Source: an uncultured Pelagibacteraceae bacterium (GTDB lineage: Bacteria; Pseudomonadota; Alphaproteobacteria; Pelagibacterales; Pelagibacteraceae). Taken from it: a DNA stretch of 46,854 nucleotides. Where the stretch lies: the NCBI GenBank assembly GCA_902627935.1, contig CACOLA010000006.1, positions 1-46,854 on the forward strand, written 5' to 3'. Of the stretch, positions 1 through 46,854 are shown piece after piece; the stretch's first letter is position 1, and each line of letters starts with the position of its first letter. The translations under genes and the position numbers were made by a program. The notes under the pieces were generated by a model. That model saw only the letters and a program-made list of their open reading frames with translations. It was not told the DNA's origin and did not search any database.

Positions 1-213
1 TGGGCTGATCGGATTACCTTTGAAGAAATTGAAAAAAAAACAGGCAAAACAGAGTCTGATGTTATCAAACTAATGAGAAGATCTCTAAAACCATCATCGT
101 TCAGATTATGGAGAAAAAGGGTAAATCAAAAAAGTATAAAACATAGAAAAAAATTTGAATATTCGAGAAAACAAATAACTAGTAAAATTAAAAAAGGTGA
201 TTATCTATTATAA
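1..213 (+). CDS. DUF2805 / TIGR03643 family protein, C-terminal part
   Basis: An open frame runs from the window edge to a TAA at 211-213, so the gene starts outside and only its last 70 residues are visible. The segment VIKLMRRSLKPSSFRLWRKR is the hallmark of the small DUF2805 (TIGR03643) family of roughly 80-90 residues, so probably only a short N-terminus is missing. The family is basic and has no established biochemical role. The glutaredoxin gene starts at the very next base after the stop, which suggests co-transcription. The family call is from recognition of the motif; function is unknown. Confidence 0.8.
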   Translation, partial: WADRITFEEIEKKTGKTESDVIKLMRRSLKPSSFRLWRKRVNQKSIKHRKKFEYSRKQITSKIKKGDYLL

Positions 214-468
214 ATGAAAAAAATTACAATTTATACAGGGCCTTCGTGTAATTACTGTGAGGCCGCGAAAAGATTATTAAAAAGAAATAACGCGTCATAT
301 AATGAAATTAACATTGGTACAGTAGATGGTGCGATGGATGAGATGATAAAAAAAGCAAATGGAAAAAGAACAATACCTCAAATATTTTTTGATGATCATC
401 ATGTTGGTGGTTACGATGAGATTCGAGCTTTGGAAAAAGAAAATAAATTATTAGATTTACTAAAATAA
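214..468 (+). CDS. grxC: Glutaredoxin 3 (GrxC type)
   Basis: This 84-residue cytosolic thiol-disulfide oxidoreductase reduces protein disulfides and glutathionylated proteins using glutathione. The dithiol active site CNYC lies at residues 12-15, followed by the family's TIPQIFF segment (cis-Pro loop) and a GG-Y-DE glutathione-binding stretch near residues 65-69. The length is normal for bacterial Grx3. The ATG directly abuts the stop of the DUF2805 gene and no separate promoter space exists, so the two are probably one transcript. The gene converges on msrB with only 2 bases between the stops, which puts two thiol-redox genes side by side. Confidence 0.95.
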   Translation: MKKITIYTGPSCNYCEAAKRLLKRNNASYNEINIGTVDGAMDEMIKKANGKRTIPQIFFDDHHVGGYDEIRALEKENKLLDLLK

Positions 469-470
469 AT

Positions 471-839
471 TTATTTTGGTTTGAAAGTTAAACAAATACC
501 ATTATTACAATATCTTTTACCTGTAGGTTGAGGTCCATCATCAAATATATGACCGTGGTGTGCATTGCAATTTTTACAATGATACTCCGTTCTAGCATAA
601 CCTAATAAATGATCTGTTTTTGTCTCAAAGACTTCAGGTAATGATTGAAAAAATGATGGCCATCCTGATCCACTTTCATATTTTGTTTTAGAGTCAAATA
701 ATTTTGTTCCACAGTTTGCGCAATGATAACTTCCTTCACGTTTTTCATTATTTAGTTCGCTTGTACCGGGGGGTTCTGTTCCATCCTCAAACATAACTAA
801 TTTTTGTTCTGCAGAAAGATTTGAATTTTTTTTAGTCAT
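471..839 (-). CDS. msrB: Peptide-methionine (R)-S-oxide reductase MsrB
   Basis: MsrB repairs R-methionine sulfoxide in proteins. The start is taken at 839 (MTKKNSNLS...), giving 122 residues; a longer frame to 923 would run into the upstream deacetylase gene and adds residues unlike the family. Visible signatures are the two zinc CxxC pairs (CANC and CKNC), SGSGWPSF, and the C-terminal catalytic segment KRYCNNGICLTF, in which the first Cys is the nucleophile. A second Cys four residues later is the only non-zinc candidate for a resolving cysteine. The start lies 4 bases after the stop of the deacetylase gene, as the last gene of a five-gene run. No signal peptide is seen, so a cytosolic enzyme is expected. 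Confidence 0.93.
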   Translation of the reverse strand: MTKKNSNLSAEQKLVMFEDGTEPPGTSELNNEKREGSYHCANCGTKLFDSKTKYESGSGWPSFFQSLPEVFETKTDHLLGYARTEYHCKNCNAHHGHIFDDGPQPTGKRYCNNGICLTFKPK

Positions 840-843
840 AAAT

Positions 844-1737
844 CTATAATAACTTAGCACACGATTGATGCAAAAAAGAATGTAATTCAACAAGTTTATT
901 AAAATTTTTGTTGTAACCGCCACCTAAAACACCACAAAGAGGTATTCCTTTTGAAAAAAAATTTTCTGTTACAATTTCATCTCTTTTTTTAATTCCATCA
1001 TCAGAAATTTTTAATTTACCCAATCTATCGTTAAAATGAATATCAACTCCTGCAATGTAAAAAACAAAATCGAAATTCTTTTCATTTAATTGATTTAAGT
1101 AAAAACCAAGTATTTTTAAATATTCTTTATCCTCCATGTCGTTTTCAAGCTCTACATCGCAGTCACTTACTGATTTTTTTGCTGGATAATTTGATTTTGA
1201 ATGCATACTAAAAGTGAATACGTTATTATTATTCCTAAATATGTCAGCACTACCATTACCCTGATGCACATCTAAATCGATAATTAATATTCTTCCAGCT
1301 AAACCTCGATCTAACAAATATTGGGCAGCTACGGCTACATCATTAAATACACAATAACCTGCCCCACCATCAAAATTTGCATGATGACTTCCACCAGCTG
1401 TATTACATGCAACCCCATTTTTAATTGCAAGTTTTGCGGTAAGGACTGTTCCGCCGGTTGCAACTAAAGATCTTCTAATTACACTATCAATTAAAGGGAA
1501 ACCAATTTTTTTTATTACATTTTGATCTAGTGTTTTTTCCTTTATATGCTTGATATAGTTCTCTGAGTGAACTCTTTTTAAAGTTTCTTCAGAACATGCG
1601 TATGGTTTATGAAATTTATCAACTATTTTTTTTTCAATTAGATAATTTGCAAGTTCACCGAATTTATTAATTGGGAATTTATGATTATCACCAATTTTTG
1701 CAAAATAATCCCTATGATTTACAACTGATAATTCCAT
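844..1737 (-). CDS. Class IV (HDAC11-like) histone deacetylase family hydrolase
   Basis: This is a 297-residue zinc-dependent deacylase of the arginase/deacetylase fold. All expected active-site residues are present: tandem His 118-119 (GSHHANFDGG), zinc ligands Asp156 and His158 (DLDVHQGNG), Asp232 (AGVDIHFNDRLG), and the transition-state Tyr275 (LGGGY). The segment DRLGKLKISDDGIKKRDE is typical of the class IV branch that includes eukaryotic HDAC11. Bacterial members act on acyl-amines or acyl-lysine; the substrate here cannot be read from sequence. The gene lies 2 bases after the hydroxyacid dehydrogenase and 4 bases before msrB. Its position beside an amino-acid oxidoreductase suggests a small-molecule N-acyl substrate, which is inference. 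Confidence 0.88.
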   Translation of the reverse strand: MELSVVNHRDYFAKIGDNHKFPINKFGELANYLIEKKIVDKFHKPYACSEETLKRVHSENYIKHIKEKTLDQNVIKKIGFPLIDSVIRRSLVATGGTVLTAKLAIKNGVACNTAGGSHHANFDGGAGYCVFNDVAVAAQYLLDRGLAGRILIIDLDVHQGNGSADIFRNNNNVFTFSMHSKSNYPAKKSVSDCDVELENDMEDKEYLKILGFYLNQLNEKNFDFVFYIAGVDIHFNDRLGKLKISDDGIKKRDEIVTENFFSKGIPLCGVLGGGYNKNFNKLVELHSFLHQSCAKLL

Positions 1738-1739
1738 AA

Positions 1740-2690
1740 TTACTCAATCACACGGATTGGCTTACCCGAAGCGCAAGCTTCAAGGGACTCAATCATTTGA
1801 CTATAATACACATTATAATTTTCTACAGTCACATATCCTAAATGTGGTGTTAATAAAGCATTTGGCAAAAATCTTAATTTATTATTTTCTGGTAATGGTT
1901 CTTTTTCATACACATCTATTCCAGCCCCAGCAATTACGTTTGTTGATAATGCAATAATTAAATCATCTTCATTTATTATTGGCCCGCGAGAAGTATTAAT
2001 TATAAAAGCTGTCTTTTTCATCTTATCTAGTTCCTTCAAGGTAATACAATTTTTATATCTTTCTCCACCTTGAACATGTATGGACAGAAAATCTGAGTTT
2101 GAAATTAAATCTTCTTTACTACAAGGTAAAACATCTAAATCTTTGCACGTCTCTAGATTAAGGTTTTCACTCCAAGCCATTACTTGCATACCAAAAGCTT
2201 TACCTATCTTTGCTACTTGTGATCCTACTTTTCCAAGCCCAATGAGTCCAAGAATTTTTCCTTTAAGTTCGACACCAACAGTTGTTTGCCAATAGCCTTG
2301 ATACATATTGTCTATTTCTTCTTTAATATTTCTAGCTAATCCAAGAATTAAAGCCCATGTTAATTCTGGGGTAGGATTAAGGTTGCTTTCTGTACCACTA
2401 ACAATAATTTTTCTTTTTTTTGTAGCATTTAAATCAATAGATTTGTTTCTTAATCCACTGGTGACTATAAATTTTAGTTTACTTAAATTTTCTATTATAT
2501 TTTTTGTAATTGGCGTTCTTTCTCTCATGACTAGTAATGCTTCAAAGTCACTCAATTTATCTATTAAATCATCCTCATTCTCAAATGGTTCACTAAAAAT
2601 TTTAATTTCATATTTTCCTGATAATTTCTCTAAATCAACAAATTGTTGAGAAACATTTTGATAATCATCTAATATTGCAACTTTAAGCAT
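1740..2690 (-). CDS. D-2-hydroxyacid dehydrogenase (NAD-dependent)
   Basis: This 316-residue cytosolic oxidoreductase interconverts 2-oxoacids and D-2-hydroxyacids. The Rossmann motif GLGKVG is at residues 151-156. The catalytic trio is visible: Arg235 in NTSRGPII, Glu264 in DVYEKEPLP, and His283 in LLTPHLGYVT. Length and domain order fit the D-isomer-specific 2-hydroxyacid dehydrogenase family. Substrate specificity (glyoxylate, phosphoglycerate, lactate or others) cannot be assigned; it lacks the C-terminal ACT domain of the long SerA type. The start overlaps the end of the DMT transporter gene by 8 bases, which points to translational coupling within the 471-4821 operon. Confidence 0.9.
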   Translation of the reverse strand: MLKVAILDDYQNVSQQFVDLEKLSGKYEIKIFSEPFENEDDLIDKLSDFEALLVMRERTPITKNIIENLSKLKFIVTSGLRNKSIDLNATKKRKIIVSGTESNLNPTPELTWALILGLARNIKEEIDNMYQGYWQTTVGVELKGKILGLIGLGKVGSQVAKIGKAFGMQVMAWSENLNLETCKDLDVLPCSKEDLISNSDFLSIHVQGGERYKNCITLKELDKMKKTAFIINTSRGPIINEDDLIIALSTNVIAGAGIDVYEKEPLPENNKLRFLPNALLTPHLGYVTVENYNVYYSQMIESLEACASGKPIRVIE

Positions 2691-3576
2691 TTTTAATTTC
2701 CTTATTTGATAGAAACAAACCTAATATAATTAAAATTGCTCCAATCAAGTGAAAAAATTGAAATTGCTCGTTATAGAAATAAATTGCCATTATTGTACTA
2801 AATAGCGGGATTAGAGATAAAAAAATCCCAGCTCTATTTGCTCCTATTATTGAAACAGCTCCAGCCCAGCAATAATAAGATCCTATACTTGGAAACAAAG
2901 CTAGAAAAAAAAGAATGTAAATTAAATCTATATTAAAATTTATTTTCTGCCCTTGTGAAAACTCATAAAAAAATTGCGGAAAAATAAAAATTAATCCAAA
3001 TGTACATAAAATATGAACTAAAGTTAAAAGTGGTAAGGTAAATTTTTTCTTTTTAAGAAAAGAAGAATACAAACCCCATGAAATCACTCCTCCAATCATA
3101 ATTAAGTCACCTTTATTAAAGTTTAAAGAAAGAATTAAATCTAAATTTAGTTTTGTAATAATTGATAGAATTCCTAGAGTAGAAATAATTAGTCCTAAAA
3201 TTTGAAATTTATTGGTTCTTTCAATTTTAAGAATAAAACATATTAAAATTATAATTGCGGGAATAGCAGTATTAAAAAGTGATGCATTTATTACTTGTGT
3301 ATGAACTAATGATAAATAAGTAAATGAATTAAATAGCCCGACACTTGTTAATGCTAGAAAAAGCAATATGGGTAAATTTTTTAAAATTACATCTTTTGAT
3401 CTTTTAATTTCTTTAAAAGTAAAAGGTATCAATATTATCCACACCAAAGACCATCTAAAAAAAACTAATGACATAGGAGGAATGTCTGTAAGAAACGCAA
3501 ATTTTCCAACCATAAAATTACCTGCCCAAAATAATGTTGCACAAACCAACATTATATATGCTTTAATATTTAGCAT
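2683..3576 (-). CDS. DMT-superfamily EamA-type permease
   Basis: A 297-residue inner-membrane protein with about ten hydrophobic segments arranged as two EamA repeats, which is the usual drug/metabolite transporter layout. The N-terminus (MLVCATLFWAGNFMVGKFA) matches the family's first helix with its W-x-x-N-F pattern. Members commonly export amino acids, their metabolites or amphiphilic compounds, though some import; the substrate is not readable. It sits 3 bases after a DadA-like oxidoreductase and overlaps a 2-hydroxyacid dehydrogenase by 8 bases, so a substrate related to amino, oxo or hydroxy acids is plausible but inferred. Confidence 0.9.
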   Translation of the reverse strand: MLNIKAYIMLVCATLFWAGNFMVGKFAFLTDIPPMSLVFFRWSLVWIILIPFTFKEIKRSKDVILKNLPILLFLALTSVGLFNSFTYLSLVHTQVINASLFNTAIPAIIILICFILKIERTNKFQILGLIISTLGILSIITKLNLDLILSLNFNKGDLIMIGGVISWGLYSSFLKKKKFTLPLLTLVHILCTFGLIFIFPQFFYEFSQGQKINFNIDLIYILFFLALFPSIGSYYCWAGAVSIIGANRAGIFLSLIPLFSTIMAIYFYNEQFQFFHLIGAILIILGLFLSNKEIKNA

Positions 3577-3579
3577 ATA

Positions 3580-4821
3580 TTAACTAAATCTTACTGAGCT
3601 ATAAGGATCTAAATTTAAATTTGTATTTTCTTTAGCAATCATTCCTGAAACAATTTTTCCAGAAATTGGTCCGAGTGTCCAGCCTAAATGGTGGTGTCCA
3701 AAACAATAAAATACATTTTTATAATTTTTTGAGGGTCCCATTACTGGTAAAAAGTCTGGTAATGTAGGTCTGAAACCTAACCATTCATCTTCATGCTCTG
3801 GTAAATCTCCGAGCATATATTTTGCATTGTTAATCAAATTTTTAATTCTTGACTTCGATAATGGATTTTCTAATCCCCCAAATTCAACCGTTCCAACAAC
3901 TCTTAGTCCCTGTTCCATCGGAGTAATACCAAACCCTCTATTGGAAAATATTACTGGTCTTGATAAAAGATTATCACAATTTTTAAAATGGACATGATAT
4001 CCTCTTTCAGTATCTAAAGGGATACTTTCTCCTAGGTTATCTGTAAGTTTTTTTGAAAAAGCCCCACATGTAATTACAATTTTATCAAATTCATATTCTC
4101 GAAGAACAGTTTTAAATATTGGTTTCTCATTTTTAAACTCTATATTTTTAATATTTTTCTTCTCAAATTTTCCATTTTTTTTTAAAAATAATTCAAATAA
4201 TTTTAAAAGAATTTTTCTTGGGTTTCGAGCATGTCTTGCATATGGATAATAAACTCCTGCGTGATAAAAAGGTTTTATCTTTGGCTCTAAATCGTGTATC
4301 TCTTTTTTACTAACTAATTGTTGTTTTACTCCTAGCTCTTCTCTAACTTTAATTTCAAGCTCTCTGCTTTTTAAGTCTTGATCATTCCAGATATATAATA
4401 TTCCTTTGCTTTCAACTAATCCCTCTAAATCTATTTCATCAAATAATTCATCATAAGCCGGTAGTGCAAGATTTAAAATTTGATGCATATATTTTGCTGT
4501 ATGCATCATTTTATTCTTTGAAGTATTCATTATAAATTTGATGAACCAAGGTATCATTTTAGGAACGTAGTTCCATTTGAGTGCTAAAGGGCCAGTGGAA
4601 CTTAATAACATTGCTGGTACATCTGCTAATATATCAGTTCTATTAAGAGAGAGTGAGGCATATGGTGAAAAATGACCTGCATTTCCATAAGAAGCAACGT
4701 GACTCCCCGGCTCTTCTCTATCAAATAAAGTTACCTCAAAACCTTTTTTTTGAAGAAATAACGCGTTAGAGACTCCTTGAATACCAGCTCCCACAATGCC
4801 AATTCTTAATTTATTGCTCAT
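3580..4821 (-). CDS. FAD-dependent amino-acid oxidoreductase (DadA-like)
   Basis: A 413-residue flavoprotein of the D-amino-acid oxidase/dehydrogenase family. The N-terminal dinucleotide-binding motif GAGIQG is at residues 11-16, followed by an acidic residue (LFDRE) closing the Rossmann fold. The segment SYGNAGHFSPYA corresponds to the conserved flavin-contact region, and the C-terminal GFRPTLPDFLPVMGP and HHLGWTLGP segments match D-amino-acid dehydrogenases. These enzymes deaminate D-amino acids to 2-oxoacids and pass electrons to the quinone pool, but related oxidases act on glycine, sarcosine or hydroxyproline, so the exact substrate is open. It is the first gene of a co-directional five-gene cluster. 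The gene symbol is withheld because orthology to dadA is not proven. Confidence 0.87.
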   Translation of the reverse strand: MSNKLRIGIVGAGIQGVSNALFLQKKGFEVTLFDREEPGSHVASYGNAGHFSPYASLSLNRTDILADVPAMLLSSTGPLALKWNYVPKMIPWFIKFIMNTSKNKMMHTAKYMHQILNLALPAYDELFDEIDLEGLVESKGILYIWNDQDLKSRELEIKVREELGVKQQLVSKKEIHDLEPKIKPFYHAGVYYPYARHARNPRKILLKLFELFLKKNGKFEKKNIKNIEFKNEKPIFKTVLREYEFDKIVITCGAFSKKLTDNLGESIPLDTERGYHVHFKNCDNLLSRPVIFSNRGFGITPMEQGLRVVGTVEFGGLENPLSKSRIKNLINNAKYMLGDLPEHEDEWLGFRPTLPDFLPVMGPSKNYKNVFYCFGHHHLGWTLGPISGKIVSGMIAKENTNLNLDPYSSVRFS

Positions 4822-4871
4822 AGAAAAAGTATACTGTTTTTTTCATAAAATAATTAAGCGACAAATTATAC

Positions 4872-5996
4872 TTATGCTATCGATTGCTCACTATGAATTT
4901 TTGCACTCATTACTATGCCAAAACCAATCATAGTTGCTAACATTGATGAACCGCCATAAGACATTATTGGTAATGGAGAACCAACAATAGGTAGTAATCC
5001 CAAGACCATACTCATGTTTATTACAATATAAACAAACATTGACGCACCAAAACTATAACAAAAAATTTTAGCAAAATAACTTCTCGAAATCACACCTGTT
5101 CTTATAATTCTGTATATAATTATCGTATATATCAATAAAAGAAATACTGACCCAAAAAATCCAAATTCCTCAGAAAAAAGTGTGAATATAAAATCTGTAT
5201 GTTTTTCAGGAAGAAATTCAAGGTAACTTTGCGTTCCTTTTAAAAATCCTTTTCCAAAAAGGCCACCTGAACCTACAGCAATTTTAGATTGTATAATTTG
5301 ATATCCTGCTCCAAGAGGATCTCTATCAGGATTTAAGAAAGTCAAAACTCTAAGTTTTTGATAAGGCTTTAAAAAGGAAATTATAAAAGGCAATGAAATA
5401 ACTGTTATTAAAAAAGAATAAAAAAAATATTTGTGATTTAACCCAGCAAACCATAATACTATGATACCACTTATTGAAATTAATAATGAAGTACCTAAAT
5501 CAGGTTGAATTATAACTAAACTCATTGGTAAGAAAATTATAATTAAAGATATTATTACAGAGTAAAATGAATTTACATTTTCTAATCTTTTTCTATGAAA
5601 AAATTTCGCCAAACAAAGTATAATACATATCTTCATGAGTTCTGATGGTTGTATATTTATAAAATATAAATCAATCCATCTCTGAGAGCCTGAAGCTGTT
5701 ATGCCAAAATTAATTGTCCACACTAACATTATAACAACTATCAAATAACCTAAATAACCGATAGTAAACCAATATCTGATATTTAAGAATGAGATTAATA
5801 TCATTAAAAAAGTAAATATTATGAATTTAAGAAAATGACTTTTTGTATGAAACAATAACTCACCACCATCTGTGGAGTACATTGTAGCAAGACTAATCAA
5901 GCCTAATAATAATATACAAAGAAATAAAATGTAATCAAAGTTTCTTACTTTTTGAAGTATATTATTTTTATTTTCTAATTTACTGTGTAAATACAT
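4872..5996 (-). CDS. rodA: RodA (MrdB), SEDS peptidoglycan glycosyltransferase
   Basis: A polytopic 374-residue inner-membrane protein with about ten hydrophobic helices. RodA polymerises lipid II into glycan strands during cell elongation, working with PBP2. The essential acidic residue of SEDS proteins is present in EKHTDFIFTLFSEEFG, and the family motif PLPIMSYGGSSML is near the C-terminus. The ATG abuts the stop of the PBP2 gene with no gap. It is the last gene of the leuA-mreBCD-mrdA-rodA run. Length matches the family (about 370 residues). Confidence 0.96.
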   Translation of the reverse strand: MYLHSKLENKNNILQKVRNFDYILFLCILLLGLISLATMYSTDGGELLFHTKSHFLKFIIFTFLMILISFLNIRYWFTIGYLGYLIVVIMLVWTINFGITASGSQRWIDLYFINIQPSELMKICIILCLAKFFHRKRLENVNSFYSVIISLIIIFLPMSLVIIQPDLGTSLLISISGIIVLWFAGLNHKYFFYSFLITVISLPFIISFLKPYQKLRVLTFLNPDRDPLGAGYQIIQSKIAVGSGGLFGKGFLKGTQSYLEFLPEKHTDFIFTLFSEEFGFFGSVFLLLIYTIIIYRIIRTGVISRSYFAKIFCYSFGASMFVYIVINMSMVLGLLPIVGSPLPIMSYGGSSMLATMIGFGIVMSAKIHSEQSIA

Positions 5997-7874
5997 TTAA
6001 ATATCCAAATATTTTTTATTTTGAAAATTTTTTCTTAACTCATGGCGATCAATTATTTTTTTAAATAATTTTTTTGCTAAAGGTGCTGCAACTGTTCCTC
6101 CTGATCCACCATGCTCTATTAAGATACTAATTGCATATCTTGGATTTTGGTAAGGACCAAAGGCAACATATAAAGCATGATCTCTCTCTTCATAAGGTAT
6201 TTCAACAGTTTTTAAATCAAGCTCACGATCTTTTTCAGTTATTCTTTTAACTTGGGCAGTTCCAGTTTTTCCTGCAAATTGATATTTAGGATCATCTATC
6301 CGAGATTTAAAAGAAGTACCTCTAATCTCATTAGTTGAACTAAACATCGCATCTTGAATAAATCGAATATTTTTTGAATTTTTTACAAGTGAACTAAATT
6401 TGTCTTTTTTGATATCTTCTTTGTCTCTCAAAATTAATTCTGGATAAATCTTATGACCTCCATTTGCAATTTGAGCTGTCATTAGACATAGCTGGATAGG
6501 TGTAGTTTGAATATAACCTTGACCAATACCGGTAATAATTGTTTCACCAAGAAGCCAATTTCTACCTAATGCATTTTTTTTCCAATAAGTGCTCGGTATT
6601 AGACCATTTTTTTCATTGTTAAATAATTTACCAAAAACTTTTTCCCCTAAGCCAAATTTTTTAGCAGTTTCACTTAATTTATCAACGCCAAGTCTTCTTG
6701 CAACTTCATAGAAGTATGTATCACATGACTGTTTCATCGCTTCTCTCATGTTCATATATCCATGACCCTCTTTTTTCCAACAATGATAAGTTTGTCCATA
6801 TAATTCAAATGGATGATCATGGCCCTTGCAATGAACTGTAAAGTTTGTACTAACAATTTCATTTTCAAGCGCAGATAATGCTACAATTGGTTTAATAGTA
6901 GATCCTGGAGAATAATTTCCTGATATAGATTTGTTCACTAGAGGTTTCATAGGATTATTTCTAATTAGTTGCCAATCATCTTGGCTTATCCCGAAAACAA
7001 AAGCATTTGGATCAAAAGAAGGTGAAGAGTGCATTGCAATTACATGACCTGTAAAAATGTCCATAGCGCATATTGAGCCCGCCTTATCAACTAACAACTC
7101 ATTAGTAAGTTTTTGAACCTCCGTATCAACAGTTAATTTAACTGTTTTGCCCTGATCACCCTGTTGGAATGCTAATTGACTAATTCTTCTTCCATATGCA
7201 TTCACCTCATATCTCTCGATAGAATTACTTCCTATCAAATCTTCTTCAAAAGTCTTTTCTAAACCTATTTTTCCTACTTTTAATCCTTGAACAAATTTTT
7301 CTTTAATGATCTCACTGGATAAAATATCATTCTCGTTTGCTTGGCTAACATAACCTAATATATGCGTAAAGTTTTCTTTGTATGGATAATTTCTTGAAAT
7401 AGAAATAATTGGTTTTACGCCGTTTAAATCATACAAATTATTATTTATTTTAGAAAAATTTTTCCAACTTAAATTATCTGCTACAATAAGAGTCTCCCAA
7501 GGTTTAATCTTATTTTTTTTCTTTAAAAGTTTTTGAAACTGTTTATCGGATAATTCTAAAATATTTTTAATTCGGTTCATTGTATATCTAAAATCATCCA
7601 CTTGTTCAGGAATTAAATGAAGCTGATAAGCCTCGAAATTCCCAGCTATTACATTTCCAAAGTAATCCTTAAAGTCACCTCGTACAGGTGGGAGTTTCCA
7701 TTCTCTTATTCTATTTTTATCAGAAAGTGTCAGATATTTCTTATTTTCTCTAACTTGCAAAAAAAATAGCCTGCTAACAATGCATCCTAGAATAATTATT
7801 TTAGCAGTGGCCAGAATAAACATTCTTCTATTTATTGAACTTAACTTAATTACATTATCGCTTTGATCAATCAT
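5997..7874 (-). CDS. mrdA: Penicillin-binding protein 2 (MrdA)
   Basis: A 625-residue class B PBP, the DD-transpeptidase of the elongasome. Order of parts: short cytosolic N-terminus, one membrane anchor (about residues 17-40), periplasmic dimerisation/pedestal region, then the transpeptidase domain. The active-site Ser325-x-x-Lys328 (GSTIK), Ser383-Cys-Asp385 (the SxN equivalent) and Lys536-Thr-Gly are all present. Cys349 and Cys365 lie in the PBP2-type insertion between the first two motifs. The start overlaps the mreD end by 8 bases and the stop touches rodA. The neighbours and domain order make this PBP2 rather than the division enzyme FtsI. Confidence 0.96.
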   Translation of the reverse strand: MIDQSDNVIKLSSINRRMFILATAKIIILGCIVSRLFFLQVRENKKYLTLSDKNRIREWKLPPVRGDFKDYFGNVIAGNFEAYQLHLIPEQVDDFRYTMNRIKNILELSDKQFQKLLKKKNKIKPWETLIVADNLSWKNFSKINNNLYDLNGVKPIISISRNYPYKENFTHILGYVSQANENDILSSEIIKEKFVQGLKVGKIGLEKTFEEDLIGSNSIERYEVNAYGRRISQLAFQQGDQGKTVKLTVDTEVQKLTNELLVDKAGSICAMDIFTGHVIAMHSSPSFDPNAFVFGISQDDWQLIRNNPMKPLVNKSISGNYSPGSTIKPIVALSALENEIVSTNFTVHCKGHDHPFELYGQTYHCWKKEGHGYMNMREAMKQSCDTYFYEVARRLGVDKLSETAKKFGLGEKVFGKLFNNEKNGLIPSTYWKKNALGRNWLLGETIITGIGQGYIQTTPIQLCLMTAQIANGGHKIYPELILRDKEDIKKDKFSSLVKNSKNIRFIQDAMFSSTNEIRGTSFKSRIDDPKYQFAGKTGTAQVKRITEKDRELDLKTVEIPYEERDHALYVAFGPYQNPRYAISILIEHGGSGGTVAAPLAKKLFKKIIDRHELRKNFQNKKYLDI

Positions 7875-8373
7875 TTATAGCCTTTAGATAATAATTCAAA
7901 AGCATTGAAGAGGGAATATACAATAAAAAAGTAAAAAAATTATTTATGATATAGAACATAATATTTAAATCATAAGAAAAAAATAGAAACAAAATTGAAT
8001 AATTTATTGAGTTAATTAAACTTATTACGAATAAAAAATAAAACCAATCTTTTATCAAATGAGGTCTTATTGTTATATTTCTTAGATAAGATGCAAATAT
8101 ACAAACTACTATGTATGAAAAAGAACTTATTCCCAATGGCAGCCCAACAACTGTATCGTTAATTAAACCAGCAATAAAGACTAAAAGATAATCAAATTTA
8201 TTATATTCTTTAAGAGCAAAATAAAAAATTAATATAAAAGGAAAATTGAAAGAGAAGTAATCTATATTTAAATAATTTAGATCAAATTCATTCAATACAG
8301 ATATGAACAAAATAATAATTGGTAGCCAAGTATAAATTTTATAAATATAATTTTTCTTTTCAAATTTAATCAT
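7867..8373 (-). CDS. mreD: Rod shape-determining protein MreD
   Basis: A 168-residue, very hydrophobic protein with about five to six membrane helices. MreD is a small inner-membrane part of the elongasome that links MreC to RodA/PBP2. Sequence conservation in MreD is low, so the call rests on size, topology, the VGLPLGISSFSYIVV segment near mid-protein (family-like PxGxxxxxY pattern) and its place between mreC and mrdA. It overlaps both neighbours by 8 bases, which points to translational coupling through mreC-mreD-mrdA. Confidence 0.88.
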   Translation of the reverse strand: MIKFEKKNYIYKIYTWLPIIILFISVLNEFDLNYLNIDYFSFNFPFILIFYFALKEYNKFDYLLVFIAGLINDTVVGLPLGISSFSYIVVCIFASYLRNITIRPHLIKDWFYFLFVISLINSINYSILFLFFSYDLNIMFYIINNFFTFLLYIPSSMLLNYYLKAIND

Positions 8374-9589
8374 TCACTTTTCTGCCTTTTCTTAAAATGC
8401 ATTCTTTATATTCAGGAGTGCCAACTTTAAAACCTTTTTTAAATGCTGTTTTCTGGCATTTTGAACTATAAATTAGATTTAATCTTAAAAAACTTAATTC
8501 TTTTTTATCTATAATATTTTCGCTAATTTCTTTATTTTGAATTTCTACTTTTTTTTGTAACTCATTAATTTCCTCATTCGTTTGACTTAATTGAGATTTT
8601 AATAATTGATTTTCAAAAAGAAATTTTTCATTAGTTTCACTTAATATTTTTAATTCCTCATTTAGTATATCTAACTTAATTTTTTCTGGGCTTGATGAAA
8701 TTCCTAAAATGTTCTCAGTGTCACTTTTGTCTAAGTTTTCAATAGATTTTTCATCTTTTTCAATTTCAGCATACACATATTTTAGTTGTTCAAATTCACT
8801 ATAAAAATCAATTAAAAATTTATTGTTATTGTTATTTACTCTTCCAACAGGAATGCCACTTTTAAAAAGAGATCCTGTACCAGAGGTATAGGCTATACTT
8901 TGATCTTGAATATCTCCAACTAAATTATTTTTGATATATTTTATTTCTGCGGAATCTTTTCCATCTCCAATAATTATTGCTTGAACTTGCCCAGGTGTAA
9001 TCGACACAGGAACACTAGAATTTAAATCCGATAATAATAAAACTCTTGAAGATTTATAGTTTACATCAATAACTCTTCCTACAAGATAACTTTTATCAAA
9101 AATATTAGTGCCTATCTTAATATTATCGTAACTTCCCTTATTAATAATTATTGTTTTCAAAAAAGGACTATCATGATCGACTATGACTTTTGCTAAAATT
9201 TTATCAGACGAAAATCTATAATCTTCAATTAAATCTTTTAATTCATTATTCTCACTAATTATAATCTCATTAGATATCTCTTTAGACTTTAAACTTTCTA
9301 ATTCCTTTAAATTTGATTGATAGTTATTATAAAAAGTAGAGTATTCTATAATTTTCGAATAAGAATTAATTAAAAAATTTTCTGGTATTGATACTATAAA
9401 TGAGGTTCTAAACACTACTTCATTTATTACAGATCTTAAGTTATTTATTATCTTAAAATTTAAATTAGATAAAAAAATTATAAAAATTGATAAAAAAACC
9501 AATGTTAACAAAGAAAATTTTTGTTTTGTGGTTTTTTTTAAAAAAGCAGATCGGATTGCTATTATAAAATCATCTCTGCTTGAGGCCAT
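8366..9589 (-). CDS. mreC: Rod shape-determining protein MreC with extended C-terminal tail
   Basis: A 407-residue bitopic protein: N-terminal membrane helix at about residues 25-45, an alpha-helical coiled-coil stretch near 85-120, and the periplasmic MreC beta-domain (about 125-280, with the family-like GKDSAEIKYI segment). MreC scaffolds PBP2/RodA with the MreB filament. Beyond the usual end, residues about 300-365 form a second Glu/Lys/Asn-rich coiled coil. The last 43 residues hold a compact motif with Cys378 and Cys397 around GFKVGTPEYKEC. The protein is longer than many MreC proteins because of this extra region. It starts 6 bases after mreB and overlaps mreD by 8 bases. Confidence 0.92.
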   Translation of the reverse strand: MASSRDDFIIAIRSAFLKKTTKQKFSLLTLVFLSIFIIFLSNLNFKIINNLRSVINEVVFRTSFIVSIPENFLINSYSKIIEYSTFYNNYQSNLKELESLKSKEISNEIIISENNELKDLIEDYRFSSDKILAKVIVDHDSPFLKTIIINKGSYDNIKIGTNIFDKSYLVGRVIDVNYKSSRVLLLSDLNSSVPVSITPGQVQAIIIGDGKDSAEIKYIKNNLVGDIQDQSIAYTSGTGSLFKSGIPVGRVNNNNNKFLIDFYSEFEQLKYVYAEIEKDEKSIENLDKSDTENILGISSSPEKIKLDILNEELKILSETNEKFLFENQLLKSQLSQTNEEINELQKKVEIQNKEISENIIDKKELSFLRLNLIYSSKCQKTAFKKGFKVGTPEYKECILRKGRKVND

Positions 9590-9595
9590 CTTTTT

Positions 9596-10630
<1,035 letters not shown>

Positions 10631-12208
10631 TTAAATTCCTCCTTTGACTTTTTGATGTTGAATATTTTGAGATAATGATTTTTTCTCTCTTTTGATTAAC
10701 ATTTTATTTAATGCATTCAAATACGCGTTTGCAGATGCAACCAAAGTATCTGTGTCTGCTGATTGTCCAACTGTAGTCCTATCATTCTCCTCAATTTTTA
10801 CACTTACTGTTGCTTGAGCATCAGTACCTTCTGTAACAGCATGTACTTGATAAAGAGACAATTTTACATCATGAGGATACAAATCTTTTATACATTTAAA
10901 AATTGCATCCACTGGTCCATCACCTGTTTGTGAAGTTTTTTTAATTTCTCCAAAAACATCTAAGGTCATATCTGCTCTCTGTGGTTCTCCGGTCCCGGCG
11001 AATACTTTTAAAGTTTTAAGATTTATTGCATTAATCTTATTATCAATTATTAAGCTATCATCTACTAGTGCAACAATATCTTCATCATATATATGTTTTT
11101 TCTTATCAGCTAAAATTTTAAATTTACCAAATGCTGCTTGAACAACATCATCAGTAACATCTGCGTAACCTAAATCACTTAATTTATCCTTAAATGCATG
11201 TCTCCCTGAATGTTTGCCCATTACTAAAGAAGTCTTTTTAACACCAACACTTTCCGGTGTCATAATTTCGTAAGTTTCTCTGTTTTTTAACATTCCATCT
11301 TGGTGAATTCCTGATTCGTGAGCAAACGCATTTTTTCCCACAATCGCCTTATTGAATTGAACAGGAAAGCCAGTTGCATTAGATACAATTTTAGATGCTT
11401 TACTTATTAATTCTGTTTTTATGCCAGTCTCATAAGGTAACAAATCGTCTCTAGTCTTTATTGCCATTACAATTTCCTCAAGTGCAGCATTACCTGCTCT
11501 TTCTCCAATTCCATTAATCGTGCACTCAATTTGTCTTACACCAGCTGATAGACCGGATAGAGCATTTGCAACTGCTAAACCAAGATCATTATGACAATGA
11601 GCAGAAATAATTGCTTTATCAATATTTGGAACATTATTTTTTATTGAAGTAATTGTTTTAGCAAACTCCTCTGGAATGGAATAACCAACTGTATCAGGAA
11701 TATTTATAGTTTTTGCACCACAATTAATTGCTAGCTCAATTGTTTTATACATAAAATCTAAATTTGTTCTTGTGCCATCTTCGCATGACCACTCCACATC
11801 ATCTGTAAATTTTCTAGCATAAGTTACGCTTTCTTTTATTGCTCCTAATACTTGTTCATCTGACATGTTAAGTTTATGTTTCATATGAACAGGACTAGTT
11901 GAAATAAAAGTATGAATCCTAAATCTTTTTGCAAATTTTAAAGATTCATTGCATGCGTCTATATCTTTTTTTGTTGCTCTTGCTAATCCACAAGGAATTG
12001 AATTTTTAACACTTTTGCTTATTGCGCTTACAGCCTCAAAATCACCTGGAGAAGATATAGGAAAACCTGCCTCAATAATATCAATTCCCATTTCATCAAA
12101 AACTCTAGAAATCTGAATTTTTTCCTCAACACTCATAGAAGCACCTGGTGATTGCTCACCATCTCTCATAGTTGTATCAAAAATATATACTTTGTCTTTG
12201 CTAGCCAT
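10631..12208 (-). CDS. leuA: 2-isopropylmalate synthase LeuA
   Basis: LeuA condenses acetyl-CoA with 2-oxoisovalerate in the first committed step of leucine synthesis. The start chosen is 12208 (MASKDKVYIF...), giving 525 residues; a frame ten residues longer lacks family support. The TIM-barrel signature FDTTMRDGEQSPG is at the N-terminus, the metal-binding HCHNDLGLAVAN follows, and the C-terminal third is the LeuA allosteric dimer domain that normally confers leucine feedback. An 87-base gap to ilvC contains a dyad and a candidate promoter, so leuA may have its own control besides the ilv transcript. Its stop touches mreB. Confidence 0.96.
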   Translation of the reverse strand: MASKDKVYIFDTTMRDGEQSPGASMSVEEKIQISRVFDEMGIDIIEAGFPISSPGDFEAVSAISKSVKNSIPCGLARATKKDIDACNESLKFAKRFRIHTFISTSPVHMKHKLNMSDEQVLGAIKESVTYARKFTDDVEWSCEDGTRTNLDFMYKTIELAINCGAKTINIPDTVGYSIPEEFAKTITSIKNNVPNIDKAIISAHCHNDLGLAVANALSGLSAGVRQIECTINGIGERAGNAALEEIVMAIKTRDDLLPYETGIKTELISKASKIVSNATGFPVQFNKAIVGKNAFAHESGIHQDGMLKNRETYEIMTPESVGVKKTSLVMGKHSGRHAFKDKLSDLGYADVTDDVVQAAFGKFKILADKKKHIYDEDIVALVDDSLIIDNKINAINLKTLKVFAGTGEPQRADMTLDVFGEIKKTSQTGDGPVDAIFKCIKDLYPHDVKLSLYQVHAVTEGTDAQATVSVKIEENDRTTVGQSADTDTLVASANAYLNALNKMLIKREKKSLSQNIQHQKVKGGI

Positions 12209-12220
12209 TCTCAAAATTTT

Positions 12221-12251
12221 TATAAACGAAATATACAACCTCTCGTTTATA
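12221..12251 (-). promoter_or_regulatory. Dyad and candidate promoter in the ilvC-leuA gap
   Basis: A perfect 9-bp inverted repeat, TATAAACGA at 12221-12229 and TCGTTTATA at 12243-12251, is separated by 13 bases. On the minus strand it ends 12 bases before the leuA ATG. A possible sigma-70-like pair overlaps it: -35 TTGCAA (12252-12257) and -10 TATATT (complement of 12230-12235) with a 16-base spacer. It could be an operator dyad or a hairpin in the ilvC-leuA transcript. There is no U-run after it, so it is not a normal terminator. Confidence 0.4.
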
Positions 12252-12295
12252 TTGCAAAATAAAACAGATAATTCGCCCCAATTTGGGACTAAAGT

Positions 12296-13885
<1,590 letters not shown>

Positions 13886-13886
<1 letters not shown>

Positions 13887-15652
13887 TAAACTAATGCCTT
13901 TCCTTTTCCTGTAATTTTATTTTGCTCCTTGTCGTTAGGACCTAAAATCATTTGATTATGTGGTTTTCCAGAGGGAATCATTGGAAAGCAATTCTCATTG
14001 GGGTCAACTTGACAGTCAAATATTACTGGACCGTCATGATTCAACATTTCTTGGATTTTATCATCTAATTCATGAGGATTTATAGCTTTAATTCCTTTAC
14101 AGCCATAAGCCTCAGCTAATTTTACAAAATCTGGTAAAGCCTCAGAGTAACTCTCCGAATAATTCTTTTCATGAAGTAATTCCTGCCATTGCCTCACCAT
14201 TCCCATATATTGGTTATTTAAAACGAAAATTTTAATTGGTAAATTATATTGAACTGCAGTAGACATTTCTTGCATTGTCATTAACACAGAAGCTTCGCCA
14301 GCAATATCAATAACAAGTTTATCTGGATGTGCGATTTGTACTCCTACAGCAGCTGGAAGACCATACCCCATAGTTCCAAGCCCACCTGATGTCATCCATC
14401 TATTTGGTTTATTAAATTTATAATGTTGTGCGGCCCACATCTGATGTTGACCAACTTCTGTAGTGATGAAGGTGTCTTGATTTTTTGTTAATTCATACAA
14501 TCTTTTAACTGCATGCTGAGGTTTTATCGTTTTTTCACTATTGATAAATCCTAAAGAATTTTTTGTTCTCCACTTTTGAATTTGTTCCCACCATTTTGAT
14601 ATATTTTGTTTATTAGAGGTCTTCAATCCATTTTGTTTTTTATTTATCTTCTTAATAGTTGTTTTAAGAACTTCATTCACATCACCCACAATAGCTAAAT
14701 CAACTTTAATAATTTTATTAATTGAAGATGGATCAATATCAATATGAACTTTTTTTGATTTAGGAGAAAACTCGTCTATCTTACCTGTTATTCTATCGTC
14801 AAATCTTGCTCCAATATTAATTAGTAAGTCACAATCATGCATAGCGTTATTTGCTTCGTAAGTACCATGCATACCTAACATTCCAATAAATTGATTATCA
14901 TCCCCGGGAAAAGCTCCCAAACCTTGTAAAGTTGATGTGATGGGAAAACCAATTAACCTAACAAATTCTCTTAACGACTCGCTAGCCTTGGGTCCAGAAT
15001 TTATAACTCCTCCACCAGTATAAATAACAGGTTTTTTTGCTTTTGAAATTAATTCAATTAATTTATCTATTTCATTATTGGAAAATTTATTATGAGCATT
15101 ACCATTTAATTTTTTCTCTTTTTTTGGTTTTGAATAACTATTTTTCGCAAATTGAATGTCTTTTGGGATATCAACTAATACTGGTCCTGGTCGTCCCGTT
15201 GTGGCAACATGAAATGCTTTATGCAAAATTTTAGATAAATCTTTAATATCTTTTACTAACCAATTATGTTTTGTGCATGGTCTAGTTATTCCAGTGGTAT
15301 CACATTCTTGAAATGCATCAGTTCCAATTAAATGAGTCGGTACTTGTCCAGAGATACATACTAATGGAACAGAATCCATGTAGGCATCTGTCAATGCAGT
15401 CACTACATTTGTTGCGCCCGGACCAGAAGTAACAAGTACCACTCCTGGTTTTCCTGATGATCTTGCGTATCCCTCTGCCGCATGTCCTGCTCCTTGTTCG
15501 TGTCTAACCAAAATATGTTTTATTGAAGAATGATTTTTTAATTCATCGTAAATGGGTAAAACTGCCCCTCCGGGATAACCAAAAATAAAATCAACATCTT
15601 GATCTTCAAGACATTTGAAAACAATTTCTGCTCCAGTATATATTTTAGACAT
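13886..15652 (-). CDS. ilvI: Acetolactate synthase large (catalytic) subunit
   Basis: A 588-residue ThDP-, FAD- and Mg2+-dependent enzyme that makes 2-acetolactate (valine/leucine) or 2-aceto-2-hydroxybutyrate (isoleucine). The catalytic Glu of the ThDP site is in HILVRHEQGAGHAAEGYAR, the FAD-binding middle domain follows, and the C-terminal ThDP motif reads IAGEASVLMTMQE...NNQYMGMVRQWQ. The usual Asp of the metal motif is Glu, a form I associate with alphaproteobacterial enzymes. A strong dyad lies immediately before the ATG. The gene heads the ilvI-ilvH-ilvC-leuA pathway series. Confidence 0.96.
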
Positions 15653-15688
15653 TTGGCCAATCTAGCTGAAGTTGTGCTGATTGGTCAA
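15653..15688 (-). promoter_or_regulatory. Dyad adjoining the ilvI start codon
   Basis: TTGGCCAATC (15653-15662) and GATTGGTCAA (15679-15688) pair at 9 of 10 positions, the exception being G-U-capable on one strand; three more pairs (AGC/GCT) lie inside after a one-base bulge. On the minus strand the hairpin would end at the base before the ilvI ATG. A candidate promoter also overlaps: TTGACC (complement of 15683-15688), 18-base spacer, TAGATT (complement of 15659-15664), which would give a nearly leaderless mRNA. There is no U-run, so it is not a terminator for miaA. Operator, leader hairpin and promoter remain alternatives. Confidence 0.55.
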
Positions 15689-15705
15689 GTTTAAGTGCTG
15701 AATAT

Positions 15706-16614
15706 TTAAATTTTTTTTAAAAAAATTTTAATTTCATTTGGGTGAATTTTTTTCCAATTTCTCATGTGTCCTCTTGTCCATGTCACTTGCCTTTTGGCGT
15801 ATTGTCTTGTCTTTATTGATATTTTTTCAATCAATTCCTCTTTGTTTATGAAATTTTTTATGAATTCTTGAATTTCACCAATTCCTATGGCTTTGGAAAT
15901 GCTTTTGCTTTTAGGAATTTTTAGATTTAAAAATTTTTTTACCTCCAAAACTGCACCTATGTCTATCATTTGCCTTGCTCTATTTTTAATCTTTTCGATC
16001 AAAAGCAATCGGGGATAATTTATTATAATTTTATAAAAAGATCCTTTTTCAAAATTAGAATTTGTTTTTTTATACCAATCTTTTAATGATTTTTTTGTAA
16101 ATATTTTTACCTCATAAGCCCTTATTGATCTTTGAACATCTGTAGGGTTTATATGATTTTCTACGCTTGGGTCAATTTTTAAAAGTTTTTCATAAAATTT
16201 TTTTTGACCAATATCTTTTTGTAATTTTCTTATTTGATTTCTAGATTTTAAAGGTATTTTTGGTATTTCAACTAACCCATCGGTTAAAGCTTTAAAATAT
16301 AAACCTGTACCACCAACTAATATTGGTATTTTTTTTTTGCTCCTAATTTCTTTAATCTTGCTAATTGCAAGCTTAAGCCAATCACCAGTTGAAAAGTTTT
16401 TTTTTGAGTCTTGAAATCCGTATAAATGATGTTTTATTCTTTTTAGATTTTTTTTGAAAGGTCTCGCAGTAAGAATCTTCAAATCTTTATATACTTGCAT
16501 GCTGTCAGCATTAACTATTTCTCCTTTAATTTTTTTCGCTAATTTTAACGCAAATTCAGATTTTCCAGATGCTGTAGGTCCATAAATTAAAATAATTTTG
16601 GATTTTAAATCCAT
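15706..16614 (-). CDS. miaA: tRNA dimethylallyltransferase MiaA
   Basis: MiaA transfers the dimethylallyl group of DMAPP to N6 of A37 in tRNAs reading UNN codons. The 302-residue protein has the P-loop GPTASGKS at residues 11-18, then NADSMQVYKDL with the catalytic Asp, VGGTGLYFKAL, and the C-terminal QYAKRQVTWTRGH tRNA-contact segment. It lies 2 bases after degP, within the hflKC-degP-miaA series. A usual partner, hfq, is not found between them here. Confidence 0.96.
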   Translation of the reverse strand: MDLKSKIILIYGPTASGKSEFALKLAKKIKGEIVNADSMQVYKDLKILTARPFKKNLKRIKHHLYGFQDSKKNFSTGDWLKLAISKIKEIRSKKKIPILVGGTGLYFKALTDGLVEIPKIPLKSRNQIRKLQKDIGQKKFYEKLLKIDPSVENHINPTDVQRSIRAYEVKIFTKKSLKDWYKKTNSNFEKGSFYKIIINYPRLLLIEKIKNRARQMIDIGAVLEVKKFLNLKIPKSKSISKAIGIGEIQEFIKNFINKEELIEKISIKTRQYAKRQVTWTRGHMRNWKKIHPNEIKIFLKKI

Positions 16615-16616
16615 CT

Positions 16617-18023
16617 TTATTTTAATTTAATGCCAATATATCTTCTTTGGTTTTGGCTATTGTAAATAACAAGTAAAATTGTTTTTTGATTGGTACTTAA
16701 AACTTGTTTTACAATTTGATTTAATTGATTTGCAGAATTAATTTTTTTCTTTTGCGCTTCAATAATTATACTATTAACCTCTATTGAGTTAAGTAAAGGG
16801 CTATCCTCAGAGATTTTGGTGATTACAAGTCCTTTTGTTTGATTTGGAAGATTTCTTTGTTTTATATCTTCATTATTTAATTTTCGTACAGTTATCTTTA
16901 AATCATCAATTGTATTCTCTTTTGGCACAGATTTTTCTGAAACTTTAAAATCTTCTGATGTCTCTAATCTACCTAATATAATTTTTTTTGTTATTTCTTT
17001 TTTATTTCTCCAAATTTTAACATCAACTTTTTTTCCAACTTCTGTTCTTGCAACTATCATTGGTAGTTCTTTCATTTCTTTAATTTTTTCTCCATTAAAT
17101 TCTAAAATGATATCTCCTGCTTTTACCCCTGCCTTGTCCGACGGACTATCATCAGCTACACTTGCAACCAATGCGCCCCTTGGTTCATCTAACTTCTCTA
17201 CTTCAGCAATTTCTTTTGTAACATCTTGTATTCTAACACCTAGCCAACCTCTTTTTGTCTCTCCAAATTCTATCAACTGATCAATCACAATTTTTGCACT
17301 ATTAGATGGTATTGAGAAACCTATTCCAATAGAACCACTTCTACCAAGTATTGCTGTGTTAATCCCAATGACATCTCCATTCATGTCAAATAAAGGTCCG
17401 CCAGAATTACCAGAATTGATAGAGGCATCTGTTTGAATGTAATCTTCATATCTAGAAAGACCGATGGATCTGTTTCTTGCTGATATGATTCCTGATGTAA
17501 CAGTTCCACCCAATCCAAAAGGATTTCCAATTGCAATAACCCAATCTCCAATTCTTGCTTTATCAGAGTCTCCAAATTTAACTGGAATAAAATTTTCTTC
17601 AGTATCTAATTGTAAAACTGCAATATCTGATAAAGGATCTGCTCCTATAACTTTAGCCTCGTACTCCTGATCTCCGTTAACTCTTACAATTATATCTTCG
17701 GCATCTTGTATTACATGATTATTTGTTACAACAATACCTTTTGCATCAATTATAAAACCTGAGCCCAAAGCTGCTGATTGCCTTTCTTGAGGTGTTCCAA
17801 ATTCTTTAAACATGTCACCAAACGGAGAACCTGGTGGAAATTCAAAACCAGGAAATGGGTTACTTTTAGTAATAACAGTCTGTGTTGTTGATATGTTTAC
17901 TACTGATGGCATTAATCTTTCAGCAAGATCAGCAAAGGAAGATGGTGCTGTTTTTGATATAGAAGTTATTGAAAAACTTAATGCAAAAATGATTGATAAA
18001 AAAATAATTCTGACGGTTTTCAT
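16617..18023 (-). CDS. degQ: Periplasmic serine protease of the DegP/DegQ (HtrA) family
   Basis: A periplasmic trypsin-like protease and chaperone for misfolded envelope proteins. The start at 18023 (MKTVRIIFLS...) gives 468 residues and a clean signal peptide of about 25 residues; an ATG five codons upstream (18038) would overlap the DUF2065 gene. Counted from 18023, the catalytic triad is His103 (TNNHV), Asp133 (LSDIAVLQ) and Ser207 (NSGNSGGPLF). A PDZ domain follows at about 255-350, and a second, more divergent PDZ ends the protein. It stands between DUF2065/hflKC and miaA, a membrane quality-control context. DegP and DegQ cannot be told apart from sequence alone. Confidence 0.93.
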   Translation of the reverse strand: MKTVRIIFLSIIFALSFSITSISKTAPSSFADLAERLMPSVVNISTTQTVITKSNPFPGFEFPPGSPFGDMFKEFGTPQERQSAALGSGFIIDAKGIVVTNNHVIQDAEDIIVRVNGDQEYEAKVIGADPLSDIAVLQLDTEENFIPVKFGDSDKARIGDWVIAIGNPFGLGGTVTSGIISARNRSIGLSRYEDYIQTDASINSGNSGGPLFDMNGDVIGINTAILGRSGSIGIGFSIPSNSAKIVIDQLIEFGETKRGWLGVRIQDVTKEIAEVEKLDEPRGALVASVADDSPSDKAGVKAGDIILEFNGEKIKEMKELPMIVARTEVGKKVDVKIWRNKKEITKKIILGRLETSEDFKVSEKSVPKENTIDDLKITVRKLNNEDIKQRNLPNQTKGLVITKISEDSPLLNSIEVNSIIIEAQKKKINSANQLNQIVKQVLSTNQKTILLVIYNSQNQRRYIGIKLK

Positions 18024-18024
18024 A

Positions 18025-18210
18025 CTAGTTTTTAACATAATAAATTATCACAAAACCCAAAATTGCAAAAAAAAGTCCACCAATTCTTAATTGACTACTT
18101 TTTAAATACTCTAATTTTTTTAGCATATTTTTCATTTTTGATGGAAATATGGCATATAGGATCCCTTCAATAAAAAGGAATAGACCAAAAGCTATGATCA
18201 ATTCTCTCAT
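18025..18210 (-). CDS. DUF2065 (YjeT-like) small membrane protein
   Basis: A 61-residue protein with two hydrophobic helices (about 3-20 and 43-59) joined by a basic loop. It matches the DUF2065/YjeT family, which in many proteobacteria lies beside hflC, as it does here (9 bases downstream of hflC). The function is unknown; the conserved linkage suggests a role near the HflKC-FtsH membrane complex, which is inference. Its TAG stop is one base from the preferred degQ start. Confidence 0.85.
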   Translation of the reverse strand: MRELIIAFGLFLFIEGILYAIFPSKMKNMLKKLEYLKSSQLRIGGLFFAILGFVIIYYVKN

Positions 18211-18219
18211 GATTAAATA

Positions 18220-19086
18220 TTATTGGGATTTAGCTTCTATATTTCCAAAAAATTTAAAGAATTCACTATCGGGTGACAAAATCAAAGAAGTGTCTCCTCC
18301 AATCAAAGCATTTTCATAAGCCTGCATTGCTCTATAAAATGCAAAAAAATCTGGATCTCTTCCAAATGCTTCAGCGAAAATTTTATTTCGTTGACCATCG
18401 CCTTCACCTTTCATAATTTCAGATTTTTTTTGCGCGTCAGCTAAGATAACTGTTACCTCTTTATCTGCTGTAGATGTTATCGTCACTGCCATTTCCGCAC
18501 CTTTAGCTCTAAATTCTTTCGCTTCTCTCTCCCTTTCAGTTTGCATTCTTCTATAAATAGCGTCACTGTTTGCTTGAGGTAAATCTGCTCTTTTTATTCT
18601 TACATCAACAATTTCAATTCCAAAATTTTTAGCCTCAAAATTGACCCCCTCTTGAATTAAAGCCATTTGTTTAGTTCTATCTTTTGACAATAATGTTTGA
18701 AGTTCTTGTTGACCTAGTACATTTCTTATTCTTGAGTTAATAATTGTTGATAACCTTGATCTTGCAACTCTTTCATTTCCAACAGAAATATAAAACTTTA
18801 ATGGATCAACAATTTTGAATCTTGCAAAAGCATCTACTATTAATCTTTTCTGATCAGATGCAATTACCTCCTCTGGGGGTGTATCTAAATTTAGTATCCT
18901 TTTATCCAAATAAACAACATTTTGAATAAATGGAATTTTAAAATTCAACCCAGGTTCAATTATTATTCTTTTTGGATCACCAAATTGAAGAACAATTGCT
19001 TGATTGACTTCTTTAATTATAAAAACTGAGAAGTAAATTACAGCTGCTAAAATTGCTATAGCTGAAAATAATATTTTTTGTTTCAT
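18220..19086 (-). CDS. hflC: HflC, SPFH/prohibitin-family regulator of FtsH
   Basis: HflC and HflK form a large membrane cage around the FtsH protease and modulate substrate access. This 288-residue protein has an N-terminal membrane helix (about 5-25), the SPFH domain starting near VNQAIVLQFGDPKRII, and a long helical C-terminal region rich in Glu/Lys/Arg (QTEREREAKEFRAKGAEMAV). HflC-like PDFFAFYRAMQAYENAL is present near the end. The ATG follows the hflK stop with no gap. FtsH itself is encoded at the far end of the window. Confidence 0.95.
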   Translation of the reverse strand: MKQKILFSAIAILAAVIYFSVFIIKEVNQAIVLQFGDPKRIIIEPGLNFKIPFIQNVVYLDKRILNLDTPPEEVIASDQKRLIVDAFARFKIVDPLKFYISVGNERVARSRLSTIINSRIRNVLGQQELQTLLSKDRTKQMALIQEGVNFEAKNFGIEIVDVRIKRADLPQANSDAIYRRMQTEREREAKEFRAKGAEMAVTITSTADKEVTVILADAQKKSEIMKGEGDGQRNKIFAEAFGRDPDFFAFYRAMQAYENALIGGDTSLILSPDSEFFKFFGNIEAKSQ

Positions 19087-20190
19087 TTAGTTAACTGCTT
19101 TCTTTTTATTAAGTTCTGGTAATGGTAAATAAGGAACTACACCTGAACCTGCATTTTTTTCAATTATTACTTTTTCAATATCAGCTAAAACTTTTTCCAT
19201 AGTTTCTAGATACATTCTTTCTTGAGTAACTTGTTTAGCCTTTGCATACTCATCATAAATAGAGACAAATCTACTTGCCTCACCCTCGGCTTTTGCTACA
19301 ACTTCTTTTTTATACGCTTCAGCAGCTTGTAAAATTTTTTGTGCCTCACCTCTTGCTCTTGGAATCACATCATTCGCATAAGCCTCAGCTTCATTCTTAG
19401 ATCTTTCCATGTCAGCTCTGGCAGCTTGCACATCTCTAAACGCATCAATAACTTGATCTGGTGGGTCAGCTTTTTGAGTTTGGACTTGTGTTATTTGAAT
19501 ACCACTTTGATACTCGTCTAATATCGATTGAATGATCTCTTGAGTTTCTAATTCTATTTTAGCCCTGCCTTCTGTTAATATGGGCTGAATATCACTTTTA
19601 GCTATTACTTCTCTCATCGCTGTTTCTGCTGCAGCTTTAACAGTGCCTTCAGGATCTTGTATTTCAAACAGAAACTTACCAGCATCTTTAATTACCCAGA
19701 ATACAGAAAAGTCTATATTTACAATATTTTCATCGCCAGTTAACATTAAACTTTCTTGTGGTACATCTGCAACTCCGCCACCAGTTGAAAATCCACTGTC
19801 TCTTTCTGATCTAAAACCTATATCCATTCTATTAACTTTTGTAACTTTTGGTGTCTGTACCGACTCTACTGGAAATGGAATATGATAATTTAGCCCGGGT
19901 TGAGTAGTTTTTACAAATTTACCAAATCTTAAAACTACTCCTTGTTCATCAGGTAAAACTCGATATAGACCGCTCGCTAACCAAATAAAGCCCAAAATCA
20001 TTAAGATCAAAATAGTTTGTTTACCACCTGAGGAACTTCGGCCAGGTAAAAACTTTTTAATTTTGTCTTGAAACTCTCTAATAATTTTTTCTATATCTGG
20101 TGGAGTTGGTCCTCTGCCCGAACCATTACTACCCCCTCCTGGAGGGGTTCCCCAAGGGCTGCCTCCACTTTGCTTGAAATCATCTGACAT
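19087..20190 (-). CDS. hflK: HflK, SPFH/prohibitin-family regulator of FtsH
   Basis: A 367-residue partner of HflC. Layout: Gly/Ser/Pro-rich cytosolic N-terminus (about 1-35), one membrane helix (about 60-80), the SPFH domain beginning at YRVLPDEQGVVLRFGKFV, and a long coiled-coil region (about 240-340) ending in a Lys-rich tail. The glycine-rich start and order hflK-hflC are typical. It begins the long minus-strand series that runs to rodA. Upstream is a 51-base divergent region shared with mrp; a TATATA box ends 9 bases before the ATG, so the transcript may have almost no leader. Confidence 0.95.
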   Translation of the reverse strand: MSDDFKQSGGSPWGTPPGGGSNGSGRGPTPPDIEKIIREFQDKIKKFLPGRSSSGGKQTILILMILGFIWLASGLYRVLPDEQGVVLRFGKFVKTTQPGLNYHIPFPVESVQTPKVTKVNRMDIGFRSERDSGFSTGGGVADVPQESLMLTGDENIVNIDFSVFWVIKDAGKFLFEIQDPEGTVKAAAETAMREVIAKSDIQPILTEGRAKIELETQEIIQSILDEYQSGIQITQVQTQKADPPDQVIDAFRDVQAARADMERSKNEAEAYANDVIPRARGEAQKILQAAEAYKKEVVAKAEGEASRFVSIYDEYAKAKQVTQERMYLETMEKVLADIEKVIIEKNAGSGVVPYLPLPELNKKKAVN

Positions 20191-20241
20191 ATGGCAATCT
20201 ATATAATGTCTTTATTTTGAAAAACAAGTTAAGATCTAGTT
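20191..20241. promoter_or_regulatory. Divergent hflK / mrp promoter region
   Basis: These 51 bases are all that separates two divergent starts. A TATAAT (20202-20207, + strand) overlaps a TATATA that serves the other strand (20200-20205). For hflK, TTGTTT lies 16 bases upstream of its TATATA. I see no well-spaced -35 for mrp (TTGAAA at 20174-20179 is 22 bases away). Assignment is tentative. Confidence 0.35.
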
Positions 20242-21066
20242 ATGCCAAAGGAAAAACCAGAATTTAGTGACGCAATGAAGGCTCGTATGAGGAGTAATCC
20301 TCCTGTGAAAAACCCAATTCAAGGTACAAAATTTACTATTGCAATTTCTAGTGCAAAAGGAGGTGTTGGAAAATCTACTTTCGCAACTAACCTTGCTTTG
20401 GCGTTAAAAAAAGTTGGATGTAAAGTTGGTCTACTTGATGCTGATATTTACGGACCATCCATACCTAAAATGCTAAATATTGAGGAAAAACCTAAAAGTG
20501 ATGGTCAAAAATTAGAGCCAATAATTAAGTATGACATTCAATGTATGTCTATAGGCTTTTTGACAGACCAACAAACACCTATGATTTGGCGTGGTCCTAT
20601 GGTTACAAGTGCTATAAGGACTTTTACCCAAAAAGTTAATTGGCAAAATTTAGATTTTATAATTGTAGACATGCCTCCAGGAACAGGGGACACTCAACTA
20701 ACATTTTCTCAAGAAATAAAAATGGATGGTGCAATAATTGTTTCAACTCCACAAGAAATTGCACTAATCGATGTAAAAAGAGGTATTAAAATGTTTGATA
20801 AGCTTGGAGTGAAAATTATAGGCCTAATAGATAATATGAGTTTTTTTATCGGTGATGATGGGAAGAAATACAAAATTTTTGGAGAGGGAGGCGTTAAAAG
20901 AACAGCAGAGGAATTTCAAAAAGAATTTTTAGGTGAAATACCAATTAGTCCAGAAGTTGGGGAAAGTGGAGATAACGGAAAACCTATAGTTGAGGCATTT
21001 CCAAATCATGAAATTTCAAAAATATATTTAAAGTTTGCTAATAAAATTAGATCATCTTATCTTTAA
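20242..21066 (+). CDS. mrp: Mrp/ApbC-type P-loop ATPase (iron-sulfur carrier family), short form
   Basis: A 274-residue ATPase of the Mrp/NBP35 family that assists Fe-S cluster delivery. The deviant Walker A KGGVGKST is at about residues 39-46, followed by [22 protein letters not shown] and [11 protein letters not shown], all family hallmarks. Two usual elements are missing: the N-terminal DUF59 (MIP18-like) domain, replaced by a short 28-residue lead, and the CxxC cluster ligand, where [18 protein letters not shown] stands in place of the cysteine pair. The 3' end overlaps the end of convergent thyX by 20 bases. Confidence 0.92.
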
Positions 21067-21994
21067 TATTAAAAGCATGCATTAGTTCATTCCATTCTCT
21101 TTTCGATAATCCCGATTTGTCAATATCAATATTTTCACCTTTAATAAGTTTTTTAATTATATCTTTTCCTTTTGCAGAAACCTCAGTGCCACCAACTCTA
21201 TAATCCATAAAAGCTTCATAAGTAATCGGAACCCATCTTTTTAATGTATCTAACATAATATCCGCATAAACTCTTATTTCATATTGAGCATGACTATCAG
21301 CTCTTAATCTCAAAAAATTCATTAAATTTAATAGATCAGTTTTCCAATACCATTGAGTATAAGTGTTTAAAGTAAGATTCATTCTTGCAAGTTCTCTAGC
21401 TAAACCTTTTTTATTTTCATCAATAGTTGAGCTATCATATCTCTCGTTCAACATAGTTTCGTAATTGTTATAAGTTCGCTCTGCATCACTTTTTAAAATT
21501 TTTAAAACTTCATTGGCTTGATCGCCCTCGAGAACATCACCTCGCCCTTGTCTATTACTTTTAGACTGTGCTGCTAAATTTTCTTTAGATGGTAAATAAA
21601 ATTCTTTGTCTAAAATTGAGTACCTTGCGGAATACTCATTTACGTTTGCAGTTCTATGTCTAATCCACTGACGTGCAATAAATATAGGAAGTTTTACATG
21701 ATATTTTATCTCACACATTTCAAAAGGCGTACTATGCCAATGTCTCATTAAATATTTTATTAAACCGCTATCAGTTGAAACTTGCTTTGTGCCTTTTCCA
21801 TATGAAACTCTAGCTGATTGAACAATCGATGTATCGTCACCCATATAATCTATAACTCTAACGAATCCATGGTCAAGAGCAGGGAGAGCTTCGTAAAGAA
21901 TTTTTTCAAGCTCAGGAGAGGTTACTCTTTTTGTTTGATTTTGCTGAGATTGTTGATCCTTAATCTCTTTATTTTGTTCATTTGTAAGTTTCAT
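21047..21994 (-). CDS. thyX: Flavin-dependent thymidylate synthase ThyX
   Basis: ThyX makes dTMP from dUMP with methylene-tetrahydrofolate, FAD and NADPH. The start is 21994 (MKLTNEQNK), giving 315 residues; the frame is open further, but that part lies across the tmRNA acceptor sequence and is not coding. The diagnostic motif [14 protein letters not shown] (the ThyX RHRx7S signature) is near residue 145, and the C-terminal [14 protein letters not shown] segment holds the nucleotide-binding Arg. The Gln-rich first 25 residues precede the core fold and vary in the family. Its promoter region is shared with ssrA on the other strand. Confidence 0.95.
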
Positions 21995-22002
21995 GATTTT
22001 TG

Positions 22003-22049
22003 TTGAATCTCTTAAGATTGCTTTTATATTAATAGTGTTGGCTTGCCAA
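22003..22049. promoter_or_regulatory. Overlapping face-to-face promoters of ssrA and thyX
   Basis: For ssrA (+): -35 TTGAAT (22003-22008), 16-base spacer, -10 TATATT (22025-22030). For thyX (-): -35 TTGGCA (complement of 22044-22049), 15-base spacer, -10 TATAAA (complement of 22023-22028). The two -10 boxes share bases, so both promoters could not be occupied at once. Assigned by eye only. Confidence 0.45.
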
Positions 22050-22116
22050 CTACGACGATAAACGAATTTCGTAATAACCATTGCGGACGTGGGGGCAGTA
22101 CCCACCACCTCCACCA

Positions 22117-22127
22117 TTACAACTTAT
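22117..22127 (+). other. Intervening segment of the permuted tmRNA precursor
   Basis: Eleven bases separate the CCA end of the acceptor piece (22116) from the first base of the coding piece (22128). In two-piece tmRNAs this segment is removed to leave the acceptor 3' end and coding 5' end. It is short enough that RNase P at the 5' side and end trimming at the 3' side would nearly meet. Confidence 0.7.
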
Positions 22128-22209
22128 GGGGGTGAACCAGATTCGACGGATGTCTAAAAGCTATTCTTTCGTTCGGAATTGTTCCTCCGTAAAGGGCTAA
22201 TTTATAATT

Positions 22210-22239
22210 GCTAACGAAAGTTATGCACTTGCTGCCTAA
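22210..22239 (+). other. tmRNA proteolysis-tag reading frame
   Basis: GCT at 22210-22212 is the resume codon; the frame reads ANESYALAA and ends with TAA at 22237-22239. With the charged alanine, the tag would be AANESYALAA. The YALAA end matches known tag C-termini recognised by ClpXP-type proteases. The stop codon forms the first bases of an 8-bp perfect hairpin (22237-22244 with 22248-22255). Confidence 0.85.
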
Positions 22240-22355
22240 TTAACATTGTTAATTAAGTAGTCGGGGTCTGGGGCACCTGGCAACAGAACGCCCCGTTTCA
22301 TTTGTTAATATCGTAAAAAATTTTTGATTTAGTTATGGTGAATTTAATTAAAAAA

Positions 22356-22805
22356 TCAATCACTATACATTTCAAATCCAAGCTCGGACATTTTCTTTAT
22401 AACTTTAGATTTATCCCATTTTGATTTAAAAGATGACTCATCGAAATGAGCAGGATTAATTGAGTTTTCCCAAACAACTACTCTTTTATTAGCAAAAATA
22501 AAACATTCTAAAAATTTTTTTTTGTAATATTTTTCTGCAGCTTTGGCACATTTTCTGGCTGCTTGAGACTTTGGAGTTTCTTGACAATTACCTTCACCAC
22601 AATACCAATATGTTGACCATATAGCTTTACCATCTTCTGCTACGATCCAAAAATACGAAGGAGATGATCCTGATGGAGGCGATATGTATTCCATAAAAAC
22701 CTCAATATCAATATTGTGAAGCTTAAGATCCCCTCTTCCAACATATTTATCAGCATATGCTGCGGAGTGAAATAAAAATAAAATTATTAATATAACTTTT
22801 TTCAT
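22356..22805 (-). CDS. Secreted cysteine-containing protein of unknown function
   Basis: I do not recognise a named family. The start is taken at 22805 (MKKVILIILFLF...), which gives 149 residues and a clear Sec signal peptide with likely cleavage after AYA near residue 18. The mature part is about 130 residues and has four cysteines: YCGEGNC, RKCAKAAEKY and LECFIF. They could form two disulfides in the periplasm. It is rich in aromatic residues (WIVAEDG, STYWY, VVVWENS), suggesting a small beta-rich domain. It lies 79 bases downstream of another secreted protein on the same strand and its 3' end faces the tmRNA gene. Confidence 0.7.
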   Translation of the reverse strand: MKKVILIILFLFHSAAYADKYVGRGDLKLHNIDIEVFMEYISPPSGSSPSYFWIVAEDGKAIWSTYWYCGEGNCQETPKSQAARKCAKAAEKYYKKKFLECFIFANKRVVVWENSINPAHFDESSFKSKWDKSKVIKKMSELGFEMYSD

Positions 22806-22884
22806 AAAATAGATTAACATAATCAAATGTTTTTTTCAATTTTTCATAAAATATTTTTCAACTTAAAAATGTATGATGTGAATT

Positions 22885-23793
22885 TCATTCTAAAATCTTT
22901 TTTTTAGCCTTATTGAATTCTTCTTCAGTTAGTACACCTTCTTTATACAATGATTTTAATTGCTCAAGTTGATTTAAAACTTCGTTACTTTGAACCTTAT
23001 AAGAATTAATATTAGCAAATTTTAACTTGTGTCTTTTCTTTGCATTAACTATTGTTTCAAAATTCATATGTCTTAATGAACTTATTTCTATAAATTTACT
23101 CATAATTTTTTTGTGTTCAGTATGATTATCAATATTATTTGGGTGATATTCACTTGTTTCTTGACCTTTAGAATTGTTTTCAGGACCATCTAAACTTTGA
23201 GGATTATCGATATATAATGCTGAATACCAATAATTACTAACTAGTCTTGAAAAATACATATGATGACTTTGCAGCATAATCTTTGGCAATTTAATATTAT
23301 TTTCTTTTACGTAACGTCTAATCTCATTTCGATAAACATATAAATCTGGATCATCTGGTGAAAAAAGTATCTCGATTGGATCAATATGATTAATTACTAA
23401 ACAATTATGACTATTACCTTTGGTGAATGTTTTTACCAAAGTATATTCTGGACGTTCATAGCATCCATCATATTTGTTCTTATAAAATATCTCTACAATT
23501 GCCATGTCAATATCTGATTGATATCCTGCACTCATATTTGATACTCCAAATTCTCTTAGTGCTATTAATTCATTGTTTTCAATTAGAGCTAGAGTTACTG
23601 ACTCGAGTTTTATTATTCCAAAAAACCAAATGTCTCTATCAATAATTTCCCATACTCCTGGCTCAAGTTGAAAAGAAACCTTTTTAGAAAATCTAAATTC
23701 ATTCTCAATTTTTTGCCCAATTTTAAAATTTTTTGCTAAAGATATGGTGTTCCATAAAACAGTAAATATTAAGAAAATTATTAACTTTTTCAT
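22885..23793 (-). CDS. Secreted protein of unknown function with C-terminal SHOCT motif
   Basis: A 302-residue protein with an N-terminal signal peptide (MKKLIIFLIFTVLWNTISLA, probable cleavage after SLA). The body (about 25-265) matches no family I can name; it has many aromatic and charged residues and two cysteines (DGCYERPE, SHNCLVI). The last 30 residues (LEQLKSLYKEGVLTEEEFNK...) match the SHOCT (short C-terminal) motif, an oligomerisation-like helix pair common at the ends of bacterial proteins. It is 156 bases downstream of ppdK, far enough for its own promoter. With the next gene it forms a pair of exported proteins. Confidence 0.7.
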   Translation of the reverse strand: MKKLIIFLIFTVLWNTISLAKNFKIGQKIENEFRFSKKVSFQLEPGVWEIIDRDIWFFGIIKLESVTLALIENNELIALREFGVSNMSAGYQSDIDMAIVEIFYKNKYDGCYERPEYTLVKTFTKGNSHNCLVINHIDPIEILFSPDDPDLYVYRNEIRRYVKENNIKLPKIMLQSHHMYFSRLVSNYWYSALYIDNPQSLDGPENNSKGQETSEYHPNNIDNHTEHKKIMSKFIEISSLRHMNFETIVNAKKRHKLKFANINSYKVQSNEVLNQLEQLKSLYKEGVLTEEEFNKAKKKILE

Positions 23794-23949
23794 AATGAAA
23801 GGTTATCAAATCCTATTCTCTGTTTCGAGTAGATTTTAACTCAAAATTAAATTTAGATTTATCAAATTTTATGAATGAAAATTATTTAAATTTAAGGAGT
23901 GTTCAATCTAGATAAACTATGAGTGGCTATTTAACTATTTTAATAAAAT
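23794..23949. other. Intergenic region between ppdK and the SHOCT protein gene
   Basis: At 156 bases this is one of the largest gaps in the window. It is AT-rich with no tRNA-like fold, no strong terminator and no convincing promoter pair that I can see. A 14-codon frame on the + strand (23871-23915) has no support. It most likely holds the 3' end of the ppdK transcript and the upstream region of the SHOCT gene. Confidence 0.4.
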
Positions 23950-26613
23950 TTATTTATTAATTATAATTTCTGCCTGTGCAGCAGCCAATCTTGCAATTGG
24001 AACTCTATATGGGGAACAAGATACATAATGAAGACCAGCCATCGAGCAGAAATGAATACTCTTTGGGTCGCCCCCGTGCTCACCACAAATTCCTAATTTA
24101 ATCTTTTTATTTTGTTTCTTGCCCTTGGTAACAGCTATTTCAATTAAATCTTTAACTCCCTCGTCAATAGAAATGAAAGGATCTACAGAAAAGATTTTGT
24201 TGTCAATATAATCATTTAAAAATTTTCCACTGTCATCACGACTTATGCCAAAAGTGGTTTGAGTTAAATCATTTGTTCCAAAACTAAAAAATTCAGCATG
24301 CTTGGCAATATCTTTAGCTTTAATTGCAGCCCTAGGTAATTCGATCATTGTACCTACTAAAAATTTAATTTTAGTTTTATTTTCAATCTGTACCTGTTTG
24401 GCGGTGTTAATTACTAAGTTTTTCATAATCTTTATTTCTGCCTCAGTTGAAACAAGTGGTATCATAATTTCAACAAATGCAGATTTCTGTTTATTTTTTT
24501 TTAGATCAACTAAAGCTTCAAAAATTGCTCTACATTGCATTTCATAAATTTCTGGATAAGAAATGCCTAATCTACAACCTCTATGTCCGAGCATTGGGTT
24601 TTGCTCATGAAGTTCATCAATTCTAGATATTACTTCACTCCTATCAGTGCCAAAAAAATTAACAATTTCAGAGATCTCTTTATCTGATTTAGGTAAAAAT
24701 TCATGTAATGGTGGGTCTAATAGTCTTACTGTAACAGGAAGACCATGCATAATTTTAAAAATTTCTTTAAAATCATCTTTTTGGTGAGGTAATAGTTTTT
24801 TTAATGCTTTAGCTCGATCCTCAGGTGTTTTTGATAAAATCATTTCCCTTACTGATAAAATTCTTTCTTCATCAAAAAACATATGCTCTGTTCTACAAAG
24901 TCCTATTCCCTCTGCACCAAATTCTCTTGCAGTTTTAGTATCAAAAGGTGTTTCAGAATTTGTTCTAACTTTCAATTTTCTTACTTTGTCTGCCCAAGAC
25001 ATTAATTTAGAGAAATCCCCTGAAATTTCTGGTTTAACAGTTGGAACTTTTCCTAAAATTATTCTACCAGTTGATCCATCAATTGTTATTATTTCTCCTT
25101 CTTTGACTGTAATAGAAGATGTTTTAAAAGTTTTTTTTTCGTAATTTATATCAATTTCACTTGAGCCAGAAACACAAGGTCTTCCCATTCCTCTAGCTAC
25201 TACTGCAGCATGACTAGTCATACCACCTCTGGATGTTAAAATTCCTTTTGCAGCATGCATGCCTTGAATATCTTCTGGAGATGTTTCTACCCTAACCAAG
25301 ATGGTATCTTGCATCATGTTATTCAATCTCTCAGCTTCTTCAGATGAAAAAACTACTTTACCACTTGCTGCTCCAGGAGAAGCTGGTAAGCCGTTAGCAA
25401 TAACTTCTATCATGCTTTTTTCATCCAATGTTGGGTGTAATAATGTATCTAGTGAATTTGGATCAACACGTAATATGGCTTCATTTTGAGAAATTAATTT
25501 CTCCTTAACCATGTCTACTGCTATCTTTAAAGCTGATTTTGAAGTTCTTTTTCCAGATCTAGTTTGCAAAATCCAAAGTTTATTATTCTCAACTGTAAAT
25601 TCTACATCTTGCATGTCTTTATAATGTTTTTCTAATTTTTTTAAAATTTTATATAACTCTTTGTAAACTTTTGGCATAGACTCTTCCATTGATGGCTCTT
25701 TTACTTTGGCTTCTTGTTTTGCTTTTTTAGTTATATATTGTGGTGTTCTTGTACCTGCCACAACATCTTCGCCTTGTGCATTAATTAGATATTCACCATA
25801 AATATTATTTGATCCATCTGATGGATTTCTTGTAAAAACAACGCCTGTGGCACAATCATTTCCCATATTTCCAAACACCATTGACTGTACATTAACTGCG
25901 GTACCCCAATTAGAGGGTATCTGATTTAATTTTCTATAAACTTTTGCTCTATTACTTTCCCAAGATAAAAATACAGCACTTATTGCTCCAAGTAATTGTT
26001 GATTTACATCTTGAGGAAATTCTTTTTTTGTTTTTTCTTTAATTACATTTTTAAAATCTATAATTAAGCCGTCCCAATCTCTCTCATCTAAATCAGTATC
26101 TAGCAAAACTCCTTTGGTTAACTTAAAATTTTCTATTAATTCCTCAAAGTAGTGACTTTCGATACCTAAAACAACACTAGCGTACATTTGTATAAATCTT
26201 CTATAGCTGTCTTTTGCAAATCTACCATTTGAAGTTTTTTTGGATAAAGCAATAACTGTTTTATCATTTAGACCAAGATTAAGAATTGTATCCATCATTC
26301 CTGGCATAGAAACTCGAGCACCAGATCTTACAGATAACAATAAAGGATTTTTTAGATCCCCAAATTTTTTTTTTACTCCTTTTTCTATGATTTTTAATTC
26401 GGATTTTATCTGAGAAATTATTTGAGAATTAATTTTTTTATTGTTTTTATAAAATAATTCACAAACATTCGTAGAAATAGTAAATCCTGGGGGAACGGGT
26501 AAGCCCATTTTTCCCATTTCAGATAAATTTGCTCCCTTGCCACCTAAGATGTTTTTAGGAAATTTAATTTTTTTGAATTTTTTTGAATTAAAATTAAATA
26601 TTAATTTATTCAT
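23950..26613 (-). CDS. ppdK: Pyruvate, phosphate dikinase
   Basis: PPDK reversibly converts pyruvate, ATP and phosphate to phosphoenolpyruvate, AMP and pyrophosphate. The 887 residues match the family's full length. Order: N-terminal ATP-grasp domain (GGKGANLSEM near 24-33, SVRSGARVSMPGMMDTILN near 94-112), the swivelling phosphohistidine domain with His468 in GGMTSHAAVVARG, and the C-terminal PEP-binding TIM barrel ending in LGICGEHGGDP with the catalytic Cys. It would give this organism a route from pyruvate to PEP for gluconeogenesis. Its start overlaps glyS by 8 bases, a linkage I associate with other alphaproteobacteria. Confidence 0.97.
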   Translation of the reverse strand: MNKLIFNFNSKKFKKIKFPKNILGGKGANLSEMGKMGLPVPPGFTISTNVCELFYKNNKKINSQIISQIKSELKIIEKGVKKKFGDLKNPLLLSVRSGARVSMPGMMDTILNLGLNDKTVIALSKKTSNGRFAKDSYRRFIQMYASVVLGIESHYFEELIENFKLTKGVLLDTDLDERDWDGLIIDFKNVIKEKTKKEFPQDVNQQLLGAISAVFLSWESNRAKVYRKLNQIPSNWGTAVNVQSMVFGNMGNDCATGVVFTRNPSDGSNNIYGEYLINAQGEDVVAGTRTPQYITKKAKQEAKVKEPSMEESMPKVYKELYKILKKLEKHYKDMQDVEFTVENNKLWILQTRSGKRTSKSALKIAVDMVKEKLISQNEAILRVDPNSLDTLLHPTLDEKSMIEVIANGLPASPGAASGKVVFSSEEAERLNNMMQDTILVRVETSPEDIQGMHAAKGILTSRGGMTSHAAVVARGMGRPCVSGSSEIDINYEKKTFKTSSITVKEGEIITIDGSTGRIILGKVPTVKPEISGDFSKLMSWADKVRKLKVRTNSETPFDTKTAREFGAEGIGLCRTEHMFFDEERILSVREMILSKTPEDRAKALKKLLPHQKDDFKEIFKIMHGLPVTVRLLDPPLHEFLPKSDKEISEIVNFFGTDRSEVISRIDELHEQNPMLGHRGCRLGISYPEIYEMQCRAIFEALVDLKKNKQKSAFVEIMIPLVSTEAEIKIMKNLVINTAKQVQIENKTKIKFLVGTMIELPRAAIKAKDIAKHAEFFSFGTNDLTQTTFGISRDDSGKFLNDYIDNKIFSVDPFISIDEGVKDLIEIAVTKGKKQNKKIKLGICGEHGGDPKSIHFCSMAGLHYVSCSPYRVPIARLAAAQAEIIINK

Positions 26614-28678
26614 TGATGTCTTTAATTAATTCAAAATCTATAAATTGTTTATAAGTTTTACAAAAGAAATTAATAAGTTCCAATCTATTTTTTTTAACTG
26701 TATCATTTTCATCATTTACTTTTACATTATCAAAAAAGGCTGTAATTTCTCTTTTCGAAGTTGAAAGTAATAATAAAGTTTCATCAAAATTTTGATTTTT
26801 TGTAATCCCAGTAAAATATTTTTTTATCTCATTTATTTTTTTATAAAGATCTTTTTCAAATTCATTTTGAAAAATTCCAGGATCAGTTGTATTAGATAAA
26901 TCTTTATTTATATCCTGAATTTCTGCATTTAAAATATTTGAAGCTCTTTTATAAGAGATTATTATATCTTCACCAATTTGTTTATCTATAATTTTATTTA
27001 AACTTTTAGTTTTTTCATAAAGTAAAGAAATTTTGTTAGGATTAAAAGAATTTGCTGCTGCATTAATGATATCGTGTCTTATATTTTTTTCTTTTGAATA
27101 ATATCTGTATCTCTCCTTTAGAAAATTTATTATGTCTTTGTGGAATATTTTGTTACTAAAATTAAAACCTTGATCTAAATAAATATTTGATGAATAAGAA
27201 ATTAAGTCAGTGATTTTCAAATCTTTTTTGTTTTCAATGATGATCCTTATTATTGCAAGAGCAATTCTTCTTAGAGCATAGGGGTCTTTTGAACTAGATG
27301 GTTTTTCATCAACACCAAAGAAACCTACTAAAGTATCAATCTTATCTGATAATGAAAGGGTAACGCTATAAGGTTTTTTAGGTACAGAGGACTCTAAACC
27401 AACGGGCAAATATTGATCCTTGATTGACTCAACTATATCTTTGTCAAATCCTTGTACTTGAGATAAATAACTTCCCATAACACCCTGTAGTTCAGGAAAT
27501 TCTCTAACACTCTCAGAAACTAAATCTGTTTTACAAATTGATGCTGAGAGTTCTACCTTTTCTTTACTAATCAATAGTTCATCAGAGATTAATGCAGCAA
27601 GTTTTCTCATTCTTTGAACCTTATCAAAATAAGTTCCCAGCCCTTTAAAGAAATTCATATGTTTTAACTCAGAAACTTTTTTAACTAAATTTTGTGATTT
27701 ATCTTTATTCCAAAAAAACTCAGCATCATTTAATCTGGCTTCCACTACTCTTTCATTGCCACCTTTAATTATTCCTCTTTGATCCTTTTTATTTGTAACT
27801 ACAAGAAATTCATTAGTGATTTCATCTTTTTTATTAAACAAAGGAAAATATTTTTGATGAGATTGCATTGTTAAAATCAAAATTTCTTTTGGAATAGACA
27901 AAAATCTTTTATCGAAAGAACATTCTAGTACACTTGGCTGATCTACAAGATTTGTAACTTCATCTATTAATTTATCATTATTTATAATTTTTAAATTTTT
28001 TTTCTTTAAAATTTTTTCAATCTCTTTTTCTATTTTATCCTTTCTTTTTTTGTGGTCTAAAATTACCCCACTTTTCTCAAAAAATAATTTGTAGGAATTA
28101 TAGTCATTAAATTTTTTTTTCTTTTCTTCTAAATCTTTATCTAAATAGGTCAGATCAGACGAATTAAGGTGAAAGAATGAAAAATTAACAATTTTTTTAT
28201 CAAATACACATAAAATTGATTTAAGAGGCCTACCCCAGTTAAGATCAAAATTTCCCCATTTCATTGATTTTTTCCATTTAAAATCACCAATTATTTTTGG
28301 TAAATTATCTTTTAAAACATCAATTGTTTTAATTTTTTTTTCTCTAGTTTTAAAAAAGTAAAACTCACCTCTATCAGTTTTTTTTTTGTATATATCTTTT
28401 TTGGTTATTTTTTGCGATTTTAGAAAACCTTGAATTGCTTGAGTTGGTGAAGAAATATTTGGACCTTTAATTTCCTCAGATTTTGTAGTTATCTCTTTGT
28501 CTACACCCTCAAAAACAATTATTAATCTGTTTGGTGAGGATATAGAAAAACCTTTTCTTGATTTAATTAAATTTTTTTTTAATATTTTATTAATATCTTC
28601 TAATAATCCTTTTCTCAAATTTTTTTGAAGAGTGACGGGAATTTCTTCACTAAATAATTCTAAAAAAAATTGTGACAT
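26606..28678 (-). CDS. glyS: Glycyl-tRNA synthetase beta subunit
   Basis: The beta subunit of the bacterial alpha2-beta2 GlyRS carries tRNA-recognition and HD-like domains. The start is 28678 (MSQFFLELFSEEIPV), giving 690 residues; a ten-residue longer frame would cross the glyQ stop. The N-terminus LELFSEEIP is a family hallmark, with DKIDTLVGFFG and KDPYALRRIALAIIRI in the middle. The C-terminal region (about 550-690) is the DALR-type anticodon domain, including AFFDNVKVNDEN. It begins 5 bases after glyQ and overlaps ppdK by 8 bases. Confidence 0.96.
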   Translation of the reverse strand: MSQFFLELFSEEIPVTLQKNLRKGLLEDINKILKKNLIKSRKGFSISSPNRLIIVFEGVDKEITTKSEEIKGPNISSPTQAIQGFLKSQKITKKDIYKKKTDRGEFYFFKTREKKIKTIDVLKDNLPKIIGDFKWKKSMKWGNFDLNWGRPLKSILCVFDKKIVNFSFFHLNSSDLTYLDKDLEEKKKKFNDYNSYKLFFEKSGVILDHKKRKDKIEKEIEKILKKKNLKIINNDKLIDEVTNLVDQPSVLECSFDKRFLSIPKEILILTMQSHQKYFPLFNKKDEITNEFLVVTNKKDQRGIIKGGNERVVEARLNDAEFFWNKDKSQNLVKKVSELKHMNFFKGLGTYFDKVQRMRKLAALISDELLISKEKVELSASICKTDLVSESVREFPELQGVMGSYLSQVQGFDKDIVESIKDQYLPVGLESSVPKKPYSVTLSLSDKIDTLVGFFGVDEKPSSSKDPYALRRIALAIIRIIIENKKDLKITDLISYSSNIYLDQGFNFSNKIFHKDIINFLKERYRYYSKEKNIRHDIINAAANSFNPNKISLLYEKTKSLNKIIDKQIGEDIIISYKRASNILNAEIQDINKDLSNTTDPGIFQNEFEKDLYKKINEIKKYFTGITKNQNFDETLLLLSTSKREITAFFDNVKVNDENDTVKKNRLELINFFCKTYKQFIDFELIKDINE

Positions 28679-28683
28679 ACAAA

Positions 28684-29568
28684 TTAAATTTTTTGCGTCT
28701 TCATCCAAGCTTCAGCTACAGATTTTACCATATTCCTTATTCTACTTATATATTCAGCTCTTTCTGCAACACTAATTACTCCCCTCGCATCTAAAATATT
28801 AAAAACATGGCTCGCTTTTAAACATTGGTCATAGGCTGGTAAAGAAATATTATTTCCAATTAATGATGCCACCTCAGCCTCGTACATTTCGAAAATTTTA
28901 AAAAGATTACTTTGATTAGCATATTCAAAATTATATTTTGAAAATTCTTTTTCTGACTGATGAAAAACATCCCTATATTTAATACCATCATTATTCCAGT
29001 CTAACTCATAGACATTTTGCTTTTGTTGAGTAAACATACAAATTCTCTCTAAACCGTAAGTGATTTCAACAGATACTGGTTTGCATTCGAAACCAGCCAT
29101 TTGTTGAAAATAAGTGAATTGAGTAATTTCCATACCATCACACCAAACTTCCCAACCTAAACCTGCAGCTCCTAAAGTAGGACTTTCCCAGTCATCTTCG
29201 ACAAATCTGATATCATGATTTTTATGATCAATACCTATTGTTGAAAGACTATTCAAATAAAGTTTTTTTATATTAGTTGGTGAAGGTTTTATAATGACTT
29301 GAAACTGATAATAATGTTGAAGTCTATTTGGATTATCACCGTATCTACCATCTGTTGGTCTTCTTGAAGGTTGTACATATGCAGCCTTCCATGGCTTGGG
29401 TCCAAGAGATCTTAAAGTAGTTGCAGGATGAAAAGTTCCAGCGCCAACTTCCATGTCGTACGGTTGTAAAATTATGCAACCTTGTTTGCTCCAAAATTTT
29501 TGTAAATTAAAAATAGTATCTTGAAAAGTTTGAAACTTAATTTTTTTTTTGCTTTTTTTAGAGACCAT
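28684..29568 (-). CDS. glyQ: Glycyl-tRNA synthetase alpha subunit
   Basis: The catalytic class II subunit of alpha2-beta2 GlyRS charges tRNA-Gly. The core begins [20 protein letters not shown] and continues with [19 protein letters not shown] and [18 protein letters not shown], all typical. I take the ATG at 29568 (294 residues), which overlaps the peptidase gene by 11 bases; an ATG at 29592 (302 residues) is also open and neither has a good ribosome binding site, so the start is uncertain by eight codons. A basic lead (KKSKKKIKF) precedes the conserved domain. Confidence 0.95.
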
Positions 29569-30364
29569 ACCTTTGCCAAATAGATTTTTCATCTAACATA
29601 TTTGCAAGTTGCTCAACATGATCACTTGAAGATGATAATTTTTTACTCAACCATCCTTTTGATTTTTCAAATTTTTTGATGATTACATCTTTACCAAATT
29701 TTTCCTTAATTACTTGATTTGCATCTCCAATTTCATCAATCAAACCTAAATCTTTTGCTTTATTACCAGACCAAAACTCTCCAGAAAATAATTCTATCTC
29801 TCCTTTTTTTAATTTTGAACCTCTGCTATTTTCTACTACATCAATAAAATTTTTATGGAGATCTAATTGTATATTTTTGAGTCTTTCAATATCCTCCTTT
29901 TTTTCCTCCAGAAAAGGATCAAGTGTACTTTTATTTTTGCCTGCAGTGTGGACTCTTCTTTCTACTCCAATCTTTTTAATCAACTCTGTGAAGCCGAATG
30001 AAGAATAAATTACACCTATTGAACCAATTATCGAACTTGAATTCGCATATATTTCATCACCTGCACAAGCTATTAAATATCCTCCAGATGCTGCAACGTC
30101 CTCAGCAAAAACTATAACCTTCTTCTTATTTTTTTTTGCCTGCTGTCTTATAAAACTATAAATAAGATGTGACTGCACTGGGGACCCTCCAGGAGAATTA
30201 ATTGTAATTGCAACACATGGCGCTTTTTTTACAGAAAAAGCTTTTAAAATAATCTCCTCTTGACCTGAAAAATCTATACCTTGCCTGAATTTTCCAACAT
30301 TTCCTATAACACCACTCAATTTAATATGTGGAACAATTTTTTTCTTTTTAAAAAAGGATAACAT
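29558..30364 (-). CDS. S49 family serine peptidase (SppA/SohB-like)
   Basis: A 268-residue member of the ClpP-like S49 family that degrades signal peptides or membrane-associated peptides. The oxyanion region [10 protein letters not shown], the serine nucleophile in [11 protein letters not shown] and the general-base Lys in [13 protein letters not shown] are visible, so the protein is a single-domain Ser/Lys-dyad form. It lacks an obvious N-terminal membrane helix, unlike SppA of E. coli; a basic start (FFKKKKIV) may allow peripheral membrane contact. It is first in the run leading to glyQ-glyS-ppdK, downstream of a good promoter candidate. Confidence 0.9.
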
Positions 30365-30404
30365 TTTTAATCTTTATAGAATTTTTTTATGAATATAAAG
30401 ACAC

Positions 30405-30432
30405 CTTATAATTGAAGATTCAGGTGCGTCAA
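30405..30432 (-). promoter_or_regulatory. Promoter candidate for the S49 peptidase-glyQ-glyS-ppdK run
   Basis: On the minus strand: -35 TTGACG (complement of 30427-30432), 16-base spacer, -10 TATAAG (complement of 30405-30410). Each box differs from consensus at one position. The predicted start near 30398 leaves a leader of about 35 bases before the ATG at 30364. It is one of the best-looking promoters in the window. Confidence 0.55.
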
Positions 30433-30463
30433 TTGATAAGTATCAAATGAAAGTTATTATACT
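30433..30463 (+). promoter_or_regulatory. Promoter and dyad upstream of the polyprenyl synthase gene
   Basis: -35 TTGATA (30433-30438), 19-base spacer, -10 TATACT (30458-30463) precede the ATG at 30478. The -35 box forms the left arm of a perfect dyad TTGATA-AG-TATCAA (30433-30446), which could be an operator. This -35 directly abuts the -35 of the divergent promoter at 30427-30432. Confidence 0.45.
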
Positions 30464-30477
30464 AATTTGCTCAATAA

Positions 30478-31491
30478 ATGGGAACTGTAGTTCAATTAAA
30501 AAATCAAATAAATAATTCTTACTTTCAACTTAAGAATTCTGTTGAAGACAAACTGATTTTAGTTGAAGAAAAAATAAAATCTAAGTTAGTAAGTAATGTT
30601 GAATTAGTCCAAAAAATGACTGATTACCACCTTGATACTGGAGGCAAAAGACTAAGAGCTCTTTTAACTCTAGGTTCTGCAAAAATGTGTGGTTACATTA
30701 AAGGTAGTAGAGATATTAATTTAGCAGCTTGTGTAGAGTTAATACATGCTGCAACTTTAATGCATGATGATGTAATTGATAATGGCTCAGTAAGAAGAGG
30801 TAAAAAAACTTTAAACAAAGTTTGGGATAATCACTCATCTGTTTTGGTTGGCGATTATTTACTCAGTAGATGTTTTGAAATGATGGTAGAGGATGGAAAT
30901 ATAGAAGTTTTAAAATTATTATCTTCCACATCGTCAAAAATTGCCCAAGGAGAAATCTTACAGGTTCAACATAAAGGTGAGGTTGATATGTTAGAGGAAA
31001 CTTACTTAAAGATTATATCAGCAAAGACAGCAGAATTATTTGCAGCGGCTACAAAAGTTGGCGCTATATTATCTGAAATGAAAAACAAAGAAAAAGAAGC
31101 TTTAGAATTTTATGGAAAAAATTTAGGTTTAACATTTCAAATTGCAGACGATACTCTTGATTACAATTCAGAATTAAAATTATTTGGAAAAAAAATTGGT
31201 CAGGATTTTTATGAGGGGAAAATTACCCTCCCAATAATTTTATTATTTCAAAAAGCAGATTCTAAAGAAAGAGAATCTTTAAAAGAAATATTTCTTAAAA
31301 ACGAGAGAGATGAGAATGATTTCAAATCCATTTTATCATTAATCAAAAAATATGAAATCATTAAAGCTTGTTACCAAAAAGCACAACACTATATCAATTT
31401 AGCATCAAATTCATTGTCAGTATTTAAAGATTGTGAAGAAAAAAATATTTTAGAGAATTTAACTTCATTTAGTTTGTCTAGAAATTTCTAA
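30478..31491 (+). CDS. ispB: Long-chain polyprenyl diphosphate synthase (IspB type)
   Basis: This 337-residue trans-prenyltransferase extends allylic diphosphates with IPP to make the side chain of ubiquinone. The first Asp-rich motif DDVID is in ATLMHDDVIDNGSVRRG, the second is in FQIADDTLDYNSE, and GGKRLRALLTL binds the diphosphate. Length and the residues before the first Asp motif (no bulky pair as in FPP synthase) fit a long-chain product; exact chain length cannot be read. It is monocistronic on the + strand and its stop overlaps the pdxH stop by 4 bases (CTAA). Confidence 0.92.
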   Translation: MGTVVQLKNQINNSYFQLKNSVEDKLILVEEKIKSKLVSNVELVQKMTDYHLDTGGKRLRALLTLGSAKMCGYIKGSRDINLAACVELIHAATLMHDDVIDNGSVRRGKKTLNKVWDNHSSVLVGDYLLSRCFEMMVEDGNIEVLKLLSSTSSKIAQGEILQVQHKGEVDMLEETYLKIISAKTAELFAAATKVGAILSEMKNKEKEALEFYGKNLGLTFQIADDTLDYNSELKLFGKKIGQDFYEGKITLPIILLFQKADSKERESLKEIFLKNERDENDFKSILSLIKKYEIIKACYQKAQHYINLASNSLSVFKDCEEKNILENLTSFSLSRNF

Positions 31492-32114
31492 GGACTAAGT
31501 AGACTTTTAGTCCATTCATTATTTTTATTTAAAGTATATTTTAATCTTTCATGTATTCTGTTGTCTCCATCTAACCAAAACTCAATACTGGATGGTTTTA
31601 AATTAAATCCAGACCAATGACTAGGTCTTGGTACTTTATCTTGATTATTATATTTTTTTCTAAACGCCTCCAATGAGTCTAAAAGTTCATTTCTATTTTT
31701 AAGAACACTACTTTGTTTAGAGGCCCAAGCGCCAATTCTACTTTCATATCCACGAGAATTATAATACTTATCAGCTGTATCATCACTAACTTGTGATAAA
31801 ACTCCTACGATTCTTATTTGTCTCAAAAGACTTTTCCAATGAAAACACATTGTAGCATTTGGATTGTCTTTAATCTGATTACCTTTTTGACTATTCAAAT
31901 TAGTGTAAAAAACAAAACCTGCTTTATCAAAACCTTTAAGTAACACCATCCTAACTGATGGGATGCCGTCTTTACTAGCTGTTCCTAAGGCCAAAGCATT
32001 AGGATCATTTATTTCATTCTTTTTAGCCTCATCAAACCATCTTCCAAATAATTCAAATGGATCATCTAAATCTAAAAAGCATTTATTAAGCCCTAATGAG
32101 TTTTTTTCATTCAT
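31488..32114 (-). CDS. pdxH: Pyridoxine/pyridoxamine 5'-phosphate oxidase
   Basis: PdxH uses FMN and O2 to convert PNP or PMP to pyridoxal phosphate. The 208-residue protein shows the FMN-binding segment SVRMVLLKGFDKAGFVFYTN near residue 54, a following GNQIKDNPNATMCFHWKSLLRQIR stretch split over the substrate site, SRIGAWASKQSS, and the C-terminal RPSHWSGFNLKPSSIEFW and RIHERLKY motifs. Length is normal. It is divergent from aroC across only 33 bases and converges with ispB. Confidence 0.95.
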   Translation of the reverse strand: MNEKNSLGLNKCFLDLDDPFELFGRWFDEAKKNEINDPNALALGTASKDGIPSVRMVLLKGFDKAGFVFYTNLNSQKGNQIKDNPNATMCFHWKSLLRQIRIVGVLSQVSDDTADKYYNSRGYESRIGAWASKQSSVLKNRNELLDSLEAFRKKYNNQDKVPRPSHWSGFNLKPSSIEFWLDGDNRIHERLKYTLNKNNEWTKSLLSP

Positions 32115-32147
32115 AATTTAAACAAAATAATCTATACAATATAAATA

Positions 32148-33230
32148 ATGTCATTTAATACTTTTGGAAAGGTTTTTCGTTTCACTACATGGGGAGAGTC
32201 ACATGGACCCGCAATTGGCTGTATAATAGACGGTTGTCCACCCCTAATTAACTTAAAAGAGCAAGATATTCAAAAAGAATTAGACAAGAGAAAACCAGGT
32301 CAATCTAAGTTTACTACTCAAAGAAAAGAAAGTGATAAAGTTCAAATTTTATCCGGTGTCTTTGAGGGTAAAACCACGGGCACACCAATTTCACTTATAA
32401 TCTACAACGAGGACATGCGATCAAAGGATTACAACGATATTAAAGATAAGTTTAGACCAGGACATGCAGATTATACGTACTTTAAAAAATATGGAATTAG
32501 AGATTACAGAGGTGGAGGAAGATCTTCTGCTAGAGAGACAGCAGCAAGAGTTGCAGCTGGGGCTGTAGCTAAAAAAGTTTTAGAAAAAAAGTTAGGAAAA
32601 AAATTTAAAATTTCTGGAGCAGTTACACAAATTGGAATTCTTGGGTGTGATATTTCTAAATGGGATGAAAAAATAATATATAGAAATCCTCTTTTTTGCC
32701 CAGATAAGTCTATGATTAAAATTTGGGAAAAATATTTACTAAGTATTAGAAAAGCTGGGACATCATGTGGTGCTGTTATTGAAGTAAGAGCAAATGGTAT
32801 ACCTCCAGGTTTAGGTGCACCTATATATTCAAAATTAGATTCAGATATTGCTTCAGCTATGATGAGTATAAATGCGGTAAAGGGTGTAAATATTGGCTCT
32901 GGAATGAATTCTGCTCAATTGTCTGGTGAGGAAAATTCTGATGAAATATCCAATAACAAAAAGAACCTTAAGTTTGGTTCAAATAATGCAGGTGGAATTC
33001 TTGGGGGTATTTCCTCAGGTCAAGAGATAATTGTTTCTTTTGCGGTTAAACCTACATCATCAATTTTAAAAAAAAGAAAAACAATTAATAAATTTGGTAA
33101 AAATACAACTATATCTGTTAAAGGTAGACATGATCCCTGTGTAGGTATCAGAGCCGTGCCAATAGGTGAAGCTATGCTTTCTTGTGTATTATTAGATCAT
33201 TATTTAATGAATAAAGCACAGTGTAGCTAG
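32148..33230 (+). CDS. aroC: Chorismate synthase
   Basis: AroC converts EPSP to chorismate, the last common step to aromatic amino acids and folate, using reduced FMN. The 360-residue protein begins [20 protein letters not shown], the family's first signature, and contains [20 protein letters not shown] (second signature) and the C-terminal [18 protein letters not shown] (third). Length is standard. The upstream gap of 33 bases has a TATACA/TATAAA-like AT stretch, so the mRNA leader is probably very short. It converges with dxs one base apart. Confidence 0.97.
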
Positions 33231-33231
33231 A

Positions 33232-35145
33232 TTATTTTTTTTGTTTTTGCAAAATTATATTTGAATTTAGAACATCTAATACTTTTTCTTCTATAGAAAC
33301 ACTATCTAAATTAGCAAATTTATACATATTATCAGGGGTGTTTTGATCAATAAAAATATCTGGCAATGTCATTGATCTAAACTTTAGATTTGAGTCCATC
33401 AAACCTTTTTTAGTTAGGAAATCAACTACGTGTGAACCGAAACCTCCTATAGATCCTTCCTCAATAGTTATAATAGCTTCATGAGTTGTGGCTAGTTGCC
33501 AAATTAAATTTTCATCTAAAGGTTTAGCAAATCTAGCATCCACTACAGTAATATTAATACCCTTTTTACCTAAATTTTCTGCTGCTTTTAAAGTTTCATA
33601 AAGTCTAGCACCAAAGTTTAGGATAGCTAATTTATTTCCTTCTTTAATAACTCTCGATTTTCCAATTTCTATTTTTTCCTCAATCGAAGGTAAAAGAGTT
33701 CCTACACCAGTTCCTCTGGGATATCTAAATGCACAGGGCTTGTCATTAATTTCTGTAGAGGTATTAATCATTCTAACTAATTCAGCTTCATCACTTGCTG
33801 CCATGACAACAAAATTTGGTAAAGTTGATAAATAAGTAATATCAAAACTTCCAGCATGAGTGGAGCCATCAGCTCCAACTAAGCCTGCTCTATCAATTGC
33901 GAATCTTACTGGTAAACTTTGAATGGCTACGTCATGAACCACTTGATCATAAGCTCTTTGAAGAAATGTTGAATAAATTGCTGCGTAAGGTTTATAATTT
34001 TCAGTTGCTAGTCCAGCTGCGAAGGTAACTGCATGTTGTTCAGCAATTCCAACATCAAAAGTTCTGTCTGGAAATTCTTTACGAAAAATATCGAGTCCGG
34101 TTCCATCTGGCATTGCGGCTGTAATAGCAACAATTTTAGTATCTTTTTTAGCATGTTGTATCAATGTATTAGCAAATACTTTTGTATAAGAAGGTATTTT
34201 TGCGGAACTTTTAACCTGTTCTCCAGTTTTAACATTAAACTTCGAGACACCATGATAATTATCTTTTGCTTCCTCAGCAAAAGAGTACCCTTTTCCTTTT
34301 TTTGTCTTAATGTGAATTAAAATAGGTCCTTGATGCTTTGAGTCTCTCGCATTTTTTAAAATTGGAATCAAAGAATTTAAGTCATGTCCATCAATTGGAC
34401 CAATGTAATAAAAACCTAAAGAACTAAACAATGTTCCACCAGTTACGGCAGATCTCAGTAAGTCTTCTGCTTTCCCAGCTCTGGCACTAAATCTTTTTGA
34501 AAACGCAGACATTATTAATTTTATAGTTTCCCTTAGACTAAAATAAATCTTACCAGAAAAAATTTTAGCTAAATATGTGCTCATAGCTCCTACTGGTCTA
34601 GCGATTGACATATCGTTATCATTTAATACAACAATCATTTTTGTTTTAGATGCTCCAGCATTATTCATTGCCTCATAAGCCATACCTGCACTTATGGCCC
34701 CATCACCAATGACTGCAATTACATTTTCTGATTTATTCGAAAGTTTATTTGCTTCAGCTATACCTAAAGCTGAAGAAATAGAGGTTGAACTATGAGCAGC
34801 ACCAAATGTATCGTATTCACTTTCAGAACGTTTTGTGAAGCCAGATAAACCACCACCTTGTCTTAATGTTCTAATTCTATCTTTTCGTCCAGTTAAAATT
34901 TTATGCGGATAACACTGATGACCTACATCCCAAATTAGTTTATCGTTAGGTGTATTAAAAATATAATGAAGTGCAACACTTAATTCAACAACTCCAAGAC
35001 TTGCTCCCAGATGACCACCAGTAACAGATACCACATCGATCAATTCCTTTCTCAATTCATCTGCCACTTTATGTAATTGAGACTCAGGTATTTTTTTTAA
35101 ATCAGAAGGAAAATTTATTTTATCTAAAAATTCGTATTTTTTCAT
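33232..35145 (-). CDS. dxs: 1-deoxy-D-xylulose-5-phosphate synthase
   Basis: Dxs joins pyruvate and glyceraldehyde-3-phosphate to DXP, the entry step of the MEP isoprenoid pathway and a source for thiamine and PLP. The 637-residue ThDP enzyme shows [34 protein letters not shown], the ThDP motif [18 protein letters not shown] and the transketolase-like middle segment [15 protein letters not shown] with its catalytic Glu, then [11 protein letters not shown]. It overlaps ispA by 4 bases, a common pairing (xseB-ispA-dxs). Confidence 0.97.
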
Positions 35146-36014
35146 TTTTCTCTATTCAAAATATAATTGAGCGTTTCAGAAAGTTCTTTTGATTTTGAAC
35201 CATATTTTTTTAATTTATTATTTATTTTTAAAATCAAACTATTAGCATATTTAATAGTATTTTTATAACCTAGTAAACTAATTAAGGTGGCTTTGCCCTT
35301 TTTTTTATCTTTACCAGTTTTTTTTCCTGCAGCTAATAAACTTCCTTTATAATCTATCAAATCGTCTGCAACTTGAAATAATAATCCTATCTCGGCACCT
35401 ATATCTTCAAATTTTTTTATTTCATTTTTATCTTTATTTTTAATTATTAGAGGCACAGCACAACAAAAACTAAATAATTTTCCAGTTTTTTTTATCTCCA
35501 TCTCGATAATCTTTCTTTTAGAAATTTTTTTATGTTCATAGCTTAAATCTAAATATTGACCACCAGCTATACCTAAATGCCCTGAACTTTCTGAAATCTT
35601 ATTAATTAAATTAATTTTAGTTCTTTCAGAAACATTTAAATTTTTATGACTTAATATTTCAAATGCTAATATCAATAGTGAGTTGCCCGCAAGAACTGCT
35701 GTAGACTCACCAAATTTGACATGAGTTGATGGTTTACCTCTTCTAATTGAGTCGTTGTCCATACAAGGCAGATCATCATGTATTAATGAATACGCATGTA
35801 TACACTCAACTGCAGAACCTATAATGATCAAAGATTTGTAGTCTAATTTAAAAATAGAACCAACATCAGTTAGAATTTTTGACCTTATTTTTTTTCCACC
35901 TGAAAACAATCCATATTGCATTGGAGTAATTAAGTCAGTTTTTTTTTGATACTTTATAAATCTTTTTAAAAATAAATTAGTATCTTTGGCAATTTTATTT
36001 AATTTTTTTTGCAT
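35142..36014 (-). CDS. ispA: Short-chain prenyl diphosphate synthase (IspA, farnesyl type)
   Basis: IspA makes GPP/FPP from DMAPP and IPP, feeding undecaprenyl and quinone side-chain synthesis. In its 290 residues, the first Asp-rich motif is DDLPCMDND (with the two-residue insertion typical of bacterial FPP synthase) and the second is [20 protein letters not shown] provides the diphosphate site. Basic residues are abundant, as in the rest of this genome. It overlaps xseB by 20 bases upstream and dxs by 4 bases downstream, the conserved proteobacterial trio. Confidence 0.94.
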
Positions 36015-36249
36015 TTTTTTTTGAGGTTATTTTCAATATATATTCTTTAGTTTTTTCACTTATATTTTTTGAACTATTCTGGAATTTTTTTTCAATAATA
36101 TTATTTAATCTTAAAAGATTTTGATATTTTCCAATAGAACCGTCAAGGTCTTTTTCATTTTCTAAATCTCTGATTATTTTATCAGCCTCAATAGTTAGTT
36201 CCTCAAGAGATAAGGAGTCATAATCATTTGTTAAATTTTTATCTTTCAT
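35995..36249 (-). CDS. xseB: Exodeoxyribonuclease VII small subunit
   Basis: XseB is the small helical subunit that binds XseA and forms the single-strand exonuclease VII. The 84-residue protein has the family core LSLEELTIEADKIIRDLEN at about 13-31 followed by a second charged helix. The Lys-rich C-terminus (residues 65-84) is longer than in many homologues. Its place ahead of ispA-dxs supports the call. The start codon lies only 20 bases from the divergent tsaC start. Confidence 0.88.
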   Translation of the reverse strand: MKDKNLTNDYDSLSLEELTIEADKIIRDLENEKDLDGSIGKYQNLLRLNNIIEKKFQNSSKNISEKTKEYILKITSKKNAKKIK

Positions 36250-36254
36250 ATAAT
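36228..36254 (+). promoter_or_regulatory. Promoter candidate for tsaC
   Basis: TTGTTA (36228-36233), 15-base spacer and TATAAT (36249-36254). The elements lie inside the start of divergent xseB, because only 20 bases separate the two genes. A perfect -10 is the main support; the -35 is weak and the spacer short. Confidence 0.4.
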
Positions 36255-36269
36255 ACTCTCAGATAATAC

Positions 36270-37205
36270 ATGAAAATTAATCTTTCAAATATTAAAAAAG
36301 CTGAAAAATTGCTAATTAAGAATGATTGTATAGCTATACCTACTGAAACTGTTTACGGGTTAGCTGGTAATGCATATTCAAATCAAGCATGTAAAAAAAT
36401 TTTTTTATTAAAAAAAAGACCCAAAAATAATCCTTTGATAGTTCATTACTTCGACAAAAAAAGGTTAGAAAATGATTGTGAGATAAATAATTCTTTTGTA
36501 AAATTATACAAAAAATTCTGTCCAGGACCAATTACCTTCATTCTTAATCTAAATAAAAAATCTAAAATTTCAAAATTTGTCACTAATAATAAAAAATCAT
36601 TGGCTGTCAGGTTCCCAAAGCATCCAGTGGCAAGAAATTTAATTAAAAGACTAAAATTTCCTTTAGCTGCACCTAGTGCTAATTTATCTACAAAGGTTAG
36701 TGCTGTTTGTTCTTCTCATGTAAAAGAAGATTTCGGTAAAAAGATTAAATTTATACTTGAAGGTGGAAAGTCATCTATAGGGATTGAGTCAACAATAATT
36801 GATATTAGGGATAAACCAAGGATTTTAAGATTAGGAGGATTGGATATTTCTACAATTGAAAAGGTATTAAATAGAAAAATTTCCATAACTAACAATCCGT
36901 CAAAAATTTCATCACCGGGGCAATCAAGACTTCATTATTCACCTGGTATTCCAATTAAATTAAATGGCAAAAGAACATCTGGTAAAAGTGAAGCATATTT
37001 ATTGATTAAAAAAAGAAATAAGAGTAAATCAAATTATTATTATCTATCAAAAAATAGTAATTTAAAAGAAGCAGCAAAAAATTTATATAATACTTTAAGA
37101 AAGATTAAAAAGAACAAATATAAATCTATAGTTGTTGAAAAAATTCCTAACACAGGATTGGGGAAAACAATTCTAGATAGATTGACAAGAGCATCAAAAT
37201 TATAA
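36270..37205 (+). CDS. tsaC: Threonylcarbamoyl-AMP synthase (Sua5/YrdC type)
   Basis: This enzyme makes threonylcarbamoyl-AMP from threonine, bicarbonate and ATP for t6A37 modification of ANN-reading tRNAs. The YrdC domain (about 1-205) shows IPTETVYGLAGNA near residue 24, KKRPKNNPLIVHY near 46, SLAVRFPKHPVARNL near 110 and AAPSANLS near 132. The remaining 100 residues form a Sua5-like C-terminal region (PGQSRLHYSPGIP linker), so it is the long Sua5 type rather than the short TsaC. Its stop shares one base with the ABC ATPase start. Confidence 0.93.
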   Translation: MKINLSNIKKAEKLLIKNDCIAIPTETVYGLAGNAYSNQACKKIFLLKKRPKNNPLIVHYFDKKRLENDCEINNSFVKLYKKFCPGPITFILNLNKKSKISKFVTNNKKSLAVRFPKHPVARNLIKRLKFPLAAPSANLSTKVSAVCSSHVKEDFGKKIKFILEGGKSSIGIESTIIDIRDKPRILRLGGLDISTIEKVLNRKISITNNPSKISSPGQSRLHYSPGIPIKLNGKRTSGKSEAYLLIKKRNKSKSNYYYLSKNSNLKEAAKNLYNTLRKIKKNKYKSIVVEKIPNTGLGKTILDRLTRASKL

Positions 37206-37939
37206 TGAAAACACCGCTTGAAGTAATCAACTTATCTAAAGTTTATAATAATATTAATGCTGTCAAAGATATATCTTTTAAAGTTAATAGAAATGAAATC
37301 ATTGGTATCCTTGGGCCTAATGGGTGTGGAAAAACTACAACCATAGGGATGATTTTAGGATTACTTAAACCTACCAATGGTAAAGCTTTAATTAATGGAA
37401 TAGATATTGAGACAAATAGAGTAAATTTATTAGATAACTTAAACTTTATCTCACCTTATATTGAACTACCCAAAAAATTAACTGTTAAACAAAATTTAGA
37501 AGTTTATGGAAGACTTTATGACGTTAAAAATCTTAAAACAAAAATAGAATATCTCTCAGATAAATTAAGGCTTCAAGATATAATAAATAAAATTACTGGA
37601 GAACTTTCGTCTGGTCAAAAAAATAGAGTTAGTCTAGCTAAATCTATAATTAATGATCCGACAGTTCTGCTTCTGGATGAACCAACAGCATCCCTGGATC
37701 CTGAAACTGGAGATTTTATTAGAAGTTTTTTAGAAAATTATCAAAAAGAGCGAGAAACATCAATTTTACTAGCCTCACATAACATGAATGAAGTGGAAAG
37801 ACTGTGCTCATCTGTTCTTATGATGAATAAAGGATCAATTATTGATCAAGGAAAACCGGCAGATTTAATTAAAAAACACGGCCGAAAAAATATGGAGGAA
37901 GTTTTTTTAAAACTTTCGAGGGAAAAAAATGAATCTTAA
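37205..37939 (+). CDS. ABC transporter ATP-binding protein (ABC-2 type)
   Basis: A 244-residue ATPase with Walker A GPNGCGKT at residues 37-44, signature LSSGQKNRVSLAKS, Walker B VLLLDEPTASLDP and the switch His in LASHNMNEVERL. The subfamily (similar to NodI/CcmA/YadG-type exporters) pairs with an ABC-2 permease, which is the next gene and overlaps by 11 bases. The transported molecule is unknown; such pairs export drugs, lipids or polysaccharides. The start overlaps the tsaC stop by one base, so expression may be coupled to tsaC. Confidence 0.93.
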   Translation: MKTPLEVINLSKVYNNINAVKDISFKVNRNEIIGILGPNGCGKTTTIGMILGLLKPTNGKALINGIDIETNRVNLLDNLNFISPYIELPKKLTVKQNLEVYGRLYDVKNLKTKIEYLSDKLRLQDIINKITGELSSGQKNRVSLAKSIINDPTVLLLDEPTASLDPETGDFIRSFLENYQKERETSILLASHNMNEVERLCSSVLMMNKGSIIDQGKPADLIKKHGRKNMEEVFLKLSREKNES

Positions 37940-38720
37940 TAAAATGTACGGTCTTTTTCTAAGACACTTTTACTTAATCAAAAGTTCTTTACCAAGAATA
38001 ATGGATTTAATATATTGGCCTACAATACAAATTATTCTGTGGGGATTCATCTCAAAGTTTTTTTCACTTTATAGCAACTATTATAATGATACTCTTGGAG
38101 TAATTCTTACCTGCGCAATACTTTATGATATTCTCTTCAGATCAAGTATAAGTTTTAATATGCTTTTTTTAGAGGAGATTTGGAGTAGAAATTTCACAAA
38201 TCTATTTATCGCTCCTTTAAAAATTAAAGAAATAATCGTTTCTTTAATCTTTACAGCTTTAATAAGAACTCTAATTGGACTTGTTCCAGCAATTATTTTA
38301 ACATCTCCTTTATTTGGAGTTTCAATATTAAAATTGGGTTTCCCACTTTTATTACTTTTTTTAAGTTTGTATATTTTTGGGATTACACTTGGTTTATTTG
38401 TAAGTGCAGGACTTTTAAGATTTGGTCCATCATTTGAAAATATAGCTTGGTCATCATTATTTTTGCTCGCACCTTTGGGATGTATATATTACCCACTAGA
38501 AATATTACCAAATTTCTTTCAAATTATAGCAAAAGGTTTACCATTAGTTTATATTTTTGATGAAACTAGAAATATTCTTCTAAATAGCTCTTTAGATTAT
38601 GAAAATTTGAAACAAGCTTATATATTAAATCTAATATATCTGGCACTTGGTATTGGACTATTCTATTTTGCTTTTATTAGGGCACGTATCAAAGGAACTT
38701 TAATAAACATGGGTGAGTAA
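37929..38720 (+). CDS. ABC-2 type transporter permease
   Basis: A 263-residue inner-membrane protein with about six hydrophobic helices, the usual ABC-2 half-transporter layout. The central region SISFNMLFLEEIWSRNFTNLFIAP resembles the conserved coupling segment of YadH/NodJ-like permeases, and FLLAPLGCIYYPLEILPNFFQ near residue 178-200 matches the family's re-entrant region before the last helices. It forms a transporter with the ATPase encoded just upstream. The substrate is not assignable. The stop lies immediately beside the 3' end of the opposing tRNA-Arg gene. Confidence 0.92.
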   Translation: MNLNKMYGLFLRHFYLIKSSLPRIMDLIYWPTIQIILWGFISKFFSLYSNYYNDTLGVILTCAILYDILFRSSISFNMLFLEEIWSRNFTNLFIAPLKIKEIIVSLIFTALIRTLIGLVPAIILTSPLFGVSILKLGFPLLLLFLSLYIFGITLGLFVSAGLLRFGPSFENIAWSSLFLLAPLGCIYYPLEILPNFFQIIAKGLPLVYIFDETRNILLNSSLDYENLKQAYILNLIYLALGIGLFYFAFIRARIKGTLINMGE

Positions 38721-38797
38721 TGGTGCGCCTGCTAGGAGTCGAACCCAGAACCTCCTGATCCGAAGTCAGGCGCTCTATCCAGTTGAGCTACAAGCGC
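38721..38797 (-). tRNA. tRNA-Arg (anticodon UCG)
   Basis: The 77-base minus-strand sequence folds as a complete cloverleaf. Acceptor stem GCGCTTG pairs with CAGGCGC (one G-U), the D-arm is TAGCTCAACTGGATAGAGC, the anticodon stem-loop is CCTGA-CTTCGGA-TCAGG with TCG at positions 34-36, and the T-loop is TTCGACT within GGGTTCGACTCC. The 3' CCA is encoded (complement of 38721-38723). It reads CGN arginine codons. Confidence 0.96.
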
Positions 38798-38820
38798 ATA
38801 TAATAGTAATATATTATTTT

Positions 38821-39801
38821 ATGGAAAAGAAAATAAATATAATAGTAAATGATGACAATTATAATAAAAGGGTAGACTCTTTTATTAATAATCATCACAA
38901 AGAAATTAGTAGAACAAGGATTAAAAAATTAATATTAAGTAAAAAATTAAAAATTAATAATCGTATAGTTATAGATCCCTCTAAACAGATTTGTAAAAAT
39001 GACGTTATCGAAATTATAATCCCAAATCCTAAAAAAACATCTTTAAAGCCATATGAATATGATCTTGACATAATATATGAGGATGAAGATCTTATGGTAA
39101 TAAATAAACCGGCCGGGATTGCTATGCATCCTGGTCCTGGTAATTATGATAATACAATAGTCAATGCCTTAATTAAATATGATAAAAATTCATTATCTAA
39201 TATTGGGGATGAGCTTAGACCAGGAATAGTTCATAGAATTGATAAAAACACATCAGGGCTTGTTGTTATCGCAAAAAATAATGCTACTCATGAAAACTTA
39301 TCAATTCAATTTAATAAACATACTATACTTAGGTCTTATCAATTACTTATTTGGGGTAAATTGAGACCTTCAAAAGGTAGAATTGTAACACTGATCACAA
39401 GAAGTTCAAAAAATCGACAAATGATGGAGGTAAGTAAAATTAAAGGTAAAAAAGCTATAACTAATTATGAAACTTTAGAAGTTTTTCAAAATAAAAAAAC
39501 GCCTACATTAAGTCTTTTAGAGTGTAAGCTTGAGACAGGAAGAACACACCAGATAAGAGTTCATATGAATCATTTGGGTAATAGCATTGTAGGAGATGAC
39601 AAATATAAGAAGAAATTTAAGAAATTAAAAAATATTGATACAGAATTAAAAAATCTTTTATTAAATTTAAATAGACAATTTTTGCACGCGAAAAAATTAG
39701 GCTTTTTTCATCCAAAAAAAAAGAAAGAAATGATTTTTAATGCAATTTTGCCAGGTGAACTTCAAAATATTGTCAAAATACTGAAAAATACTAATAAATA
39801 A
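38821..39801 (+). CDS. rluD: RluD-type 23S rRNA pseudouridine synthase
   Basis: This enzyme converts specific uridines of 23S rRNA (helix 69 in E. coli RluD) to pseudouridine. The start at 38821 (MEKKINIIVN) gives 326 residues; the frame is open upstream only because it crosses the tRNA-Arg gene. An S4 RNA-binding domain occupies about 14-70, then the catalytic domain with Asp141 in HRIDKNTSGLVVIAKN and LETGRTHQIRVHMNHLG. The family is RluA/C/D; the S4 domain and the rpoH neighbour favour RluD. Confidence 0.9.
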   Translation: MEKKINIIVNDDNYNKRVDSFINNHHKEISRTRIKKLILSKKLKINNRIVIDPSKQICKNDVIEIIIPNPKKTSLKPYEYDLDIIYEDEDLMVINKPAGIAMHPGPGNYDNTIVNALIKYDKNSLSNIGDELRPGIVHRIDKNTSGLVVIAKNNATHENLSIQFNKHTILRSYQLLIWGKLRPSKGRIVTLITRSSKNRQMMEVSKIKGKKAITNYETLEVFQNKKTPTLSLLECKLETGRTHQIRVHMNHLGNSIVGDDKYKKKFKKLKNIDTELKNLLLNLNRQFLHAKKLGFFHPKKKKEMIFNAILPGELQNIVKILKNTNK

Positions 39802-39802
39802 A

Positions 39803-39845
39803 TCATTGAAATATTTAAATATTTAATTAGATAAACATTCAATGA
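39803..39845 (+). promoter_or_regulatory. Inverted repeat that would pair the rpoH start codon
   Basis: TCATTGAA (39803-39810) is the exact complement of TTCAATGA (39838-39845), and the second arm contains the rpoH ATG (39842-39844). Between the arms are 27 AT-rich bases with a self-complementary stretch (AAATATTTAAATATTT, 39809-39824). No Shine-Dalgarno is visible. A weak hairpin closing the start codon is the layout of an RNA thermometer, but this is a prediction. Confidence 0.45.
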
Positions 39846-40735
39846 ATATAGCTATTAATAACAATTTGCCTGCCCTTAGTAATGAAGGTGGACTCTCTGC
39901 ATATTTAGAGCAAATAAAAAAATTTCCCATGCTAGATGCTGAAGAGGAATATATGCTTGCTAAAAACTGGAAAACAACTGGAAATATAAAAGCTGCAGAA
40001 AAACTTGTTACTAGTCATTTAAGATTAGTAGCAAAAATTGCTATGGGTTATAAAGGATACGGCCTGCCAGTTAATGAAATGATTTCAGAGGGAAATATAG
40101 GCCTTATGCAGGCGGTAAAGAAATTTGAACCAGAAAAAGGTTTTAGACTTGCAACTTATGCGATGTGGTGGATTAAAGCTTCAATTCAAGAGTATATCTT
40201 AAGATCATGGAGTTTAGTAAAAATTGGAACTACAACAGCTCAAAAAAAATTATTTTTCAATTTAAAGAAACTTAAAAATCAAATTGCTCCTCGTTCTGAA
40301 GGTGACTTAAGAGATGAGCATGTAAATGAAATCGCTAGTAAGCTTGATGTAAGTAAAGATGAAGTCGTTTCAATGAATAGACGACTCTCAGGAAAAGAAT
40401 TTTCCTTGAATGCTCAAGTTGGAGAGGATGGTGACGAATGGCAAGATTGGTTGGTAGATAAAGAATTAGACCATGATCTAAAATTTGCTCATCAGGAGGA
40501 AATGAAGCAAAGAAAAGATTTACTTAAAGATTCAATTAAAATCTTAAGTCAAAGAGAAAAAGAAATATTATATTCGCGTAGATTAAACGACAAACCCACG
40601 ACGTTAGAAGATCTCAGTAAAAAATATAAAGTAAGCAGAGAACGAGTTCGACAGATAGAAAATAAAGCTTTTGAGAAATTACAAAAACACATGCTTTTAT
40701 TGGCTAAATCTAAAAATCTTTTGCCAGCGAACTAA
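39842..40735 (+). CDS. rpoH: RNA polymerase sigma-32 factor RpoH
   Basis: The heat-shock sigma factor directs transcription of chaperones and proteases such as FtsH. The 297-residue protein lacks region 1.1 and starts with [20 protein letters not shown], typical of RpoH. Region 2 contains the core-binding and -10 recognition helices ([52 protein letters not shown]). The [13 protein letters not shown] region matches the RpoH box, and a C-terminal region 4 helix-turn-helix follows ([20 protein letters not shown]). It converges on purA with a 4-base stop overlap. Confidence 0.95.
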
Positions 40736-42024
40736 ATTTCAAAAGGATTTTCAATTAAAATTGTATCATCTCTCTCAGGACTAGTCGAAATACTAGAAAT
40801 CTTTGCTCCAACATAATCTTCTATTGCAAATATATATTTTTTGGCATTTTCAGGTAAATCATTAATATTTTTTATTCCCTTAGTAGAACTTTTCCATCCA
40901 TTAAAAGTGTTATATACAGGTTTAATTTTTAGTTGATCCTCGACTGAAGCTGGAAGGTAATCAATTTTTTTTCCATTTAAATCATATTCAACACATATTT
41001 TTATTTCATCTAATTCATCTAAAACATCTAGCTTTGTTAAAGCAATTCCATCTATACCTGAGACTTTTATTGTTTGCCTAACTAACACTCCATCGAACCA
41101 CCCGCATCTTCTTTTTCGACTTGTAACGGTCCCAAATTCTTTACCTCTTGTGCCAAGTAGTTCGCCTATATTATCCGTTAACTCAGTAGGAAAAGGTCCT
41201 TCGCCAACCCTAGTTGTATAAGCTTTTGTTATACCAAGAACATAATTAATTGAATTTGGACCACATCCAGTACCTGTTGCTGCACTTGAAGCCACAGTGT
41301 TTGAAGAGGTTACAAAAGGATATGTGCCATGATCAACATCCAATAAAACACCCTGAGCACCTTCAAATAGTATCTTTTTTTTTTGTTTTTTAAATTGATC
41401 AATCTTTAACCAAACAGGTTCTGAAAATTTAAGTATTTCAGGAGCAATTTTTAAAAGATCACTCTTCAATTGTTCTTTTTCAAATATTGTTTTTCCCAAA
41501 CCTTTTCTTATTGCATTATGGTGTTGTAGAACTGTTTCTAATCTTTGATCTAAATTTTTTTCAGATCTCAAATCCATAACACGGATTGATCGCCTTCCAA
41601 CTTTGTCCTCATAAGCAGGTCCAATTCCTCTCCTTGTGGTCCCTATTTTACTCTTACCGGCAGCATCTTCTCTAATCTCATCCATCTCTCGGTGAAAAGG
41701 CAAAATTAAATTAGCTGATTCTGAAATCATAAAATTTTTTGAATTTACATCTACTCCCTTATCTTTGATCTCTTTAATTTCCTCAAGTAAGGCCCAAGGA
41801 TCTACAACTACCCCGTTTCCAATAATTGAAATTTTATTATCTCTAACAATTCCTGATGGAAGTAATCGAAGTTTGTATGTAATACCATCTATAACAAGAG
41901 TATGTCCTGCATTATGACCTCCTTGAAATCTTATTACGATGTCTGCTTGTTCCGATAACCAATCTACAATTTTTCCTTTTCCCTCGTCTCCCCACTGCGA
42001 ACCTACAACTACTATATTTCTCAT
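40732..42024 (-). CDS. purA: Adenylosuccinate synthetase
   Basis: PurA joins IMP and aspartate with GTP in the first step from IMP to AMP. The 430 residues match the family length. [16 protein letters not shown] at residues 8-23 holds the GTP loop and catalytic Asp, [12 protein letters not shown] follows with the catalytic His, and [14 protein letters not shown] is the IMP-binding signature. [20 protein letters not shown] and [11 protein letters not shown] complete the core. Its start shares one base with the thiD stop (TAATG), ending the ftsH-folP-glmM-thiD-purA series. Confidence 0.97.
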
Positions 42025-42836
42025 TATCTAAAATTTTTATTTAATTGAATGGAATTTAAATGGTTAACTGGACCATGCCCCTTTCCAAGGTTTGGATTAG
42101 TAATTATTGCTGAATTTACATATTTAATTCCTAACTCACAAGATTTCTTTATAGTTTTTCCACATGACAAAAAAGATGTAATTGCTGTTGATAATGTACA
42201 TCCAGTGCCATGTGTATTTTTAGTATATAATCTCTTATTATAAAATATTTTTTTTTCATTCTTGTTTAGAAAAATATCTACTACATTTTTAGATCTTAAG
42301 TGACCGCCCTTAATCAAAACATTTTTAGCACCAAGTTGTACTAACTTATTTGCTGCAAAAATCATATCGTCTATTTTTGAAATCTTAACCCCTGCTAAAA
42401 TTTCTGCCTCTGGAAGATTTGGAGTGACCAGGAAGGTTTTTTTTAAAAGTTTTTTTTTCATATATTGAATAGCCTGATCATTGATAAGTTTAGAACCACC
42501 TTTGGCTACCATAACAGGATCTAATATAATTTTTTTTATCTTTATTGTATCTAAACTATTTAAAACTTTTTTAATCACTTGTGTTGAATGTAGCATCCCT
42601 ATTTTAATTGCGTCAGGTTTTATATCTTTTGTAGTATAAATTATTTGATTATAAATTTCATTAGCTGGTATTGGCACCACAGATTTTACACCATTTGTAT
42701 TTTGCACTGTCACAGCAGTGATAGCTGTCATAGCATATGAACCTAAACAAGTTGCTGTCTTTATATCTGCTTGAATACCTGCACCACCTGATGAGTCAGA
42801 TCCAGCTATTATTAAAATTTTAGATTTTATTTTCAA
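42024..42836 (-). CDS. thiD: Hydroxymethylpyrimidine (phosphate) kinase ThiD
   Basis: ThiD phosphorylates HMP and HMP-P for thiamine pyrophosphate synthesis. The 270-residue ribokinase-fold protein shows [18 protein letters not shown] at its N-terminus, VTVQNTNGV near residue 43, [12 protein letters not shown] near 107, and the C-terminal [13 protein letters not shown] motif with the catalytic Cys/Asp-loop region. It follows glmM with no gap and overlaps purA by one base. No TPP riboswitch is seen because the gene sits inside an operon. SAR11 strains are known to need an external HMP precursor, which fits a salvage kinase. Confidence 0.94.
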
Positions 42837-44162
42837 TTATTTTAATTGTTTGATTATTGAATTTAAACATTTTTTAAGTAATCTAATGTTTTCACTCTCG
42901 CCCATAACCCTAATAACTGGTTCAGTGCCTGATTTTCTTACCAAGATTCTACCTTGTCTTTTTATTATTTTTTTTGATGAAATTATTGCATTGATGACTC
43001 TATTACTTTTGAGAATATTGGGATCCTTACACTGAATATTTTTCAATATTTGTGGAGTTTTTTTGAAAACATTAAAAAATTCACTTGCTTTAAGACTGGT
43101 ATTAAGTGCCCTAACTATTTCCAGTGCCACTAGTAAGCCATCTCCTGTAGTGGCATATTTGCCTAGTATAATATGTCCAGATTGTTCTCCACCTAAATTA
43201 AATTTTTTTTTTTGCATCAGTTCTTTAACATACTTGTCACCTACGTTTGCTCTCTCAAATCTGATTTTGTTTTTTTTAAAAAATTTTTCCAAACCATAAT
43301 TTGACATCAAGGTTCCTATTACGCCACCTTTTAGAATTTTATTTTTTTTCCACTCCATTGCAATAGCAGCTATAATCTGATCTCCATCAATAATTGAACC
43401 TTTTTCATCACACATAATTATTCTGTCAGCATCACCATCGAATGAAATTCCAAGGTCAGCTTTATGATACTTAACATATTTTTTAATTATATGAGGACAT
43501 GTAGAACCACAATTTTTATTAATATTAAGCCCGTTGGGCTTATTTCCAATTATAATTATTTCAGAATTTAATGATTTAAATAGTTCTGGAGCAGCTTTAT
43601 AGCTAGCACCATTTGCACAATCTATAACTATCTTAAGTTTATCAAGTTTTATTTTTTTATTTACCCTTTTTTTTATAATTTTTATGTACTCATCAGTTCC
43701 TGTTTCTAGCCTTTTAACCCTACCTAATGAATGAGTATCTGCCATATGGTTAGAAATGCTTTTATCAATTAATTGCTCAATTTTTTTTTCAATTTTATTT
43801 GAAAGTTTTAATCCATCAGGACCAAATAACTTCAGTCCATTATCATAAAACTGATTGTGTGATGCGGTGATCATTATTCCCATATTAGCATTCATGTTCT
43901 TAGTCAACATTGCAAGTCCATTTGTTGGTAAAGGTCCAAGCGTAAATACATGCATGCCGGCAGAGGTCAATCCTGAGACTAAGGCAGGTTCTAAAGTATA
44001 TCCAGATAATCTTGTATCTTTTGCAATTATTGCAATTTGTTTTTTTTTTTTAAGATTTGTAAAATATTTACCTGCTGCCAAACCAAATTTAAAAAACATA
44101 TTACCATTAATATTTTGACTATTTACTCTGCCTCTAATTCCATCTGTTCCAAAATATTTCAT
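42837..44162 (-). CDS. glmM: Phosphoglucosamine mutase GlmM
   Basis: GlmM converts glucosamine-6-phosphate to glucosamine-1-phosphate for UDP-GlcNAc, the precursor of peptidoglycan and lipid A. The 441-residue protein has the phosphoserine Ser101 in MITASHNQFYDNGLKLFG, the metal loop FDGDADRIIM near residue 243, the sugar-binding GGEQSGHI near 325, and the C-terminal phosphate loop VRKSGTEPVIRVMGE. It begins 2 bases after folP, the conserved folP-glmM order. Confidence 0.97.
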   Translation of the reverse strand: MKYFGTDGIRGRVNSQNINGNMFFKFGLAAGKYFTNLKKKKQIAIIAKDTRLSGYTLEPALVSGLTSAGMHVFTLGPLPTNGLAMLTKNMNANMGIMITASHNQFYDNGLKLFGPDGLKLSNKIEKKIEQLIDKSISNHMADTHSLGRVKRLETGTDEYIKIIKKRVNKKIKLDKLKIVIDCANGASYKAAPELFKSLNSEIIIIGNKPNGLNINKNCGSTCPHIIKKYVKYHKADLGISFDGDADRIIMCDEKGSIIDGDQIIAAIAMEWKKNKILKGGVIGTLMSNYGLEKFFKKNKIRFERANVGDKYVKELMQKKKFNLGGEQSGHIILGKYATTGDGLLVALEIVRALNTSLKASEFFNVFKKTPQILKNIQCKDPNILKSNRVINAIISSKKIIKRQGRILVRKSGTEPVIRVMGESENIRLLKKCLNSIIKQLK

Positions 44163-44164
44163 TT

Positions 44165-45217
44165 TTATTGTTTTATTAATTCCTCGTAAACTTTTAAACT
44201 TTGTTTTAATTCATTGACGTCATGAACTCGAATAATTTGTACACCCTGACTCAAAGCGTAAATACTAGAGCTTATTGTTCCTCCCAATCTATCAACACTG
44301 TCATTTTTTTTTGATATATCTCTAATAAATCTTTTTCGAGAAATTCCAAGAAGTAAAGGGAAACCCAAAGTATGATAAATTGATATATTTCTAAGAATTT
44401 GAAGATTGTGCTTTAATTTTTTTCCAAAACCAATGCCTGGATCTAAAATAATTTTGTTATGTTTTATTCCATGTTTTCTTAAAAAGGATATTTTTTTTTC
44501 AAAAAAATCATAAATATCCAATACAACATTTGAATATTTTGGATTTAATTGCATAGTTTCAGGATTTCCCAATGAATGATGTATGATAAATGGAGCTTTG
44601 CTTTTTTTTATTACTTCAATAGTTTTTTTATCATAATTAAAACCAGAAATATCATTTATTATATGAACTCCTAATGATAAACTTTTTTTCATCACTAATG
44701 ATTTTCTTGTATCAACAGATACAATTTTATTTTTTTTTATATTTTTTAGAGTTCCTTTGATTCTATTCCACTCTTCACTTGCACTTATTGCTTTTGCTCC
44801 GGGTCTAGTTGACTCTCCTCCTACATCAACAATGCTTGCACCTTGATCAAATAATTTTGACATTTGTTTTTTAGCCTTTTTTACATTGTTAAATTTTCCT
44901 CCGTCAGAAAAACTATCAGGTGTAATATTTAAAATTCCCATTAAATGAGTTTTTTTTTTAAATTCTAAATTTAAGAAATTTTTTACTTTTTTAGTAATCT
45001 TAATTAAATCTTTTTTCACTTGATTTTTTAATTTTGTTGGCAATTTGTTTATTTTATTAATGGATATTCTCTTCACAGAGCTTCTTGATATAACCTCAAT
45101 ATGATCAAACGAGATGTCGTCTCTTTTATTTAAAGATAGAGTTTTTTTGGACTTAATTAATTTCTTGGAGTTCTTGCCATAGAAGAAATTACACGCTCTA
45201 GTGTAATATCTAGCCAT
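44165..45217 (-). CDS. folP: Dihydropteroate synthase with N-terminal extension
   Basis: FolP condenses DHPPP with p-aminobenzoate to make dihydropteroate in folate synthesis. The TIM-barrel core starts at residue 91 with HLMGILNITPDSFSDGG (first DHPS signature) and has DVGGESTRPGA (second signature), VDTRKS, and the C-terminal IRVHDV. The 90 residues before it are basic (FYGKNSKKLIKSKKTLSLNK) and have no recognisable domain, giving 350 residues against a usual 270-285. It lies 8 bases after ftsH and 2 bases before glmM. Confidence 0.95.
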   Translation of the reverse strand: MARYYTRACNFFYGKNSKKLIKSKKTLSLNKRDDISFDHIEVISRSSVKRISINKINKLPTKLKNQVKKDLIKITKKVKNFLNLEFKKKTHLMGILNITPDSFSDGGKFNNVKKAKKQMSKLFDQGASIVDVGGESTRPGAKAISASEEWNRIKGTLKNIKKNKIVSVDTRKSLVMKKSLSLGVHIINDISGFNYDKKTIEVIKKSKAPFIIHHSLGNPETMQLNPKYSNVVLDIYDFFEKKISFLRKHGIKHNKIILDPGIGFGKKLKHNLQILRNISIYHTLGFPLLLGISRKRFIRDISKKNDSVDRLGGTISSSIYALSQGVQIIRVHDVNELKQSLKVYEELIKQ

Positions 45218-45225
45218 AATATTTT

Positions 45226-46854
45226 TTAATGGACAATCTTAGGCTTTAATCCCATTGCACTTAAGGAAGATCCTTTGTCTTCATCAGCTTTTAGATCTTG
45301 TTTGTCCGCAGGGAAAATATTTTTATTAATTAAATTTTCAATTTCTTCACCAGATAATGTTTCATATGTAAGCAGTGCTTTTGCTAACTTATGTAAATCA
45401 TCAATTTTTTCTGTTAAAACTTTTCTGGCTCTCTCATAACCCTTATCCACAATTTTTCTAATCTCAGAGTCCACTTTTTTTGCTGTTTCCTCAGACATAT
45501 TCTGCTGTCTCGCAACCGATCTACCCAAAAAAACTTCCTCTTCATTTTCGCCATAAGCAACTGGTCCTAATTCCTTACTTAATCCAGCTCTCATGACCAT
45601 GGCTCTAGCTCTTTTAGTTACTTGTTCAATATCACTTGCTGCTCCAGTTGTCACCTTATCATGGCCAAAAATTATCTCTTCGGCAACTCTCCCTCCCATA
45701 GCAATTGCTATTTGAGCATGTAACTGTTCTCGTGTTTGAGATAGCTCGTCTCTTTCAGGTAGTTGCATTACCATACCCAAAGCTCTTCCTCTAGGAACGA
45801 TCGTAGCTTTATGGATTGGATATGCTGCACTCTCGTTCAAAGTACATATTGCATGACCAGCTTCATGATAAGCTGTCAGTGTTTTTTCTTCCTCAGTCAT
45901 TACCATCGATCTTCTTTCTGATCCCATCATAACTTTGTCTTTTGCATCTTCAAATTCATTAAGAGTAACTATTCTTTTATTTTTTCTAGCTGCTAATAAA
46001 GCTGCTTCATTAACCAAATTAGCTAAATCTGCACCAGAAAATCCTGGTGTTCCTCTAGCAACTGTTCTTAAATTTACGTCAGGAGCCATTTTAATTTTTT
46101 TTACATGCACCTTTAATATTTTTTCTCTTCCAATTATATCTGGGTTAGAGACTACAACCTGTCTATCAAATCTCCCTGGTCTAAGTAATGCCGGGTCCAG
46201 AACATCAGGTCTATTTGTAGCTGCAATAATAATAACTCCCTCATTAGTATCAAATCCATCCATCTCAACTAATAGCTGATTTAAGGTTTGTTCTCTCTCG
46301 TCATTACCTCCACCTAATCCTGCTCCTCTACTTCTACCAACAGCATCAATTTCATCTATAAAAATTATACAAGGTGAGTTTTTTTTACCTTGTTCGAACA
46401 TATCTCTTACTCTAGATGCACCAACTCCCACAAACATTTCTACAAAATCTGATCCTGAAATTGTAAAAAATGGGACTCCAGCTTCTCCAGCTATTGCCCT
46501 AGCCAATAATGTCTTACCAGTGCCTGGGGGACCAACTAGGAGAGCTCCCCTAGGAATTTTTCCACCAAGCCTACTAAATTTTTTTGGGTCTTTTAAAAAT
46601 TCGACAATTTCCTCAACTTCCTCTTTCGCTTCTTCAACACCTGCAACATCATTGAATGTTACTTTTCCTTTAAGTTCATTCATCATTTTTGCTTTTGATC
46701 TTCCAAAACCCATTGCACCGCCTTTTCCTCCCTGCATTTGTCGCATGAAAAAAATCCAAACTGCAATTAGCAATAACATTGGAAACCAGGATAATAATAC
46801 TCCGAATAGAGATGGCATTTTTTCATCTAAAGGTGCAGCAGATATGCTTACTCC
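45226..46854 (-). CDS. ftsH: ATP-dependent zinc metalloprotease FtsH, N-terminus outside window
   Basis: FtsH is the membrane-anchored AAA+ protease for misfolded membrane proteins and regulators such as RpoH. The frame is open to the window edge; the internal Met at 46818 is within the protein, because the preceding 12 codons ([12 protein letters not shown]) continue the periplasmic domain. Visible order: second membrane helix ([14 protein letters not shown]), Walker A GPPGTGKT, Walker [15 protein letters not shown] with arginine fingers ([20 protein letters not shown]), zinc motif HEAGH, and a helical C-terminus. Only the first helix and most of the periplasmic part are missing. HflK/HflC are encoded about 25 kb away. 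Confidence 0.97.

Follow-up and report, generated by a model that had tools for sequence, protein, structure and literature searches.

We tentatively interpret the five genes at positions 471 to 4821 of the window, a stretch of 46,854 nucleotides from an uncultured Pelagibacteraceae bacterium (contig CACOLA010000006.1), as a genus-specific cassette lodged in a conserved slot of the chromosome between rodA and grxC, in which an amino-acid oxidation core may be joined by add-ons for lysine/cadaverine-to-2-hydroxyglutarate chemistry. The interval is filled by five co-oriented open reading frames on the minus strand, whose proteins are all far over their Pfam cut-offs: a FAD-dependent oxidoreductase of the DAO family, DadA/glycine oxidase-like (FAD; 3580..4821, 413 aa, Pfam DAO 182 bits), an EamA/DMT permease (DMT; 2683..3576, 297 aa, Pfam EamA 132.8 bits), a PGDH-like member of the D-2-hydroxyacid dehydrogenase family (DHDH; 1740..2690, 316 aa, Pfam 2-Hacid_dh_C 171.9 bits), a class IV, HDAC11-like zinc deacylase that is clade A-like by its residues (HDAC; 844..1737, 297 aa, Hist_deacetyl 184.4 bits) and the peptide-methionine (R)-S-oxide reductase MsrB (471..839, 122 aa, Pfam SelR 147.4 bits; TIGR00357 137.2 bits against a cut-off of 113.05). 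The likely ATG of msrB lies at 839-837, and its mechanical reading frame begins at a GTG at 923. The ORF coordinates give intergenic gaps of 3, -8, 2 and 4 bases, and the co-oriented row of the original prediction is thereby confirmed together with its families. On one side the row faces the convergent grxC gene (glutaredoxin 3; 214..468, plus strand; TIGR02181 99.4 bits against a cut-off of 90) and on the other, upstream, a RodA/FtsW-type gene (4872..5996, minus strand; Pfam FTSW_RODA_SPOVE 315 bits). Just past grxC the window begins at a contig end, inside a comF-like gene, so that the continuation present in relatives is invisible in it.

The five genes are presumably co-transcribed. Gaps of at most 10 bases separate 24 of the 34 same-strand neighbour pairs that a simple ORF caller finds in the window, and the same caller returns three runs of five genes so spaced; tight spacing is thus the local norm, that of the five genes alone is unsurprising, and conserved gene order is the better evidence. 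A riboswitch for the row was considered and dropped, as an Rfam scan of the window lists only tmRNA (two models) and one tRNA; promoter and terminator scans gave a signal no higher than that of shuffled sequence.

Within the genus, the order of the row is conserved. Where both genes lie on one contig and strand, FAD and DMT are adjacent in 50 of 56 genomes, DMT and DHDH in 43 of 43, and DHDH and HDAC in 32 of 38, and the first two of these adjacencies persist among genus proteins down to about 70% identity. The RodA-type gene occupies the same upstream place in most relatives read, msrB follows HDAC in 54 of 59 HDAC loci, and grxC lies beside msrB, sometimes beyond inserted genes. The content of the row varies. 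FAD, DMT, DHDH and HDAC are all present in 36 of the 73 genus genomes; eight have FAD and DMT without DHDH and HDAC, seven lack HDAC alone and six lack DHDH alone. Among these 21 incomplete genomes four stop at contig ends (one of the eight with FAD and DMT only, three of the seven without HDAC), and on a single contig the row is readable up to msrB in seven of the former and four of the latter; another genome (G054) reads DMT, DHDH, msrB. In all six genomes lacking DHDH alone, DMT abuts HDAC. Inserts occur at several joints or just past msrB, and they include methyltransferases, a 1617-aa protein without Pfam match, inverse-autotransporter-like genes and an ammonium transporter fusion. In some lineages the row also contains a 2-oxoacid enzyme. 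This is either an indolepyruvate oxidoreductase or an E1 of AceE type, and for each of the two the member scanned scored above a family cut-off.

Outside the genus no four-gene grouping like the row was seen. A class-wide search with a limit of E<=1e-40 yielded HDAC in 30 non-genus genomes, and 29 of these loci (all but that of G282) were read together with as much as 8 kb of flanking sequence in either direction, using tblastn at 1e-6. This recovered no FAD or DMT, one DHDH of 28% identity (L125), msrB in two loci (L112 and L125) and grxC in one (L124); a 41% FAD relative in G150 lies about 11.5 kb from HDAC, beyond the stretch read. Twenty HDAC-neighbour proteins from 17 of the 29 loci, some of which may be false when family-less since a simple caller produced them, gave 15 with a Pfam family, MatE and epimerase appearing twice each and none more often; a universal HDAC partner was rejected on this ground. 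HDAC also lies near photolyase genes on two of the four annotated plasmids examined, and with such varied neighbours the neighbourhood may say little on its substrate. The viral contigs searched held no HDAC relative. Among the 12 non-genus DHDH loci examined with the queries, an exporter or GlaH was nearby only in that of the sister genome G218, and msrB in one, L177. Thus, the neighbourhood comparison across SAR11 and other alphaproteobacteria that the original prediction proposed gives a divided answer: the genes, which it expected not to be scattered in close relatives, stay in order within the genus and are scattered outside it.

The FAD protein shares the family and fold of the DadA/glycine oxidase (ThiO) group of DAO flavoenzymes, and the folds nearest to its predicted structure (model pLDDT 85.6) are those of glycine oxidase (4ysh and 7cyx), N-methyltryptophan oxidase (2uzz) and iminodiacetate oxidase (6pxs). 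It differs from that group in reaching less than half the cut-off of the DadA model, its best NCBIfam match (PRK00711, 162.7 bits against 383), and in having only 16-22% identity to solved glycine oxidases; its designation as a proven DadA was rejected on this score. Its designation as LhgO was likewise rejected, LhgO being absent from the 24 NCBIfam families listed for it at E<=1e-3. As FAD and DMT are kept where DHDH is missing, FAD is not specific to a 2-hydroxyglutarate route. DMT matches TIGR00950 (62.7 bits) and the YddG model (34.5 bits), both under cut-off, and is probably an amino-acid or amine exporter.

The Pfam domains over cut-off place DHDH in the D-2-hydroxyacid dehydrogenase superfamily, and R235, E264 and H283, which we take to be the Arg/Glu/His triad of that superfamily, are invariant in 10 aligned relatives. 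The closest solved chain is 4s1v, and all 21 NCBIfam families listed for the protein (PGDH, glyoxylate reductase and others) fall under cut-off. Its distribution follows that of the glutarate 2-hydroxylase GlaH (identified in G012 with 448 bits against a cut-off of 333). Among genomes with FAD and DMT, GlaH occurs in 34 of the 43 that have DHDH and in none of the 14 that do not; among all 73, the figures are 37 of 46 against 6 of 27 (Fisher 1.4e-6). The nine remaining FAD, DMT and DHDH genomes in which GlaH was not found (completeness 55-87%) include that of the window, and of the 43 genomes with GlaH six show no DHDH, five of them being without all four genes searched. The link is suggestive because DHDH changed only four times on the genus tree: most random pairings give three independent pairs changing the same way, none the opposite way and one with no difference, and the phylogeny-corrected test (median p 0.25) is unable to reach significance. 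Furthermore, of the 37 genomes with both genes, 27 have them on a single contig and strand, and in 25 of those GlaH is found no more than 20 kb downstream of DHDH, so that exchange of the region could cause the co-occurrence.

The nearest known counterpart is the CsiD/GlaH-LhgO glutarate hydroxylase pathway of E. coli, reportedly also studied in Pseudomonas putida (PMC5974017). The likeness lies in GlaH over cut-off near the row in relatives, LhgO over cut-off beside the sister-genus HDAC, and the same L-2-hydroxyglutarate node (available text of PMC6265302). In contrast to that pathway, GlaH is absent from the window and was not found in the genome to which it belongs, and an LhgO-family search at E<=1e-20 matched none of the 73 genus genomes but did match three control genomes including E. 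coli; at the NF008726 cut-off of 299 bits, none of 121 genomes passes. The product of GlaH in this genus thus needs another enzyme. The family of DHDH is D-specific. GlaH makes the L form of 2-hydroxyglutarate according to the available part of PMC6265302, which does not mention DHDH, class IV HDACs or DMT. For this reason DHDH would be no simple substitute for LhgO. The legend of a SAR11 cadaverine catabolism scheme names glutarate 2-hydroxylase and L-2-hydroxyglutarate dehydrogenase, and the portion of that account available names neither a deacylase nor a DHDH (PMC8437039). In a sister genus LhgO directly precedes HDAC in seven of eight genomes; the pyridine-nucleotide enzyme that also neighbours HDAC there is best matched by glutathione reductase (484 bits), under every cut-off. 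The sister genome G218 has both DHDH and LhgO (313.5 bits against 299); DHDH lies about 514 kb from HDAC, which is paired with a flavoenzyme other than FAD, and GlaH, MsrA and DHDH abut behind a Liv-type ABC transporter and AzlC. In the sister genome G409, 100 kb searched gave only a 30% DHDH-like match, and a GlaH-DHDH row was not confirmed.

The HDAC keeps its zinc and catalytic residues. By bit score against three reference chains it is closest to the clade A chain 9rje (218.1 bits; 9gkv 186.3; clade B 9gz5/9rjd 163.6). Residues were counted in 82 SAR11 sequences sharing 60% identity or more and in 29 more distant ones. Gly (G79) replaces human HDAC11 E94 and the foot-pocket Arg (R89) is present in 82 of 82, both also in 9gkv, and Ser (S117) is the gatekeeper before the His pair in 82 of 82 (Thr in 9rje, Tyr in 9gkv, Phe in 9gz5); three clade A residues are common to 9gkv, which has the Tyr gatekeeper. 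The Glu partner of the foot-pocket Arg is missing (A93; Ala in 82 of 82 and Glu in 0 of 29 distant sequences), and as this one signature is lacking we call the enzyme clade A-like rather than a member. It shares with clade A chrHDAC11-1 (PDB identifier 9RJE; PMC13325672, available text) the best match, the Gly, the foot-pocket Arg and a small polar gatekeeper; it differs in that Ala and at the L1 position, where clade A has a conserved Arg for the Pro of the HPFD motif and the 82 SAR11 sequences have Lys in 79, Arg in two and Asn in one, with Arg in 25 of 29 distant sequences. The available text of PMC13325672 gives clade A no known substrate: the clade B enzymes assayed there cleave acyl-lysine peptides, the clade A enzymes nothing in the panel, from which N-alpha-acyl amino acids are absent, and the group is suspected to act on small molecules. 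The residues of the SAR11 HDAC are compatible with such a non-peptide substrate. Its association with GlaH is weak (28/41 against 5/15, Fisher 0.03), and we found no paper joining HDAC and 2-hydroxyglutarate in bacteria, most subscription journals lying outside the search.

We hypothesize that in the core of the cassette FAD would make a 2-oxoacid by oxidizing an alpha-amino (or imino) acid and be paired with the DMT exporter. The optional DHDH would interconvert 2-oxoacid and 2-hydroxyacid and act together with GlaH where lysine/cadaverine breakdown reaches the 2-hydroxyglutarate/2-oxoglutarate node. The optional HDAC may be a small-molecule deacylase, most likely freeing an N-acylated amine of the same route (N-epsilon-acyl-lysine, N-acetylcadaverine and 5-acetamidovalerate being candidates), and MsrB would be a repair gene sharing the row.

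The original prediction read the row as a straight N-acyl-amino-acid to D-hydroxy-acid module, HDAC freeing an amino acid, FAD yielding the 2-oxoacid, DHDH the D-2-hydroxyacid, DMT exporting and MsrB guarding against peroxide. All the families suit amino-acid, 2-oxoacid and 2-hydroxyacid chemistry, and about half of the genus genomes hold the four genes; that much stands. A compulsory sequence of deacylation, then oxidation, then reduction does not: the parts are kept and lost separately (21 of 57 FAD and DMT genomes lack HDAC, DHDH or both, four maybe at contig ends), so that the linear pathway breaks down as an obligate unit, and with the lack of any such grouping in the 29 outside loci and of N-alpha-acyl amino acids in the class IV panel (available text of PMC13325672) we consider it improbable.

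That unrelated genes share a flexible slot and a common promoter in a streamlined genome, without a pathway, is a serious possibility if short of probable. It would account for the locally normal spacing, the separate gain and loss of parts, the inserts between parts of the row or directly after msrB, and an HDAC whose partners vary across the non-genus alphaproteobacteria sampled. It fits poorly with the DMT-DHDH and FAD-DMT adjacencies kept down to about 70% identity, the closing up of DMT and HDAC where DHDH is missing, the tracking of GlaH by DHDH, and an HDAC beside a 2-hydroxyacid enzyme in both genera. A methionine/sulfur salvage unit, in which FAD and DHDH act on oxo and hydroxy forms of methionine beside Msr enzymes, could draw on the constancy of msrB after HDAC and on G218, where MsrA abuts DHDH and msrB is convergent. 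MsrB acts mainly on peptide-bound residues, however, no methionine-specific metabolic gene was seen in the row, and DHDH is tracked by GlaH and not by a sulfur gene; we regard this as very unlikely.

For the preferred reading of a cassette with a core and add-ons, a wider extension is conceivable, which we hold to be rather unlikely: clade A HDACs of bacteria, mitochondria and plastids might be lysine/cadaverine small-molecule deacylases, wired in SAR11 to LhgO in one genus or to DHDH and GlaH in the other, and DHDH might be the missing 2-hydroxyglutarate dehydrogenase of GlaH-bearing, LhgO-lacking SAR11. For clade A class IV HDACs, in which catalytic residues are kept, the SAR11 genomic partners give a short list of candidate compounds. 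They also expose a gap in SAR11 metabolism: those with GlaH and no recognisable LhgO should need another means of 2-hydroxyglutarate oxidation, for which DHDH is a concrete candidate.

All five genes of the cluster lie on the minus strand as originally predicted, with msrB at 471-839, the class IV deacylase gene (HDAC) at 844-1737, the D-2-hydroxyacid dehydrogenase gene (DHDH) at 1740-2690, the EamA permease gene (DMT) at 2683-3576 and the FAD oxidoreductase gene (FAD) at 3580-4821; transcription would thus run from FAD to msrB, with rodA, mrdA and mreD upstream and a convergent grxC downstream. Those relatives that carry a name belong to Pelagibacteraceae/SAR11. Pfam-level family assignment is secure for all five proteins. 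MsrB is the sole one above an NCBIfam cut-off; FAD, DMT and DHDH fall below the cut-off of each NCBIfam family listed for them, and for HDAC no NCBIfam family matches. Gaps of at most 10 bases separate 24 of the 34 same-strand neighbour pairs of the window, which holds three runs of five closely spaced genes; short intergenic gaps are normal here, and conservation is the better test of grouping. The window's genome also has a second MsrB (G000 C1:33070-33411, L001) and a second, distant HDAC-family gene (27%; G000 C2:75764-76588, L230), the latter with similar matches across the order. In the window itself, genes for a permuted tmRNA of the alphaproteobacterial type and for a tRNA lie at 21999-22297 and 38724-38797.

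HDAC, FAD, DHDH and DMT were each searched separately in an order sample of 121 genomes, 73 from the window's genus (its own included) and 48 from one further family, the second family below. At the cut-offs used, DHDH and DMT matches were confined to the genus, and FAD matches occurred in the second family at 34-40%. Counting only genus genomes in which both genes of a pair share contig and strand, and allowing a gap of up to 150 bases, FAD and DMT are adjacent in 50/56, DMT and DHDH in 43/43, and DHDH and HDAC in 32/38; the non-adjacent cases, where loci were read, contain inserted genes, among them methyltransferases and others besides 2-oxoacid enzymes. The inserted 2-oxoacid enzymes are of two kinds, in different lineages: an indolepyruvate ferredoxin oxidoreductase set between FAD and DMT (L138, L161, L164) and an AceE-type E1 set between DHDH and HDAC (L144, L162). 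The 76 mapped loci, in which some genomes are counted twice, include 59 with an HDAC of more than 200 aa. In 54 of these msrB comes after HDAC, L066 stops at that point, and the other four (L072, L073, L077 and the Saprospiraceae record L076) are arranged differently. HDAC in L072 and L073 lies apart from the cluster, beside thiolase, AMP-binding enzyme, AceE and E2 genes (by Pfam on L072). Downstream of msrB, L143:8724-10958 encodes a fusion of an ammonium transporter with a SpoIIE-type phosphatase domain; L151 has a gene that clusters with it, located between FAD and DMT. Two types of DMT, sharing 68-100% and 43-51% identity with that of the window, occupy one and the same position, flanked by conserved FAD and DHDH. 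The type changes five times on a quick tree built for 57 rows from FAD, RodA and MrdA; thus, DMT seems to have been exchanged in place.

FAD, DMT, DHDH and HDAC occur together in 36 of the 73 genus genomes, FAD and DMT only in eight, the other three genes without HDAC in seven or without DHDH in six, none of the four in 11, and other patterns in five. Since many of these genomes are incomplete, loci were read individually. Seven of the eight FAD+DMT-only genomes reach msrB on the same contig, one with inserts, and the remaining locus (L150) ends after DMT. DHDH is followed by msrB without HDAC in five loci (L155-L159), two with a methyltransferase gene between; the contig ends after or within DHDH in L160, L166 and G064. 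Outside the genus, a search of 289 class genomes yielded 30 HDAC loci, and in the stretches fetched for the 29 read, neither FAD nor DMT lies near HDAC; in G150 a 41% FAD relative is about 11.5 kb away. With genus genomes lacking DHDH, HDAC or both, and no FAD or DMT in the 29 outside loci, a single pathway, in which HDAC would N-deacylate, FAD yield a 2-oxoacid, DHDH a D-2-hydroxyacid and the permease move substrate or product, is not borne out. The row is real and conserved within the genus; the tidy pathway is the part that does not stand.

In an AlphaFold model built with ten relatives (pLDDT 85.6), FAD resembles glycine oxidase, N-methyltryptophan oxidase, iminodiacetate oxidase, and opine and D-arginine dehydrogenases, and is, on this model, probably an amine or amino-acid flavoenzyme. 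The second-family relatives were read in six loci (L169-L174). Pfam identifies genes for an AFG1 ATPase, a protein resembling dimethylglycine dehydrogenase and a further DAO protein beside the relative in L169, and the other five loci have neighbours of the same sizes. The genes that follow are, judged by size, presumably sarcosine oxidase subunits.

The closest solved chain to the window's HDAC is 9rje (218 bits), followed by 9gkv (186) and, from clade B, 9gz5/9rjd (163.6). PMC13325672 identifies 9rje as the clade A enzyme chrHDAC11-1, reports that none of the clade A enzymes tested deacylates its peptide panel, and suggests non-peptidic substrates. The comparison covered 82 different sequences with 60% identity or more to the window's HDAC, the latter itself and one sister-genus sequence among them. 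Gly at the E94 site, the foot Arg, a Ser gatekeeper and the zinc and catalytic residues are present in all 82 (with a gap at the Tyr in one); Ala stands in place of the Glu partner of the foot Arg, and Lys predominates at the L1 position. As 9gkv has the same Gly, Arg and basic L1 residue, only the gatekeeper and bit scores set the window's HDAC apart, and by these it appears nearer to clade A. PMC11532494 places human class IV HDAC11 in sub-cluster 5f and states that bacterial enzymes of class IV were as yet undescribed. From 10 plasmid matches, four annotated plasmids were opened; on two of these, both from sphingomonads, photolyase or cryptochrome genes are found near a class IV HDAC (L241, L242).

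In the sister-genus genome G218, the DHDH orthologue (64%) is the last gene of an operon-like row of Liv-type ABC transporter, AzlC, a small gene positioned like AzlD, a CsiD/GlaH-family glutarate 2-hydroxylase (GlaH), MsrA and DHDH, with a thioesterase gene and msrB on the opposite strand. In the window's genus, this transporter row and GlaH are often located immediately beyond grxC/comF. GlaH (448 bits in G012 against a cut-off of 333) is present in 43/73 genus genomes: in 34/43 FAD+DMT genomes with DHDH versus 0/14 without, and over all 73 in 37/46 with DHDH versus 6/27 without (Fisher 1.4e-6). For G034, one of the 14, the contig ends right after DMT and loss is deduced from the near-identical G040 and G042. 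Of the six GlaH genomes without DHDH, five have none of the four cluster genes; the sixth, G013, carries HDAC close to a contig end. DHDH changes four times on the tree, and in most pairings the independent DHDH/GlaH pairs run three the same way, none opposite and one without difference, a number at which significance is unattainable. Linkage confounds the co-occurrence; GlaH lies within 20 kb downstream of DHDH in 25 of the 27 genomes where the two share contig and strand (46-49 kb away in the other two), and on another contig or strand in 10 of the 37 with both.

The gene before HDAC in the sister genus is that of L-2-hydroxyglutarate oxidase (LhgO), above the family cut-off in G218; by 74-100% similarity it directly precedes HDAC in seven of eight sister-genus genomes (L108, L191-L198), the eighth (G415) having no flavoenzyme there, and a convergent glutathione-reductase-like gene follows HDAC in all eight. 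In the order sample, LhgO is above cut-off in 0/121 genomes; at E<=1e-20 none of the 73 genus genomes has a match, while 41/48 second-family genomes have one that stays under the cut-off (up to 235 bits). Three of 14 control genomes were positive, E. coli among them. The genus thus carries GlaH without a recognisable LhgO, which makes DHDH a candidate for the 2-hydroxyglutarate step. The DHDH family, however, is D-specific. The GlaH product is given as the L form in PMC6265302, which conflicts with this candidacy. SAR11 cadaverine use and the glutarate hydroxylase step are already in print (PMC8437039), and our literature search found no published link of class IV HDAC to 2-hydroxyglutarate. 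The row may be an amino-acid oxidation core with 2-hydroxyglutarate-linked additions, a reading to which we give less than an even chance; that it is a convenience row is an equally tentative proposition, given the same chance.
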